Origin: Methanococcoides sp. LMO-2
GTDB lineage: Archaea; Halobacteriota; Methanosarcinia; Methanosarcinales; Methanosarcinaceae
Reading direction: 5' to 3'
DNA length: 64,000 nt
NCBI RefSeq assembly: GCF_038432375.1
Contig: NZ_JBCAUS010000002.1
Coordinates: forward strand, 558,001-622,000
Numbering within the stretch: the stretch's first letter is position 1; the number at the start of each line of letters is the position of its first letter. The notes below the pieces were generated by a model, which was given only the letters and a program-made list of their open reading frames with translations, did not search any database and was not told where the DNA came from. Shown here one piece after another: positions 1 to 64,000 of the stretch. The translations under genes and the position numbers were made by a program.

Positions 1-506
1 CCATGAACTGGGCGATAGGTAACCCGCAGGTCGAGGAAGGGACTGTTGTCGAAGGAGATGACACATGGTTTGGAAGCTCTGCAACACTCTACATCACCCG
101 CTACGATGAAGGTGTCCCGAAACTGAAGTACAAGGGCGAGACCCTTGAGCTTGCGGTTACAGGTAAGAACACCTATGAGACCACCATCGAACCTAAGAAC
201 ATCGGTATGCATGATGTCTCAGGCTATCCGATCGCTGTGAACTACGCCATCGAATACCGTGATGTCGGCCTGAACGAGGACCTTCCTGTGCTCATCAAGG
301 CAAACGGTGGTAAGACCTACAGCGAGAACGAAGCACTTGCATTGCTGCTTACAGATGCCAAAGCTAACTCACTTAAGAGCGTTCAGCAACCTGTCAGCCA
401 GAAACTGCTCTTCCTTATTGCAGCATTACTGCTCTTCCTCACAGAGATAGCAGTAAGAAGAATAAGGGAAATAAGGGCAGCCAACAGGGAAAGGGCAGAG
501 CAATAA
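1..506 (+). CDS. membrane-anchored protein, C-terminal part (5' end outside window)
   Basis: Only the 3' end is present: the frame is open from base 3 to a TAA at 504-506. The visible 167 residues are a beta-rich, probably extracytoplasmic region, then a single membrane helix at about residues 133-149 (LLFLIAALLLFLTEIAV) and a short basic cytoplasmic tail (RRIREIRAANRERAEQ). An external domain ending in one helix plus an RR-rich tail resembles the ends of membrane-anchored von Willebrand factor A-type proteins. The VWA domain itself would lie upstream of the window, so that family assignment is a guess. The methionine at base 3 is probably internal. Confidence 0.6.
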   Translation, partial: MNWAIGNPQVEEGTVVEGDDTWFGSSATLYITRYDEGVPKLKYKGETLELAVTGKNTYETTIEPKNIGMHDVSGYPIAVNYAIEYRDVGLNEDLPVLIKANGGKTYSENEALALLLTDAKANSLKSVQQPVSQKLLFLIAALLLFLTEIAVRRIREIRAANRERAEQ

Positions 507-524
507 TTCTGCCTTCTTTTTTTT
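492..524 (+). terminator. hairpin plus T8, overlapping the stop codon
   Basis: An 8-bp stem (492-499 with 508-515, one G-T pair) has its loop over the TAA stop of the preceding gene and is followed by eight T residues at 517-524. This is an intrinsic-type terminator. Confidence 0.6.
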
Positions 525-572
525 CAAAAACGCATGCAGAAGACTACGGATTTATTCGTAGTTAAAGTAATG

Positions 573-628
573 AATATATAAGATTCATTCGTACTGTGAC
601 CTGATGACAAACAACAAAGTCATCAGGT
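573..628 (+). promoter_or_regulatory. TATA box with inverted repeat covering start site and RBS
   Basis: A TATA-like AATATATA lies at 573-580, predicting transcription start near 603. A perfect 10-bp inverted repeat, ACCTGATGAC (599-608) and its complement (619-628), begins at that point. Its right arm contains most of the AGGTGAT ribosome-binding site for the gene starting at 635, so the element could be a repressor site or an RNA hairpin that masks the ribosome-binding site. Confidence 0.5.
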
Positions 629-634
629 GATATT

Positions 635-1396
635 ATGAACACAAAAAATGTTTCACTTCCATTAATAATACTGATCATACTTTCCACGATAGCCTTAGGT
701 GCTATCATCCTGAGTTCTGGCGACAACACCAATGAAGAGATTTTGATCGACAACGGTGGTCTGGATGCAGAGAATGCACCGGATGACAATAACAATGCTG
801 ATGATAGCAACGTACTACAGCCAATAGAGACAATCGCAACAATTGTAGGTATCGACTCATGGGACGGAACTAAGGTCCTGCTTCTTGATCAGGATGAGAG
901 CGTAATCGGAGAAGGATACCCATGCGACCTGTATCTGATGATCGGAGAGGAAACAACAATCACAGACAGCAACGGTAACGAGCTTGTTTTCGAGGACCTT
1001 TCCGAGGGAACAAGGATCGAAGCACACTACGGACCAATGACAACAAGAAGCCTGCCACCACAGAGCAGTGCTGTGAGCATTGTCGTGCTTGATGAAAATG
1101 TTCCGACCGGTCCACAGCCTGTCAAGACTACCGGAACTATACTCGGAACAGAAGTATGGAGTGAGAACACAGTCCTGCTTTTGGACCAGGATGAAAGCGA
1201 TATCGGAGAAGGATATCCATGTGACATCTTTCTGGTAACTGCTGAGGAAACGGTCATCATGGACAACGACGGGAACGAGCTTACCATTGAAGACCTTACC
1301 GAAGGAACAAGGGTAGAGGCTTACTACGGACCAATGGTAACTGCAAGCCTGCCACCACAAAGTGGGACTCTGAAGATCGTGGTTCTGGAAGAATGA
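635..1396 (+). CDS. exported protein with two tandem DUF3221-like repeats
   Basis: This 253-residue protein starts with a hydrophobic signal or anchor (about residues 8-27), followed by an acidic Asn/Asp-rich linker to about residue 75. Two copies of an approximately 80-residue unit follow (about 78-160 and 164-253). Both copies contain VLLLDQDES, IGEGYPCD, the LSEGTR/LTEGTR turn, YGPM and SLPPQS. The YGP...SLPPQ signature resembles the small OB-like YobA/DUF3221 proteins of Firmicutes, which is recalled rather than searched. The protein probably sits at or outside the membrane; its function is unknown. The start has an AGGTGAT ribosome-binding site. Confidence 0.7.
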   Translation: MNTKNVSLPLIILIILSTIALGAIILSSGDNTNEEILIDNGGLDAENAPDDNNNADDSNVLQPIETIATIVGIDSWDGTKVLLLDQDESVIGEGYPCDLYLMIGEETTITDSNGNELVFEDLSEGTRIEAHYGPMTTRSLPPQSSAVSIVVLDENVPTGPQPVKTTGTILGTEVWSENTVLLLDQDESDIGEGYPCDIFLVTAEETVIMDNDGNELTIEDLTEGTRVEAYYGPMVTASLPPQSGTLKIVVLEE

Positions 1397-1412
1397 AATA
1401 AGAAAACTATTG

Positions 1413-1461
1413 CATGGCTACAAAAGATAATCAGTTTTTGTACCATGACCCCCTCTTTTTT
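1413..1461 (+). terminator. terminator after the two-repeat exported protein
   Basis: CATGG (1413-1417), a bulged C, and TACAAAA (1419-1425) pair with TTTTGTA (1436-1442) and CCATG (1443-1447). A T-rich tract follows at 1454-1461. The position fits the end of the 635-1396 transcript. Confidence 0.5.
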
Positions 1462-1597
1462 CTGACAATTCTAAATTTCTGACCATCCATCATCAACTCC
1501 ACCAACTATCCCCCTTTCTCCCAAAAGTCTAATACTCTTAAATTTCAATCTTACTTACAGTTAAAAGAATAATTCATTCTAATAACGGGGGTCAATC

Positions 1598-4003
1598 ATG
1601 GGAGATAGCAAATACATTCGATGGTTCGAAGAGATCAGTATAGAAGACATTCCTCTGGTAGGAGGTAAGAATGCCTCGCTCGGTGAGATGTACCGGGAGC
1701 TCACAGAGAAGGATATCAGTATACCCAATGGTTTCGCGGTCACAGCAGAAGCATACTGGCATGTCCTGGAATCTGCAGGCGTCCTCCAGGATCTTAAAGA
1801 TACACTTGAAGGACTGGATACATCCGATGTCAGTGATCTTGCCGAGAGAGGGAAAAAGGCAAGGAGTATCGTCCTCGATGCAGGGATACCGGATGACCTA
1901 TGGGAAGAGATAAAGGAAGCCTACGACAAATTGAGCGAGGAATACGGTTCAGAGACCGATGTTGCGGTTCGCAGTTCTGCAACAGCAGAGGATCTTCCTG
2001 ATGCCTCTTTTGCAGGACAGCAGGAAACCTACCTGAATATACACGGCTACCACTCACTGAAAGATGCATGTAACCGATGCTTTGCTTCCCTTTTCACGGA
2101 CAGGGCGATCTCCTATCGTGTGCATCACAACTTCGACCACTTCAAGGTCGGCCTTTCAATAGGCGTCATGAAGATGGTGAGATCAGACCTCGCATCCAGC
2201 GGCGTGATCTTCACAATCGACACCGAATCCGGGTTCGAGGATGTTGTTTTCATTACAGGGGCCTACGGTCTCGGTGAGAATGTCGTGCAGGGAGCTGTCA
2301 ATCCGGATGAGTTCTACGTCTTCAAGCCCACCCTGAAAGAAGGCTACAAGCCAATAATCAAGAAAAAAAGGGGCAGCAAAGCTATAATGATGATCTACGG
2401 ACGCGGGGATTCGCGTGTGCTTACCCGTAACGTTGAGGTTCCCCTTGCAGAGAGGAGGAAGTTCTGTATCAACGATGTCGAGATCCTCCAGCTTGCGAAG
2501 TACGCTGCTACCATCGAGGATCATTATTCTAAAAAGAAAGGGAAAGCTGTGCCTATGGATATCGAGTGGGCGAAGGACGGTAACACCGGCGAGTTGTTCA
2601 TTGTACAAGCAAGACCCGAGACCGTGCAATCGAGGAAGAGGAAGGATGTCCTTGAGACCTACTTCCTTGACGATCGCTCGAACGTTCTTGTAAAGGGCAG
2701 GAGTGTGGGTGACAAGATCGCAGCCGGAAAGGTGCATGTGATCGATGATGTATCCAAACTGCCATCTTTCAAACAGGGAGAGATACTGGTAGCTGATACC
2801 ACAACACCTGACTGGGAACCTGTCATGAAACGTGCCACTGCCATCATTACTAACAAAGGCGGAAGAACATGCCATGCAGCCATAGTCAGCCGTGAGCTGG
2901 GAGTTCCGGCCGTTGTGGGTGCAGAGGATGCAACTGAAAATCTGAAGAACGGAATGGATGTAACATTGAGCTGTGCTGAAGGCGATATCGGCAGGATCTA
3001 TGAAGGAATACTGCCTTTCCATGTGGAAACCGTTGACCTCAAGGACCTTGGAGATACGAAGACAGAGATGATGATGAACCTTGGAAATCCGGAAGAGGCC
3101 TTTGGACTTTCAATGATACCAAACGACGGCATCGGACTGGCAAGACTTGAGTTCATCATCACCAGCTACATCAAGGTCCATCCAATGGCACTGGTGCATC
3201 CTGAAAAGGTGGAAGATGAAAATGCCCTCAGAGAGATAGAGAAGCTCACTGCCGGATATGAAAACAAGGAAGACTATTTCGTGGAGAAACTTTCCCAGGG
3301 AGTAGCCACAATTGTAGCTTCGTTCTACCCGAAACCCGTTGTCGTACGCATGAGTGACTTCAAATCCAACGAATATGCCAGCCTAATCGGCGGTGAGTAC
3401 TTCGAGTTCGAGGAGAGCAACCCGATGATCGGTTTCAGGGGAGCATCTCGTTATTATGATGAACGCTACAGGGAAGGGTTTGCACTTGAGTGCAAGGCCA
3501 TGAAGAAGGTCAGGGACGAGATGGGACTGAAAAACCTCATCCTCATGATACCTTTCTGCAGGCGTGTGGAAGAAGCGGAAAAAGTGATCGCAGAGATGGA
3601 AAAGAACGGTCTGGTAAGAGGACAGAACGGCCTGCAGGTCTATGTAATGTGCGAGATCCCAAGCAATGTCCTGCTGATAGATGAGTTCAGCAAATACTTT
3701 GATGGCTTCTCCATAGGCTCCAATGATCTCACCCAGCTGACCCTTGGTGTGGACAGGGATTCGGAGATACTGGCATCGTCATTCGATGAGAGGGATGAGG
3801 CTGTGAAGAAGATAGTTTCCATGGCAGTGCAGGGAGCAAAAAGGAATGGCAAGCACAGTGGCATCTGTGGTCAGGCGCCAAGTGATTTCCCGGAATTTGC
3901 TGAGTTCCTTGTGAAGGAAGGTATTGATTCGATCTCGTTGAATCCGGATTCTGTGATGAAGATCTCATTAAAGGTACTGGAGACCGAGAAAGAAATGGGA
4001 TGA
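1598..4003 (+). CDS. ppsA: phosphoenolpyruvate synthase
   Basis: This 801-residue enzyme makes PEP from pyruvate and ATP, releasing AMP and phosphate, the first gluconeogenic step from pyruvate. The N-terminal PEP/pyruvate-binding ATP-grasp domain spans about residues 1-345 (VGGKNASLGEM at 21, AVRSSATAEDLP near 123). The swivelling phosphohistidine domain has GGRTCHAAIVSRELG, giving catalytic His426. The C-terminal TIM barrel ends with the conserved GICGQAPSD cysteine loop. Length fits the family. A GGGGGT ribosome-binding site precedes the ATG. It is a single-gene unit facing the convergent metX, with its own terminator. The opposing enzyme, pyruvate kinase, is at 40.7 kb. Confidence 0.95.
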   Translation: MGDSKYIRWFEEISIEDIPLVGGKNASLGEMYRELTEKDISIPNGFAVTAEAYWHVLESAGVLQDLKDTLEGLDTSDVSDLAERGKKARSIVLDAGIPDDLWEEIKEAYDKLSEEYGSETDVAVRSSATAEDLPDASFAGQQETYLNIHGYHSLKDACNRCFASLFTDRAISYRVHHNFDHFKVGLSIGVMKMVRSDLASSGVIFTIDTESGFEDVVFITGAYGLGENVVQGAVNPDEFYVFKPTLKEGYKPIIKKKRGSKAIMMIYGRGDSRVLTRNVEVPLAERRKFCINDVEILQLAKYAATIEDHYSKKKGKAVPMDIEWAKDGNTGELFIVQARPETVQSRKRKDVLETYFLDDRSNVLVKGRSVGDKIAAGKVHVIDDVSKLPSFKQGEILVADTTTPDWEPVMKRATAIITNKGGRTCHAAIVSRELGVPAVVGAEDATENLKNGMDVTLSCAEGDIGRIYEGILPFHVETVDLKDLGDTKTEMMMNLGNPEEAFGLSMIPNDGIGLARLEFIITSYIKVHPMALVHPEKVEDENALREIEKLTAGYENKEDYFVEKLSQGVATIVASFYPKPVVVRMSDFKSNEYASLIGGEYFEFEESNPMIGFRGASRYYDERYREGFALECKAMKKVRDEMGLKNLILMIPFCRRVEEAEKVIAEMEKNGLVRGQNGLQVYVMCEIPSNVLLIDEFSKYFDGFSIGSNDLTQLTLGVDRDSEILASSFDERDEAVKKIVSMAVQGAKRNGKHSGICGQAPSDFPEFAEFLVKEGIDSISLNPDSVMKISLKVLETEKEMG

Positions 4004-4037
4004 AGTGGAGGAACGTTTGCCTCCATTAATTTTTTTT
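4004..4037 (+). terminator. ppsA terminator
   Basis: TGGAGG (4006-4011) pairs with CCTCCA (4020-4025) around an 8-base loop. A4004-T4027 and G4005-T4026 can extend the stem. An eight-T run follows at 4030-4037. Confidence 0.6.
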
Positions 4038-4089
4038 ATGAATTCTTCTAATAGAACGAAAATGAGTAACAAATATTGAGTATTGATAG

Positions 4090-4139
4090 AAGGCAAAAAC
4101 AGAAAAAGTAAAAAGCAATCAACCGATCAGCCGGTTGAT
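4090..4139 (-). terminator. metX terminator overlapping its stop codon
   Basis: A perfect 8-bp stem, ATCAACCG (4118-4125) with CGGTTGAT (4132-4139), has a six-base loop and includes the metX stop codon. Reading leftward it is followed by T-rich stretches down to about 4090. Confidence 0.5.
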
Positions 4140-5585
4140 ATCCTCACTATCGATAATTCCAACAAGCCTCTTCTTCTCATCCACTACAGGCAAAGCGGAA
4201 ATACTGTGTCTTTCCATGCGCTTTGCACCTGCAACGATCGGCTCTTCGGGCGTTGCAACAAGAACTTCCTTTGTCATGATATCGTCCAGATCGTTGCATT
4301 TGAGTGCAACAGCCTTTGAGATATCCCAGGATGTTACGATGCCTGCAAGACAGCCTTTCTCATTTACCACCGGCAAATGTGTCAATCCTTCCTCGAACAT
4401 GACCTTTGCAGCGGTGTCGATGCTCACACCTTCCCTGATGGTGGCGACATCTTCGGTCATCACATCAGCAATGGATGTGTATGAAAGGAAATTGTGAACC
4501 ACGTAATTGATATGACCGCTCTCTAGGAGGAAAGCATCATGACCGTAACTGGAATCGATCTCCCTGTAGCTCACATCATGGTCGTTGAACAGGAGAGCCT
4601 CAACAATTTTCTTTGACTGGTATGGAGGATACAGCCAGTCCGATGTTATGGAAATAATCAGTATCTTTGATCTGATATCCTTCAGACCCTCTGCAAGGGA
4701 ACCATTCTTTGAAAGGTCGAAATAATCCACAGCTTTTGTCACATAGAGATAGGAATTGGCATCAAACCTTTCGGTAAATGTTTCTCCCTGGTATTTCAGG
4801 TAGCTCTCGACCTGGAAATCGTTTGACATATCGAATTTGAAGTTCTCACCCTGCTGCAACTCCCTGCCGAACTTCTCGTGCATGGAATCATCACTGAGAT
4901 ATGTGATATGAGCGATCATTCTAGCTGTGGCTAACCCATGCACAGGAGCCTTGCCGGAATAGTAATCTCCTTCGTTCCAGTCGGGATCTGAGACAATGGC
5001 ATTCCTTCCAACCTCGTTGAAGGCTATCTGCTGAGGTGACGAGACCGCTGTGGAAGCGATCACAACTGCTTTCCTCACGATGTCCGGATAAGCGACCGTC
5101 CACTGGAGGGTCTGCATACCACCCATGGAACCGCCTACTACGGCAAAAAGGGCTTTGATCCCGAGATGTTCTATCAGCTTCTTCTGAACATTGACCATAT
5201 CGCCTATAGTTATCACCGGAAAAGTAATTCCATACGGTTTACCTGTGTCCGGGTTCAGTGATGCAGGACCTGTGGTCCCCATACAGCCACCCAGTACATT
5301 TGAACATATTACGAAATACCTGTCAGTATCCAGGGCTTTCCCCGGTCCGATGAGATCCTCCCACCAGCCGGGTTTGCGGTCATCGGGACTGTGTCTGCCT
5401 GCAGCATGTGCATCGCCAGTGAGGGCGTGGCAGACAAGGATTGCGTTACTTTTGTCCTTGTTCAGATTACCATAGGTCTCATAGGCGACTCTGATATCCT
5501 TCAGGGTCTGCCCTCCTTCTAAAAGGAAATCACCTTTTATCGTATGAAAATTGGTTCCAACAATACCTACGGACCTTTCACTCAC
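4119..5585 (-). CDS. metX: homoserine O-acetyltransferase with C-terminal CBS pair
   Basis: This 488-residue protein transfers an acetyl group from acetyl-CoA to homoserine, supplying the substrate of the MetY encoded just upstream. The alpha/beta-hydrolase domain covers about residues 1-370 with [12 protein letters not shown], a nucleophile elbow GGSMGG (Ser153), TSDWLYPP and YGHDAFL for the Asp/His of the triad. Residues from about 374 to 488 are two CBS domains, a likely adenylate-type ligand sensor and an extension absent from ordinary MetX. The start is GTG, overlapping the metY stop by four bases (GTGA), so translation is probably coupled. Confidence 0.92.
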
Positions 5586-6880
5586 TTCTGGGACCTCTCT
5601 AAAGCCTGATCAATGTCAGCAATTATATCTTCTGCATTTTCAAGACCTACGGACATCCTTATGAAATCATCGGTCACACCTGTCTGCTCACGTTCTTCCT
5701 TTGTGAGCTGCTGGTGTGTTGTGGATGCAGGGTGGACAACAAGTGTCTTTGCATCACCGATGTTTGCCAGGTGTGAAAGTAATTCCACGCTCTCGATGAA
5801 CTTCCTGCCTGCTTCCAGTCCGCCCTTGACACCGAATCCAAGGATAGCGCCATAGCTTCCTTCCAGGTATTTGCCTGCAAGTTCATGGGATGGATGATCC
5901 TCAAGGCCGGGGTAGTTAACCCATTCCACCAGAGGATGGGATGCAAGGTGCTTTGCGACCTTCAGTGCATTCTCACCGTGCCTCTGTACCCTTAAGGAAA
6001 GTGTTTCCACACCCTGTATGAACTGGAATGCATTGAAAGGGCTCATTGCAGGTCCAAGGTCACGCAGATGTTGTGTGCGTACCCTGAGTATGAAAGCAAG
6101 GTTTCCCATTCCCGGAATATCCCCGAAGGATTCCCAGAACTTCAGGCCATGGTAACTGGGGTCGGGTTCTGTGAACTCAGGGAATTTTCCATTGTCCCAG
6201 TTGAAGTTTCCGGAATCCACTATGATACCACCTATGGAAGTACCGTGACCTCCAAGGAACTTTGTTGCGGATAATACAACAATGTCTGCACCATGGTCTA
6301 TCGGCTTTGCGATACCTACACCTACAGTGTTGTCTACAATAAGTGGGACACCTGCGTCATGGGCGATCTTTGCGATCTTATCCAGATCCGGCACGTCAAG
6401 CTTTGGATTTCCGATGATCTCTACATAGATAGCTCGGGTCTTATCGGTGATAGCCTTCTCGAACTCTTCCGGTTTCGTGGAGTCCACAAAGTGAACCTTC
6501 CTTCCGAATTTCGGAAGGGTGTGATTGAAGAGCTGGTATGTGCCACCATAGAGATTATTCGCAGAGACTATCTCATCACCAAGCTGTGTGACAGCCAACA
6601 CTGTTAAGGAAATGGCAGCCATTCCTGAAGCTACGCCAAGTGCACCTGTACCGCCTTCGATAGCAGCCACTCTTTCTTCCAGCACACCGGTGGTCGGGTT
6701 CATCAGGCGTGTGTAGATGTTGCCGAATTCCTTCAGCGCGAAAAGGTTCGCTGCATGGTCTGCATCCTTAAAGAGATAGGCAGCGGTCTGGTAAATAGGA
6801 ACAGCGCGGGATCCCGTGGGGTCCGGCACATGTCCTGCATGCAATGCTAATGTATCTAATCCGTAATTCTTGTCAGTCAT
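5582..6880 (-). CDS. metY: O-acetylhomoserine sulfhydrylase (PLP-dependent)
   Basis: The 432-residue enzyme of the Cys/Met-metabolism PLP family makes homocysteine from O-acetylhomoserine and sulfide. Visible landmarks are [22 protein letters not shown]-type substrate contacts (YTRLMNPT near 56), the [12 protein letters not shown] loop, IVDNTVG with the cofactor aspartate, and [10 protein letters not shown] giving PLP-lysine Lys207. Its length and the long insertion after Lys207 favour sulfhydrylase over cystathionine synthase. A GAGGT ribosome-binding site overlaps the SepCysS stop codon nine bases upstream, placing it second in a three-gene operon. Confidence 0.92.
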
Positions 6881-6889
6881 AATTGTACC

Positions 6890-8269
6890 TCAGTTGATGT
6901 TAAGTTCGTATTTTTCAGCGATCTCAAGGAATGCATCCGAGAGATAGTGTATCTGGTCCCATGAAAGTCCGTATGTGCTCAGCTTCCAGCTTCTTGTAGC
7001 ACCCGGGAACTCGCCTACGATGCCACGTTTCTTCAGTTCGTCACTGAAGAAGTAGCCCCTGCGCTTGTGTGTCTTTGCAACCTTGTCGAAGCTGTTGGTT
7101 GTGTCCACCTTGGTAAGGGCATGCTTTCTCGGGAATTCGCTCAGCACTTCATTTCCTTCGATCCTCAGGAACTCGTTGAGGAAATAGTTGGATTTCTTGA
7201 CTTCCTCATCCCAGTGCTTTGTCCTTTCTTTTACATACGGGAACGATGCCATCATAGACAGCAATGGAGCTCCCATCAGTGTGCACCCAAGGAACTCGAC
7301 CTCCTTGATACCAAACTTCCTGCCAGTGACATCACCCACCATCTGTGTGGTCCTGAATATCTTGTCAGCCCATTCTTCCGTGGTTGCCAGCACTCCTGAC
7401 GGAGCCACTGAGGCCATGCTCTTGTGGCCGGAACCTACTATAAAGTCCGCACCGAGCTTCTTTCCATTTACAGGCATGATACCCACTGTATATGCCCCAT
7501 TGTACAGGAACGGAATTCCATACTCCTGTGCCACTTTACCGATACCGTAGATATCGTGTTCATTACATAGCAGATAGTCGAAATGGTCGATCATGATAAG
7601 GGACGGTAACTTTCCGGTCTCTTTCTTCACTTCATCTATCTTGTGTGCCACAGATTCGGCAGTGAGTATATTATCTTCGTTAACAGGAGCCTCTCTGATA
7701 GATCCACCAGCACCCTCTACAGCGAGGAACTCAGTATAATGTGCAAATGCAGATACGACCACATCATCACCCTTTTCAACAAGGGTTGATGCAACGGCCT
7801 GGAAACCTCTCCTGGCACCGGGAACAACTCGTGCCTGGTCCATTCCGACGAACTCAGCGAGATCTGTGTGGAATCCTGCGATCGAAGGCTTTTCGATCTT
7901 ATCAAGCCTGAAAGGCTTTCGGCAACTGTCACATGTTGAGTAACCGTCCCCATAAGCTATGACAGCTTTGCGGGCTTCCGGGGTCAGTCGGCCACCGGCC
8001 TGAATGGGCTGTATATTTATGAACTCCTCTTCCCTTGTACGGCACATAAGATCGCCCACAATACTGACAGGTTGTGTTTGGCCGTCTTTTGCGCCTATCT
8101 CCTCGACAAGGCCGCCAAGACCCGACACGATCTCAGAAAAACGTGCAGACTGCTCGTCGCTCATACCCGTAGGTAGAGCCTCTCTTACGATCTGCCTGAG
8201 ATCCTCCAGTGCAAACTGGGTTTCAAATATTTTGTTGGCGAGATATCTTTTATTGATTTGTTCATCCAT
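6890..8269 (-). CDS. pscS: O-phosphoseryl-tRNA:cysteinyl-tRNA synthase (SepCysS)
   Basis: This 459-residue PLP enzyme converts phosphoseryl-tRNA(Cys) to Cys-tRNA(Cys), the second step of tRNA-dependent cysteine formation in methanogens. The core begins near residue 82 (FINIQPIQAGGRLT) with GDGYSTCDSC giving Cys113 and Cys116, GHKSM giving PLP-lysine Lys283, and FLGCTLMG giving Cys329, which match the three catalytic cysteines known in this family. About 75 residues precede the core compared with roughly 380-residue homologues. This extension may replace the SepCysE scaffold used by other methanogens to bind SepRS (recalled, not tested). The AGGTGGT ribosome-binding site supports this ATG. It is the first gene of the pscS-metY-metX operon. 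Confidence 0.93.
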   Translation of the reverse strand: MDEQINKRYLANKIFETQFALEDLRQIVREALPTGMSDEQSARFSEIVSGLGGLVEEIGAKDGQTQPVSIVGDLMCRTREEEFINIQPIQAGGRLTPEARKAVIAYGDGYSTCDSCRKPFRLDKIEKPSIAGFHTDLAEFVGMDQARVVPGARRGFQAVASTLVEKGDDVVVSAFAHYTEFLAVEGAGGSIREAPVNEDNILTAESVAHKIDEVKKETGKLPSLIMIDHFDYLLCNEHDIYGIGKVAQEYGIPFLYNGAYTVGIMPVNGKKLGADFIVGSGHKSMASVAPSGVLATTEEWADKIFRTTQMVGDVTGRKFGIKEVEFLGCTLMGAPLLSMMASFPYVKERTKHWDEEVKKSNYFLNEFLRIEGNEVLSEFPRKHALTKVDTTNSFDKVAKTHKRRGYFFSDELKKRGIVGEFPGATRSWKLSTYGLSWDQIHYLSDAFLEIAEKYELNIN

Positions 8270-8612
8270 TCTGTTACCACCTGCTCGTTTAGGGACATAT
8301 GAAAAAGCGAATTACTATTTCGACTCCCCAGGCGATCGGTCTGCTATACGTGGACCGGTCTTCTTTCGGCCCTCTTTGATATGTTAACAGCGTTAACATT
8401 GTGCAGATTTACTCAACTGCTATATAAAAGTACCCGAATACAGGACTTATTAATTGCAGAAGTAAACCCACGCCATACTATGGTGGTAGTTACTGATATA
8501 TAAAGAAGAGGATAAAGGCAATGTATCATTATGTACACTAATATGTAATGTATAGCATTGAAGTACTCATATTAGGCATAGACTTTTATAGGGCGAATTT
8601 ATAATATACATG
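8270..8612. other. pscS upstream region outside the operator
   Basis: Besides the pscS promoter and operator this 340-base stretch holds an imperfect hairpin at 8459-8495, AGTAA/TTACT outside and CGCCAT/ATGGTG inside, with an internal loop. A GATATATAAAG box follows at about 8496-8506. No ORF is credible. Confidence 0.3.
8381..8428 (-). promoter_or_regulatory. pscS operon promoter with palindromic operator
   Basis: Reading leftward, TTTATATA at 8421-8428 predicts transcription start near 8398. A perfect inverted repeat, ATGTTAAC-N3-GTTAACAT at 8381-8399, covers this start. The position is typical of an archaeal repressor site, and a sulfur- or cysteine-responsive regulator is the natural guess. 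The leader to the pscS ATG is about 130 bases. Confidence 0.5.
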
Positions 8613-8786
8613 ATACGAGGTCAAGAGTTTGCCGTTTCTCTTGACCTTAGAGATGATCTGAAAAGTCCTAAGAGACTTTCAAAACTTCAAAGTGGGGGCA
8701 AGTGAATTGTCATATCACGGTCTTCTATCCCGTCGGACCGTGATATGCCACTGCATAATTTACTATGAGCGGACACTCTTTTTTGA
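8613..8786 (+). ncRNA. candidate structured small RNA
   Basis: Three hairpins lie in a row with no ORF: a 10-bp perfect stem (8618-8627/8638-8647), a 6-bp stem AAAGTC/GACTTT (8663-8678 region), and a 12-bp perfect stem CATATCACGGTC/GACCGTGATATG (about 8711-8747, 13-base loop). A CTTTTATA box at 8583-8590 predicts transcription start about 8613, just before the first hairpin. A T6 run at about 8779-8784 could end the transcript. It matches no RNA family I recognise. It could be a free small RNA or part of the leader of the downstream surface-protein gene. Confidence 0.45.
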
Positions 8787-8918
8787 ACTATGTATAAGAT
8801 AGATAGCCTGATCTCCATAAGTTAAATTATTAAAGCTTCTTAAGTAAATCTTAATAGTAAGGACAGACCAATATTACATATTCAATTATATTTGTTGGAT
8901 ATCCAGGCGGGGGTTACT

Positions 8919-10034
8919 ATGAAGATCGAACGAAAGTTATGGTTATTACCTATTCTCTTAATACTGCTTTTTGCAGGCAATGCAAATGCAGCTCTGATGT
9001 TTGACGCAGGAAACACAGTGATCATCGACGATCTCGTTGAGGATGATGTCTACCTTGCAGGTGATACACTGATCGTGAGCGGTACTGTTCTTGGCGATGT
9101 CGTTGCCACAGGAGGCACTGTCGAGATCCACGGGAACGTTTCCGGCGACCTCATCATTGCTGCAGGTGATGTGATCATTACCGGCGATATCGGGGATGAT
9201 GTCAGGGTAGCATGTGGTAATTTTGAACTTGATGGACAGGTAGGTGACGATCTACTGATAGCTGCCGGTTCGGTCTCAACAACCGACACCGCAAGCGTAG
9301 GCGGCGATACCACCATCAGAAGTGGTGATGCAGACATTGGAGGAAACTTCGGGGGACTGCTGGATGTCTCAGCCGGTGCCCTGATATTCGACGCTAATGT
9401 TGAGGGAAACGCAATACTGGATGCCTCTGACCTGACGATCCAGCCAAACTCCAGCATAAAGGGCAATCTCGAATACAGCACCTCAAAAGATATCTCTATC
9501 CCGGCAGGAGTTGTAGGTGAAGAGATAAGACCGGAGAAGCCAGCCCCACGCGAAGACAGCTTCGATGGCGAAGGCGTGCTCAATGTGATAACATTCATCG
9601 GCAAGATCGCGTATTACATGTTCCTCTTCGTACTGGGAGTAATATCCATCCTTGTATTCCCTTCCAAGACCGAAGAGATCGTAAGAGATATTCAGGAACA
9701 GCCATTCAAGAATGTCGCCGTCGGGCTCCTGATATTAGTAGCCACTATCATAGGATCACTAGTCCTGATGATAACCATCATTGGTATACCCATAGCCCTT
9801 TTCCTGCTACTCCTGCTGTTCATCGTCGTGATGATCGCAAAGATATACACTGCAATATGGCTGGGAGAGGTAGCGTTCAGAAAGATCGGATTCGAATATA
9901 ACCAATGGGGTGTACTGGCCCTTGGTCTCTTCCTGATACTGGTACTTACAGAACTGCCATATGTGGGAGGACTCACCGGTCTTCTGGTTACATTGGTGGC
10001 CATGGGAAGCATGTACTTTGCATTGAAGTACTGA
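8919..10034 (+). CDS. bactofilin-like beta-helix protein with C-terminal membrane segments
   Basis: The ATG at 8919, behind a GGGGGT ribosome-binding site, gives 371 residues. After a signal peptide (about residues 5-24, ending NANA), residues 30-200 are short glycine/aspartate/valine repeats of the polymer-forming, bactofilin-like right-handed beta-helix type (VSGTVLGDVVATGG, IHGNVSGDLIIAAG). From about residue 225 to the end there are four or five hydrophobic helices. The repeat domain is probably outside the membrane. Proteins of this plan (DUF8173-like) occur in archaea and bacteria without a firm function; an envelope-stabilising role is inference. A TTG 27 bases upstream is a poorer start. 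Confidence 0.75.
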   Translation: MKIERKLWLLPILLILLFAGNANAALMFDAGNTVIIDDLVEDDVYLAGDTLIVSGTVLGDVVATGGTVEIHGNVSGDLIIAAGDVIITGDIGDDVRVACGNFELDGQVGDDLLIAAGSVSTTDTASVGGDTTIRSGDADIGGNFGGLLDVSAGALIFDANVEGNAILDASDLTIQPNSSIKGNLEYSTSKDISIPAGVVGEEIRPEKPAPREDSFDGEGVLNVITFIGKIAYYMFLFVLGVISILVFPSKTEEIVRDIQEQPFKNVAVGLLILVATIIGSLVLMITIIGIPIALFLLLLLFIVVMIAKIYTAIWLGEVAFRKIGFEYNQWGVLALGLFLILVLTELPYVGGLTGLLVTLVAMGSMYFALKY

Positions 10035-10192
10035 TGCAAGGTACCTACTTTTCTTTTTTGACTTTCTTTTTAATTTTTTAGTATGCAGTGTTTTTTATAA
10101 TGTCCTATTTTAAAATAATTAAGTTATCTTAAATAATAACATATACAATCTAATTAGAAAAGAATATATGCTTTAACGTTTTTCTAAACCGA

Positions 10193-10276
10193 GAATGAGA
10201 TCATTTGCTGTCCATCAAATCACCAAAAAATAAAGAATATAGTTGTTTGCAGCAGGTTGTAAATGTTGATCTCATT
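10193..10276 (+). ncRNA. candidate RNA leader or small RNA before a 44-residue ORF
   Basis: A perfect 10-bp stem pairs AATGAGATCA (10194-10203) with TGATCTCATT (10267-10276), with a second stem TGCTG/CAGCA inside it (10206-10210/10250-10254). AATATATG at 10163-10170 predicts transcription start at about 10193, the first base of the stem. The structured stretch ends 44 bases before the small ORF at 10321, so it could be that gene's regulatory leader. Confidence 0.35.
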
Positions 10277-10320
10277 TCACAAAATATAAGGAGATATATT
10301 TAGAAAGGAGTTGAATGTAG

Positions 10321-10455
10321 ATGTTGAAAAAATATAAAACACAAAATACACCATCAGTTGAAATAAAGGTCACCTTCGATCCAGAGACAAACAAATGTGA
10401 AAAGACGTTTAATGTTGTATTCCCAAAGTATACCAGTGCTATACATGATGAATAA
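10321..10455 (+). CDS. small hypothetical protein (44 residues)
   Basis: The ORF runs ATG to TAA, with a stop codon directly before the ATG in frame and GGAG at 10307-10310, ten bases upstream. The product starts MLKKYKTQNTPSVEIKVTF and ends PKYTSAIHDE. It is a hydrophilic peptide with alternating residues that suggest one beta hairpin, and has one cysteine. I do not recognise it. Good ribosome-binding site spacing and the structured leader make it more credible than a random ORF of this size. Confidence 0.4.
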   Translation: MLKKYKTQNTPSVEIKVTFDPETNKCEKTFNVVFPKYTSAIHDE

Positions 10456-10623
10456 GAGGGAGTTTATTCTAAACTCTGATCATTGATATTATTGGGCTGA
10501 TGGCCTTTCCATTTGCCCATAATCACTTAAATAATTCTAAAAATCTTTTTTTGCCTGCTTTTTGTGAACACTATTCCTTTTAAACCCATAAGAATGATCA
10601 CAAAAACTCTTTCTTCAAATAAT

Positions 10624-11763
10624 TCACTCAAAGACAAGCACATCATCCGGCGAGATCTCCACGACCACCCGTGAAAGCCCGATATCACCCGATAAGCGTG
10701 TAGGTACCTCACAAAGCAAAATAAACTCACTTCCATCAAGTTCCACAGCCATCAATTTGCTGCTACCTTTATCAGTAATATCAATTACGTTGCCTGCAAA
10801 AACGTTTCCTTCACCGAGGAACAGGCCATCATCATAGCTTTTCAGATGTACGTTCTCGGGTCGTACTCCAAGAGATATCGTTTCAGAAGTACACACTTGA
10901 CAATGTGTGATAAAGTTGAGACCCTTGCTTTCAACAATAGTCCCTGATGACAGATTTTCGATCACCTTTGCATCGTCAAAGATGTTGCTTACTCCCACGA
11001 GCTCGGCCACGTTCCTGTCAACCGGTGAATAGAATACTTCCCTGGGCGTGCCGGCCTGGTGAACCTTGCCATCATGAAGGACCACGACCCTGTCTGCAAG
11101 GGAAAAAGCCTCCTCGGGGCTATGCGTGATGAACAGCACAGGAATACCTAGCCCCTTCTGGATCGCTTTTATCCGTTCCCTCAGGCGCATCCTGACAACC
11201 ATATCAAGAGCTGAGAAAGGTTCGTCCAGAAGCAGGATCTGAGGATTAGGTGCAAGTGCACGGGCAAGGGCGACCCTCTGCTTCTGCCCCCCTGACAACT
11301 GTGAGGGATACCTGTCTTCCAGACCCTCGATGTGCAGAAGGCGAAGCATCTCGAACATGCGCTCCTCTTTCTTTTCCTTATCCCATCCCTTAAGACCGTA
11401 GGTGATGTTCTTCTTCACATTCATGTGCGGGAAAAGGGCATAGTTCTGGAAAACATAACCCGGCTTCCTATACTGTGGCTGCAGGTTAATTCCTGAACTG
11501 CTGTCAAAATATGTCTGGTCATTGACAACGATACTACCACTATCAGGGGTTTCCAGCCCTGCGATACACCTAAGTGTCGTGGTCTTCCCGGAACCGGAGC
11601 GGCCAAAGAGGACAATAAGCTCATCCCCCGTTTCAAAAGAAGCATCAAGTGAGAATCGATCCCTGTCACCGCCCTCTTTAGCTCTGCCTTTTTGGCCTTT
11701 CCTTATATTGCCCTTTTTGCTGTCAGACCTGTATTGCTTTGAGACATTGACCTTTACACCCAT
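10624..11763 (-). CDS. modC: molybdate/tungstate ABC transporter ATP-binding protein
   Basis: This 379-residue ATPase energises the ModABC oxyanion importer; methanogens need Mo or W for formylmethanofuran dehydrogenase. Walker A is GRSGSGKT (about residue 54), the signature is LSGGQKQRVALARA (about 157) and Walker B is ILLLDEPFSALD (about 174), followed by the switch HSPEEA. Residues from about 290 form a TOBE/Mop-like ligand domain (LGVRPENVHL). A basic Lys/Arg/Gly-rich insert near residues 12-34 interrupts the first beta strands. It is the last gene of modA-modB-modC, nine bases after modB. Tungstate versus molybdate specificity cannot be read from the sequence. Confidence 0.88.
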   Translation of the reverse strand: MGVKVNVSKQYRSDSKKGNIRKGQKGRAKEGGDRDRFSLDASFETGDELIVLFGRSGSGKTTTLRCIAGLETPDSGSIVVNDQTYFDSSSGINLQPQYRKPGYVFQNYALFPHMNVKKNITYGLKGWDKEKKEERMFEMLRLLHIEGLEDRYPSQLSGGQKQRVALARALAPNPQILLLDEPFSALDMVVRMRLRERIKAIQKGLGIPVLFITHSPEEAFSLADRVVVLHDGKVHQAGTPREVFYSPVDRNVAELVGVSNIFDDAKVIENLSSGTIVESKGLNFITHCQVCTSETISLGVRPENVHLKSYDDGLFLGEGNVFAGNVIDITDKGSSKLMAVELDGSEFILLCEVPTRLSGDIGLSRVVVEISPDDVLVFE

Positions 11764-11772
11764 CTGACCACC

Positions 11773-12441
11773 TCACACGCTCCAGCGATCCACGAACCTT
11801 GCAGTAAGTGCCATGGAGACCAGAGAAACAACAACAAGAGTAATTACAAGAATGTTCGCAAGTGTATCATTGCCTGACTGGAATGCCGTATAGATGGAAA
11901 GCGACATCGTGTTCGTCTTTCCGGGAATGTTGCCCGCCACCATGAGGGTAGCTCCGAACTCCCCGACGGCCCTTGCAAAGCTTAAGACAATGCCTGCAAG
12001 TATGCCTTTTTTTGCAAGTGGCAGGGTTACAAAGAATATAGTCTCCAGCTCACTGTGTCCCAATGTATAGGCCGCATACTCAAGTTCGCGATCCACTGCA
12101 CTGATGGCGGAAGCCGTCGTTTTTACCATCAAAGGAAGTGACACCACAAAGGCCGCTATCACAGCAGCATGCCATGTGAAAAGCAGCGACCACCCGGTAA
12201 GTTCAAAGATGATGTTCCCGATCGGTCCGTTCTTTCCCAGCAGGACAACAAGCAGGTAACCTGTGACAGTTGGAGGTAGCACAAGCGGCAGGGTTACAAA
12301 GATGTCTGCCAGCCATTTCCCCCGAAACTCCCTTCTTGCAAGTGCGTAGGATATAAAGATGCCAAGCACAGCTACAAAGGCAGTGGACAGAATTGCCACT
12401 TTGAGAGTGATCAACAGAGGTATCCAGGCATCTTCAAGCAT
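11773..12441 (-). CDS. modB: molybdate/tungstate ABC transporter permease
   Basis: This 222-residue membrane protein has five or six hydrophobic helices and forms the transport channel with ModC. The ABC permease coupling loop appears as SFARAVGEFGATLMVAGNIPGKT (residues about 140-162; GEFGATLMVAGN is typical of the ModB/WtpB group). The length is normal for ModB. It lies between modA (40 bases upstream) and modC (nine bases downstream) and is probably cotranscribed with both. Confidence 0.9.
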   Translation of the reverse strand: MLEDAWIPLLITLKVAILSTAFVAVLGIFISYALARREFRGKWLADIFVTLPLVLPPTVTGYLLVVLLGKNGPIGNIIFELTGWSLLFTWHAAVIAAFVVSLPLMVKTTASAISAVDRELEYAAYTLGHSELETIFFVTLPLAKKGILAGIVLSFARAVGEFGATLMVAGNIPGKTNTMSLSIYTAFQSGNDTLANILVITLVVVSLVSMALTARFVDRWSV

Positions 12442-12481
12442 CAGTCATCATCCATTATTTCTATACGTTAATCCATATCAG

Positions 12482-13285
12482 TTAGTTTGTATACGTTACT
12501 GTAAAACCATACTTTTCGAATATAGCTTTTCCTTCATCCGAAACTACGAAATCGACGAAGTCCTGTGAAGCTTCTTTTTCGGTAGATGAAGATACGACTG
12601 CAATAGGATAGCTAATGCTTGTAGTTGTTGGAATTTCCGCCACAATCGCGATCTCATCCATATCGGAGGTCATTGCATCTGTCATATAGACAAAACCCGC
12701 ATCTACTTCTCCGTTCTCAACATAGACAAGCACCTGCTTTACGCTTTCCGCATAGATCAGTTTGCCACTTACATCATCCCAGAGACCAGCTTCCTCAAGT
12801 GAACCCTTTGCATACTTTCCAACCGGTGCGACCTCAGGATCCCCGATCGCGATCTTTTTTACAGACCCATCACTGAGATCCTCAAGTTTTGTGATAAGGT
12901 TCTCGTCATCTTCACCAGATGCCGGAACGATCATCACCAGTGAATTTTCAGCAAAGTCCATTCTGGTATCAGTATCTATCAATTGTTCTTCTTCAAGGAG
13001 ATTCATGTGTTTCTGGGAAGCAGATGCAAACACATCTATTGGTGCACCGGCTTCGATCTGCATGCGGAGCGAACCGGAACCTGCAAAATTGATATTAACA
13101 TCAACATCCGGGTTCTGTGCTTCAAATTCCTGTTCGATCTCCGTGAAGCTCTCGGTCAGGCTTGCTGCAGCTGACACCGTGATCTCCGTACTTTCATCCG
13201 CCTGTGAAGACGGCATTAACACCAAAGCAGCAGCTCCCACAATGACCACTGCAGCAATAACTATTACCAGATGATTCTTCTCCAT
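12482..13285 (-). CDS. modA: molybdate/tungstate-binding protein
   Basis: The ATG at 13285 gives 267 residues and has a GAGG ribosome-binding site seven bases before it; longer starts add an unlikely sequence. Residues 1-25 are a signal or membrane anchor (VIVIAAVVIVGAAALVLM). The mature part has ModA landmarks: TVSAAASLTESFTEIE, NFAGSGSLRMQIEAGAPIDVFASAS, and the IGDPEVAPVGKYAK loop. It captures the oxyanion outside the membrane for ModBC. It is the first gene of the operon and is preceded by a ModE-like operator. Confidence 0.9.
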   Translation of the reverse strand: MEKNHLVIVIAAVVIVGAAALVLMPSSQADESTEITVSAAASLTESFTEIEQEFEAQNPDVDVNINFAGSGSLRMQIEAGAPIDVFASASQKHMNLLEEEQLIDTDTRMDFAENSLVMIVPASGEDDENLITKLEDLSDGSVKKIAIGDPEVAPVGKYAKGSLEEAGLWDDVSGKLIYAESVKQVLVYVENGEVDAGFVYMTDAMTSDMDEIAIVAEIPTTTSISYPIAVVSSSTEKEASQDFVDFVVSDEGKAIFEKYGFTVTYTN

Positions 13286-13307
13286 AATATTCCTCATATC
13301 GATAAGA

Positions 13308-13363
13308 CATACCGTTATGTTTTGATGAACATAACGGTATGGAATTAGGTTGATTATATAAAA
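13308..13363 (-). promoter_or_regulatory. modABC promoter with ModE-like box
   Basis: A perfect 14-bp inverted repeat with six-base spacer, CATACCGTTATGTT at 13308-13321 and its complement at 13328-13341, contains CGTTATGTT half-sites. These resemble the CGTTATAT-type half-sites, with the same six-base spacing, of the E. coli ModE operator (recalled). TTTTATATAATC at 13352-13363 on the leftward strand places transcription start near 13332, inside the repeat, so binding would repress the transporter. Confidence 0.65.
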
Positions 13364-13490
13364 ATATATTGAACACACAGGGAATTACATGCTGAAAACA
13401 GCCGAAAGCACTATTTGAAGACAAAAAAAGATGATGGAAACAGCCATCAATGTAAACATTAAATGAAAAATATAGCAACTTTAGAGGATG

Positions 13491-13751
13491 TCAGTTCAAT
13501 TCAAAATCCCACCCTTTCGAAATAGTTCTTTTGATCGATCCTACAGTTTCCCCATCGACTTCGTGATAATTGACAGCCCCATAATTATCAATTATTGTTA
13601 TTAGACCGGGATGATGTTCCCAGCCATCGACTTCCGGGTTCCACCAATCGGCAATGATCCTTTTGGTACCCACCTCGACCCTGAATAACGCATAAGGTTT
13701 CCCATATTCAGGGGAACTCTGATCATCCTCCATCCAGACATAATATCTCAT
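13491..13751 (-). CDS. small hypothetical protein (86 residues)
   Basis: The ATG at 13751 follows GGGGAG and gives 86 residues starting MRYYVWMEDDQSSPEYGKP. A longer frame to 13811 exists but begins with a Cys-rich stretch and lacks a ribosome-binding site. The product is soluble, rich in Trp/Tyr and acidic, with alternating beta-type residues (YALFRVEVGTKRIIADWWNP). I cannot assign a family. It is probably a single-gene unit downstream of, and in the same direction as, the sensor kinase, though separated by 450 bases. Confidence 0.6.
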   Translation of the reverse strand: MRYYVWMEDDQSSPEYGKPYALFRVEVGTKRIIADWWNPEVDGWEHHPGLITIIDNYGAVNYHEVDGETVGSIKRTISKGWDFELN

Positions 13752-14201
13752 ATAAACTCCCCAGGTTTGATTATTGTTCATGCAAATAACAAGATCCAAA
13801 CAACAACACAATCTGCAAAATAAGGATTCTTCCTGCAGGAAATATTCATTGGCTCAAAAATAGGCCACAACATCGTTTATTGGATCATTGGCATCATTCA
13901 CATTGCTGAAAGATCACTTCATGTGCTCCACTGAGAATATTAAAGCCTTTTCCGGATAACGTTTGAATCTACCTGTAAACAACATTTGTTTTAACACTCC
14001 CCTTAATTCCTTTGACTCGATACAACCGAAGCCCCCACTTACGGCTTATTTAGACAGATGAAATCCATGTAAGGATTTCTAACCTACTTAGAAATTTAGC
14101 ATTATTACATATATATGTTTGTGAATGAATAATATCGATTTGCTCAAAATAGTATGTTAAGATATAAGCGGGATTACTAGGATAAAGAAAATTATCAAGT
14201 A
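13752..14201. other. 450-base gap with one small hairpin
   Basis: No credible ORF is present. A perfect 8-bp inverted repeat, ATTTCTAA (14075-14082) and TTAGAAAT (14088-14095), lies 107 bases beyond the stop of the sensor-kinase gene. It lacks a clear T-run, so whether it is a terminator or an operator is unclear. Confidence 0.3.
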
Positions 14202-16088
14202 TTATTTTGGAAGCCTTACATGGACCGTGGTCCCGTGATGAGGCTGACTCTCGATCCAGATCTCACCTGAATGGGCATCAACGATCTCTTTGCAGATGTA
14301 AAGACCAAGACCAGTCCCACCGTATTTTCTCCTGATGGATGAATCTATCTGATAGAACTTGCTGAAAAGGTTAGGGATGAGATCTTCAGGAATGCCGATG
14401 CCATTATCGCTTACAGTAATATGCAAATGCTTTTCTTCCTCGTATGCCCCAAGAGTGATAACACCACCCGCCGGAGTGAACTTGATCGCATTATCTATTA
14501 GATTGTTCAGCATATCGGTCAGACGAATCTTATCAGCAACGATCGACGGAAATTCCGAAGGGATCTTCTTTTCGAGATGGAGATCGTTCGCTTCGATAAG
14601 CATAACGGTATCCATCACAGTATTGTTCATTATTTCTGTTAGCTGGCATTCCCTGAAGTTGTATTCAATGATCTCTGCCTGCGCCTGGCTTACATATAGA
14701 AGGGAATCCACAAGGCGCCTGAGCCTGTCGGAATTACGCAATACCGTTCCAAGTGAGATCTTCTGCTGGTCATTAATATCACCAAGGGTCCCATCATATA
14801 CATTCTGTGTATAGCCTTTGATGCTGGTAAGCGGTGTTCTTAACTCATGGCTGACATTTGACAGGAAGGCATCTTTCATCTGATCCAGTGATTTGAGCTC
14901 CTCATTTGCTTCTTCAAGTTCATCCGAATAGGTCTGGAGCGAATCAAGGATGTCATTCAAACCGGAAGGAATCTTCCTGAAGTCCACCTCAACATCCGTC
15001 TCAGCTCTCCTTTTCAGGTCGCCTTTCAAAGCAGAATTTGAGATATATGCAAAATTGGACACGATCTCATTTATCGGACGCGTTATGGACATGGCTACCA
15101 GATAAGCTGCTCCTGCCATGAATATAAGTGCAAGAGATGAAATGAGGATCAGTTCGTTACGCAGGGCCGTAACATCTGCAAGCATATCTTCTTTCGGTAT
15201 CACAAGGATAAAGGAATAATTTCCTGTACGTACAGGTTCATAGAATATGATTGCGTCTTCCCCCGTGCTCGGGTCGATGGTTTCTATATGACCCCCTTTT
15301 CCAACAAGAATATCATCGGCCATTCTCGCGATCTCAGGATCATCGAAATCATCAAGTGTCTTTGAGCCGATCCACTCCTTGTGAACAGGATGAGACAACA
15401 GAATTCCGGTGTTACTTGTGGTAAAAGCATAGCCGGTCTCGAATGCAGTGACATTTGACACGATCTCATCGATGTAGTTCAGCGAGACATCTACGCCGCC
15501 GATACCTACAAATTCGCCATCCCTCATTATTGGGACCACATAGCTCGCAATAAGTTCACCCTGATAAAGGTAAGGCTCTGTAAGCACTTCCTCTTCAAGC
15601 TCTTTTGGCAACTGGTAATAATCCAGGGTCTCATATTCAAGAAGAGGTTCCACGAACATGGTACCGCCGATCTTGTTCCAGTAGGGTACAAACCGGCCTG
15701 TGGAATCTTGATCAGGCGGGACATTAACAAATTCCGCATCCCTGCCGTCGAACTTATTAGGCTCAAATGCTGTATAGGTTCCGATCAGGTTGGGATTATC
15801 AATGAGTATCTCCCTCAGGAAAGCGTTGACCTCCTCCCTGTCAGAGGAATTGTAAACTGTAAGTGTGCTTGCAATCGTTCTTGCAATGGCCATGTTGGAT
15901 TGCATATCCGAATTGAACTGGTTCGCATAATTACTGGCCTTCTCTATGGATTTCTTATATGCAAGATCTTCATGCTGGGATGTGGTTGTAGAGATAATGA
16001 TAGCTGTGGTAGCAGCCATTACTATAAGGACAGTGAATCCGATATACAGGATCAGTTTCACTTTTAGAGGCACATCATCCATTTTCAT
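14202..16088 (-). CDS. membrane sensor histidine kinase (Cache-HAMP-HisKA-HATPase)
   Basis: From ATG 16088 (AGGGTG six bases upstream) the protein has 628 residues; an ATG at 16133 would add 15. A first membrane helix (LILYIGFTVLIVM) is followed by an approximately 250-residue extracytoplasmic dCache-like sensor domain (YWNKIGGTMFVEPLLEY, VVPIMRDGEFVGIGGVDVSL). A second helix and a HAMP/linker come next. HisKA has the phospho-acceptor in SNVSHELRTPLTSIKGYTQ. The ATPase domain shows DNAIKF, SDNGIGIPEDL and GGTGLGLYI. It senses an external small molecule, unknown here. No response regulator is adjacent. Confidence 0.88.
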   Translation of the reverse strand: MKMDDVPLKVKLILYIGFTVLIVMAATTAIIISTTTSQHEDLAYKKSIEKASNYANQFNSDMQSNMAIARTIASTLTVYNSSDREEVNAFLREILIDNPNLIGTYTAFEPNKFDGRDAEFVNVPPDQDSTGRFVPYWNKIGGTMFVEPLLEYETLDYYQLPKELEEEVLTEPYLYQGELIASYVVPIMRDGEFVGIGGVDVSLNYIDEIVSNVTAFETGYAFTTSNTGILLSHPVHKEWIGSKTLDDFDDPEIARMADDILVGKGGHIETIDPSTGEDAIIFYEPVRTGNYSFILVIPKEDMLADVTALRNELILISSLALIFMAGAAYLVAMSITRPINEIVSNFAYISNSALKGDLKRRAETDVEVDFRKIPSGLNDILDSLQTYSDELEEANEELKSLDQMKDAFLSNVSHELRTPLTSIKGYTQNVYDGTLGDINDQQKISLGTVLRNSDRLRRLVDSLLYVSQAQAEIIEYNFRECQLTEIMNNTVMDTVMLIEANDLHLEKKIPSEFPSIVADKIRLTDMLNNLIDNAIKFTPAGGVITLGAYEEEKHLHITVSDNGIGIPEDLIPNLFSKFYQIDSSIRRKYGGTGLGLYICKEIVDAHSGEIWIESQPHHGTTVHVRLPK

Positions 16089-16303
16089 GTCGGACACCCT
16101 GCTGAAATCACGCTGATTGTAGGTCAATTCCATCGACGGAACATGACCATCGAAAGCAGGAATCTAAAAGGAAAGAGCGAAGTTCCGTTATAGAACAGAT
16201 GCACTAACCTCAGTCCCCTAAGATAATATTTGGATTATGAATGTATAAATGTATGCATCTTGCAGATATCAACATGGTTTCTGTGCCATATTATCAAACT
16301 CTT

Positions 16304-16332
16304 TAAATATCATCATTACTATCAGTAATATT
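16304..16332 (+). promoter_or_regulatory. promoter for a leaderless HTH-CBS transcript
   Basis: TTTAAATA lies at about 16304-16311, some 25 bases before the ATG at 16333. No ribosome-binding site precedes that ATG, so transcription probably starts at or next to the start codon. Confidence 0.45.
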
Positions 16333-16890
16333 ATGCAACTTCCAACTCCTGAGAGGTTAAAGCAGAAAAGGATCGAACTGAGTCTTACACAGAGTGATCT
16401 TGCAAAAAGAGCAGGTGTCAGCCAGCCTTTGATCGCTCGCATAGAGTCAGGAGATGTTGATCCCAGGCTTTCCACGCTCAGGAAGATCTTCAATGCTTTT
16501 GAGGAAGTTGAAAAAGAAAAGATCCTTGCAAAGGATATAATGCACAGTCTCGTTATCTTTGTCTCTTCTCATGATTCAGTGGAATACGCGGTCAAGCTTA
16601 TGGAAAAGCATGGTTTTTCACAGGTGCCGGTAATCGATGACGGAGTTCCTGTTGGAAGTATTTCAGAGGACACTATCATAAAGTATATGGCTGACAGGAA
16701 AGCCTCTGCAATATCTCAGATGAAGATAAGAGATATGATGGGGGATGCGTTTCCCACAGTCTCACCTACCACAGAACTTGATGTTATATCACACATGCTT
16801 GAGAGGAATCCCGCTGTTCTGGTACTTGAGAAGGGAGTTACCACAGGTTTTGTTACGAAGCATGATGTGATCAAGTTGTTGCATGGGTGA
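16333..16890 (+). CDS. HTH (XRE-type) regulator with two CBS domains
   Basis: The ATG at 16333 gives 185 residues starting MQLPTPERLKQKRIELSLTQ. Residues 7-62 are a helix-turn-helix of the phage-repressor type (LTQSDLAKRAGVSQPLIARIESG). Residues 70-185 are two CBS domains (AKDIMHSLVIFVSS, FSQVPVIDDG, IRDMMGDAFPTVSP). CBS pairs usually bind AMP, ATP or S-adenosylmethionine, so the protein is likely a ligand-controlled DNA-binding regulator. Similar HTH-CBS proteins are common in methanogens, with targets mostly unknown. It is monocistronic. Confidence 0.85.
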   Translation: MQLPTPERLKQKRIELSLTQSDLAKRAGVSQPLIARIESGDVDPRLSTLRKIFNAFEEVEKEKILAKDIMHSLVIFVSSHDSVEYAVKLMEKHGFSQVPVIDDGVPVGSISEDTIIKYMADRKASAISQMKIRDMMGDAFPTVSPTTELDVISHMLERNPAVLVLEKGVTTGFVTKHDVIKLLHG

Positions 16891-17014
16891 ACTTAAAAAA
16901 CGGGCACCTGATATTTAAATAGAAAGTGAATATATTAAAACTAGTCTGCAAAGTTTGGATAAAACAAAAACATAAAAGAGGTATGGATTGATTCCACACC
17001 AATAGCATTTACGG

Positions 17015-17566
17015 TCACTTCATTTTCTTATTGTTTGCTTGTGCTGGAGTTGAGTCTGGCCCTCCGCCCTTGTCACTATTATCAATCATTTTGAGACAAT
17101 CCCAAAGTGAACGAACATCAGTGGGACCATCCTTCATGTCAAAGCGGACTTCGAGCTTAGGATAATCATCCACATCAAGACCAGCATCAACAAGCTCCTT
17201 AATACTAACTTTTACGGTTAAATCTAGCAATCCATCTGGTCCGGTCCTGTTACAGCATGGGTCTGGATCTTCAATTGGACCTGACACATCTTCATAGCTG
17301 TATCTTACGATCGGAACATATGTCATCACTCCAGCACCGTTCGTATCGTTAAAACCAACTTCTATCGTATCTGGATCAATTTCCGTTACATCAAGCTGGG
17401 GACTACCCAGAATAGCTATTGGTAGTAGTCCATTGCTATTCAAGTTGACTGCATTTGGACATGAACCCGGTTTTACATCGATGTAGTTATGACCCATTGC
17501 CGCCGGCATAACAGCAAGTAAAGCCATCATGGCAACCATAGCCACAGCTAATTTTACTATTTTCAT
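17015..17566 (-). CDS. exported protein with IDVKPGSCPN-type domain
   Basis: This 183-residue protein has a clear signal peptide (residues 1-25, ending AAMG). It then opens with YIDVKPGSCPNAVNLNSNGLLP, a start seen in many secreted bacterial and archaeal proteins in which an ILG...DVT.IDP.T core forms a small beta domain. Four cysteines (CPN, two in DPCCN, WDC) could form disulfides. The C-terminal 20 residues are Asn/Gln/Lys-rich and probably disordered. A GAGAGGT ribosome-binding site precedes the ATG. Function is unknown; probably surface-associated. Confidence 0.7.
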   Translation of the reverse strand: MKIVKLAVAMVAMMALLAVMPAAMGHNYIDVKPGSCPNAVNLNSNGLLPIAILGSPQLDVTEIDPDTIEVGFNDTNGAGVMTYVPIVRYSYEDVSGPIEDPDPCCNRTGPDGLLDLTVKVSIKELVDAGLDVDDYPKLEVRFDMKDGPTDVRSLWDCLKMIDNSDKGGGPDSTPAQANNKKMK

Positions 17567-17953
17567 ACCTCTCCACCACCTTACTGATTATTTAATCAGA
17601 TGATCTTAACCGAATCATCTAATTTCAATTAAAGTTATGTTTGTATTAATATATAAACTCTCCGCAAAAATTAAAACAGATGCGTATACTCATAATGATG
17701 AGAATTTTAAGATTAATTTCAAAATGCATAACAATCGACAGTTCAAAAGCAATATGAAAGAGATAGAGGCAAGCAATCATAAAACTTCATGCATTAAACA
17801 ACTTGATCACTCGATTTTGAACAGAATGCTTTTCTAATCATCAACATGGACAAACTAAGTGTCCAAATAATTTCAATTCCATGAAACCAGTTATATACTA
17901 GGTTTACATTAGATACGACATTCAATTATTAATTAATATACCAGGAGAATTAT
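17567..17953. promoter_or_regulatory. divergent promoter region with overlapping palindromes
   Basis: This 387-base AT-rich gap separates the leftward exported-protein gene from the rightward aminotransferase. A perfect palindrome, CTGATTA-N2-TAATCAG (17584-17599), overlaps an inverted repeat, AGATGAT (17598-17604) and ATCATCT (17614-17620). Both lie just upstream of the exported-protein ATG and could be operators or leader hairpins. A TATATACT near 17891 may serve the aminotransferase. A 66-codon frame at 17637-17837 looks spurious. Confidence 0.4.
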
Positions 17954-19566
<1,613 letters not shown>

Positions 19567-19629
19567 CACATTTTCATTTAAAGGACCTTAACAGGACCTT
19601 AGCTTTTTTGAAGACATTTTATTCCGGCC

Positions 19630-21642
19630 TTAAGAGTTGATATCCTCGATATATGCTCGCAGTATCTCAGCAACGCTCCATGCCTGTGCGATACAACCTC
19701 GCGGCCTGTGCGGGGAATCACCATCGAATATCTCGGAGATGGAGCCGATTCCAGCCTCATCAAGATGGCACTCAAGATCGGACAGCAATTGCCTGCAATA
19801 TTCAAGGCTCAATAACGAATTCCCATTGACCTTTACGTATGCAGTAATGAACGGACCCATCAACCATGCCCAGACCATTCCATTATGATAAGCACGATCT
19901 CTGGAATTATGATCTCCACCATACATTCCGACATACCGGTTGTCGTTAGGAGATAATGACCTCAGGCCATAAGGAGTCAGCAGATCCACTTTCACCTTTT
20001 CAACGACCAACCTTTCCTTATCAGTATCAAGCATAGTATAAGGAAGTGAAACTGCAAATATCTGATTCGGCCTGACCGATGCATCGTTTGTGACAGTTCC
20101 GTCCTCGTTCACGGAAACACAGTCATAAAGGCATCTGTCTTCCGGATTCCAGAAAACCCCAATGAAATTGCTCTTTACCAATTCAGCGATCTCAAGATAT
20201 TCTGCTGTTTCTTCACCGATCAACTCCCCCAGCCGGATGGCAGTACAGAGAGCATTGTACCACAAAGCATTGATCTCACATGCTTTACCTGCCCGGGGAG
20301 TGATCTCCTGATCACCGATCTTCACATCCATCCAGGTAAGCTGCCCCTCATGCTCTATCAATCCATCATCATCCATTCGGATACCATATGAAGTACCATT
20401 TTTGTAGTTATGGATGATCGATACGACAGTTTTCCACATTTCCCGGACAGTTCTGAGATCCTTCGTATAGGAATAATATCTCCCAACAGAATGAATGAAC
20501 CACAATGAAGCGTCAACTGTATTATAATCGGGAGCAGAGATGCCATCGTCTGAGAAGCGATTGGGTATAAGGCCATCTGAACAGTTCTCCGAAAAGGTCC
20601 TGAGAATCTCTTTTGCATCACTGAACCTTCCCGTAACAAGGGTCAGTCCCGGTAACGAGATCATTGCATCCCTTCCCCAGTCAGCAAACCAGTGGTAGCC
20701 TGCAATAATGGAATGCGAATCTGTGGAGCGGCGTTGTACAATGAAAGAATCGGCAGCAACAGAAAGCTTCTTTGCGAGATCATCATTGAAGCTGTATTTA
20801 TCCAGAAGATCTTTCTGTCGTGAAAGTTCCTTTTCATACTCAAAATTAACCAATTCAAGAGCTAAAGCAGGATCTAAAATATGCTCAGATTCCATTTCAT
20901 CAGGAAGATCATCCGAAGCCACAACATAGAATTCACAAACATTGTCAACTATATGCTCTTCAAAATAACCCGGGTTATACAGGTCTTCCTGATAGGCTTC
21001 CCCGCGTTCGCGTTCCATCTCATATTGGAAATTGTAGTACCAATGTGAGTCCCGCTTAAATTTCATATTTGAACGCAGTTGCAGAAGAACATCATCGTCT
21101 ACTAGATTAGATCCGACATCAGCGCCTGTATCAATGCTAACTTCGGTGAAACTGGCATCTTCAGCTTTCCTGAGCTCATGAAAACCACGGTTAGCAACAA
21201 GAGGCAATATTCGAAGAACGATGTCCTGCCTGGCGGTATTGAAGATCCTGTACCTCACAACAGTAGTATTCGTTCCATGGACCATGAAGACGGTCTTGAT
21301 CAGCTTTACATTCCCGACCCGATACTCAAAGGTTGGCAGAGGGAAAGCAGAAAAACGTTCAAGGTATTGAAAGCCCGAAGGATACAGAGTATCGGGATAG
21401 CTGTGCACTGCAAGCCGGAAGACCTCACCTTCAATAATGAGCTCTTCATCCAGAGATGAAAGCAGCACTCTCCGGTCGACCGGAGGATTTGCAGAAGCTA
21501 CTAGAAGGCCATGGTACTTTCGGGAATTCTCGCCAATAACTGTGGATGATGCATAGCCACCTGTGCCATTTGTGATCAGCCATTCTCTCGAGATAGCAGC
21601 TTCATGGTCAAATTCGTCATTATATGGTGGAGATGGTAACAT
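19630..21642 (-). CDS. glycogen debranching enzyme (amylo-alpha-1,6-glucosidase type)
   Basis: This 670-residue protein has an N-terminal beta-rich domain of the GDE family (REWLITNGTGGYASST, RKYHGLLVAS) to about residue 260. A GH15-like alpha/alpha barrel follows, with AGYHWFADWGRDAMISLPGL, NTVDASLWFIHSVG, TWMDVKIGDQ, RPNQIFAVSLP and GGDHNSRDRAYHNGMVWAW. It should cleave alpha-1,6 branch points of glycogen in the cytoplasm. AGGGAT precedes the ATG. It follows the glucoamylase gene by 54 bases and is the last gene of the glycogen cluster. Confidence 0.88.
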   Translation of the reverse strand: MLPSPPYNDEFDHEAAISREWLITNGTGGYASSTVIGENSRKYHGLLVASANPPVDRRVLLSSLDEELIIEGEVFRLAVHSYPDTLYPSGFQYLERFSAFPLPTFEYRVGNVKLIKTVFMVHGTNTTVVRYRIFNTARQDIVLRILPLVANRGFHELRKAEDASFTEVSIDTGADVGSNLVDDDVLLQLRSNMKFKRDSHWYYNFQYEMERERGEAYQEDLYNPGYFEEHIVDNVCEFYVVASDDLPDEMESEHILDPALALELVNFEYEKELSRQKDLLDKYSFNDDLAKKLSVAADSFIVQRRSTDSHSIIAGYHWFADWGRDAMISLPGLTLVTGRFSDAKEILRTFSENCSDGLIPNRFSDDGISAPDYNTVDASLWFIHSVGRYYSYTKDLRTVREMWKTVVSIIHNYKNGTSYGIRMDDDGLIEHEGQLTWMDVKIGDQEITPRAGKACEINALWYNALCTAIRLGELIGEETAEYLEIAELVKSNFIGVFWNPEDRCLYDCVSVNEDGTVTNDASVRPNQIFAVSLPYTMLDTDKERLVVEKVKVDLLTPYGLRSLSPNDNRYVGMYGGDHNSRDRAYHNGMVWAWLMGPFITAYVKVNGNSLLSLEYCRQLLSDLECHLDEAGIGSISEIFDGDSPHRPRGCIAQAWSVAEILRAYIEDINS

Positions 21643-21696
21643 ACTGATCCCTTCTTATTGTTATTCAGCCGGAGCTCAAGGCCTGTCAGGCTTCTT

Positions 21697-23673
21697 TCAG
21701 TCATCTTTTGAACTACTGTCTTTCAATCTGTCCAGAAGCAGGATATTTTCGATGAACAGGGCACAACTCCAGCTCAAAGGCCTTGCCCATGCGGCTTTGC
21801 CGGTATTCTTATCCGCCTGTTCGGCCAGTATACCGGAGCTGGTTGCACTCCTCATTACCCATTTGATATATTCAAGCGCCCTGTTCACAAGCCGGTCATA
21901 TTCATCATCCCTTTCTTCCATCGAAGCAGCAAGGGTCAGCAGGGATCTGGAAAGCCACAGTGTTGTCACGACCCATGGATTGCCACCAATGTAGTTGTCA
22001 TTTTCATATCGTTTGATCCCGTAGTAACCATTGACAGGAACCCTGAGAGACCTTTCAATGTGTTCTATCATTGATAGGATCATGGACCTTTCATCAGGAT
22101 CATCCACTGAAAGAAGACCAAACGGAACAAACGTACCGATCATACTCGAATCCACGGTCTTCCGGACATCATTGTCAATAATACCACGGGAGAAATAGCC
22201 TTCCTTAAGCCATAGCTTATCAATGGTCACCCCCCGTATCCGATCAGCTCTCTCGGACCACATTTCAGCACGGTTGCTGTCATTACTGCCATTGCTCTCT
22301 CTGGCCATATGGGCAGCTCCCTTCAGACCGGCATATATAGCAGCATTCGTATAGGGGAATATTCCTTTTTCTGATTCCCAGAGGCACCTGCAAGGATCGT
22401 GAAGTCCCTGTTCGGTCCTTCCCATCAGGTATTCTGCACTTTTCCATACCGTTTCCCGAATGGAATCCAGGAACTCGCCCCTGTCGGGGTCTTCCAGTTC
22501 CCGGTAGTAACGTTCAATTGCATAAAGCGTGGAACCGGTCTCATCGATCTGGGTAGAGTCGTCAAAATTACCCCATGAGGGAGCCTCTGTCCCGTCAAGC
22601 CAGTATCTCTGGAACCAGGACCCATCAGGCATCTGCGTTCTTTTACACCATGTAAAGAACTTCTCAGCATATTCAGGATAACCTGCTTTCATCAGGGCAA
22701 GAACAGCTTCCACAGCATCCCTGTTCCAACAAAAACCATACCCACCACACATCTCAAATGCAGGATCGAATTCCGGGGCAGCCAAAATCGCACCGTTATC
22801 TGGATCCGTCATTAAGTTAAGGGAAAGCAAAGAGCGATCATAAAGCGTTATGACCTCATTCCTGAAAACAGGATCATGATCAAGTACAGATAGTTCCAGA
22901 GGTCGCATTTCTGAGAGCCATTCTACAGTGGTGCTCTCGGACCCCCGGATAATTTCAGACAGGGGATATGACAGAACATCTTTCGTCATATCGCATACAT
23001 CCTGTCTTCCCGAAGCAATTCCAATAAGAATTGTGATAGTTAACGATTCCCCCGGCATAAGATCAAATTCCAGGCCTATGGTACCGTCTATATCACCGAT
23101 CTCCTCCATATTGTTCTGGAGCTTTCCATCTTCCATATCTGTCCTGGCACTTTTAGCCCAACCTTTATCGCTGGTCTTGCCTACCTGCCATTCATCAAAT
23201 ACCAGATCAGTTGCTACACCAATGTAAAAGTCATGCATGTAATGGACAAGCATATCCCGATTCACATCATAATAAGCAGAATTCATCCGGGAAGTTCCAC
23301 CGACCTGGAAATTGGAATAGTAATAGAACTTACCGTTGAGATGTTCCTTAGAAGTGATCTCATACTTTCGAACAAGAACCGGCATTTCATTATGAACAAG
23401 ATCCTGAATAGATACTTCTATACCGGAAGAATGGGAGAGATGAGTATTGATGATGTTAGTTCCGTCCTCAACCGTCTGTTTTGAATTCCATTCGTGAGAA
23501 TCGAGCCATATAAGCCTGCCACCGGTGTAAAGACAGGCACCTGAATCGACGACATGCTGCGCTCCATCCCTTCTGGGATAGAAAAACCCCAGGATGTTCC
23601 CCTTCTCACCCATTGATACAAGCAATCTGTCGTTTCCGAGTATAGCATTTGGATGCCGGATCAGAAATCTCAC
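21697..23673 (-). CDS. glucoamylase (GH15)
   Basis: This 658-residue enzyme releases glucose from alpha-glucan ends. It shows the archaeal/bacterial GH15 plan: an N-terminal super-sandwich domain (LGNDRLLVSMGEKGNILGFFYPRR) to about residue 280, then the catalytic alpha/alpha barrel with GGYGFCWNRDAVEAVLAL, PDGSWFQRYWLDG, STQIDETGSTLYA and a C-terminal NPWVVTTLWLSRSLL. There is no signal peptide, so it acts in the cytoplasm. The assigned start is GTG, five bases after the inferred transcript start (leaderless); a CTG at 23664 is a conceivable alternative. It probably begins a two-gene transcript with the debranching enzyme. Confidence 0.86.
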   Translation of the reverse strand: MRFLIRHPNAILGNDRLLVSMGEKGNILGFFYPRRDGAQHVVDSGACLYTGGRLIWLDSHEWNSKQTVEDGTNIINTHLSHSSGIEVSIQDLVHNEMPVLVRKYEITSKEHLNGKFYYYSNFQVGGTSRMNSAYYDVNRDMLVHYMHDFYIGVATDLVFDEWQVGKTSDKGWAKSARTDMEDGKLQNNMEEIGDIDGTIGLEFDLMPGESLTITILIGIASGRQDVCDMTKDVLSYPLSEIIRGSESTTVEWLSEMRPLELSVLDHDPVFRNEVITLYDRSLLSLNLMTDPDNGAILAAPEFDPAFEMCGGYGFCWNRDAVEAVLALMKAGYPEYAEKFFTWCKRTQMPDGSWFQRYWLDGTEAPSWGNFDDSTQIDETGSTLYAIERYYRELEDPDRGEFLDSIRETVWKSAEYLMGRTEQGLHDPCRCLWESEKGIFPYTNAAIYAGLKGAAHMARESNGSNDSNRAEMWSERADRIRGVTIDKLWLKEGYFSRGIIDNDVRKTVDSSMIGTFVPFGLLSVDDPDERSMILSMIEHIERSLRVPVNGYYGIKRYENDNYIGGNPWVVTTLWLSRSLLTLAASMEERDDEYDRLVNRALEYIKWVMRSATSSGILAEQADKNTGKAAWARPLSWSCALFIENILLLDRLKDSSSKDD

Positions 23674-23692
23674 CCCACATTAAGAACTATAT

Positions 23693-23716
23693 TTGATTAA
23701 TTATATAGTTAATCAA
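23693..23716 (-). promoter_or_regulatory. glucoamylase promoter: TATA box inside an inverted repeat
   Basis: TTGATTAA (23693-23700) and TTAATCAA (23709-23716) form a perfect 8-bp inverted repeat. The eight-base spacer reads CTATATAA on the leftward strand, a TATA box predicting transcription start near 23678, five bases before the GTG. A protein bound here would block TATA recognition directly. Confidence 0.5.
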
Positions 23717-23830
23717 TTATTCAGCTGTTTGTCTGCCATTCATCAGCACAAACCCATCAATCAATCCGCCCACAAGCATTAATTCATCGGCTACCTATCC
23801 ACCTGCTATGGTAGCCGATCAGTAGACTGG

Positions 23831-25030
23831 TTACTCATCCATTTCAGCCAGCTTCCTGAAAACACATGACTTGAAATCCAGGAAAACTGCCATGAAATTG
23901 ATTGCTGCATCGTAAGGGGAATTATGGATGCTGAAATATGAATGAACATCACCGTCACCCAGCCATTTGGTACTCATGTAGTAATAGTGGTCGGATGTGA
24001 GGAGATGCTTCCATATGTTGATAAGCTCCGGGTCTTTTGTTCGCTTCACGTAAGGTCCAAGCCCCTTTGCTTCTTCGAAGCACCTGCGTTGCATATCGTT
24101 GCCCAGCCATGCACTTGTATCCCTCTCCATATCTGCCCAGGAGATGGTGTTAAAGTCACCAACATCGATCTCGCCTACTGGCCCATATCTGTCAACTACC
24201 TCGGAGGGAGTGTTGAACTCAATGTTCTTGCTAAGAACCTCATCCGGCAGAGCCCTCATGAAATCAAAGATACCTGTATCCGCCCACTGGTGTTCACCGA
24301 AGGTCTCGTAATCCATGAAGATGTTCAGGCAATCACCTTGCTCTCTGGAAGCCCAGCAGGCCCACTTGTCAGCGGTCAGTGGATACTCTTCCCACCATCT
24401 GGCTGAGAAACGATAGCCAATGTCATCGCTCATCTTGTAGTTCCTCATAAGGACGGCTATATCGCAATCCTTTGCCTTGTAGACATGATTTGGTGAGCGT
24501 GATTGCAGAAGCTGGTCAACACCTTCTGTAAGTATAGCCTTGTAGCCCATGGATGAAACTGCCTCTGCTACACTATTATTGTAAAGAAGTTCCGTGTTCC
24601 TGAAGATCTGTGGCTTTACACCAAGCAGTTCTGAAGTGATATCATGATGGGTCTTTACTTCTTCCCTGAACTCGTCCTTGCTATCAAAAAGACCTGCAAG
24701 GGAATGGTAATTGGTCTCATCGAGGAATTCCACACATTTTGAGTCAGCAAGCCGCTGGAAGATGTCCAGGACATCAGGATTCCATTTCTCACACTGGCTC
24801 AGGAGAGTGCCGGTTATTGAAACACTGAACTTGAAGTCGCCTTCATGCTGTTCAACGAGATCTGCCAGAAGGGTTGTTGCCGGAACGTAGCACTTGCTGG
24901 CTACCTTTTCAAAAATGTTCCTGTTTATTGCAACATCGAAATACCTTTCAAATCCTTTCGAGTCATCAGGCCAGAACCACTTCAAACGATACGGCTGATG
25001 AAGCTGGAAGTACATACAAACGGATCTCAT
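23831..25030 (-). CDS. GH57 alpha-amylase/amylopullulanase-type enzyme
   Basis: This 399-residue GH57 enzyme is expected to hydrolyse or transfer alpha-1,4-glucan. The conserved regions are intact: QLHQPYRL (residues 9-16), IFRNTELLY with nucleophile Glu147, and FMDYETFGEHQW with acid/base Asp240. No signal peptide is present. The ATG overlaps the stop of the upstream GH57-like gene by four bases (ATGA) and its AGGTGA ribosome-binding site lies inside that gene, so the two are translationally coupled. It is the shorter amylase-type form of GH57; fine specificity cannot be set from the sequence. Confidence 0.88.
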   Translation of the reverse strand: MRSVCMYFQLHQPYRLKWFWPDDSKGFERYFDVAINRNIFEKVASKCYVPATTLLADLVEQHEGDFKFSVSITGTLLSQCEKWNPDVLDIFQRLADSKCVEFLDETNYHSLAGLFDSKDEFREEVKTHHDITSELLGVKPQIFRNTELLYNNSVAEAVSSMGYKAILTEGVDQLLQSRSPNHVYKAKDCDIAVLMRNYKMSDDIGYRFSARWWEEYPLTADKWACWASREQGDCLNIFMDYETFGEHQWADTGIFDFMRALPDEVLSKNIEFNTPSEVVDRYGPVGEIDVGDFNTISWADMERDTSAWLGNDMQRRCFEEAKGLGPYVKRTKDPELINIWKHLLTSDHYYYMSTKWLGDGDVHSYFSIHNSPYDAAINFMAVFLDFKSCVFRKLAEMDE

Positions 25031-26157
25031 GCCTTCACCTCCAGTAATGCACGCTTAAAGTCCGAAAGAACAGAGAACGTATTGACCGCCTTTTCATAAC
25101 CCTGATTGTTGTTGTCAGAACCCATTTCCAGCAGTATCTCACTTTGTTGCAGGTACCGGTAAATGCAGTTCATCTTATCGTATTCAGGAGAATCCTTTAT
25201 GGACTCAAGCATCTTTCCGATACCTACCAGCTCATGCATGTACAGGTGCTGGGGGTGATTCCCCACCAGGTTGTGCATCCCGTAACGTGAGGTTGACTTG
25301 TTCATAATGGAAGGTAGTTCTTTTGTCTTGAAGCTCTTCAATGCTTCTTCAGGCGTTACCATTGAAATACCATATCTCTCTAAACTTTCAGGAAGGTCCA
25401 TCAGGAACTGAAGTACATCGCTTCTGCTTTGCTGATGGGAAAGGATAGAGCTGTATTTGAAATGCAATGTGGTCACATCCCCTTCCATATTAGCTATCCA
25501 TGAAGCGAATTTATCAGCTATCAGAGGATAGCTGATCCATTTCTGGTCTGAAAAACGTAATTCAATATCCTCGCTCAGGGAGATGTGGCGCAGCAGAGTC
25601 GGAATATGATTATCGTAGACATGGTTTGGATCATTGCCGTACAACAGGTTATCCGAGCCTTCTGAGATCAGGCACTTGAATTTCATCTCTTTAAGGAGAT
25701 TGCTAAGATCCTTTGTCAGTATCAGCTCCGAATTGATGAAAGTACTGGGATTAATATCAAAGATATCGCGGATCTTGTTGCGATGCATTGAAACCTGTTC
25801 CCTGAATTCCTTACTGTCAGGGAAAAGGGACGATACGGAATGATAATAAGGGGAAGATGCAAAACCTGCACCCCTGTCCTTTAGTTCCTGGAATGATTCT
25901 ATAATAGCGGGATTCCATTTGCACTGGTCCAGGAATATACCGGATATGTCAAAGGTATATTTCGCACCATTATCGATGGAATCCAGCAAAGCTTCATTCG
26001 TGCTTAGCATCTGAGGCAGGCTTCTTTCCAGAGCAGAGAATATCTGGGGCTGATCAAAATAGGTATCAAACTGCGGAGAACGATAACCTTCGGATGGCCA
26101 GTACCATTTTAGTACACAGGGAAGGTGAACTTCCGAACAAATGCAAACTGACTGCAT
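25027..26157 (-). CDS. degenerate GH57-like protein (probable pseudoenzyme)
   Basis: This 376-residue protein aligns along its length with the GH57 enzyme encoded next to it (VCICSEVHLPCVLKWYWP against VCMYFQLHQPYRLKWFWP). The region-3 motif keeps a glutamate (FINSEL, Glu144), but the acid/base segment FMDYETFGEHQW is replaced by LHFKYSSILSHQQ, putting Lys234 where the catalytic aspartate should be. It also has HLP instead of HQP. It should be unable to do normal GH57 catalysis and may bind glucan or regulate its partner, with which it is translationally coupled. The reading frame is intact, so it is not a pseudogene. Confidence 0.8.
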   Translation of the reverse strand: MQSVCICSEVHLPCVLKWYWPSEGYRSPQFDTYFDQPQIFSALERSLPQMLSTNEALLDSIDNGAKYTFDISGIFLDQCKWNPAIIESFQELKDRGAGFASSPYYHSVSSLFPDSKEFREQVSMHRNKIRDIFDINPSTFINSELILTKDLSNLLKEMKFKCLISEGSDNLLYGNDPNHVYDNHIPTLLRHISLSEDIELRFSDQKWISYPLIADKFASWIANMEGDVTTLHFKYSSILSHQQSRSDVLQFLMDLPESLERYGISMVTPEEALKSFKTKELPSIMNKSTSRYGMHNLVGNHPQHLYMHELVGIGKMLESIKDSPEYDKMNCIYRYLQQSEILLEMGSDNNNQGYEKAVNTFSVLSDFKRALLEVKA

Positions 26158-26230
26158 TTACAAACCTCTTGTTTTAATTATAATACAGGTAATGTATTTC
26201 CAATAACATTAGTTACTATTGCTATCGGAT

Positions 26231-27400
26231 TTACTCTCCAAGAACATCAAGGTACGCTTCACTTGTTTGTTCCGCGATCTTGTGCCAGTTGTACTTGGTA
26301 TCGATAAGCTCTTTGCCTGCTTCCCTCATGCTGCCGTTGGAAAGGTCATCAAGTGCATATTTTATGCCCCATGCGATCGATTCCGGGTTCTTGTAGACAA
26401 GAATACCATCGACAAAATTGTCTATTATCTGCACAGCATCTGTTGCGACGATGGTCCTTTCAGCATCCCAGCCCTCAAGGACAACTATTCCGAAAGGCTC
26501 GTTCCTGCTCGGGATACACATGATATCACAGGCATTTAACCAGTCCTTAGCCCTCTCATCATCCACATAACCAAGGAAATGGCAGCATTCGGTACACTTA
26601 CCTGAACTTGCAATATGTTCACAGTGAGGACGCATCTCGCCTTCACCTATGAAGACGAACTGGGTATCCCAGCGGTGAGATTTTACTTCAGGAACAGCCT
26701 CAACAAGCATATCAGGACCTTTCTGGTAGCTCATTCGTCCTATGAAAAGGACAACAGGTGCAAGAGGATGAATACCTAATCTCTTTTTTACTTCTCCTGG
26801 ATCAACATCCTTCTTCATTTTCCCATGGAAGATCCCGTTTGGAATGATAGAAATCTTGTCATGAGGGATCTGGTACAGGAACTTGATCTCGTCCGTAAGT
26901 TGCTGGGAAGTGGATATGACCCTGGTGGACTCATAGCCTGCCTTCCATTCCCTGTGGGATATCTCTTCGGCCTCCCACCAGTTACCATGCACGTTACCGT
27001 TGCGACCCCATTCGGTACTGTGGTATGTCATCAAAAAAGGAATGCCAAACTCGTACTTGATCCTTGAGACAACATTGAAAGGGTGCCAGTCGTGGACATG
27101 CAATACATCAAAATCACCATATTCCTTGGTAACATCAAGGAACCTCGAGTACATTGCATCACACATGCTATCCATTTGATGAACGATGCCTCCGTCAAGA
27201 GAATGATCCACCCTGTGGTAATGGACACCATTGACCATCTCGTGAGTTTCAAGTCCTGAATTCCTTGTAAATATGTGGACCGAATGCCCCATTTCAGCAA
27301 GAGCTTCACCAAGTTCGGAAACGTGTGGAGCTATACCACCCACTTTTACCGAGTGCAGACTTTCCCAGGAAAACATCCCGATGTTTAATTTTTTCCCCAT
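26231..27400 (-). CDS. GT4-family glycosyltransferase
   Basis: This 389-residue GT-B fold transferase carries an N-terminal KVGGIAPHVSELGEALAEMGH loop, a DVLHVHDWHPF motif and VISTSQQLTDEI. The C-terminal nucleotide-sugar half has LFIGRMSYQKGPDMLVEA and the E-x7-E-type motif in SRNEPFGIVVLEGWDA. A cluster GKCTECCHFLGY near residue 250 contains three cysteines. Its place in a glycogen cluster suggests glucan elongation or a related glucosyl transfer; donor and acceptor are unknown. It is 73 bases upstream of the GH57-like gene. Confidence 0.82.
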   Translation of the reverse strand: MGKKLNIGMFSWESLHSVKVGGIAPHVSELGEALAEMGHSVHIFTRNSGLETHEMVNGVHYHRVDHSLDGGIVHQMDSMCDAMYSRFLDVTKEYGDFDVLHVHDWHPFNVVSRIKYEFGIPFLMTYHSTEWGRNGNVHGNWWEAEEISHREWKAGYESTRVISTSQQLTDEIKFLYQIPHDKISIIPNGIFHGKMKKDVDPGEVKKRLGIHPLAPVVLFIGRMSYQKGPDMLVEAVPEVKSHRWDTQFVFIGEGEMRPHCEHIASSGKCTECCHFLGYVDDERAKDWLNACDIMCIPSRNEPFGIVVLEGWDAERTIVATDAVQIIDNFVDGILVYKNPESIAWGIKYALDDLSNGSMREAGKELIDTKYNWHKIAEQTSEAYLDVLGE

Positions 27401-27527
27401 TTTCTTTCAAACCCATTTTTTTATTTTGAATATATAAAGTACAAATATTAAATAAATTGAATATATTAACTTTCAGAAATCTCCGAATCGTAGAATGGTC
27501 CTGCAAATATTTGAAGAAACATTCAGA

Positions 27528-28508
27528 TCAATCCTCAAACTTCCCCTGAAGATATTTTGCAGCCGTCTCCGGAGGCATTGTGTTAATGTATATGCCGGTA
27601 TTCTTTTCAAAACCAGCTGCCTTAGTTGTAACCGGCTGAATCTTTAAGTTGAAGTGATATCCCGGTTCATCCTTCAATTGATAGAACATGTAATTGTAGG
27701 GTATCTCACCGATATTATCCAGCAGGCCTGACAGGGCAGAACGTATTGCATTACCAAGAGAAACTAGCTGTTCGTTATCAAAAACTGAGATATGATGTAT
27801 GTGCATCTTAGGAAGTACCCACATCTCGTATGGGATCATCGAACAATAAGGAGCTATGACAATGAAATGCTTATTCTCATAGATCAATCTCTCACTGTTG
27901 CTTTCTTTTTCAATGACCTCACAATAAGGACATTTTGAAAGGGATCCTATTGCATTCATCTCTTCAACTAATACCGGGGGTATCACCGGCAGGGCTATCA
28001 GCTGGGAATGAGTGTGTGCCAGGGATGCACCTGCTTTTTCTCCCCAGTTCTTGAAGAGTGAAACATATTCTATCCTGTCAAGAGACTCATAGTAAACTAC
28101 CTGGTCACGGTAGACCTTCATGAGCAGTGACATCTCATCATCGGAAAAGTCAGGTATGACCTTCTCATGAGACGGGGTTTCAACTATCACTTCGTGATAC
28201 CCATATCCCGGAAGTGTGTCAGATACGGAACTGACCTCACCTGCATCCGGAGAAAGAGCAGGATAAAGATTGGGTATACAGCGCATATCCCATCCACTTA
28301 TTCTTGAACCCTCTTCTTCCTTCAGTATTTTACCGTCTTTATAGACTGCAGTTGCAAGAGGTGTTTTGTCCTCTTCCCCTGCGCAAAAGACGCATCTGTT
28401 AGATGTACCTTCATTCTTTTCTGCTTTGAAAACCGAAGGTCTTTTGCTTCTTCCCGGTGCTATCAGGCAATATTCTTCCAGAAAGTAGTGCTTACGTATC
28501 TCTGACAT
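27528..28508 (-). CDS. galT: galactose-1-phosphate uridylyltransferase family protein
   Basis: This 326-residue protein of the HIT superfamily has the zinc-type CVFC (39-42) and CPYC (about 203-206) pairs and AHTHSQL, with the nucleophilic histidine at His167. GalT swaps UMP between hexose-1-phosphates and UDP-sugars. In a glycogen cluster, and without galactose genes nearby, it may act as a hexose-1-phosphate nucleotidyl transferase supplying or using UDP-glucose; that is inference. The ATG has a GGGG ribosome-binding site. It lies 145 bases after glycogen synthase on the same strand. Confidence 0.82.
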   Translation of the reverse strand: MSEIRKHYFLEEYCLIAPGRSKRPSVFKAEKNEGTSNRCVFCAGEEDKTPLATAVYKDGKILKEEEGSRISGWDMRCIPNLYPALSPDAGEVSSVSDTLPGYGYHEVIVETPSHEKVIPDFSDDEMSLLMKVYRDQVVYYESLDRIEYVSLFKNWGEKAGASLAHTHSQLIALPVIPPVLVEEMNAIGSLSKCPYCEVIEKESNSERLIYENKHFIVIAPYCSMIPYEMWVLPKMHIHHISVFDNEQLVSLGNAIRSALSGLLDNIGEIPYNYMFYQLKDEPGYHFNLKIQPVTTKAAGFEKNTGIYINTMPPETAAKYLQGKFED

Positions 28509-28653
28509 GTTTCCCCATCAACCCTAATGTAAATCAATTATACGTCAATCAATCTTCACTCTTAATTTTGATATTTATTTTAATATTAATTTTAATTTTT
28601 TTGATTTTTATTTATATTTTCACACCATAAGAACGATAGTTCTTATTTTGCAG

Positions 28654-30468
28654 TTAGTTTTCATTTTTTAGCTTTGTACCTGTAAGCATCTCATAGTATT
28701 GCCTGGTAGGCTCCTGCCAGTTCATGTCCTGTGCAAGGAGATTTGCTTCCTGGCAGAGGAAATTGTACTTGGTCTTATCATCAGTGTAAGTGTCTATGAA
28801 ATAGTCCAGAGTAAGCGCGTAATCTGCTATCGTTTCAAGATAGGCCTGATCGATATTGTCAACTACCAGCACCCCGCCCATTCCCATCACCAAACGCTTG
28901 ACCGTTTTAAGTGCATCACTGAAACCACAGACCTTGCTCACAATACTGGGAGTGGCTTCCTTCCCGGCCTCAAGACCGGTGAGCAGGAACGGCTCATATC
29001 GTGACGGGAAAATACCGGCAACACAGCCCGCCATGAACTCATCAACGCTCATATTGAAACCGCCATCGCTCTTAGATAACCACTGGGGATAAAGAATCGC
29101 GGACACATACCTGCTACCGCCGGAAAGCCTGGAACATTCAAGTTTTCTGCTCTCGATCATGTTCTGGATACGCATCTCCTCGCCGATAAGCACCTCTTCA
29201 TTGAGCATGATCGGGAAATTTTCAGGTGGATTGGCCTTCGGGCCATGGGCTGTTACGATAAAACAAACTACCCTGTAGTTCTCATCAAGTCGACCGGCCT
29301 CTACTTCGATCTTAACCATCCTGTCGAGAAGAACAAGCGAGTCCAGCAGATCCGGATAGCCTTTATTTTCAACTTCGATCCTTGATATTGAAAAGATAGG
29401 AATGATCTTCTCCGGTAGAAGCTTCAAACCATTGTGGGTTTTGTAAAGCTTTTCGGCAGTTAATTCCTGGATCTTGGTACGGCATTTGTTCTTTTTATCC
29501 AGAAGTTCATTAATGTCTCCGGTCTCAAGATCGATACCGTTCCTTACGATAATGGAATCAATGTCATAGAACAACTTGATCTCTTTTTTAGTGGAATCCC
29601 CAACTGCAGTTACAACATCTGCATATTCGGACAACGACTCAAGGGTAGCCATATTCTTCGGAACACCTGCACCCCATTCTTTATCATTGTCACGTATCTT
29701 CCTGATGGAGAGGTGGCCTGCAACCCTTCCGGGGATTGTCGCATGATAAGTTGCTACTGAATTGATTGGAACTCCGATCTTCTTTAGCCTTGCAATTGCA
29801 TAGAATACACCGAACTCATGGCAATGTAATGAAACGTGCCATGATGGTATAAGGGAACTGGCAAATTCAGATATCAATTCATCCTCATAGGCCATCGCTT
29901 TTTCTTTACGGAGATCCACAAGGGTATGAACGAATTCGGAAATGGCGTAGGAAAGATTAAGGTAATGTGTATATTCTGTCCTGTTACCCATATCCTCATA
30001 TGAAAGAGAGTCTAGTCCGATAAGATCGTAGGCTTCTGCCTTTACTTTATTCTCCAGACAGGTGTGCTTCCCATTGAATTCAACTATGGTCCTGCAGAAA
30101 TCATTGGTCTTAAACATCAGATAAATTATTTCGACCTGTTCCACCTTTTTTGATCCGACGATCAATTCGATGCCTTTTTCCTGGAGCTTTTCAATGATAA
30201 GTGAAAGATTCTCATCGGGAACAAGCTCATCGAACTCGCTCATGTCAGTTATACGGTTGAGGCCCTTGTTCCAGTCCGAGCCACTATATCCATAATAGGG
30301 ACATGCAACAAAGATCCTTGGAATTGATTCCTCCTCAATGATCCCGTCCTCAAGCATCTGAGCAAGATTCTTTACTTCCGCATCAATGACATTCCATATA
30401 CCGCCCATCTTATTGGACTTTGGACCAGCTTCTTCGCCGGCAATAATAATACACCTACGTTCGAACAC
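28654..30468 (-). CDS. glycogen synthase, GT3 (eukaryote-like) type
   Basis: This 604-residue protein resembles the GT3 glycogen synthases of fungi and animals rather than bacterial GlgA. Segments are PKSNKMGGIWNVIDAEV at the N-terminus, SWHVSLHCHEFGVFYAIARLK (residues about 208-228), NSVATYHATIPGRVAGH, ISRIEVENKGYPDLLDSL, and FPSRYEPFLLTGLEAG, the E-x7-E catalytic region. It elongates alpha-1,4-glucan; GT3 enzymes normally use UDP-glucose. The GTG start follows a GGGGGG tract. It is the first gene of the leftward glycogen cluster. Confidence 0.85.
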   Translation of the reverse strand: MFERRCIIIAGEEAGPKSNKMGGIWNVIDAEVKNLAQMLEDGIIEEESIPRIFVACPYYGYSGSDWNKGLNRITDMSEFDELVPDENLSLIIEKLQEKGIELIVGSKKVEQVEIIYLMFKTNDFCRTIVEFNGKHTCLENKVKAEAYDLIGLDSLSYEDMGNRTEYTHYLNLSYAISEFVHTLVDLRKEKAMAYEDELISEFASSLIPSWHVSLHCHEFGVFYAIARLKKIGVPINSVATYHATIPGRVAGHLSIRKIRDNDKEWGAGVPKNMATLESLSEYADVVTAVGDSTKKEIKLFYDIDSIIVRNGIDLETGDINELLDKKNKCRTKIQELTAEKLYKTHNGLKLLPEKIIPIFSISRIEVENKGYPDLLDSLVLLDRMVKIEVEAGRLDENYRVVCFIVTAHGPKANPPENFPIMLNEEVLIGEEMRIQNMIESRKLECSRLSGGSRYVSAILYPQWLSKSDGGFNMSVDEFMAGCVAGIFPSRYEPFLLTGLEAGKEATPSIVSKVCGFSDALKTVKRLVMGMGGVLVVDNIDQAYLETIADYALTLDYFIDTYTDDKTKYNFLCQEANLLAQDMNWQEPTRQYYEMLTGTKLKNEN

Positions 30469-30492
30469 CCGTTACCCCCCCGGACTTATCAA

Positions 30493-30557
30493 TTGACTAC
30501 ACTATTGTCAAGAGTAGTATATTAGTTTTTTTAAAAATATCAATTGTATTGACAATT
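30493..30557 (-). promoter_or_regulatory. glycogen synthase promoter region with TTGAC/GTCAA repeats
   Basis: TTGAC (30493-30497) and GTCAA (30507-30511) form an inverted repeat with a nine-base spacer, downstream of an AATATACT TATA-like box on the leftward strand near 30517-30524. A second repeat, AATTGT/ACAATT, lies at 30542-30557. Both are short, so an operator role is only possible. Confidence 0.3.
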
Positions 30558-30675
30558 ATACCACATGTTCTCTAAAAATTAATAGAAATTTGTAGAAACA
30601 ACTGATCAAATAAAGCTATCTTTATAAACCCGGCCCATATTGGCAATCGAAAAAAATGAAGTGATTGTCCAATGA

Positions 30676-31752
30676 TCACAGTGCCATACCGGAAGTGAAC
30701 AGCAATATCAGGAAGATCACATAGAGCACGATCAATGCTATCCCTTCTATTCTCCTGATCTCCCAGTGTGTGTTAATGAACCACAAAAGGACAACGCTGA
30801 TCATGATCATGAAAGGTATCGTGAACATAATGCTCATTGCTGCTATTTCGAGCGGGAACACAAGTGCAGAAAATCCCAGGACCAGGAAGATGTTGGTGAT
30901 GTTGGAACCGATGACATTCCCTATCGCGATGTTGCCATAACCTTTGCGTGCAGCGGATATTGTCACCATGAGTTCAGGAAGTGAAGTACCTACTGCAACA
31001 AGTGTGACACCGATCAGGGTATCAGGTAACTGTAAAAGTTCTGCAAAGAATATTGCTTCCGCTACAAAGTATTTGGCACCGAATATTACAGCCACTCCAC
31101 TAACGACGAGGATAAGAATATCCTTGTAGATGCCTGTGAGCTCTTTTTTCTTTTCTTTAGATTTCCGATCGCCACTCTCTGTAGCTTTTACTTTACCCGA
31201 ATTATAGTCATTGATACCTGCTTTGATGCGCTGGTTCATTGACCCTACATATTTGAACTTGACAAAATAGTGGAGAAATTCCCGGAAATAGGATTTATCT
31301 TCATATTTTGACTTGTCTTCGAACAGAAAGAACACATAAGCCACATAGAAAAGAATAAGGATCACTGCTTCAGCTCTTGAAAGTTCAAGATCGAATGCAA
31401 AGAGCAGGAAAAGTGTGGATGCAAAGACCATAATGTAGCCATCTCTTTTCAGCATATCGGATTCGGTCTTTACTACTGAGATGATGGCAGCACATCCAAC
31501 TATAAGTGCTATGTTCGCAATGTTCGAACCCACAACGTTTCCTATCACAATTCCGCTTGACCCTGAGAGTGAAGCAGCTATGGAAGAAGCAAGTTCAGGG
31601 ATCGAAGTACCGATTGCTACCAGGGTCAGTCCAATAATGAACTCAGAGATACCGAACCTCTTTGCAATGGAAGATGCAGAACTGACAAAAAAGTCAGAGC
31701 CTTTGACCAGAAGTATCAGCCCTATAAGCAGAATAGCTACATTAGAAAGCAT
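30676..31752 (-). CDS. CaCA-family sodium/calcium-type cation exchanger
   Basis: The ATG at 31752 gives 358 residues; a TTG one codon earlier is less likely. The protein contains two homologous halves of about five helices each, with the alpha repeats GSNIANIALIVG and GSNITNIFLVLG, preceded by TLVAIGTSIPELASSI and TLVAVGTSLPELMVTI. A charged cytoplasmic loop (residues about 175-205) separates the halves. It exchanges Ca2+ or another cation against Na+ or H+ across the membrane. No ribosome-binding site is seen and an AT-rich box lies about 28 bases upstream, so it may be leaderless. Confidence 0.9.
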   Translation of the reverse strand: MLSNVAILLIGLILLVKGSDFFVSSASSIAKRFGISEFIIGLTLVAIGTSIPELASSIAASLSGSSGIVIGNVVGSNIANIALIVGCAAIISVVKTESDMLKRDGYIMVFASTLFLLFAFDLELSRAEAVILILFYVAYVFFLFEDKSKYEDKSYFREFLHYFVKFKYVGSMNQRIKAGINDYNSGKVKATESGDRKSKEKKKELTGIYKDILILVVSGVAVIFGAKYFVAEAIFFAELLQLPDTLIGVTLVAVGTSLPELMVTISAARKGYGNIAIGNVIGSNITNIFLVLGFSALVFPLEIAAMSIMFTIPFMIMISVVLLWFINTHWEIRRIEGIALIVLYVIFLILLFTSGMAL

Positions 31753-31911
31753 CAAGCATTAATTGATTTCATTTCTATTTATCTTTGTTTATGGTGTCAC
31801 ATTGATATGATTTTAATGATATGGTTGCCTATAAGTACGTTTATATGCCAGATTGATGTTTATGAATAAGAGAAGTTAGACATTACATACATTATAAAGG
31901 AGTTTGATGCT

Positions 31912-32331
31912 TTGAGTGATACTGAACCTATTAGATTGGGATTTGTCGTAGCTGAGTTCAACAGGGACCTTACATACCAGATGGAGCTTTTGGGAACAGA
32001 GCATGCAAAGTTCCTTGGCGCTGAGGTCATTGACACAATTCTGGTACCTGGCGTTTATGACATGCCTCTTGCTATCAAGAAACTCTGCGAGAGAGATGAC
32101 ATCGATGCTGTGATCACAATTGGTATCGTGATCGAGGGTGCTACAAAGCACGATGAGATCGTTGTTCAGCATGCTGCAAGAAAGATCACCGACCTTTCAC
32201 TGGAATACGACAAACCTGTGACACTCGGAATTGCAGGACCTGGCATGACACGCATGGAAGCACACCAGCGTGTGGATTATGCAAAGCGTGCAGTCGAAGC
32301 TGCAGTAAAGCTTGTCAGACGCCTGAAATAA
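31912..32331 (+). CDS. ribH: 6,7-dimethyl-8-ribityllumazine synthase
   Basis: This 139-residue protein condenses the ribityl-pyrimidine and butanone phosphate into lumazine, the substrate of RibC. Family segments are [29 protein letters not shown] and [14 protein letters not shown] with the catalytic histidine. The start is TTG, behind a strong AAGGAG nine bases upstream; the nearby ATG is out of frame. A TTTATATG box near 31839-31846 is a plausible promoter. A small stem at 32330-32348 follows the stop. Confidence 0.93.
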
Positions 32332-32393
32332 GATCTTAATTCGATCTTTAAAAAACAACAAACTAAAAAAACGAAATACAGAGGGTAATTCCT

Positions 32394-33536
32394 ATGCCAT
32401 CATCAAGACTTGAGCGTGTAGAAGAATCGGCAACGATCAAGATCGCGAACGCTGCCAACAAGCTGAAAAGTGAAGGTATCGATATCATCAGTTTCAGTCT
32501 TGGAGAACCGGACTTTGACACACCCGAACACATCTGTAAGGCAGCAGCCGACGCAATGTACCGTGGTGAGACACATTACGCACCGTCCAACGGCGTTCCT
32601 GAGCTCAGGAATGCAATTGCCAACAAGCTGGTAACCGAGAACAAGCTTGACTTTACACCGGATGATATACTTGTCACACCTGGTGCAAAACAGGCTCTCT
32701 TTGAGATCATCATGTCCGTACTTGATGACAACGATGAGGCTATCCTTCCTGACCCTTCCTGGGTATCCTACAGCCCATGCATCAAATTTGCAGGTGCAAA
32801 CCCTGTCTGGGCACCTACTGATCCGGAAAACGGATTCATGCCATATGGAATTGAGGAGCTCATTACTGACAAGACAAAGCTCATTATTGTCAATTCCCCC
32901 TGCAATCCTACCGGAGGAGTGTACGACAAGGAGATGCTCAAGACAGTTTCAGACCTTGCTATCGACCACGACCTGCTTGTGATCTCTGATGAGATCTACG
33001 AGAAGATCATCTACGACAAAAAGCACATCAGCATGGGTTCACTGGACGGCATGCACGAGCGTACTATAACAGTCAACGGATTCTCAAAGGCATATGCAAT
33101 GACCGGATGGAGACTTGGTTATGTAGCAGCCATACCGGAACTGATGAAAGGATTCAAGAAGATCCATTCACACTCCGTAAGCAGTGCAACAACATTCGCA
33201 CAGTTCGGCGGTGTGGCAGCTCTGGAAGGACCACAGGAACCGGTCAATAACATGATCACAGAGTTCAAGGCAAGACGTGATATCCTTATCGATGGCCTGA
33301 ACAGGATCGGATTCAAGTGCAAGAAACCAGACGGTGCTTTCTACGCATTTGCCGATGTAAGCGAATTCGGTAATGGTGATGAAGTTGCAGACAAACTGTT
33401 ACAGGAAGCACACGTAGCAGTAACTCCGGGTTCAGGATTCGGAGCAAGCAGCAAGGATTTCATAAGGATATCCTATGCTACATCACAGGAAAGAATAAGG
33501 GAAGCACTCCAGAGAATAGAGGAAACACTCCTCTAA
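32394..33536 (+). CDS. class I/II aminotransferase (aspartate aminotransferase type)
   Basis: This 380-residue PLP enzyme has FSLGEPDFDTPEHI, HYAPSNGVPELR, VNSPCNPTGGVY, the cofactor aspartate in VISDEIYEKI, and NGFSKAYAMTGWRLGY with PLP-lysine Lys232. The conserved arginine near the C-terminus (FIRISYATS) fits dicarboxylate or aromatic substrates. It probably interconverts aspartate and oxaloacetate, but related enzymes use aromatic or branched amino acids. GAGGG lies before the ATG. It is downstream of ribH by 62 bases in the same direction. Confidence 0.85.
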   Translation: MPSSRLERVEESATIKIANAANKLKSEGIDIISFSLGEPDFDTPEHICKAAADAMYRGETHYAPSNGVPELRNAIANKLVTENKLDFTPDDILVTPGAKQALFEIIMSVLDDNDEAILPDPSWVSYSPCIKFAGANPVWAPTDPENGFMPYGIEELITDKTKLIIVNSPCNPTGGVYDKEMLKTVSDLAIDHDLLVISDEIYEKIIYDKKHISMGSLDGMHERTITVNGFSKAYAMTGWRLGYVAAIPELMKGFKKIHSHSVSSATTFAQFGGVAALEGPQEPVNNMITEFKARRDILIDGLNRIGFKCKKPDGAFYAFADVSEFGNGDEVADKLLQEAHVAVTPGSGFGASSKDFIRISYATSQERIREALQRIEETLL

Positions 33537-33550
33537 ACCTTTCTTTTTTT
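33518..33550 (+). terminator. aminotransferase terminator
   Basis: AGAGGA (33518-33523) pairs with TCCTCT (33529-33534) around five bases, overlapping the stop codon. It is followed by a T-rich tract to about 33550. Confidence 0.55.
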
Positions 33551-33597
33551 CTTAAATTCAACAAGATATCCGTAATAGACGATATCGGTTTTTAAAA

Positions 33598-34029
33598 TCA
33601 ATCGTTATTTTCACAATAACGTTCGAGTATTTTATTGATAATTCTTCCACTGCTGTATAGCGGACACTTCATGGACTCGTCTATCCTCATTACAGTTGCC
33701 TTAAAACCTCGTTCCCTGAGACTATTTTCAAGTTCTTCCACGTCAAAGAACTGGTCATGACCGAGAACGATGATATCAGGATCGATCTCGTAAAGAGGTT
33801 CGAAAATGTCTTTTTCACTTCCAAGCATTGCCTTATCAACAGCCTTCAATGAACTTATCATCTCAAGTCGCTGTATTTCAGGAACGATAGGTTTTGCCTT
33901 ATGCCTGATCATGGAATCCCTTGCAACCAGCACGTAAAGCTCGTCACCCATTGCACGGGCACTGCTTAAGAAAAAAATGTGTCCGGGATGTAAAAGATCA
34001 AACGTTCCTGTGGCAAGTACTCGTATCAA
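33598..34029 (-). CDS. ribL: FAD synthetase, archaeal type
   Basis: This 143-residue nucleotidyltransferase has ATGTFDLLHPGHIFFL with the HxGH motif (His14-His17), DIIVLGHDQFF, and a KCPLYSSGRI ending with the cysteine and SSG motif typical of RibL. It adenylylates FMN to FAD; the close relative glycerol-3-phosphate cytidylyltransferase is the alternative. The start is TTG with GGTGAT six bases upstream. Together with RibC and RibH in this window it covers the last steps from lumazine to FAD, lacking only the riboflavin kinase. Confidence 0.88.
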   Translation of the reverse strand: MIRVLATGTFDLLHPGHIFFLSSARAMGDELYVLVARDSMIRHKAKPIVPEIQRLEMISSLKAVDKAMLGSEKDIFEPLYEIDPDIIVLGHDQFFDVEELENSLRERGFKATVMRIDESMKCPLYSSGRIINKILERYCENND

Positions 34030-34165
34030 TAAAGATCACCCTGTAAGTAAAGCTATGGAATAAAGACCAAAGGGTCTTGCAGTTCAGGAAATGAACAACA
34101 ACCTTAATAATATTATGCTAAAAGAATGAATCACGATCCACCCAGTGGAACAATGGAACAGTGAA

Positions 34166-34963
34166 TCAGTTTTCCCTTTTCAAGACCTCATTACGGAACT
34201 TCCTGTAGCAGCCTTCAATGAGACCAAGTTCTCCCTCGATGTTCAGGATATCAAAGTCAAAGATCTCAGCGAACTCCTTTACAATATCATCGAACTTCTT
34301 TTCATAACGCAGACCGGTATCCAATTTTGCCACCTTCTTGTAGCCCACCGCATCAAAAACGAACTTCGAGGTCTCAATATCATTGGGATCCTTGCCAAAC
34401 CCACCGGCAACAAGCATATCTCCCCAGTTCGCAGCCCACATTGGTGTCAGGAAAAAGGTACCTATCCCCTTGAAGCTCTTAAGGTGATGCAGGTATGCAT
34501 CCCTACCGCCAAGTACTGCACCAATACAGTCATCGACTATCTCACCATTCTCCTCTTTGAGGATGCAGATCTTACACTCAAGATCACCAAGATCCTTTTC
34601 AACATCACCGAGAACATTACCACAAAGACCATAGAATAAGAGAATTCCTTCCGAATAGGATGCCATTTCCTCTACCTTCTGGTAGACCTCAGACTTGAGG
34701 TTGGCAGGTACCGCATGTAATGCAAATTCGAGTATGTTTATGACAAAGCAATAAGAATCACCACACCGATCATGGCATTCAGATGTCATGCTGGCCTCAG
34801 GTACGAGCTTGTAGGAAGCTCCAACAGCATCAAGCTTCTTTACAATACCACCGCAGTCCTTGTTCTCGACCACGATCAAATTGTCTATCAAAGGGTCATG
34901 CTCTACAAGATGGACGATCTCATCCTCGAACATCCTGCATCCTATCAGGCTTATTAACGGCAT
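34166..34963 (-). CDS. DUF1638 family protein
   Basis: This 265-residue protein shows the DUF1638 plan: a start at SLIGCRMFEDEI, internal cysteines in DCGG, TSECHDRCGDSYC and LFYGLCGNVLG, and a C-terminal half with DCIGAVLGGRDAYLHHL, TFFLTPMWAANWG and DTGLRYEKKFDDIVKEFAE. Related proteins are encoded near methylamine and corrinoid genes in Methanosarcina, but their function is not established. The cysteine clusters suggest metal binding. A strong AAGGAGG precedes the ATG, and a CTTATATAG box near 35022-35030 predicts a leader of about 37 bases. Confidence 0.8.
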   Translation of the reverse strand: MPLISLIGCRMFEDEIVHLVEHDPLIDNLIVVENKDCGGIVKKLDAVGASYKLVPEASMTSECHDRCGDSYCFVINILEFALHAVPANLKSEVYQKVEEMASYSEGILLFYGLCGNVLGDVEKDLGDLECKICILKEENGEIVDDCIGAVLGGRDAYLHHLKSFKGIGTFFLTPMWAANWGDMLVAGGFGKDPNDIETSKFVFDAVGYKKVAKLDTGLRYEKKFDDIVKEFAEIFDFDILNIEGELGLIEGCYRKFRNEVLKREN

Positions 34964-35116
34964 AGCTCTCCTCCTTATTCAAAAGATAAATCAAAAGGTA
35001 GTGTAATGTTGCTGACCAGAACTATATAAGGATACCTATGCGAGCTGTTTGTAGAAAAAGAATAGCGATGCAGGACTTGAGAGCGCCTGCAACTCATATA
35101 TTGTTAATGACCGAAC

Positions 35117-36709
35117 TCAACGATTGTTCCCATAGCACTTCTCAAGGTGATCCACTGCTGGCGGGGTCGTAACAAGACTTACACCAACTGCAACTATCAT
35201 TGCCAGTGGGGTTGCTACAAGTATAGGATCAACGACGGTCCATGTACCTGTCAGGATCGTATCCACGCCGAAAAGCGCCTTTGAGATTCCCAGTGGTACT
35301 GCTTCCTTTGCATGGACGAATGTGAGCCAGAAAAGGCTGCTGAAAGTACCGACAACAAGGCTTGCAATTGCTCCTTCTTTTGTCATTCTCTTCCAGAACA
35401 ATGCACCCATGTACATTGGGAGGAAAGCTGCTGCACAGAGTCCGAAGAATATTGCAGTTGCCCTTGCGATGATGCTGATAGGCAGGATGTATGCAAGGAT
35501 CACACTCACAAGGATGGCAACAGATATTCCGATCTTTGTAACGTCAACGGTCTTTCCGGCATTGCCCTTCATCAGGAATTCACGGTAGAAGTCATGTCCG
35601 ATAGCTGTTCCCATTGTGTGGAACTGTGAGCTCAGGGTTGACATTGCAGCTGCGAGCAATGTTATCATGAAAACGATGACGAACATCTCAGGCATTGCAC
35701 TGTTGATGTACTCAGGCATGATAACGTCCATGTTTCCTTTTGCAACCTCAATGGAAAGCATTCCCCTGGTGTTGAAGAAGTAAACGTTGGAAAGTCCGCC
35801 TACGATGTATGCGACTCCTGCCATCATGAGGATGAAAGGACCACCAGCGAAGACTGCCCTGTTCAGGGATTTCTTACTGTCAACGGTCATGAACCTGACC
35901 GCAAGCTGTGGCTGTGCAAGCACACCGATACCAACACCAAGGATGATGGTTGATACCATTGTCCACCAGATAGGGGAGCCAAATGCCGGCATTGCGGTCC
36001 ATCCCTGATGACCGCCTGCTGCAAGGGATTCAGGAACCATAGGTGCGAGGTTGGTAAGTGCCTGGTGAGCTTCAACGATACCACCAAGCTTTGCGTAGGT
36101 GAGTGCCAGAAGTACTGCCATACCACCGAGCATAAGGGTCCCCTGAAGTGCATCGGTGTACATGACCGCAAGCAATCCGCCTGTGATAACATAAGCAGCG
36201 ACAATAACTGTCAGTATAAGGACGGCAATATCATAATCGATAGAAAGTGCGGTTTCCATGAACCTTGCACCACCAATTAGGACGATACCTGCATAAAGCG
36301 GCATGAATAAAGCTATAAGAGCACCGGAGTATCCCTGGATGAAACGTGACTGGAATCGTCTTCCCAGAAGTTCAGGGAATGTAACAGCATTAAGGTTCAC
36401 ACCGATCCTTCTTGTTCTTGCACCGAAAACAACGAATGCAATGAATATACCCACAAAGATGTTCATGAACACGAGCCAGAGGGTTCCCAGACCAAGCGTA
36501 CCGGTCACTCCGCCAAAACCAATGATAGCAGCTGTACTTATGAAAGCTGCACCATAGGAAAGTGCGAGAATGTAAGGATTGACCTTCCTTCCGGCGAGCA
36601 TGTAGTCGTCGACCTCTTTGGTCCTCCTGTATGCAAGCCAGCCGCAATAGAAGACTGCGAGCATATAGATCAGGACAAATATTCCCAGGGTTGAAGTACT
36701 GACCGCCAT
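35117..36709 (-). CDS. sodium:solute symporter (SSS family)
   Basis: This 530-residue protein has about 13 membrane helices and the SSS signatures: YRRTKEVDDYMLAGRKVNPYILALSYGAAFISTAA near the start, GGLLAVMYTDALQGTLMLGG, and VLAQPQLAVRFMTV. It imports a solute with Na+. The substrate is unknown; a compatible solute, amino acid or carboxylate are all possible for this family. The ATG is one base after the stop of a 39-residue membrane protein and uses a GAGGAG ribosome-binding site inside that gene. Confidence 0.88.
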   Translation of the reverse strand: MAVSTSTLGIFVLIYMLAVFYCGWLAYRRTKEVDDYMLAGRKVNPYILALSYGAAFISTAAIIGFGGVTGTLGLGTLWLVFMNIFVGIFIAFVVFGARTRRIGVNLNAVTFPELLGRRFQSRFIQGYSGALIALFMPLYAGIVLIGGARFMETALSIDYDIAVLILTVIVAAYVITGGLLAVMYTDALQGTLMLGGMAVLLALTYAKLGGIVEAHQALTNLAPMVPESLAAGGHQGWTAMPAFGSPIWWTMVSTIILGVGIGVLAQPQLAVRFMTVDSKKSLNRAVFAGGPFILMMAGVAYIVGGLSNVYFFNTRGMLSIEVAKGNMDVIMPEYINSAMPEMFVIVFMITLLAAAMSTLSSQFHTMGTAIGHDFYREFLMKGNAGKTVDVTKIGISVAILVSVILAYILPISIIARATAIFFGLCAAAFLPMYMGALFWKRMTKEGAIASLVVGTFSSLFWLTFVHAKEAVPLGISKALFGVDTILTGTWTVVDPILVATPLAMIVAVGVSLVTTPPAVDHLEKCYGNNR

Positions 36710-36710
36710 A

Positions 36711-36830
36711 TTAGCACTCCTCGTCCTCTTCTTCGTTCCACTTTAAAAGCCCATAGACCATACAGCCCAGTGCACTTACAATGCACAGGACATAGGCCAA
36801 CCATATCTGAGGGTCATCAATACCTAACAT
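36711..36830 (-). CDS. 39-residue symporter accessory protein
   Basis: The ORF begins MLGIDDPQIWLAYVLCIVSA and continues with one membrane helix (about residues 9-28) and a short charged tail ending WNEEEDEEC. A tiny protein of this kind, with one helix and an acidic C-terminus, is annotated as a symporter small accessory protein next to SSS transporters in other prokaryotes. Here its stop is one base from the symporter ATG, so the two are surely cotranslated. It is probably a membrane partner needed for assembly or activity; this is inference. Confidence 0.8.
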   Translation of the reverse strand: MLGIDDPQIWLAYVLCIVSALGCMVYGLLKWNEEEDEEC

Positions 36831-37230
36831 AAATACCACTTGCCATTTTTTGTTTGACGCTTGCTAACATGTAGCAAGATTTCATACTGGTATCTGTTAA
36901 CATGTACCATACTTTAATGTTTCGAAGTTATTCGCAAAGAATAATACAATTGGTTGAATGAAAATAGACATCAATGGAGCTAAAAGTGCAGAGATGTTTT
37001 AGAAGAGACGGTGCTGTATTGTAAGCAGATCTAAAAGAAAATGAAAGTATACAAAACTGGAAATTAATTCAAAGAATACAGCCTATTGCCAAGACTTCAG
37101 AAAATACGACCATCATGAACTATTTCCAGATAATTTCTCTAACTAATATATCTAATAAACGTATGTATATTAGTGGTCGTAGCAAAATAGCTATAACTTA
37201 ATCAAATGTATATATTGTTGGGGTTTTAAA
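36831..37230. promoter_or_regulatory. 400-base gap with tandem operators for the symporter
   Basis: Upstream of the leftward symporter pair, TAACATGTA occurs twice, 33 bases apart. The first is inside a perfect 7-bp inverted repeat, CTTGCTA-N5-TAGCAAG (36860-36878); the second is inside GGTA-N12-TACC (36889-36908). The leftward AT-rich box CATTAAAGTATGG at about 36907-36919 puts the transcription start among them. The rest of the gap holds the structured element at 37105-37181 and no credible ORF. Confidence 0.45.
37105..37181 (+). ncRNA. nested-stem element before a 63-residue gene
   Basis: An outer 8-bp stem, TACGACCA (37105-37112) with TGGTCGTA (37174-37181), nearly encloses a perfect 9-bp stem, ACTAATATA (37142-37150) with TATATTAGT (37166-37174). 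The two share base 37174. It could be an RNA leader or small RNA, or two DNA operator sites. No promoter is obvious. A TATATATT box lies after it at about 37208-37215. Confidence 0.3.
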
Positions 37231-37422
37231 ATGTGGAGTTTCTCAAAAATAGATGCTGAAAATTTAAAAGCGATCGCTGATCTGGAAAGCAAATTAGGTA
37301 TTACCTTAATTGCATTCTCAGATGATGGGATAGAGTATGCAGACTTAAACGAAGACGATACTAAAGAAGTAAAGGTTCTGGAAAAGAAACTGGGTCTTTC
37401 ACTGGTCGCGGTTAAAGCATGA
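37231..37422 (+). CDS. small protein with two LExKLG repeats (63 residues)
   Basis: This 63-residue acidic protein begins MWSFSKIDAENLKAIADLE and contains two similar units, LESKLGITLIAFSDDG and LEKKLGLSLVAVKA, separated by an acidic loop. The predicted pattern is helix-strand, helix-strand. GGGGT lies nine bases before the ATG, and a terminator follows. I do not recognise the family. Confidence 0.6.
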   Translation: MWSFSKIDAENLKAIADLESKLGITLIAFSDDGIEYADLNEDDTKEVKVLEKKLGLSLVAVKA

Positions 37423-37434
37423 TTTGAACGGGGA

Positions 37435-37465
37435 GTGCAGTATTTTGCACCCACTACTTTTTTTC
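37435..37465 (+). terminator. terminator after the 63-residue gene
   Basis: GTGCA (37435-37439) pairs with TGCAC (37446-37450), followed by a T-run at about 37458-37464. Confidence 0.45.
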
Positions 37466-37569
37466 ATTATCAATAGTTGCTAGATTAATCAATATTTCAT
37501 TTAATGATACAATCCAAAATAGCAGTATATACTGCACTAATTCCCATCATGTTACAATCCTCATGGACT

Positions 37570-38106
37570 TTAGTCACGTTTACCTTCTGTTGTCCATTCC
37601 TCAAGAGCACTGGAATAGCTCTCAAATGCTCTTTCATTAAAGCACACTAACAAAACCTTCTCAATAGAGCTGTTCTTCTCAAGGAAATCCAGGATCTCAT
37701 CTACTGCGATCCCGGCAGCTCTGTTCACAGGGAAACCATAAGCACCTGTACTTATTGAAGGAAAGGCAATAGAGCTCACACCATTCCTTACCGCAAGCTT
37801 CAGACTGTTACGGTAACAGCGGGCAAGCATCTCATCTTCACCGGAAGTTCCACCCCTCCAAATCGGACCCACAGTATGTATCACATACTTTGCAGGAAGA
37901 CGATAGCCGGAGGTGATCTTTGCCTCTCCTGTGGGACACCCTTTCAGACTCCTGCATTCCTCAAGAAGTTCAGGCCCCGCTGCTGTATGTATGGCACCAT
38001 CAACCCCGCCACCTCCCAGAAGGGAATTATTGGCAGCATTCACGATGGCATCAACATCCAGTTCGACAATATCACCTTTGACTACAACAACCCTGTCAGA
38101 CAGCAT
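37570..38106 (-). CDS. macrodomain protein (ADP-ribosyl hydrolase type)
   Basis: This 178-residue protein is a single macrodomain: [39 protein letters not shown] at residues 6-44 contains the NAAN and GGGGVD ligand-binding loops, followed by [11 protein letters not shown] and [18 protein letters not shown]. It belongs with the MacroD/YmdB proteins that hydrolyse O-acetyl-ADP-ribose or remove ADP-ribose from proteins. No ADP-ribosyl transferase is nearby. There is no ribosome-binding site before the ATG, so a leaderless transcript is possible. It is convergent with the 63-residue gene. Confidence 0.92.
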
Positions 38107-38166
38107 AAATTATAGTTTGGTATGATATGATTTTAGAATTGTCCTGCCTTCACGTTGTGTCCGGTT

Positions 38167-39426
38167 TCATCCAAGCATGAAGAGTACCATAGCACAGCAG
38201 AATATCAGAACCCCGGCACCTGCAAGAGGCATGGTAAACCTGCGAAATACCGTTGGAATGGAATCTCCTGTAGAGCGCTGGACCAGCCAGAAATAAGGAT
38301 CACTGACATATGACACAACCAGTGTACCGGCAGAGATCATCAGTATGAGAGGGATAGTCGGTATGGAAGCAACGATATCCGTGCCTGCGAGAATGGTCGC
38401 AGTGATAACTGCTGTTACCACACGGGAACCCTGTGCCGTCTGAATGAGGACAGCGAGGACGAAAGGTATCACAACTACCGGAAGTACACCTGATATCAGG
38501 GTAAATATCTCATCCGGAAAACTGCTTGCAGATATTACGAAACCAAGGGCACCTGCACCGCAGAGATCAAAAAGAATGATACCAGCGTTCTTGGTACCTT
38601 TCTCAAGTGCAAGCCTGCGAGGCCCTTCACTTACCAGCAGAAGTGAAACGAACACTGAGATCACAAGAGCAATGTTCACGTCACTGATCATTGATAGCGG
38701 GGAGAAAAGATAACCACTTGTGATGAGTACAACGGGCAGTGCTATGGGTAGCCATACCTTCCAGCGAGGCAGGGAGAGCATAACAGGCTCTACAAGTCCT
38801 TCAAGTTCCGGAAGCTTATGCTGCTGGTCCCTGCTTAGCCTTTTAGCGACAATGTAGCCGATGCCCAGCAGGAACAGGGAAAGGGGAACAGTAATTAGAT
38901 TGATGCTGAAGGTCTCTGAATCCGGAACCCCGAAAGTTGTGGTCATGCTGTAAACAACAGGCAGTGGCAGGATCAGTACGAACGATAGCACGCTTCCGAA
39001 TGCTGCCATATAAAAAAGTCTTCCATTTGAGGAATGTTCCTTCTCCATCTGCTCAATGAGCGGAAGCATCACAACGTATGCAGTAAGACAGCACATGAGT
39101 GGGATAGAAAGGAGATAAGCCACCACCCCTGCAGCAAGATCGGGAGCTTTAATGGTTCGCTTCACATCGTCAACGATCCTCTCAATAAAGTGACCATGCC
39201 TCAGTATCTGGGCTATCACTGCTCCGCAATAGATCGGAATTCCCAGAAGGGAGAAAATGCGGCCGGCACCACCGGTAACATACTGGACCAGCCATTCGGT
39301 CATTCCACTTAGTATACCAAATATGAACGCAGCTGCTATCAGTGTCAGGAAAGGAGTGAAGTGGTACTTTATGGTGAGTACACTGATAAAAATAATAATA
39401 AATATAAAGATGAGCAGTGATTCCAT
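38167..39426 (-). CDS. GntP-family permease
   Basis: This 419-residue protein has about 12-14 membrane helices and GntP/anaerobic-carboxylate-type landmarks: FTPFLTLIAAAFIFGIL, LIQTAQGSRVVTAVITATIL (residues about 325-344) and the conserved VSYVSDPYFWLVQRSTGDS. GntP transporters move gluconate or other small organic acids with protons or Na+; the substrate here is unknown. A CATATATT box about 27 bases before the ATG and the lack of a ribosome-binding site suggest a leaderless transcript. It diverges from the Fe-S protein across 59 bases. Confidence 0.8.
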   Translation of the reverse strand: MESLLIFIFIIIFISVLTIKYHFTPFLTLIAAAFIFGILSGMTEWLVQYVTGGAGRIFSLLGIPIYCGAVIAQILRHGHFIERIVDDVKRTIKAPDLAAGVVAYLLSIPLMCCLTAYVVMLPLIEQMEKEHSSNGRLFYMAAFGSVLSFVLILPLPVVYSMTTTFGVPDSETFSINLITVPLSLFLLGIGYIVAKRLSRDQQHKLPELEGLVEPVMLSLPRWKVWLPIALPVVLITSGYLFSPLSMISDVNIALVISVFVSLLLVSEGPRRLALEKGTKNAGIILFDLCGAGALGFVISASSFPDEIFTLISGVLPVVVIPFVLAVLIQTAQGSRVVTAVITATILAGTDIVASIPTIPLILMISAGTLVVSYVSDPYFWLVQRSTGDSIPTVFRRFTMPLAGAGVLIFCCAMVLFMLG

Positions 39427-39485
39427 ACAAGTCTTGATGTATCAGGAAATATATGATGGCATCGGAAGAGAGAAGGAGCAATTAA

Positions 39486-40571
39486 ATGGACGAAGACCTG
39501 CTTGCTATAGATTACTGTATCGATTGCGGAAAATGCTATGATGTCTGCCATATTGCAAAGGTGACAGACAATAAATACACACCGAAATCGAAGATAATGC
39601 TGCTCCAGAAGCTGCTTGATGGCGATGAGCTTGAACAGGAGGAAATAAATGATGTTTATCTCTCAACTCGCTGCGGTGCATGTGATGATGTCTGCCCCAT
39701 GAACATCCCCATCACTGATATCATCCAGAGGGAAAGGGAGATACTGGCAAAACAGGGAAATGAACCTGCCAGAACCTCGCAAATATGCAGGAACATCCTC
39801 GAAGCAGGAAGTCCCGGAAGGATGGATGCTTCGATCAGAAACTCCTGGGCCACCGATGAACTTGAAATTTCAGATAGCTCGGAAGTTGCATACATGGCCG
39901 GCTGCTGGATAGCATTCGCACATCAGGACATTGCACAATCAACCATCAAAATACTCAATGCCGGAGGAATTGTCCCGAGGATCATTCCGGAAGAAAAATG
40001 CTGTGGACTCTTCCTGATCGATAACGGCCACCTGGAAGAAGCTAAGGAGCACGCAAAAGAGTATGTCGAATACCTTGAATCCCTTGGCATAAAGAAGGTC
40101 ATTGCCTCATGCCCAGGATGTTACGAAGTTCTTGGTAAGGAATATGCAAAGCTTTTCCGTAAGCCGGAATTTGAGGTAATATATTCACTTTCACTTTTCG
40201 AACAGCTCATTGATGAAGGAAAACTCATTCCAAAAAAGCTGAACAGAACAGTATCCATAAGGGATGCCTGTGCGATCATGGAGATGTCCGACATACCGAG
40301 GAAGATACTCTCATCGATGGGTGTGGAAGTAAAGGAAATGTTCGACAGGAAGAACGGCTGCTGTGGCGGCCCTGCCGGAGTTAAACCAAACTTCCCGGAC
40401 ATCTCATCAAAGACTGCAATGCTTACCATTGAAAAATTCAAGAACACTCCAAATGGAACTGTGTCCTACTGTCCATTCTGCTATCATCACCTGGAAGGTG
40501 TCTGTAAAGAAAAAGGTGAAGAACTGGATATGCAGGATATTTCAATACTGCTTCTGGAAAGCATACTTTGA
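39486..40571 (+). CDS. Fe-S/CCG-domain protein (GlpC/HdrD-like)
   Basis: This 361-residue protein starts with two [4Fe-4S] sites: CIDCGKCYDVCHIAK (residues 11-22 region) and CGACDDVCPMNIP (about 63-71). Two CCG cysteine domains follow (AGCW...EEKCCGLF...ASCPGCYE, then RDACAIM...GCCGGPAG...YCPFCYHH). This matches HdrD, GlpC and lactate-utilisation LldE-type electron-transfer subunits. The partner oxidoreductase is not in the window. AAGGAG lies nine bases before the ATG. The divergent GntP-like acid permease suggests, weakly, a role in oxidising an imported organic acid. Confidence 0.85.
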   Translation: MDEDLLAIDYCIDCGKCYDVCHIAKVTDNKYTPKSKIMLLQKLLDGDELEQEEINDVYLSTRCGACDDVCPMNIPITDIIQREREILAKQGNEPARTSQICRNILEAGSPGRMDASIRNSWATDELEISDSSEVAYMAGCWIAFAHQDIAQSTIKILNAGGIVPRIIPEEKCCGLFLIDNGHLEEAKEHAKEYVEYLESLGIKKVIASCPGCYEVLGKEYAKLFRKPEFEVIYSLSLFEQLIDEGKLIPKKLNRTVSIRDACAIMEMSDIPRKILSSMGVEVKEMFDRKNGCCGGPAGVKPNFPDISSKTAMLTIEKFKNTPNGTVSYCPFCYHHLEGVCKEKGEELDMQDISILLLESIL

Positions 40572-40597
40572 ATTTGAAAAAGTGATGCCGTATAATT

Positions 40598-40622
40598 AAA
40601 GGTCAATTAAAAATTGGCCTTT
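40598..40622. terminator. shared terminator between convergent genes
   Basis: An 11-bp stem with one G-T pair and a three-base loop (40598-40608 with 40612-40622) lies between the Fe-S protein and pyruvate kinase, which converge here. A flanking A3/T3 makes it usable in both directions. Confidence 0.5.
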
Positions 40623-40693
40623 CGTGAGTTCAGGCATTAGGTTGACCATCTGGCTGCCCTCTAGGTAATTCAGTTTGCCTGTCGGTCACCTGG

Positions 40694-42127
40694 TCATTCA
40701 GTTAATTGTATGATCTTCAATAAATTCGTTCCACCTTCATGACCCTGAGTCAAAACGATCATATCCTTGGCTTTCCCGATGCCCTTTGATCTCATGTTTT
40801 TGTTTACCTTTTCTTCAAGATCTTCAGAATCATTCATCACTTTAATTGGATATACCCCATAGGAATATGCCAGCTGTTCGCATGTCATGTCGAGGTGACT
40901 CATGGCAATAACCCATTCATCCGGCTTGAACCTGGAGATACGTCTTGGAGTACCACCGGAATACGTAGGTGTTACAACGTACTCTATGGGAAGTCTGTTG
41001 ATAGCTTCCTGTACCTGAAGTGAAATGACATCACTGATGTTCATGAAAGTCTCATCGATTCCTTTTCTAACAAGATCGAGACCAAAACCGGTTCTTGCAC
41101 GCCATTCTTCGGTCCTCTTTGCAATATTGACCATTGTCCTTACGGTCTCTACAGGATATTTTCCAACCGCTGTCTCACCGGACAACATTACAGCATCAGT
41201 ACCATCAAGGATAGCATTTGCCACATCGGTCGCTTCAGCTCTTGTTGGCCTTATATTTTCGGTCATTGACTCAAGCATATGTGTTGCAGTTATTACCGGT
41301 ATACCACGAAGATTAGCCTTATGGATCAACTGCTTCTGTGCTATTGGGACCTCTTCTATTGGGATCTCCACACCAAGGTCACCACGTGCAACCATCAGAC
41401 CATCGGTCATATCCAATATACCATCAATTTTCTTCAGTGCCTGTCCTCTCTCTATTTTTGCCACAAGGAAAACAGAATGTCCCTGTTTCTCAGCATGATA
41501 TCGCACTTTCTCGATATCGGATCCAAGCTCAATGAACGATACACTGAAACAATTAACACCTTCATTCAAAGCAAAGTCTACTATCTCAAGGTCCCTATCT
41601 GTGACAGGATCAAGTAAGAGATTGGTTCCGGGAAGGTTGACACCTTTATGAGAGGATAACTGACCACCTACTACAACCTCACATTCGGCCTCATTGTTAC
41701 AAACACCGTTGCATCGCATCTGGATAAAGCCATCATTGAAATAAACATCAGAAGGCTTTGCAATACAATAAGGAAGTTTATCAAAATCCACAGGAATCAG
41801 ATTTCCTGTGCCAACTACCTTATCCGTGGTCAGTTTGACCTTATCTCCTTTCTGCAGGGTAATTGGCTCATCCTGAAGCTCTCCCACACGGATCTTCGGG
41901 CCAGGGAGATCTGCCATAATAGAGACAACTACATCCATTTCCTTACATAGCTTTTTGATCGTACGGATGACCTTACCGTGGCTTTCAAAACTTCCATGGG
42001 AAAAGTTGATCCTTGCAACGTTCATACCTGCCAGTATAAGTTCACGCAAAACCTCTTCAGAAGAAGAGGCAGGGCCAATGGTGCATACTATCTTGGTCTT
42101 GTGATCAGGCAGATTCATGGAAGTCAT
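40694..42127 (-). CDS. pyk: pyruvate kinase
   Basis: This 477-residue enzyme converts PEP and ADP to pyruvate and ATP. Landmarks are TKIVCTIGPASSSEE, RINFSHGSFESH, the metal/phosphate segment in VAKIERGQALKKIDGIL, MVARGDLGVEIPIEEVP, and ITATHMLESMTENIRPTRAEATDVANAILDG. The C-terminal allosteric domain is complete. An ATG three codons later is an equally possible start; neither has a clear ribosome-binding site. PEP synthase at 1.6 kb runs the opposing reaction. Confidence 0.95.
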   Translation of the reverse strand: MTSMNLPDHKTKIVCTIGPASSSEEVLRELILAGMNVARINFSHGSFESHGKVIRTIKKLCKEMDVVVSIMADLPGPKIRVGELQDEPITLQKGDKVKLTTDKVVGTGNLIPVDFDKLPYCIAKPSDVYFNDGFIQMRCNGVCNNEAECEVVVGGQLSSHKGVNLPGTNLLLDPVTDRDLEIVDFALNEGVNCFSVSFIELGSDIEKVRYHAEKQGHSVFLVAKIERGQALKKIDGILDMTDGLMVARGDLGVEIPIEEVPIAQKQLIHKANLRGIPVITATHMLESMTENIRPTRAEATDVANAILDGTDAVMLSGETAVGKYPVETVRTMVNIAKRTEEWRARTGFGLDLVRKGIDETFMNISDVISLQVQEAINRLPIEYVVTPTYSGGTPRRISRFKPDEWVIAMSHLDMTCEQLAYSYGVYPIKVMNDSEDLEEKVNKNMRSKGIGKAKDMIVLTQGHEGGTNLLKIIQLTE

Positions 42128-42215
42128 GATTAAACTATGCGCTGGCTGCCTTAAAGCATTAACTGTATGAATTGTTTTGAAAATAAAGAAGAAGAAGGAA
42201 AAAAGAAAAAAGATA

Positions 42216-42473
42216 TTATTTCACTTCATTGGACTCAGCCTGATATACAATTGAGTCCCTTGCATAGGTTCCACGTTTTTTGGAAGGATTGGAAGCAAAC
42301 ATGTCATTCATCTCCAGTGAAAGACCTGTGAACCTTTCCTGAAGCATATTAATGTAAGCTGTCAATTCAGTTATCTGAGCATCAAGTTCCAGGATATGCT
42401 CATCTTTTTCCTGTAACTGACGCTTAAGTCCCTCGATCTGTCTCTGAATTTCCTTGAATGGATCATTTTCCAT
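42216..42473 (-). CDS. small coiled-coil protein (85 residues)
   Basis: From ATG 42473 (AGGTG eight bases upstream) the product is 85 residues, starting MENDPFKEIQRQIEGLKRQL. Residues 5-50 are a heptad-rich coiled coil (LKRQLQEKDEHILELDAQITEL). The C-terminal 30 residues are basic and polar with SKKRGTYARDS. It probably forms dimers or binds another coiled-coil protein. It diverges from the response-regulator gene and could belong with that signalling cluster, but nothing proves it. Confidence 0.65.
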   Translation of the reverse strand: MENDPFKEIQRQIEGLKRQLQEKDEHILELDAQITELTAYINMLQERFTGLSLEMNDMFASNPSKKRGTYARDSIVYQAESNEVK

Positions 42474-42627
42474 AAATAGCACCTCTTAAGAGATCATGAT
42501 AATAGATAGTAGAGATATGATGTACCTTTAATGACAACTTAACGGATAAAGGTTATTATTCGTTAACAAAGTTCCTGAAAATAGTAAAGAAAAGATTTCA
42601 AAAAAACATAACAGGATTGTATTCATC

Positions 42628-42644
42628 ATCATTATAATAATGAT
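42628..42644. promoter_or_regulatory. palindrome in a divergent promoter
   Basis: ATCATTAT-N1-ATAATGAT is a perfect 17-base palindrome lying between the coiled-coil gene and the signalling operon. A TTTATTAA box at about 42654-42661 follows it on the + strand, so it sits just upstream of the likely promoter of the response-regulator gene. Confidence 0.35.
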
Positions 42645-42763
42645 AGGAAGATATTTATTAAAAGAAATCCTAAATGATTCAAATATAGTTGTACATTTTT
42701 CAGCAGAAAATGAGAGTATAAGCATCTTTGTATGCTATATCCATTAATGCAGGTGATCATAAA

Positions 42764-44410
42764 GTGACAGATAATTTGCCCAAAATACTGGTCGTTGATG
42801 ATGAAATCGCAAATCTTGAAGTAATGGAGGGCTATCTTTCAAATGATTATGAGATCGCTGTGGCCAGTAGCGGTAAAGAAGCACTTGAAAAGGTTCCACA
42901 ATTTCAACCTGATGTAATACTCCTTGATATCCTTATGCCGGTAATGGATGGTTTCCAGACTTGCAAGATACTCAAAACAAGTGAGGAAACAAAATTCATC
43001 CCAATAATTCTCGTCACAGCACTTTCCGGAAAAGAGGACCGAATAAAAGGTATTGAAGCGGGTGCGGATGAGTTTCTGACAAAACCTATCAATATAGTTG
43101 AGCTTAAAAGTCGAATAAGATCCCTTCTTAAACTTAAGCAGCAGCATGATCTCTTACTTGAAGAGAGGGACACAGCCCAGAAATATCTCAACATAGCAGG
43201 CGTACTTATTATCGTACTTGATAATGACCAGAACATTGTAGAGATCAACAATAGGGGCGCAGCTATACTAGAGTGCTCTAAAGAAGAAGCTATTGGCCTT
43301 AACTGGTTTGAGAATTTTATTCCCGAAGAGAGCAGGAGCGAACTGAAAGAACGATGCAACTCCCTTCTAGGAGATGAAATCAATTGTGATTTAAGCGGTT
43401 TTGAGATTGTCATCATGACGAGAACGGGAAAGCAAAAAGTACTCTCATGGAATGCGATCAAACTTGAAGATAAAAATGGTACTTCCCATGGCGTCCTTTG
43501 TTCCGGTGAAGACATAACACTGCGCAAGAGCATAGAGAATGATCTCCAAAAAGCAAATGAGCACCTGGACCTCCTTCTCAAAATGTCACCAATTGCAACT
43601 CTTCTCGTCAACCAGGATAACAGGATAACTAAGGTCAATGAAAGTGCATTCAAGTTATTGGGACCACATTCCAGAGACATCATCGGAACTCCTATAACAG
43701 ATATTGTTCGTGGAGGTCAAGAAATCGAATTTAAAGATCAGAAAGACTTTAAACTTGAATTCTTGCTTAAAGATGCTGAAAACATCGAAGTCAATGCTTC
43801 GACTTCAGTTATCAAGAAGAATGATAACGAAAAAGAATTGATCATAACACTTCAGGACATATCCGAATTACGTGGTCTTTTGATAGACCCTTCAATGGAA
43901 AAAACCTCTATAGAAGAGAACTTTGAAGTGGGCGAATTGCCAAACCTTGAGTCCGGATACACATATATCCAGCACGAAGACAACAACATGAGTGCTTATG
44001 ATATATTTTCAAAGATGGTCAAACAGGGGTATGCGGGACTTTGTATAACCAGGGAAAATCCCGGAAAGATCAGAGAGAAATATAGCATACAAAAAACACC
44101 GATCGTCTGGCTTACAAAGAACAAAAGTCCAGACTTCCCATCGATCGATCCTTCAGAAATATTCAAGATCCACCCAACCATCGAGAACTTTATGAAAAAA
44201 GCACATGATGGCATCATTCTTGTAGATGGACTTGAATACCTTATACTTGAAAATGATTTTAAATCCGTTGTCAAGCTTATCGAGCAAACAAATGACAGTG
44301 TAATGGTATCGGATTCCAGATTGATCTTCAATGTTGATTCGAGCATCTTCGAACCAAAGGAATATCATCTCCTGAAAAGATGGATGAGACCATTAGAAGA
44401 AGAGATCTAA
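42764..44410 (+). CDS. response regulator with PAS domains and DUF835
   Basis: The GTG at 42764 follows AGGTGAT and gives 548 residues. Residues 5-125 are a receiver domain with acidic pocket VVDDE, phospho-acceptor Asp55 (VILLDILMPVMDG) and the conserved lysine in DEFLTKPI. Two PAS domains follow (about 135-250 and 265-375), the first with NNRGAAILECSKEEAIG and the second with NESAFKLLGPHSRDIIG. The C-terminal approximately 150 residues are DUF835 (IVWLTKN, DGIILVDGLEYLI, LIEQTNDSVMVSDSRLI), an archaeal output or adaptor domain of unknown mechanism. It has no DNA-binding or kinase output. It is followed after 21 bases by the CheF-like gene. Confidence 0.88.
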   Translation: MTDNLPKILVVDDEIANLEVMEGYLSNDYEIAVASSGKEALEKVPQFQPDVILLDILMPVMDGFQTCKILKTSEETKFIPIILVTALSGKEDRIKGIEAGADEFLTKPINIVELKSRIRSLLKLKQQHDLLLEERDTAQKYLNIAGVLIIVLDNDQNIVEINNRGAAILECSKEEAIGLNWFENFIPEESRSELKERCNSLLGDEINCDLSGFEIVIMTRTGKQKVLSWNAIKLEDKNGTSHGVLCSGEDITLRKSIENDLQKANEHLDLLLKMSPIATLLVNQDNRITKVNESAFKLLGPHSRDIIGTPITDIVRGGQEIEFKDQKDFKLEFLLKDAENIEVNASTSVIKKNDNEKELIITLQDISELRGLLIDPSMEKTSIEENFEVGELPNLESGYTYIQHEDNNMSAYDIFSKMVKQGYAGLCITRENPGKIREKYSIQKTPIVWLTKNKSPDFPSIDPSEIFKIHPTIENFMKKAHDGIILVDGLEYLILENDFKSVVKLIEQTNDSVMVSDSRLIFNVDSSIFEPKEYHLLKRWMRPLEEEI

Positions 44411-44431
44411 AGCGCTACAAAGGTTAAGAAA

Positions 44432-45568
44432 ATGGAAGTCGAAATCTCATATGCCATCGATTTGCCCCAGCCAATAAGCATCATGAATGCCCAGATTTTT
44501 TCCTGGGAACATGGTGTTGTGAATTTTACAGACAATGAGATATGGTTTCCTACAGAAACCAGCTGGAAAGTAATACCTTTTAATTCAATAGAAGCCGTAG
44601 GAGTTGAGATACCACCTGCAGTCATAAATGAAATACGTAAAGAAAGTGGTTATTTCGACGAACTGATATTGAATTACAAGAAAAGTTCCCTTTTTGGTTC
44701 TTCATACGTAAAGCATTCCATGGCCCTTGCAGGCAATTCCCGGGACCTTGAACTGATAAGAACACATTTGACTGAGCGTATAGGATTTCGGGCCAATACC
44801 AATTTCGAAGGTCTTAAAGAGGAAGAAACAAAGCTCTTAAGCCTGCTGTCAACTGAAACAAAGGACATAAACTCCTACCTGCCGCTTATATCTGAAGACA
44901 GGAACGTACTCCAACGCGCTTTTGAAACACTTAAAAGAAGAGGACTTGTAGATCAATCTGCAAGAATAACACAACAGGGTCATTACTATCTTGAGCAAAC
45001 AAAGGGGGTTTCCGATACAAAAACAGAACAAAACCTTCTATTCACAGAGGAAACAGAAACCCAGGATGTTATCGAAGTACTGAACCCAAAAGATACCATC
45101 GTCCAGTTCACAAAGAAATATGAATATTCATTTACTTCAGGTTCTGTCTTTTTAGAAGATCTATGGCATTACATAGTGGTTCCGGAAGTAAAGGAAATCA
45201 GTTTAAAGGTTCTGGACATCAACGAACCTTCGCTTCATATTCAAACCCGTTCCGATGCCTCAATTAATATCGAGTCTGAAAACTCACAGGTCATCTTTGC
45301 ATTGGAAAAAATATTCAATGCAAATGAAGATATTCAGACAAGGTTACTGACATGCCTTTACCTGGGAATTAGTAAAGATTATGATATTGCAAATACTTTG
45401 TATTATGCTCCTGAAAAACTTAATCTACAACTAAATGAATTACATACGAAGAGACTTATTGAAAGTGATAAGACACTTTCAGCCAGCGGTCTTGAAACTA
45501 TCAGAAATATCCTGAATTTTGAAAGAAAAGATGATGCACAACAATTTCAGCAGTCTTTACAATACTAA
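44432..45568 (+). CDS. CheF-like (DUF439-type) taxis/signalling protein
   Basis: This 378-residue soluble protein starts MEVEISYAIDLPQPISIMNA and has an N-terminal PH/CheF-like region (GVVNFTDNEIWFPTETSWKVIPFNSIEAV). A winged-helix-like part follows (ILSTETKDINSYLPLI, RAFETLKRRGLV), and a second copy of both folds may form residues 215-378. In haloarchaea CheF links CheY to the archaellum switch. Homologues in methanogens without nearby archaellum genes are less understood. The assignment comes from pattern memory and is tentative. It sits between the DUF835 regulator and the KaiC-like ATPase. Confidence 0.5.
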   Translation: MEVEISYAIDLPQPISIMNAQIFSWEHGVVNFTDNEIWFPTETSWKVIPFNSIEAVGVEIPPAVINEIRKESGYFDELILNYKKSSLFGSSYVKHSMALAGNSRDLELIRTHLTERIGFRANTNFEGLKEEETKLLSLLSTETKDINSYLPLISEDRNVLQRAFETLKRRGLVDQSARITQQGHYYLEQTKGVSDTKTEQNLLFTEETETQDVIEVLNPKDTIVQFTKKYEYSFTSGSVFLEDLWHYIVVPEVKEISLKVLDINEPSLHIQTRSDASINIESENSQVIFALEKIFNANEDIQTRLLTCLYLGISKDYDIANTLYYAPEKLNLQLNELHTKRLIESDKTLSASGLETIRNILNFERKDDAQQFQQSLQY

Positions 45569-45648
45569 TAATATAACTGTTGGAGTCAGGAAAATCAAAA
45601 ACAAAATACAATAACAATAATTGTAGCAATAACAAAAGGGTGGTATTC

Positions 45649-46341
45649 GTGAGATTTATAGATACTATTGAAGGTCTTGATGATATATTTGAAACCGATA
45701 TTCCAAAAGGAAGTGTAGTCCTGATAACCGGGCCACCCGGAAGCCTGAAATCCGGATTTGTATTCTCTATACTTTCAAACTATCTGAACAACTGTGAAGA
45801 ACACGGGATCTACGTAACCCTTGAGCAAAACAAGAAAAGCCATCTTGAGAACATGGGAAGTATGGGATTGGAACTTTCAGATAATCTTACAATATCAGAT
45901 TTCACGGACTACAGACTCCAATATGATGAATTCTCAGGAGACCTGCTAAGCCTTATCGAGACAAATATCATCCAGTATAAGCATAAACTAGGAGACAATT
46001 TTACCTGCCTGGCCCTGGATTCCCTGGGTGCGCTTTATTCATTGATGGATGTTGAACCTCGCCTGCTTAGAAAGAGGCTCTATCACCTGTTAGAACCTTT
46101 AAGAAGAGAGAACCTTACCACTTTCATAATTCTTGAAATGGCTGATCCTAACGGACCCAACCATGATTTTGAAGGTTACCTTGCAGATGGTATAATTGAA
46201 CTTGGAGTCCACACAAAAGACAATAGCACTAACCGCTACTTAAAGGTCAGGAAAATGCGTGCAACAGCACACAATATGGACCCATATATTCTCACTGTTT
46301 CAAACGATGGGCTACATATATACAAAGGAACCATTTTCTAA
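45649..46341 (+). CDS. KaiC-like/ArlH-like RecA-fold ATPase, copy 1
   Basis: The GTG at 45649 with AAAGGGTGG upstream gives 230 residues; the longer frame to 45580 adds an Asn-rich stretch without support. It is a single KaiC-like domain: SVVLITGPPGSLKS is the Walker A region (the usual glycine before the lysine is leucine), IYVTLEQNK holds a glutamate where KaiC has its catalytic pair, and FTCLALDSLGALYSL is Walker B. The C-terminal part has DGIIELG and KVRKMRATAHNM. It is collinear, without gaps, with the copy at 48.9 kb. Such ATPases act as signalling switches, for example KaiC and ArlH. Confidence 0.8.
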   Translation: MRFIDTIEGLDDIFETDIPKGSVVLITGPPGSLKSGFVFSILSNYLNNCEEHGIYVTLEQNKKSHLENMGSMGLELSDNLTISDFTDYRLQYDEFSGDLLSLIETNIIQYKHKLGDNFTCLALDSLGALYSLMDVEPRLLRKRLYHLLEPLRRENLTTFIILEMADPNGPNHDFEGYLADGIIELGVHTKDNSTNRYLKVRKMRATAHNMDPYILTVSNDGLHIYKGTIF

Positions 46342-46380
46342 AACAATAGCCTTCAGATAGTGGAGATCATTCAGAAAAGT

Positions 46381-48537
46381 TCACCGGGATGAATTTTCGG
46401 GTTTTAATGGAATATTGAATCCGAAAGTACTTCCTTTCCCAGGCTCACTTTCAACCCATACATCTCCACCATGCATTTCTACAAAATTTTTGACAATTGC
46501 AAGACCAAGACCTGTGCCTGCATACTTCTTTGAGGTAGCAGACTCCAGCTGACTAAAAGGATTGAACAGTTTATCCAGGTCATCCTGTGAGATACCCGGT
46601 CCCGTGTCTTCCACAAATGCAGAAACCAAATTATCAGTTGTTTCAAGTCCCATTGTTACAGATCCGCCTTTGTCTGTGAACTTGATTGCATTGCTTAAGA
46701 GATTGTGAAGAATTTGCTTGAACTTCAACGGATCTGCCACAATAATTGGCTTCTCGATGTTAATATTGTAGTTCAGCTCGATCTGTTTCTCCATTGCGAG
46801 AGGGAGCATTGTCATTTTTACCCCTTCGATCATATCATTGAGAACAAACTTATCAGGAGACATCTCCATCTTACCTGCCTCTATCTTTGAAAGGTCAAGA
46901 AGATCATTGACAAGTTCCAGAAGATGTGTACTATTTGTAGAGATATTAAAAAGATACTTCTTCTGGGTTTCAGTCAGGACATCATAGGCCTGAAGATTAA
47001 GCAGATCTGAAAATCCAATTATCGAATTAAGAGGTGTCCTAAGATCATGACTGACATTTGCAATAAAGTTGCTTTTTGCCTGATTAGCATCTTCAGCAGC
47101 GACCTTAGCATTGTGTGCCTCTTCCTCTGCCTTCTTTGTTTCAGTGATGTCAGTAAAGATGGTAGCGAAATAACCTTTATTTGGTGAATAGGCAGAAATA
47201 TCAAAGAACCTTCCAATTGGTTCCGAATATAGTTGGAAACGTGTTTCTTTACCGGTCAAGGCAACCTCCCCGTATTTCTTAATAAAAGGTGTTTTTTCGA
47301 TACCAGAAAGAACTTCCGTCACACATTTACCGAGGATGTCATCACACTTTAAGCCAGTCAGATTCTCAAATGCTCTATTGGCATCAAGAAATACATAATC
47401 AATAACCTCACCATTTTCATCGGTAATGACCTTGTGAAAAGCAAATCCGTTTATAGAATGCTCAAAGAGTTCACGGTATTTCTTTTCACTTTCCTTAAGC
47501 TCATTTTCCATTCTTGCACGTATTTCCTCAGCTTTTTTGCTTTCAAATGCCGATCCGATACTATGAGAGGCCATTCGGAGAATAGCAATATCTTCTTCGC
47601 CCCAGTCTTCATTATATAGAACATTATCCAATCCGACAAAACCGGCAAGTTCGTTGCTAACGTACATCGGAACAACTAGCAGAGACTTGATATCCTGCAT
47701 TTCAAGTGTCTCTTTTTCTGAAATCGCTTCACAAGGCAGGCATGAGACATCCCTGATATGGATATCTTCACCCATGTGAAGTTTTTTCATCCACCAGGGG
47801 AACATTTCTGTCGGTAGTCCCTGAAGAGATCCTCTTTGTGAGCTAACTTCATCTGAACAGTATTCATGAGTGTTGTCCATAAAAGCCATGTCTTCACGGA
47901 AAAGAAAAACATAGCTTCTACTGCTTTCAAAAAGATTACAGATCTCCTCCAGAGCAAAATCAATATTTTGATCGATATTCTTTCCTGAGGAGAACATCGA
48001 GGAAATGGAGGCTACCGTTCTTTCGATCTCAAGTTTTCTTTTGGTTAAAAGGTTTGTTCTTTTGATCTCAGAGACATCAGATACAACAAGTGATACTTTT
48101 GCAGCTTCCTGATGAGGAAGCAACGTTGTTGATACGAGCAAATAGTGTGTTCTTGTTCTGCCATCGGACCTAATCTCCATTTCAGCTTCTTTTTTATACA
48201 GGTTCTCACCTGTCTCAAAAGTATGAGTTATAGAATTTCGTACGACACAATCAGAACATTCCCTGTTCTTGCCGCAACCCTGTCCTTTTATTGAGTTGAC
48301 ACAACCAAAAAGATCCCCCCCAAGAAGCCCGAAAGCTTCATCTTTATCTTTCCCCAGGGCATCAGTAGTAGCACGATTTATGTATTCAACTCTCGCATCA
48401 CTATCCACAATCATAGCAATAAAAGGAACATTCTCAAGAACTGATCTTAATAAATGCGCGTCGACTCCAGTATCCGCATTTATGTTATTAGATCCATTGA
48501 TCAAAGAATTTTGAGCATCGTTTTTAAAAATATCCAT
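46381..48537 (-). CDS. cytoplasmic hybrid-input histidine kinase (PAS-GAF-PAS-HisKA-HATPase)
   Basis: This 718-residue kinase has no membrane helices. Domains in order: PAS (about 28-155), GAF (about 185-345), PAS (about 355-475), HisKA with [19 protein letters not shown], and a HATPase domain with [22 protein letters not shown] and [12 protein letters not shown]. The first PAS contains Cys79, Cys88, Cys94 and Cys97 (C-x8-C-x5-C-x2-C), suggesting bound metal, an Fe-S cluster or disulfide redox sensing. The GAF has another CLPC pair. It lies convergent to KaiC-like copy 1 and divergent from copy 2, so it is a likely partner of those ATPases and the response regulator. Confidence 0.88.
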
Positions 48538-48928
48538 ATTTGGCTATCCTGTATATTGTCAAGACAGTATAATCAATAGTTTGTAAGATGTATAAGAATA
48601 ATTGGTCATATAATATTATATTATTGAATATCTTTTTTCGTTAAAAGATGAAACTTCTGGAAATAATATTACTGTGCTTTACTAAAATAATAATCATATT
48701 AAATATACGAACCATATATAAAAATGTTCAATATTTCATTCTGTACAAAAATATTTATACACGAACACCAAATCATTTGTGGTGGTTTCGATACATATTT
48801 CAAATGGAGCTAAGAGCATTGCTACTCATATCTGTAGATCCATTCCAAAAAGAGATTGAACTGCCTTCATAAAGGAATCAAAGATAGTTTTGGTCCCGTC
48901 TAAAATCACTATATAGGGGATGCATTTA
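48538..48928. other. 390-base AT-rich divergent intergenic region
   Basis: This very AT-rich gap separates the histidine kinase from the second KaiC-like gene. Several TATA-like stretches occur, including ATATTTATA near 48748-48756. A 74-codon frame at 48648-48872 reads as low-complexity hydrophobic residues and is not credible. No strong inverted repeat was found. Confidence 0.4.
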
Positions 48929-49621
48929 CTGAAATTCATTGATACTATTGAAGGTCTTAACGAAGTATTTAATAAAGACATACCAAAAGGAAGCGTAGTT
49001 CTTATTACCGGAGAACCCGGAAGCCTCAAATCAGGACTTGTATACTCCATTATGGCGGGATATCTGAATGGTTGTGGTGAAATTGGTTCATATATAACTC
49101 TTGAGCAAAATAAAGATAATCATCTCAAGAATATGAAAAGCATGGGTATTGAACTTTCAGAACAATTGTTCATATTTGACTACACCGATTGCAGACTTCA
49201 GTCAGATGCATACTCCAGAGACATCCTGAGCCTCATAGAGAATAGTATAATCCAGCAAAAAATTGAACATGGCGATAGATTTTCCTGCCTGGCACTGGAT
49301 TCACTTGGAGCACTATACTCGCTTATGGACAATGATCCAAAACTAATGAGAAAGCGTCTTTACCATATCCTTGAGCCATTAAGGAGACAGAACCTCACCA
49401 CATTCCTGATCCTGGAAACAGCAGGTTCAACAGGATCGGAAGTCGACTTCGAAGGATACCTTGCAGACGGAATAATAGAACTGGGATTCCATACAAAGGA
49501 TGAAACATCGAAACGTTATCTTAAAGTTAAAAAAATGCGTTCATCTGCCCATAGCATGGAACCTCACGCACTCACTGTTTCAAAAACGGGGTTGCAAATA
49601 TACAAGAGTACGATCTTCTGA
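48929..49621 (+). CDS. KaiC-like/ArlH-like RecA-fold ATPase, copy 2
   Basis: This is a gap-free paralogue of the ATPase at 45.6 kb, about two thirds identical by eye, with the same unusual Walker A (GEPGSLKS), ITLEQNK, and SCLALDSLGALYSLM. A CTG at 48929 aligns exactly with the GTG start of copy 1, lies nine bases after an AGGGG ribosome-binding site and gives the same 230 residues. The ATG at 48920 would add three residues but abuts the GGGG, which is too close to serve as its ribosome-binding site. It diverges from the histidine kinase. Duplication of the ATPase around a kinase suggests two opposing or oligomer-forming switch subunits. Confidence 0.8.
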   Translation: MKFIDTIEGLNEVFNKDIPKGSVVLITGEPGSLKSGLVYSIMAGYLNGCGEIGSYITLEQNKDNHLKNMKSMGIELSEQLFIFDYTDCRLQSDAYSRDILSLIENSIIQQKIEHGDRFSCLALDSLGALYSLMDNDPKLMRKRLYHILEPLRRQNLTTFLILETAGSTGSEVDFEGYLADGIIELGFHTKDETSKRYLKVKKMRSSAHSMEPHALTVSKTGLQIYKSTIF

Positions 49622-49699
49622 TCAAAACAGGAGTAGTAATTAAGAGAAAATGAAGAGAATAAAGAAGACTGAACAATCGGAACCATAAGAAGCAGATAA

Positions 49700-49711
49700 A
49701 TAAAAAAAGAA
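49700..49711 (-). terminator. T-rich tract after Dph6
   Basis: On the leftward strand a run of seven T residues follows the Dph6 stop by about 15 bases. There is no strong stem, only an archaeal-type T-tract. Confidence 0.35.
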
Positions 49712-49722
49712 TCGGATAAAGG

Positions 49723-50412
49723 TTATTTCTTGTCCACCAGTTCTGCATCCTCGATCACAACGTTCGCAGTGTACTCGTCACGTTCCACGAGCCTGAAGTC
49801 GTTGATCTTGATCTTCTTTTTGAACATCGGGGCATCGGTGACAAAGCTTTCGAACTCTCCACCCTCACCTGCAATGTTCAATCCGATTTTCTCGTTGAGC
49901 TTCACAAGCTTATCGACATCAATGCTGAGAATTGTCTTGCCAACCCAGCTACTGTTCAGGCCATAAGCTGCGATACTGCTGAAGATGAACTCAAAACCTT
50001 TGTCCAAAAGCTCCCGCATCTCCTGCTCCTGATCGATATGCCAGAGCGGGGAGAATGACTCAAGTCCCAGTTCATTGCAGATCTTCTCTATCCGGTCCTT
50101 CTGGTAATTGGAATACAGTGCACCGGTCACAATTCCCTCGATGCCAAACTCCTCCTGAGCCTGCATGATGGCTTTTTTTAGGTCCTCGAGCTCAAGTTCC
50201 TTTTCACCTTCTGTAAAGGTCTCCAGTAAAGGCAGTTCCATGGCATCTGCCTGCAGTCTTGCCAGGTCTATATTCGGAGTGTGGAACATATAGGAATCAG
50301 GATTTCTGCTTTTGATGGTTATCAGGCATTCAATGGAATTGCCTTCTTGCTGCATGATATGCAATGCATAATTGGAATCTTTACCTGAACTGAAAAGAAC
50401 ACCCAGTTTCAC
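49723..50412 (-). CDS. diphthine-ammonia ligase family protein (Dph6)
   Basis: The GTG at 50412, behind AGGAG, gives 229 residues. VKLGVLFSSGKDSNYALHIM is the PP-loop ATP-binding motif of the adenine-nucleotide alpha-hydrolase fold, and GEGGEFESFVTDAPMF is the hallmark of the Dph6/TIGR00290 family. It is expected to amidate diphthine to diphthamide on elongation factor 2. It begins four bases after the asparagine synthetase stop and both amidate with ammonia, which is suggestive only of shared transcription. Confidence 0.88.
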   Translation of the reverse strand: MKLGVLFSSGKDSNYALHIMQQEGNSIECLITIKSRNPDSYMFHTPNIDLARLQADAMELPLLETFTEGEKELELEDLKKAIMQAQEEFGIEGIVTGALYSNYQKDRIEKICNELGLESFSPLWHIDQEQEMRELLDKGFEFIFSSIAAYGLNSSWVGKTILSIDVDKLVKLNEKIGLNIAGEGGEFESFVTDAPMFKKKIKINDFRLVERDEYTANVVIEDAELVDKK

Positions 50413-50416
50413 TTTA

Positions 50417-51919
50417 TCATTCTCCTGAAAAACTATTGATATACTCTGTCTTGTTACCAAACCCAGCACGCTTTGCCAGTTTTGTCAATGCTTTATCGAA
50501 GCGGCTTCCGTACTGGGCAGCCTTTTTGCTGCGCTTCGTGATGACTTTCGGCAAGTCCAGCTTCTCGCCTACCCTTCGCAGTACCACTTTGTTCATACTC
50601 TCTGACATCTTGAATTTCTCAGGAATTGCCAGCGAGTACTCCACAAACCTTTCATCAAGATAAGGGAGACGCAGGGATACTCCTGTAAATGCTGCAACAG
50701 TGTCATCCCGGTATGTGTTTACCTCATGCATCTCAAGAATGTCCTTCAGGCAATCCCGGTTTATGTTATCGGATCTCTTGTATCGATTGTAACCTGCAAA
50801 CAGCTCGTCTGCTCCGGCACCTGCAAATAGGACATTGATGCCATCTTTCTTTGCTGCAACACTTGCAGCATACATGGTCATTGCAACACCGGTCTTCGGG
50901 ACACTGGCATCTTCTATCAGAGGCACAACCAACCCCAGATACTCTTCAACTGCCTCAAGATCGACCTCATGGATCTTCAGATCAAATCCAAGCTCTTCAG
51001 ATATCCTTTTAGCACATGCAATATCCGGAGAGGAAACTTCACCGGAAAGCCCGACCGTATAACAGGTCACTGAAACACTCTTCTCTTTGGCGATCTCATT
51101 ACAAATGGATGCCAGGATAGTTGAATCAATCCCTGCCGAGAACATGACTCCAAAATCCTCATCCGGCACACGTACTGAAACGGCCTCCCTGAGCAGTGCA
51201 AGCAATTTGTCTCTTACATCATCCTCCGAGCCCTTAACTTCAGGAAGTTGGGAAAGGAATTCCCTTTCATGCATCGTAACTGTGTCGTCCTTAAGGTCAT
51301 AGCACAATATTTGCCTTGGAGAAAGCTCCTTAACCTCAGTGTAACCTGATTTTTCAAGGAACTTCTTCTCAGAAGCAAAAGCAAGGCCTTCGGAAACATC
51401 ATACCAGAGAGGTTTAACGCCTATCAGGTCCCTGGCAAGATATATCCTGTCATTTGCTTTACATGCAAAAGCATAGACACCCCGAAGTTTACGCAGGGAT
51501 GAATCGAGAAAAGCAAGAGTTTGGGATATACCCGATACTTCGAAATTCATTCTTTTAAAGATGTCACTGAGGAATAATTGCATGAAATCGACGCCATTGT
51601 CCATGGTATCGGAAAAGATAGAACCTTGTGTGTTGCACAATTCATCCCAATTGTATAGATCAACATCACAAACAACGGTAATGTCGGCCCCGGATCCAGA
51701 AAGATGAGTTGTTGAAGGAGCCATAGAAGGATCAAAGAAACTTATCATGGAATCATCGGCTGTTAATTCAGACAACTGTGACCCGGATGAAAAACTAATG
51801 AGTTCATCCCTCGTATAGATAAGTGCATCATATTTTCCGCGATTTTCCATATCCCGGAAAATTGGAGCGGTGTCCACACCCATGTTACCTGTATTAAAAT
51901 AGCCTGCGATCCTGCTCAT
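50417..51919 (-). CDS. asparagine synthetase-like protein lacking the glutaminase cysteine
   Basis: The ATG at 51919 gives 500 residues, with a GATATATGG box about 25 bases upstream and no ribosome-binding site, so the transcript is probably leaderless. The N-terminal class II amidotransferase domain starts MSRIAGYF where active enzymes have MCGIAG, so the nucleophilic Cys2 is Ser. The synthetase domain is intact: FSAGIDSTILASI (PPi loop), FAGAGADELFAGYNRYKR and DTVAAFTGVSLRLPYLDERF. It may use free ammonia, like AsnA functionally, to amidate aspartate or another acid. A TTG start at 51940 would only add seven residues before the same motif. Confidence 0.8.
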   Translation of the reverse strand: MSRIAGYFNTGNMGVDTAPIFRDMENRGKYDALIYTRDELISFSSGSQLSELTADDSMISFFDPSMAPSTTHLSGSGADITVVCDVDLYNWDELCNTQGSIFSDTMDNGVDFMQLFLSDIFKRMNFEVSGISQTLAFLDSSLRKLRGVYAFACKANDRIYLARDLIGVKPLWYDVSEGLAFASEKKFLEKSGYTEVKELSPRQILCYDLKDDTVTMHEREFLSQLPEVKGSEDDVRDKLLALLREAVSVRVPDEDFGVMFSAGIDSTILASICNEIAKEKSVSVTCYTVGLSGEVSSPDIACAKRISEELGFDLKIHEVDLEAVEEYLGLVVPLIEDASVPKTGVAMTMYAASVAAKKDGINVLFAGAGADELFAGYNRYKRSDNINRDCLKDILEMHEVNTYRDDTVAAFTGVSLRLPYLDERFVEYSLAIPEKFKMSESMNKVVLRRVGEKLDLPKVITKRSKKAAQYGSRFDKALTKLAKRAGFGNKTEYINSFSGE

Positions 51920-52131
51920 GTACTTGAAAGTATCTGTCAACCATATATCTATGTATCGGAGATGCTGAGAAATGTATAATTAAGATATGAGAAGATAAAT
52001 GAAGGAACGGATAGAATTAGCAGACGTATATACAATAAAATATATAGCCCATGGACATCCATTTAAGTCATCGATCTAAATCAACAAACCTTTTCCGGTC
52101 TTACTGCCATCAAAAAAACCTGATGAGGACT

Positions 52132-52145
52132 AAGGAGAGATCTTT
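52132..52145 (+). promoter_or_regulatory. strong RBS that selects a CTG start
   Basis: AAGGAGAG at 52132-52139 is a near-perfect ribosome-binding site. The only credible codon eight bases after GGAG in the exporter frame is CTG at 52146. A TAA at 52131-52133 closes the frame just above, and no ATG, GTG or TTG lies between. Confidence 0.6.
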
Positions 52146-54500
52146 CTGAAAAAACTATTCGAAAAACTGGGCTTCTTCATTGAGAATAACGCCCTGCCGG
52201 TTATTGCAATAGCATTCCTTTTCATAATCTTATCCTTCAGTGGTGCCAGTCAGATAACCATGGAATCGGGTACTGACACTTTTGTTGAAAAAACATCCCA
52301 GCTTTACCAGGACTATGACCACCTTTTCCTGAATATATTCTACACACAATCCATGGTGGTACTGGTGGAGAACGGCGACGTTACCGACCCCGAACTGCTG
52401 AAAGCGGTAGACCGGCTCGAACGTCTTTCGAGCTCTATCGAAGGCGTGGTGGAAACCTCCAGCATGGCATCCGTGGTCAAGGAAACCAATTTCCAGACAT
52501 CGGGAAGATACAGGATACCGGATGATCCGAACCAGATAGACCACCTGCTCGAGATCGCAGGTCCCCAGCAGCTAATGCCGGATGAAACCCACACGATCAT
52601 CTTTGTGAAAGCGGCAGGAGATACAAATGAAAATGCCCTGAGAGAGATCCTCAGGGAGGTCGAATTTGCAGCGGAATTTGCGGATTTCCCTCCAGAATAC
52701 AAAGTAATAGTAACAGGTGACCCTGCTTTCAATGTCGCAATGGAGGACGAGATGAATGCCAGCATGGGACCTCTCCTGATGTTGTCAGGTATTCTCATGA
52801 TAATTGTGCTTTACCTAGTATTCCGGCATGTCAGGTGGCGACTACTTCCCCTCGCAATAGTTTTTCTTGGAATAATCTATACCTTCGGCGTCATGGGATA
52901 CGTCAGGATACCCATGAGCATGGTCTCGATGTCCGCTTTCCCAATACTTGTAGGACTGGGGATAGATTATGCTATCCAGTTCCACAATCGTATCGAAGAA
53001 GAGCTGGATAAAGGCGAATCAGAATCAGAAGCTGTTATAGAAACAGTCAAACACACAGGACCGGCAGTGTTCATTGCACTTATCATTACTTCCCTTGGTT
53101 TCGTTTCTCTTTTCACTTCCTCAGTCCCAATGATACAGGACTTTGGCAAACTCCTCCTCATAGGAATATTCATGTGTTTCCTTGCATCCCTTTTTGTTGG
53201 TGTTACTGTCATTTACGGACTTGACACCCTCGGGAAGAAGAACCGCATATTCAGAAAACTTGCTTCCATAAAGCCTTCGATCAGTATTCGAAAAGTAAAA
53301 GATAAAGAAATCAGAACCGGGAATGAAATTGAAGGTAAACCTAACGGAGATTCCCTTGAACGTCTTATCGAAAAGACCACCATGGCGACGATAAAGCATC
53401 CCGGAATCGTGCTCTTCCTGGCAATTTCCCTATGCTTGGCCGGTTTCTACGCTGATTCTCAGGTTCCGATACAGACTGACATGAAAACATTTGTTCCCAC
53501 CGACATGCCTGCACTTGTGGATTGGAATCACATGGCAGACGTCCTTGGAGGAGGAGTATTCCTAAATCTGATCATCAAGGTGGATGATGCAGCTGATCCC
53601 GAAGTACTGCAATGGATGGACGAGTTCAGCGAACGTGAGGTCGATGCCAGGAGTGATATCTATGGAGCTGACAGCATTGTCCCGATCGTTAAGCAGATGA
53701 ACGGGGGTACTATCCCTGACAACAGGAATGAAGTACAGGCAATCTATGACCAGTTGCCGGAAGATGTACGCAACCGGTACATCTACAGTAACAGTATGCT
53801 CCTGTTGAACCTCGATATCGGTAACGCATGGGAGGGACTTGGCATCAAAGGCATGGAAGAGCTTGTGAAGATCGTCAGGACAGATGTGATGTGGATGCCT
53901 CCGCCACCTGACGTCAGTGTCACCATCACCGGAGATACCGTGACCTTCACAGAGGTTATCTCAGCATTGACAACGGGACGTGTAGCAATGACAATGCTCG
54001 GACTCATTATGGTCTTCGGAGGACTTGTTGTAATATACCGTGACTGGCTCAAAGCCTTCACACCGGTTATCACAATGCTCATGGTCATTGGCTGGGCAGG
54101 CGGAGTCATGTATATCATGGGTATCGAATATACGCCAATGACAGCAACACTTGGGGCGTTGATACTTGGAGTGGGATCCGAGTATGCAGTCCTGATGATG
54201 GAGCGTTATTTCGAAGAGAAGGAGAAAGGGCATAGCCCTGTGGAAGCCATGCGTGAGGCAAGCAAGAAGATAGGAAAGGCGATCATAACGTCAGGTCTTA
54301 CAACACTCTTTGGTTTCTCAGCATTGATAGCATCACCGTTCTCAATGAACAGCAACTTCGGTATGGTCACAGTGATCGATGTTGCACTGGCACTACTTGC
54401 AACTTTCATTGTATTCCCACCGGTGCTTGTCTATCTTGATAGCTGGAGGGACCGCAGAATGGGAATTGAAGTTCCTGAATTGAAGTATATTGACCATTGA
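52146..54500 (+). CDS. RND/MMPL-family exporter (HAE3-like)
   Basis: Read from CTG 52146 this is 784 residues, with the expected first membrane helix (LPVIAIAFLFIILSF) present; starting at the first ATG (52260) would remove it. The protein has two RND halves, each one helix, a large external domain (about 40-190 and 400-580) and five helices. Paired helix-4-type motifs are GLGIDYAIQFHNRIEEE and GVGSEYAVLMMERYFEEK, with acidic residues for proton or Na+ coupling. Archaeal HAE3 members are thought to move lipids or hydrophobic compounds such as hopanoid-like molecules; the substrate here is unknown. No adaptor or outer-membrane gene is present, as expected for archaea. Confidence 0.88.
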   Translation: MKKLFEKLGFFIENNALPVIAIAFLFIILSFSGASQITMESGTDTFVEKTSQLYQDYDHLFLNIFYTQSMVVLVENGDVTDPELLKAVDRLERLSSSIEGVVETSSMASVVKETNFQTSGRYRIPDDPNQIDHLLEIAGPQQLMPDETHTIIFVKAAGDTNENALREILREVEFAAEFADFPPEYKVIVTGDPAFNVAMEDEMNASMGPLLMLSGILMIIVLYLVFRHVRWRLLPLAIVFLGIIYTFGVMGYVRIPMSMVSMSAFPILVGLGIDYAIQFHNRIEEELDKGESESEAVIETVKHTGPAVFIALIITSLGFVSLFTSSVPMIQDFGKLLLIGIFMCFLASLFVGVTVIYGLDTLGKKNRIFRKLASIKPSISIRKVKDKEIRTGNEIEGKPNGDSLERLIEKTTMATIKHPGIVLFLAISLCLAGFYADSQVPIQTDMKTFVPTDMPALVDWNHMADVLGGGVFLNLIIKVDDAADPEVLQWMDEFSEREVDARSDIYGADSIVPIVKQMNGGTIPDNRNEVQAIYDQLPEDVRNRYIYSNSMLLLNLDIGNAWEGLGIKGMEELVKIVRTDVMWMPPPPDVSVTITGDTVTFTEVISALTTGRVAMTMLGLIMVFGGLVVIYRDWLKAFTPVITMLMVIGWAGGVMYIMGIEYTPMTATLGALILGVGSEYAVLMMERYFEEKEKGHSPVEAMREASKKIGKAIITSGLTTLFGFSALIASPFSMNSNFGMVTVIDVALALLATFIVFPPVLVYLDSWRDRRMGIEVPELKYIDH

Positions 54501-54632
54501 ATATATATTCAAAGAATACTCTATAATTGTGAAAGATACCTGATACTCAAAACATGCCTATTGATGTTTGGCATTCCTAAAAAAGGTAGCAATTAAATTT
54601 TCTACTCATAAATGAGAATGGAGTCGCTTTTG

Positions 54633-55271
54633 ATGGAAGAGAAAGGGAAAACAATAGAAGAACTGTTCCATCTTGGTTTCCACGCAGAATATCCGGAAGA
54701 AAAAATAGAATACTATAGTGCAGTGCTTGAATCTGATCTCAGAGATCCACGTTTATGGAATGAGGAAGCTGTAGCACTTGTGTGGACGAACACCGGGATA
54801 GCTTACTGTGACCTGAGTGAATACAAAAAAGCCGTATACTGTTTTGAACAGGCATTGGATCTTGATCCCCGTAATTCCGATATATGGTACAACAAAGGTA
54901 TTGCACATTCATATCTTGGTAACTACAGAGAGGCTATCGAATCATATACAAATACCCTGGATATCGATGAAAGATACGATAATGCATGGATCAATAAGGG
55001 GATGATACATGACATACTGGGAGAGTATGAGGAAGCCATCAGATGTTACGAAAATATACATGTGGCAATGGATATCGATCCAAAGTATACTCTGGCATGG
55101 AACAAGAAAGGAGTTGCATACTACCACCTTGGAAAGTATGATGAAGCTATTACGTGTTTTGCAAAGGTCCTTAATGCAGATCCCGAATATGAAGATGCAA
55201 AGAACAACCTTTCAAATGCAATGGCCAAACTAAAGGATATCGGGGAGCAGGGAGCAATAAGCGATAAATAA
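54633..55271 (+). CDS. TPR-repeat protein
   Basis: The ATG at 54633 (GGAG nine bases upstream) gives 212 residues; an ATG at 54612 adds seven. After an N-terminal helix region there are about four tetratricopeptide repeats (AVALVWTNTGIAYCDLSEYKKAV, DIWYNKGIAHSYLGNYREAIE, NAWINKGMIHDILGEYEEAIR, LAWNKKGVAYYHLGKYDEAI), each with the W/A/G/Y/A consensus. TPR superhelices bind partner proteins. There is no membrane segment, and the partner is unknown. Small soluble TPR proteins of this type are numerous in Methanosarcinales. Confidence 0.88.
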   Translation: MEEKGKTIEELFHLGFHAEYPEEKIEYYSAVLESDLRDPRLWNEEAVALVWTNTGIAYCDLSEYKKAVYCFEQALDLDPRNSDIWYNKGIAHSYLGNYREAIESYTNTLDIDERYDNAWINKGMIHDILGEYEEAIRCYENIHVAMDIDPKYTLAWNKKGVAYYHLGKYDEAITCFAKVLNADPEYEDAKNNLSNAMAKLKDIGEQGAISDK

Positions 55272-55347
55272 GTTTAATGAATATGCCCCCATAAATTCTA
55301 TAATAAAGAAGCCCTATAATAGAACTTGAGATCAAGAGGGATCAATT

Positions 55348-55932
55348 ATTTTCAACGAACTAAAAGATACGATCAGAATCTCCGTTTTGCCGCTTGCAAA
55401 GAACATTCCGATCTCACCAAATATACTGACGATCATCGGACTGCTTATCAGTGTTATCGCAGCCTTTGAGTTTGCCATCGGCGATCTTATCATGGGAGCA
55501 ATATTCATAATGCTAAGCGGTATTTTCGATGTCCTTGACGGTGCGGTTGCAAGGGCCTCAGGAAACATAACACCTTTTGGAGGCGTATTGGACTCTGTCT
55601 GTGACAGGTATGCAGATGCTGTCATCTTTGCAGGGATCATCTATGGATCCATCAACGGGAGTATCTACCAGCCTGCACTTCTACAGGCACCACTGTGGCT
55701 TTGGTGTGTTCTCGCACTGATCGGTTCATACATGGTCAGCTATACACGCGCCAGGGCAGAGGCCGCAGGGTCAACCTCAATGAACGTAGGGGTCGCAGAA
55801 AGGTCTGAAAGACTTATCATACTTGTACTGGGAGCATTAACAGGATATATTCTGATAGCAGTAGCCGTGATAGCAGTTCTCGCACATGTCACCCTTGTAC
55901 AGAGAATATTAAATGCAAAACAAACATTATGA
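55348..55932 (+). CDS. archaetidylinositol phosphate synthase (CDP-alcohol phosphatidyltransferase)
   Basis: The enzyme joins CDP-archaeol with inositol-1-phosphate (or a related alcohol) to make an archaeal phospholipid head group in the membrane. The CDP-OH-P signature is complete: DVLDGAVARASG followed by GGVLDSVCDRYAD supplies the four metal-binding aspartates. Six hydrophobic helices are seen. A TTG at 55387 gives 181 residues but has no ribosome-binding site. An ATT at 55348, seven bases after AAGAGGG, adds the usual amphipathic N-terminus (FNELKDTIRISVLPLAKN) and gives 194 residues, so I favour the ATT start. Serine or glycerol as acceptor cannot be excluded. Confidence 0.82.
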   Translation: MFNELKDTIRISVLPLAKNIPISPNILTIIGLLISVIAAFEFAIGDLIMGAIFIMLSGIFDVLDGAVARASGNITPFGGVLDSVCDRYADAVIFAGIIYGSINGSIYQPALLQAPLWLWCVLALIGSYMVSYTRARAEAAGSTSMNVGVAERSERLIILVLGALTGYILIAVAVIAVLAHVTLVQRILNAKQTL

Positions 55933-56021
55933 CACAATACAGGATTTTAAAGCGATATTTTTAATTGCTTGATATCCATTATACCCCCTAATCACATTAT
56001 TAGCAAGAACAGAGGATCAAA

Positions 56022-56270
56022 ATGCAATATCGTGCAGAAGTAACAATAGAGCTTAAACCGGGAATGCTGGACCCGGAAGGTACTACCATCAGAAGGGCAT
56101 TGGAGCACCTTGGATATCACACAAACGAACTGAGGACATCAAAGAGATATATCATTGACCTTGAGGAAGAATCCGCTGAAATGGCAAAGCAAAAGGTAGA
56201 TGAGATGTGCCAGAAGCTTATCGCAAACCCGATCATCCACAATTATACTATCGAAATGAGGGAAGCTTAA
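56022..56270 (+). CDS. purS: phosphoribosylformylglycinamidine synthase subunit PurS
   Basis: This 82-residue protein (MQYRAEVTIELKPGMLDPEG, ending NYTIEMREA) is the small structural subunit that bridges PurL and PurQ in purine synthesis. It has an intact PurS fold, with GTTI-type RRALEHLGY and a C-terminal IANPIIHNYTIE. GAGG precedes the ATG. Its stop codon abuts the purQ ATG, so the two are cotranslated. PurL is not in the window. Confidence 0.93.
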   Translation: MQYRAEVTIELKPGMLDPEGTTIRRALEHLGYHTNELRTSKRYIIDLEEESAEMAKQKVDEMCQKLIANPIIHNYTIEMREA

Positions 56271-56966
56271 ATGACAATCGCCATCATAGAGTTTGGTGGA
56301 AGTAATTGTAATCTTGATGTTCTGCACGTACTGGAAGATGTTGTCGGTGCAGATGCAGAACGTGTCTGGTACAAGGAAACAGATCTTGACAGGTTCGAAG
56401 GTGCAGTGATCCCCGGCGGATTCTCCTACGGTGACTACCTGCGCTCAGGTGCTATCGCATCCCGTACACCCATCATGAATTCTGTTAAAAAGATGGCAGA
56501 TGAGGGCAAGCCTGTCATGGGTATCTGCAATGGATTCCAGATACTGACCGAATCCGGACTCCTCGATGGTGCCCTGACAACCAACGAATATCCAAAGTTC
56601 AGATGCGAGTGGACCAGCCTGAGAGTTGAGACCACAGATTCACCATTTACTTCCGCTTTCAAGGAAGGAGAGATCATCCGCATACCCATCGCTCACATGG
56701 ATGGTAATTTCTATGCTGATGAACCAACCCTTTCAGCAATGGAAGATGAAAAGCTTGTAGCCTTCAGGTATGTTGACAGCGAAGGTCACGTGACCGACGA
56801 GGCAAACCCTAACGGCTCACAGGAGAACATTGCAGGAATACTGAACCATAAGAGAAACGTAATGGGACTCATGCCACACCCGGAAAGAGCATCAGAATCC
56901 GTTCTTGGTTCCGATGACGGTGTCAGGATGTTCAAGTCCATGGTAGAGTATATTTCTAACAGGTGA
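56271..56966 (+). CDS. purQ: phosphoribosylformylglycinamidine synthase subunit PurQ
   Basis: This 231-residue class I glutamine amidotransferase releases ammonia for the FGAM synthase reaction. IPGGFSYGDYLRSGAIA is the PurQ loop, MGICNGFQIL contains nucleophile Cys86 and LMPHPERASE carries the catalytic His-Pro-Glu. Length is normal. It follows purS with no intergenic base. A T-rich stretch after 56990 may end transcription in front of the convergent rnhB. Confidence 0.95.
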   Translation: MTIAIIEFGGSNCNLDVLHVLEDVVGADAERVWYKETDLDRFEGAVIPGGFSYGDYLRSGAIASRTPIMNSVKKMADEGKPVMGICNGFQILTESGLLDGALTTNEYPKFRCEWTSLRVETTDSPFTSAFKEGEIIRIPIAHMDGNFYADEPTLSAMEDEKLVAFRYVDSEGHVTDEANPNGSQENIAGILNHKRNVMGLMPHPERASESVLGSDDGVRMFKSMVEYISNR

Positions 56967-57082
56967 GATCACCTGAATATACTCAACTTTTTAATTTCTA
57001 TTCTTTTATTTCCTTTTCTTTAATTCGATTCAACCTTCTATCATTGACCAAAGAATTTTGTAATTTCTTGAACCGAACAATT

Positions 57083-57727
57083 TTACTTCCCGACAATGTT
57101 CTGTGCGGTCTTCCAGGAATGCCTGACGATATCCGGCAGGGAACCATGCTCACCATACCAGTCCTGAAGGAACTTCTTGGTCTTGGGATCAGAGGGATAT
57201 CCACTTCCAAAATCAATACCGATCTCCTTTTTGAGATCCTCTATAAGCTCATCACGCCTGACCTTTGCCACAATGGAAGCTGCGGACACAACCGGGAAAA
57301 GGTCATCTGCACCGTGCTTTGAGACGATCTTTGGAGCAGCTGCATCGGGATGTTCTTTCATATAATTATCAAGAAGGCGCTTTCCGAACCGTTCCTCCTT
57401 TACATCCGCGGCATCCACATAGATCTCATCACCCCGGAGCTTCTCGATAACATTCCCAAAGCCAAGCACCATGATATCGTTCATGCTCATCAGTTTGCGG
57501 AGCTCATCGATCTGACCGGGTGAGACCTCGAATACAAAATAGTCATCTGCATACTTCTTAATCTGACCTGCAAGATGCTCTCTCTTTTTGGGCGAAAGTT
57601 TCTTTGAATCGGCAACCCCGAGATTCTTAAAGGCGTTGCTCTTACTCTTATCTATCCTCACGCCACCAATGCACATAGGACCTATTACAGGCCCTTTTCC
57701 GGCTTCATCGATTCCCACTATCTTCAT
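57083..57727 (-). CDS. rnhB: ribonuclease HII
   Basis: This 214-residue archaeal type 2 RNase H removes ribonucleotides from DNA and RNA in RNA-DNA hybrids. MKIVGIDEAGKGPVIGPM contains the catalytic Asp7-Glu8; IYVDAADVKEERF and SKHGADDLFPVVSAASIVAKVRRD supply the other metal ligands and conserved patch. GAGGGA precedes the ATG. It lies 45 bases after the pilus membrane-protein gene on the same strand. Confidence 0.95.
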   Translation of the reverse strand: MKIVGIDEAGKGPVIGPMCIGGVRIDKSKSNAFKNLGVADSKKLSPKKREHLAGQIKKYADDYFVFEVSPGQIDELRKLMSMNDIMVLGFGNVIEKLRGDEIYVDAADVKEERFGKRLLDNYMKEHPDAAAPKIVSKHGADDLFPVVSAASIVAKVRRDELIEDLKKEIGIDFGSGYPSDPKTKKFLQDWYGEHGSLPDIVRHSWKTAQNIVGK

Positions 57728-57772
57728 TAAAATCCCTCATATTGCAATTGACTGCGTCAACAGAACAACTAC

Positions 57773-60067
57773 TCATACGAACAGGGTGAATATAAGATAG
57801 CCGATTGTGATCATGACAATTGAGTGTTTAAGTCCTGAAAGTACATTTCCTTCACCCATTGCACCTGCCATAAGACCTGAGCTTAATCCCTGGAGAAGGG
57901 AAGCGTGCATGAAAAGGCGAGTGTATGCATCAAGGTCAAAGTTCCCGAGGAAACCTCCGGCCTGAGTACCGGCTTCAGCCATCTTTTCGCCGGCATTTGC
58001 CATCTCTGCCAGGAAGGTTGTGGAGATAACATATATGACACCAACGAACACGAAGAACGCAATGTAAATGATGACGATATAAATCATCATGTTCATTGAA
58101 CGCTCACGCTTCATGGCCTGTTCTGATGCAGCATCACGTGCGGCTACCAGAAGTACTTCACCCACATCACCGCTTGATTCGTTGGCCTTTGTGATAAGGG
58201 TCATTGAACGGGCGATCACATGCGTCCTCAGCCTGTTGGCAAACCTGATAAGGGAATCATTTACGTTCATTCCCCAGAAGATGTCCCTCCATATCCTGTG
58301 AACTTCTCTTCCAAAGCTGCCTTTTCCTGAATTTGCCATGAGCTTTATGGAATCACGCAGGGTCATTCCGGTCTCATTAGTACTGGCAAGTTTTTTGAGG
58401 AAATCAGGGAACTGTTTCTCAAGACTCTTCTTCCTGTGGGATTTTACCTCGTGGAAAATAGCAAGAGGAACTATCACCATGAAGAGACCAAGCACGATAT
58501 AATCATCAATAAAAGCAACGATGTCAGTTGTTGTATACAGGTTTCCTTTGTTTATCCAGAATGGGATAAGAATTGCAAGGAATGCAATTGGCAAAGTGAT
58601 AGCGAGTGTATAAAGTGGTTTGTCAACCAATGGAACGAGAGGGTTCATCAGGAAATTTCTCATTGCCAGTGATTTCTTGGAACTTGCGAGATCCTCATAC
58701 AATTCCCTTTCATGTACCTTTTCCTCGGTCTCATCAATAAGCTCACCTGCCCCATCATAGACCGGTTCAAGATATTCAGGTACCTGAGGGATGCCATGGT
58801 CAAGGATCAGGGAAGTAGGCAGTTCATCAGGCTCACCACTCTCACTTGGGGTGATGATGCTTATCATCACGACGAACATGAGCGAACCGATAGGCAACAC
58901 TGCATAGATTATGGCATATACCATTGTCTCTGAGCCGGAACCCATTACAGCCATCATGACACCAAGTATGATAATAAAGAGAGGACCTGCAACGAATGCG
59001 GTCACATAGGATTCTGCCAGCAATGCCAGGGTCTCAAGGAAACCTTTCTGGTCCACAATGGATTTCTGTAGATACTGATCAGATTTGTCCTGGAAATAAC
59101 GCGGAATACTTCCACCACTGTCTATGATGGTCAGCAGGTTCTGCATAAGGTCCTGGAACCTTTCCGAAGGTGTGATATCACTAATATTCGAGATAGCTGT
59201 TCTCAGGTCGTGTCCGAAGTAGTCCATCTCACGAAGGATGGCATCGATCTCCTTCGATACTTCCCCGTAAGTATCCTCGGAGCGGGCAAGGAGCCTGAAT
59301 ACCTCTATGATGTTCATTCCACCCTTAGAGAGGGCATACATGAAAGTCACAGCATAGGGCAAATGCCTGTCTATATCGCCTTTACGTTCTCCGGCTTTAA
59401 ATCCGGGGTAAAGCATGAACAGGCCATAGGTAGCACCACCGATCATTGCAGCAAACAGAACCGTTATAAAAAAGCTAACGAACAACGATTTAAATTGCAG
59501 TATCCAGGAAGTGGACTGGCTGAAATGAAGATTTGTGAGGGTATCGGGAAGCCCGACCACACTGACAACAATATATGAAAGGATCAAACCAAGAATAACT
59601 CCGAATATACAGCAAAGCACGGAATAGAAGATCGCATTCGAGACATACATCTCATATGAAAGTGGCACACGTGCCTGGTAAAGCTGCACCTGTAAATTTT
59701 CATATTTCTCTTTCCTTGCCTGTATCCTGTCACCAAGTAATGCAAAAGGTATCTTTTTGAAGATAGTAAGGCGATCGAAGAACTTATCAAACGTACCGGA
59801 ATCCTTTTTTGGTCCTCCGGAGATCTTGTTTTTTATATTGTCCAAGAAAGAAACCTTTCGCTTAACTGAAGAAACATTGGTAACATCGGGATTTTCAGCC
59901 TCATCTGAGAATTCAGGGTCGGAATATGAAATCGAATCTGAATTGGAATCATATTCTGAAGTAGAATCCTGAAAATTCTCCTGATCTTCAGCATCATCGA
60001 ACATATCAGGAATATCTTCCTGAATCTCGTCTTCACGGCCCTTTTCCCGGGATATGTCTTCTGTCAC
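57773..60067 (-). CDS. type IV pilus/secretion membrane protein (TadC/ArlJ-like, T2SSF domains)
   Basis: The start is GTG, eight bases after GGAG, giving 764 residues. After an acidic Ser/Asp/Glu-rich tail (1-70) the protein has two T2SSF repeats (about 235-370 and 555-690), each preceded or followed by groups of membrane helices (about nine in all). It should anchor the polymerisation ATPase encoded immediately upstream and assemble an archaeal type IV pilus or secrete pilins. No pilin-like gene with a class III signal is in the window, so the structure built is unknown. Confidence 0.85.
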   Translation of the reverse strand: MTEDISREKGREDEIQEDIPDMFDDAEDQENFQDSTSEYDSNSDSISYSDPEFSDEAENPDVTNVSSVKRKVSFLDNIKNKISGGPKKDSGTFDKFFDRLTIFKKIPFALLGDRIQARKEKYENLQVQLYQARVPLSYEMYVSNAIFYSVLCCIFGVILGLILSYIVVSVVGLPDTLTNLHFSQSTSWILQFKSLFVSFFITVLFAAMIGGATYGLFMLYPGFKAGERKGDIDRHLPYAVTFMYALSKGGMNIIEVFRLLARSEDTYGEVSKEIDAILREMDYFGHDLRTAISNISDITPSERFQDLMQNLLTIIDSGGSIPRYFQDKSDQYLQKSIVDQKGFLETLALLAESYVTAFVAGPLFIIILGVMMAVMGSGSETMVYAIIYAVLPIGSLMFVVMISIITPSESGEPDELPTSLILDHGIPQVPEYLEPVYDGAGELIDETEEKVHERELYEDLASSKKSLAMRNFLMNPLVPLVDKPLYTLAITLPIAFLAILIPFWINKGNLYTTTDIVAFIDDYIVLGLFMVIVPLAIFHEVKSHRKKSLEKQFPDFLKKLASTNETGMTLRDSIKLMANSGKGSFGREVHRIWRDIFWGMNVNDSLIRFANRLRTHVIARSMTLITKANESSGDVGEVLLVAARDAASEQAMKRERSMNMMIYIVIIYIAFFVFVGVIYVISTTFLAEMANAGEKMAEAGTQAGGFLGNFDLDAYTRLFMHASLLQGLSSGLMAGAMGEGNVLSGLKHSIVMITIGYLIFTLFV

Positions 60068-60086
60068 CTAACCACTCCAGAGGGTC

Positions 60087-62249
60087 TCATAACATATTCA
60101 GTTCCTTCAGCACCTTTTCCGGTGTGGACTGGTAGGCATTGATAATACCTGAGATCTCTTTGAAATCATCAACATCATTATCTACCATATATTCCAGTAT
60201 GCGCTGTCTGTTCCTCAGTTCCCGGTTAACGTCCGCTGCGCCCCAGCCTCTTCTCATACGTATATCCATCAGGGCTTTTGAATCTCCTGTCCTGTGGAAA
60301 GTATCAGTGGAAGAATCCCATACGAAAACATCATTTGTCCTGACATTACGTGTATTCGGATCAATGTCAATGATCTCCACGACCTTAAGGTTCCTTCTCA
60401 CACGCTTGCCCATGGAATAGGTCTGTGCCTGGATACACATGATATCCAGTGCCTGTATCATGTTACGTGGAACACTTATAGGCGGGTTCTCAAGCCTGTG
60501 GATAGCCGATGGTACGGAATCGGCGTGCATTGTCGAGAAGGTCGTGTGACCTGTGGACATTGCCTGGAACAAGGTAAGTGCTTCTTTACCACGAACTTCT
60601 CCCACAAGGAGGTATTCCGGACGCTGACGAAGTGCGGCTTTAAGAAGGTCATACATATCCACAGAACCACGGTCGTCCGCCGTGAAGGAATCCCTTGTAA
60701 CACCCGGGATCCAGTTTGGATGAGGTAATTTCAGTTCCCTTGTATCTTCAAGGGAAATTATCTTAGCCTTTTCAGGTATGAACAGTGACACAGCATTCAA
60801 CGAAGAGGTCTTACCGGATGCAGTACCACCGGCATAGATCAGGCTCTTGTTGTTCTCAATGCATAACCATAGATATGCCATGCATTCCGAAGAGAATGTT
60901 CCCCACTTCAGCAGGTCTACCGGAGTGATAGGGACATCACTGAACTTCCTGATAGTAAATGTACTTCCATGCGTCGTAACACTGGTACCCAGTGTCATCT
61001 GGATCCTCGAACCGTCCGGCATGGTCGCATCAACCATAGGATCTGCCACAGAGATGTGCTTTCCGCTCTTCTGGGCAAGCTGGATTATGAAAGAGTTAAG
61101 CTCCTTTTCATCAAAGATGATGTTGGTAGCAATGTTCTGGTATGTCCGGTGATAAAGGAATATCGGCTTGCTGTGCCCATTACCGGAGATATCTTCTATT
61201 GAATTATCATTCATCAAAGCATCGATCTTGCCGAACCTGATGAAATCACGCTTAATATAGTAGAACACCTTTTCGAGCATCGCAGGAGTTACCTCGATAG
61301 CATAATCCTTGATGATGTCACGGATCTCTTTTTCAAGAACTACTTCCCTGTCCTCAGTCTCATCAATGTCCTCTACAAGAAGCTCGTTGTGAAGGCGGTC
61401 CTCTATTTCGGTCAGGAACACAATTTCAAAATCAGAGAGTGAAGGCTCGACAATATAGTATATGTGATCATTTAGATCCTCATTATAAAGAATAACAATA
61501 AAGACATAAGGCTCCCAGATCCAGTACCGTTCAATTTCCTCATAACCTTCGACGCCTGTAAACTCAGAGAGTGGTTCATGGACTTCCGGATCATAAGGCT
61601 CTACCTCTTCATTTTCCCTTCTGAAAAGGTTCTTGATCTTGTCCTTGATACCGATCTTTTCTACAGGAGCGGATTCCTCATCATCTGCAGGTACAGCTCC
61701 TTCCTGAAGCTCTTCTTCAGAAGCTCCTTTTTCGGCATCAATGCCTTTGGACTCACTTTCTCCGAACGCATCTGAAAGTTCCGGAGCCGGCTCATCAGCT
61801 CCACTGCCCTCATCTGTAAGCTCAATGTGCATTTTCGGGACAGATTCTGTCACACTTTGCTGCCTGTTTGCAGATAATTCAAATTCTTCGGGATCAACAG
61901 TAACAGGTTCAAACCCCTGAGGATAACCACCCTTAGGTTTCCAGTCCCCTTCATTTGACCTGGATTCTTTTTCAGGGCGACCAAAGTTCTCAGAGCGTGG
62001 CAAAAGGATGCCGAACTCCTCATCGGAATCACTGCCAGGATCATTCATTTCAGGAGGACGTTCAGAATGTGTTCTAGACCTGCTCCTTGGTGTCAATATA
62101 ACTGCTTCAATGTCTTCTTCATCAATATCTTGAACACTATCCCCTGATATGGTCGCATCAGGGTTATTTTCAACGGCATTCTTCTGGTCTGCATCTTCAA
62201 TGCCATCAGTCCTGCTGTCATTCAGGTTTTTTTCTGCCTCATTCACCAT
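60087..62249 (-). CDS. type IV pilus/secretion ATPase (TadA/GspE-like)
   Basis: This 720-residue hexameric motor ATPase powers the membrane protein encoded 19 bases downstream. Residues 1-235 are acidic and low in complexity (Glu/Asp/Ser runs). The N2-type domain follows, and the ATPase core has GGTASGKTSSLNAVSLF (Walker A), SLEDTRELKLPH (Asp box), LLVGEVRGKEALTLFQAMSTGHTTFSTMHADS (Walker B, positions about 550-581) and the His box. The C-terminal ADVNRELRNRQRILEYM region is typical for the archaeal branch. Its ATG follows a GGTGT sequence. Confidence 0.9.
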   Translation of the reverse strand: MVNEAEKNLNDSRTDGIEDADQKNAVENNPDATISGDSVQDIDEEDIEAVILTPRSRSRTHSERPPEMNDPGSDSDEEFGILLPRSENFGRPEKESRSNEGDWKPKGGYPQGFEPVTVDPEEFELSANRQQSVTESVPKMHIELTDEGSGADEPAPELSDAFGESESKGIDAEKGASEEELQEGAVPADDEESAPVEKIGIKDKIKNLFRRENEEVEPYDPEVHEPLSEFTGVEGYEEIERYWIWEPYVFIVILYNEDLNDHIYYIVEPSLSDFEIVFLTEIEDRLHNELLVEDIDETEDREVVLEKEIRDIIKDYAIEVTPAMLEKVFYYIKRDFIRFGKIDALMNDNSIEDISGNGHSKPIFLYHRTYQNIATNIIFDEKELNSFIIQLAQKSGKHISVADPMVDATMPDGSRIQMTLGTSVTTHGSTFTIRKFSDVPITPVDLLKWGTFSSECMAYLWLCIENNKSLIYAGGTASGKTSSLNAVSLFIPEKAKIISLEDTRELKLPHPNWIPGVTRDSFTADDRGSVDMYDLLKAALRQRPEYLLVGEVRGKEALTLFQAMSTGHTTFSTMHADSVPSAIHRLENPPISVPRNMIQALDIMCIQAQTYSMGKRVRRNLKVVEIIDIDPNTRNVRTNDVFVWDSSTDTFHRTGDSKALMDIRMRRGWGAADVNRELRNRQRILEYMVDNDVDDFKEISGIINAYQSTPEKVLKELNML

Positions 62250-62281
62250 TGTTACACCGCAAGGAGTCTGTGATCATAACA

Positions 62282-62317
62282 GACACAAAATGTGTCCTCT
62301 ATTATCATAATGATAAT
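62282..62317. promoter_or_regulatory. palindromes before the pilus operon
   Basis: GACACA-N3-TGTGTC (62282-62296) and ATTATCAT-N1-ATGATAAT (62301-62317) are both perfect inverted repeats, 33-68 bases upstream of the pilus ATPase ATG. They are likely operators or leader hairpins of that leftward operon. Confidence 0.35.
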
Positions 62318-62436
62318 TATTATTACACGTTATTAAAGTTATTGCATTTAAAAGAGCACATTGGAAAGAAAATTGATGAAAAATATTAAATCAAAAGCTA
62401 CACATGTTCGTTCTATTATCGGTTCAAATTGCTAAT

Positions 62437-62460
62437 GGTCATATAATATGACCGCGGAGA
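62437..62460 (+). promoter_or_regulatory. pheT promoter: palindrome containing TATAAT, plus RBS
   Basis: GGTCATAT-N1-ATATGACC is a perfect palindrome (62437-62453) whose centre, CATATAATA, could serve as a TATA box, placing the start at the pheT ATG. Alternatively an AATATTAAATC box near 62384-62394 gives a leadered transcript using GGAGAT at 62455-62460. Both readings fit. Confidence 0.4.
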
Positions 62461-62468
62461 TATCCCAC

Positions 62469-64000
62469 ATGCCAATAATTACCTTACAATATGAGGATCT
62501 GGAATCACTCACACGTTCAGACAAGGATACGATCATTGACCGCGTACCAATGATAGGTGCGGACATCGAGCGTATTGAAAAAGAATCCATAGATATTGAG
62601 TTCTTCCCCGACCGCCCTGACCTCTACAGTGTGGAAGGAGTAGCAAGGGCCATGCGTGGATTCATGAACATCGAAACCGGCCTTTGCCAGTATGATGTGA
62701 CACCATCGGATATTAAGATTGAGCTTGATGACCAGATCGGGAACGTACGTCCGGTACTTGGCTGCGCAGTTGTAAGGGGGATCAAGTTCACATCCAGTTC
62801 CATCAAATCCCTGATGGACCTGCAGGAATCCCTCCACTGGGGTCTTGGAAGGAACAGGAAGAAGGTATCCATTGGCGTCCATGATATGGCAAACATCACA
62901 CCGCCATTCAAGTACCAGGCAGTAGATCCTGATTTTAAGTTCGTGCCTCTTGACTTCACAGAGCCAATGACAATGGACCAGATCCTTGCCGAGCATCCAA
63001 AGGGAGTCCGCTTTGCCGATATCCTTGAAGGAATGGACAAGTATCCGCTTATCACTGATTCAAAGGGAGATGTCCTTTCATTCCCACCAATCATTAACGG
63101 AACACTCACAAGAGTGGAAGAGAGCACAACAGACCTGTTCATTGATGTGACCGGTCTGGGAGACGCTGTCTATACCGCACTCAACATTGTAGTGACCGCT
63201 CTTGCAGAGAGAGGTGGCAAGGTCGAATCTGTGAATATCGTATATCCTGATGGAACTGAGAAAGTAACCCCTGACATGACACCTCGAGACCTCAAGCTCC
63301 CAAGGGCTGAGATCGATGAACTGATCGGCGTGGAACTTACCAACGAGGAGATCATCAACGAGCTTGAAAGAATGGGATTCGGTGCAAGCCTTGCTGACGA
63401 TGGGGAGAACTTCGACATACAGGTCCCATCATACAGGGCTGACATACTGCACAACTTCGATGTGATCGAGGATATTGCCATAGGATACGGTTTTGACAAG
63501 ATCCAGAGCGAGTTCCCGAAGAATGCCACAGTCGGTAGTGCTCACCCGATCTCACTTACAAGCAGTGCAATGCGTGAGATAATGGTAAGCCTGGGATACT
63601 CAGAAGTAATGCCTTTTACACTCACCAGCCAGAAGGTGCACTTTGAGTGGATGTGCCGTGAAGAGACAGATGATGTTACTTTCGTACTCCACCCCATAAG
63701 CGAGGACCAGACAATGGTCAGAACCACCATCCTGCCAAACCTCATGGAGATCTTCTCCCTGAACCAGCACCATGAGCTGCCACAGCGCATCTTTGAGGTA
63801 GGAGAGGTAGTTGTGAACGCAAAGAACAGGCTCCACCTTTCAGCCGCTTCAATTCATGCGCAGGCAAACTTCACAGAGATCAGGGAAGTCCTGGACGCTG
63901 TGATGAGGGAAAGGGACATCGCATACGAAGTTACCGAATCAACCGACCCTGCATTTATCGAAGGCAGGCGTGCTGACATCATTGTAGATGGCAGGAAGAT
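62469..64000 (+). CDS. pheT: phenylalanyl-tRNA synthetase beta subunit (truncated by window end)
   Basis: The ATG at 62469, eight bases after GGAGAT, opens a frame that is still open at the window edge; about 510 of an expected 540-550 residues are present. It is the archaeal form: [16 protein letters not shown] at the start, [21 protein letters not shown], the editing-type B3/B4 domain ([16 protein letters not shown]), the B5 domain ([23 protein letters not shown]...[20 protein letters not shown]) and [22 protein letters not shown]. With PheS it charges tRNA(Phe). It is divergent from the pilus operon. Confidence 0.95.

Follow-up and report, generated by a model that had tools for sequence, protein, structure and literature searches.

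Only a small number of archaeal small RNAs have been defined through conserved structure and not by expression alone. Among the described examples, sRNA41 and sRNA162 of Methanosarcina mazei are trans-acting intergenic RNAs, and sRNA41 is known to mask ribosome binding sites (PMC5867862). The same species carries sRNA154, an intergenic, nitrogen-regulated small RNA whose loops have been proposed to pair with mRNAs (PMC5867862). In Methanolobus psychrophilus, nine conserved, cold-induced intergenic small RNAs with an upstream 'cold box' have been described from one genome (PMC5378194).

The locus considered here lies in Methanococcoides sp. LMO-2, within a stretch of 64,000 nucleotides that was analysed as a whole (the window), and would encode an independent non-coding RNA, structured and about 170 nt long. 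It resembles sRNA154 in being intergenic, stably folded, from the same archaeal family and conserved within one genus (PMC5867862). It differs from sRNA154, however, in that covariance models find no homologue in any other genus of the family, Methanosarcina included. A further difference concerns the NrpR-type operator, whose consensus is GGTA-N6-TACC and which has no match within one mismatch between 4812 and 9783. Elsewhere in the window, the sole exact match to this consensus falls at 50710-50723. The closest functional analogues are sRNA41 and sRNA162 (PMC5867862), although no sequence or structure match was found in the other genera of the family and no ribosome-binding-site target was found for the present RNA. 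With the RNAs of M. psychrophilus, which were compared by description only, it has in common that it is conserved, intergenic, preceded by a common promoter-upstream motif and found in a related genus (PMC5378194); unlike them, it is present in single copy, and it is absent from the other 13 genera searched.

The initial annotation recognised no RNA family in this interval, and the database search bears this out. Rfam 15 gave no match in the window at the gathering threshold. The only family with any similarity was the bacterial Flavobacterium-1 RNA (RF02976), at 15.4 bits against a gathering score of 58.9 (E 1.8), a sub-threshold chance match. As for C/D or H/ACA guide RNAs, no Rfam guide family was matched, and no conserved box motifs were seen by eye in an alignment of the homologues (A1). 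A literature search for reported Methanococcoides RNAs returned nothing useful. The RNA is new to Rfam and of a known general kind, that of archaeal intergenic small RNAs such as sRNA154 and sRNA41.

The proposal of a candidate new structured small RNA is supported by its presence in all 11 genomes of the genus that were examined and by covariation, 'new' here meaning absent from Rfam and from the literature searched. On the comparative evidence, the locus is very probably a functional, genus-restricted structured non-coding RNA. The fuller statement, that this genus-restricted structured RNA is most likely a trans-acting regulator, is held with less assurance, as reasonably probable. The RNA combines genus-wide covariation support with absence from Rfam, and brings testable handles: an invariant candidate contact surface of 16-17 nt, a clear gene unit, a common candidate operator and, in one species, a natural decayed allele.

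Layout of the interval between pscS and the bactofilin-like gene

The features of the interval are given below in window coordinates; groups A and B are the two sets of homologues defined in the next section.

6890-8269, minus strand: pscS (SepCysS equivalog TIGR02539, 416 bits against a cut-off of 365)
8383-8397, no strand assigned: palindrome GTTAACAGCGTTAAC, about 114 nt upstream of pscS
8582-8591, plus strand: TATA-like box ACTTTTATAG, ~27 nt before the inferred start at 8613-8614
about 8598-8607, plus strand: second AT-rich box TTTATAATAT, present in groups A and B
8613-8786, plus strand: candidate small RNA gene, ends inferred; based on promoter-like and T-run positions, homologues in 11 genomes and covariation
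8617-8648, plus strand: hairpin 1, 5'-terminal, 11 bp including one G-U, 10-nt loop
8631-8647, plus strand: GCCGTTTCTCTTGACCT, covering the hairpin-1 loop and 3' arm, the same in 10 genomes and 16/17 in the eleventh
8662-8679, plus strand: hairpin 2, 6 bp in the window and up to 10 bp in relatives
8689-8698, plus strand: G-rich linker AAAGTGGGGG, largely single-stranded, between hairpins 2 and 3
8708-8750, plus strand: hairpin 3, perfect 12-bp core 8711-8722/8736-8747
8779-8784, plus strand: T-run, with T-rich sequence at much the same position in aligned relatives
8919-10034, plus strand: bactofilin-like gene (Pfam, 25.0 bits against a cut-off of 27.9)

The three consecutive hairpins of the initial annotation, with perfect stems of 10 and 12 bp, were all located as inverted repeats: the core of hairpin 1 pairs 8618-8627 perfectly with 8638-8647 over 10 bp, the stem of hairpin 2 pairs 8662-8667 with 8674-8679 over 6 bp, and hairpin 3 carries the core listed above. 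The interval is free of ORFs, as had been claimed, in that none of at least 50 aa lies within 8388-8891, and the RNA locus is single copy in the genome. Both neighbours were correctly named; the bactofilin match falls below the Pfam cut-off, so that the label 'bactofilin-like' is the right one.

The region as a whole folds with an energy of -60.5 kcal/mol, whereas dinucleotide shuffles give -42.7±4.2 kcal/mol (z -4.25), and none of 200 shuffles folded as well; in a divergent relative the folding z is -5.78. At least one perfect stem of at least 10 bp, with a loop of 3-16 nt, arose in only 17 of 5000 shuffles of the region, in keeping with the earlier expectation that such stems exceed chance.

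Other inverted repeats were seen in the window. A terminator-like hairpin of 11 pairs followed by T-rich sequence lies at 8334-8360 on the plus strand, in the upstream region of pscS, and at 13308-13341 a 14-bp inverted repeat with a 6-nt loop forms the window's longest perfect stem of this type.

Distribution and covariation within Methanococcoides

The homologues fall into group A (G000, G010, G007, G004, G001 and G005) and group B (G009, G008, G003, G002 and G006), which are hard to align by sequence except for the invariant 17-base core of hairpin 1. Of the 11 genomes of Methanococcoides, the genus of the window, 10 were matched in a DNA search. A covariance model (R1), built from six sequences of group A only and run on 112 whole genomes from the family, recovered four divergent group-B copies without positional information (E 6e-8 to 2e-10 per genome), and each of them lies upstream of pscS. 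A second model (R2), built from ten sequences, found the eleventh copy in G006 (E 6e-12), still beside the bactofilin-like gene, and the RNA is present in 11 of the 11 Methanococcoides genomes examined.

Beyond the genus, R2 matched no other genus among the 112 family genomes at an E of 1, a class-wide search of 238 genomes gave no match at an E of 0.1, and laxer filters applied to 27 family genomes gave none in genera other than Methanococcoides. A search without filters of the SepCysS loci of other genera, 19 in all, reached a best E of 0.44; the RNA was not found in the other 13 genera searched, and plasmids and viral contigs gave no match to it. Weak matches in G002 (C3) and G009 (C126), with E of 0.2-0.3, were rejected for their poor folds, and a match to G025 in the DNA search was merely a similar promoter before an unrelated gene. 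On the best explanation, the RNA either originated within Methanococcoides or is restricted to that genus.

In a ten-sequence structural alignment (A5), 93.7% of cells are paired and 11 of the 37 pairs show two-sided changes, with a covariation score of 0.363 compared with 0.204±0.019 in shuffled alignments and at most 0.101 in slid-partner controls. None of the 500 shuffles and none of the slid controls reached either the score or the proportion of paired cells; measures based on counting pairs or pair types are not clearly above the shuffles, 107 and 421 of the 500 having reached them. As the fitting of A5 made use of the structure, a fairer check is offered by the group-A alignment based on sequence only, in which RNAalifold recovers the same three stems with four two-sided pairs. 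The two closest relatives differ by a swap of U-A for C-G in stem 2. Many of the two-sided changes fall on the single split between groups A and B, and the independent events are therefore fewer than the count.

The stems differ in how they change. Hairpin 3 has seven pairs with two-sided changes, its arms being almost wholly rewritten between groups A and B with the shape kept, and hairpin 2 has four; hairpin 1, with 98% of cells paired, changes almost only on its 5' arm, nearly always in a manner that G-U pairing tolerates. G-U pairs exceed A-C mismatches by 34 to 15, which favours the plus strand as the transcribed one. The compensatory changes that the initial annotation suggested looking for in relatives are two-sided in stems 2 and 3 and pair-compatible in stem 1, and the absence of stem-preserving substitutions, which it had named as evidence against an RNA, did not occur.

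Comparison of the genomes shows that the three hairpins are maintained by selection. An origin as chance inverted repeats or as the remnant of a mobile element, for which nothing speaks beyond the presence of inverted repeats, is extremely unlikely in the face of the single copy, the orthologous position, the covariation and the lack of a plasmid or viral-contig match.

Predicted transcript ends, neighbouring genes and a decayed copy

Transcription would begin just before hairpin 1 and stop in the T-run, giving an RNA of about 165-175 nt, both ends of which we infer. Given that the TATA-like box predicts a start at ~8613-8614 and the T-run predicts the end, the coordinates 8613-8786 are good. 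The box ACTTTTATAG is kept in all six group-A sequences, and its aligned counterpart in group B is CTTTAAGTA. The earlier claim that a TATA box is spaced for a start just before hairpin 1 holds for the box and its distance, whereas the exact start is uncertain because of the second AT-rich box. This element may be promoter-proximal or an alternative TATA box, and in the latter case the RNA would start inside loop 1; in group B the better TATA match is so near hairpin 1 that the RNA might begin within the loop. The T-run, which had likewise been noted at the end, was found in place and is probably an archaeal U-rich transcription stop.

A start within the loop would accord with another reading, in which hairpin 1 is a DNA operator (a dyad) around the transcription start and the RNA, comprising only the remainder, has its 5' end in loop 1 as an unpaired seed. 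A start there would be set by the AT-rich box closest to hairpin 1, especially in group B, and the invariant 3' arm would then be the exposed 5' end. However, the loop differs in length by one base from group A to group B, conservation extends to the spacer itself, and nearly every change in the 5' arm is one that G-U pairing tolerates; we consider such an operator unlikely.

Less likely still is a dual-purpose gene for an RNA and a micro-peptide, in which GAGGU, a short way into the RNA from its 5' end, would serve as the Shine-Dalgarno sequence, a reading (M/L)PFLLT... of 6-14 codons would open within loop 1, at AUG in group B and at UUG in group A, and hairpin 1 would control its own translation. 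The (M/L)PFLLT reading is present in 11 of 11 genomes, and five of the six group-A sequences end LE-x-(I/V)-stop with changes that are largely synonymous or conservative. Yet the frame is not conserved to its stop, ending at 6, 10, 14 or >50 codons across species (after 6 codons in three group-B species, after 14 in two, and open for >50 in G004). Third codon positions are not spared among the invariant bases, and no such ORF takes in stems 2 and 3. As neither the length nor the stop of the micro-ORF is conserved, a peptide is unlikely. A 31-codon ORF from an ATG at about 8610 was also considered and rejected, being not conserved, with its ATG lost in relatives.

The independent RNA proposed here adjoins pscS in ten genomes. 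In group A and in G002 the bactofilin-like gene lies downstream on the same strand, an arrangement that would suit a cis-acting leader, riboswitch or attenuator of that gene. Such a role is nonetheless very improbable. Two group-B species (loci L014 and L015) keep the RNA although the gene that follows it is encoded on the opposite strand, from which it follows that the RNA does not serve the bactofilin-like gene as a leader. In G003 and G006 a phosphoesterase gene on the opposite strand intervenes between the RNA and the bactofilin-like gene, again with the RNA kept, and the bactofilin-like gene has a conserved promoter-like block of its own after the T-run.

The RNA is kept independently of the neighbouring coding genes, given the differing or opposite-strand downstream genes in group B and its separation from pscS in G006, which we take to be M. 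burtonii. The pscS side there is replaced by sequence that reads as transposase-like, and the RNA has been separated from pscS by rearrangement (loci L072 and L073, the latter at 2697-2833), lying elsewhere, still upstream of the phosphoesterase and bactofilin-like genes. This copy is decayed, with mismatches in hairpin 1, loss of the GGGGG linker and a fold no better than chance (z -0.47), so that the RNA is dispensable at least in G006. Overall, comparison between the genomes shows that the RNA occurs as a single copy, occupies an orthologous position next to pscS and does not depend on the gene downstream.

Proposed contact surfaces and a palindrome upstream of pscS

The independent RNA would act in trans, as a regulator that base-pairs with one or more mRNAs. 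The pairing would use the invariant loop and 3' arm of hairpin 1 (UGCCGUUUCUCUUGACCU), the GUGGGGG linker, or both, while hairpin 3 would mainly lend stability as a stem, with no constraint on its particular sequence. In hairpin 1, the loop and 3' arm (GCCGUUUCUCUUGACCU) show an invariance beyond the needs of pairing, and the linker GTGGGGG is kept in nine of the 11 genomes, reading GTGGGAG in G005 and being lost in G006. To judge from these patterns, hairpin 1 and the linker may act as contact surfaces, and hairpin 3 may have a structural or stabilising part.

In four genomes, searches for the complement of the invariant part of hairpin 1, loop plus 3' arm, with at most 3 mismatches allowed, and for the exact complement of the linker AAAGTGGGGG found no orthologous start-codon site besides the RNA gene itself. 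Duplex energies between the RNA and the 5' regions of pscS, bactofilin and nadA were no better than those of shuffles, in comparisons that leave out the pscS row for G000 and include one set based on mononucleotide shuffles. Pseudoknot or kissing pairs linking loop 1 (GCC), the GGGGG linker and loop 3 (CCC) are possible in some sequences and, as judged by eye, are not kept across the set.

The palindrome at 8383-8397 is probably the operator of some regulator. Its form, GTTAAC-N2-CGTTAAC, is rare, with two to four exact matches per genome. A copy with at most one mismatch stands in the upstream region of pscS in 11 of 11 genomes, about 110-150 nt upstream, and the palindrome also lies upstream of a nadA-like gene, named from a reading of its protein sequence, in the six genomes examined from groups A and B. 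Such an operator would probably link cysteine and NAD synthesis. In four of the five group-B genomes (G003, G006, G008 and G009), a near-copy occurs 60 nt before loop 1, just upstream of the AT-rich promoter of the RNA, which suggests that the RNA may be under shared control with cysteine/homocysteine and NAD synthesis. In some species, it would probably be co-controlled with pscS and nadA via the common operator.

On the same strand, pscS is followed by an O-acetylhomoserine sulfhydrylase-like gene and by metX with C-terminal CBS domains (4119-8269), a cluster whose gene content suggests a putative sulfur amino acid operon. A literature search on the known sulfur regulator IssR gave nothing useful. 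The wider idea that the RNA, pscS (tRNA-dependent cysteine synthesis) and nadA (Fe-S quinolinate synthase) might together form an undescribed palindrome-marked regulon, with the RNA as a sulfur- or Fe-S-responsive regulator of methanogens, is tentative and rather doubtful. As a matter of record, the palindrome lies at 2886-2900 in locus L081 and at 3083, 2838, 2622, 3065 and 2732 in loci L082, L083, L084, L086 and L087, respectively.
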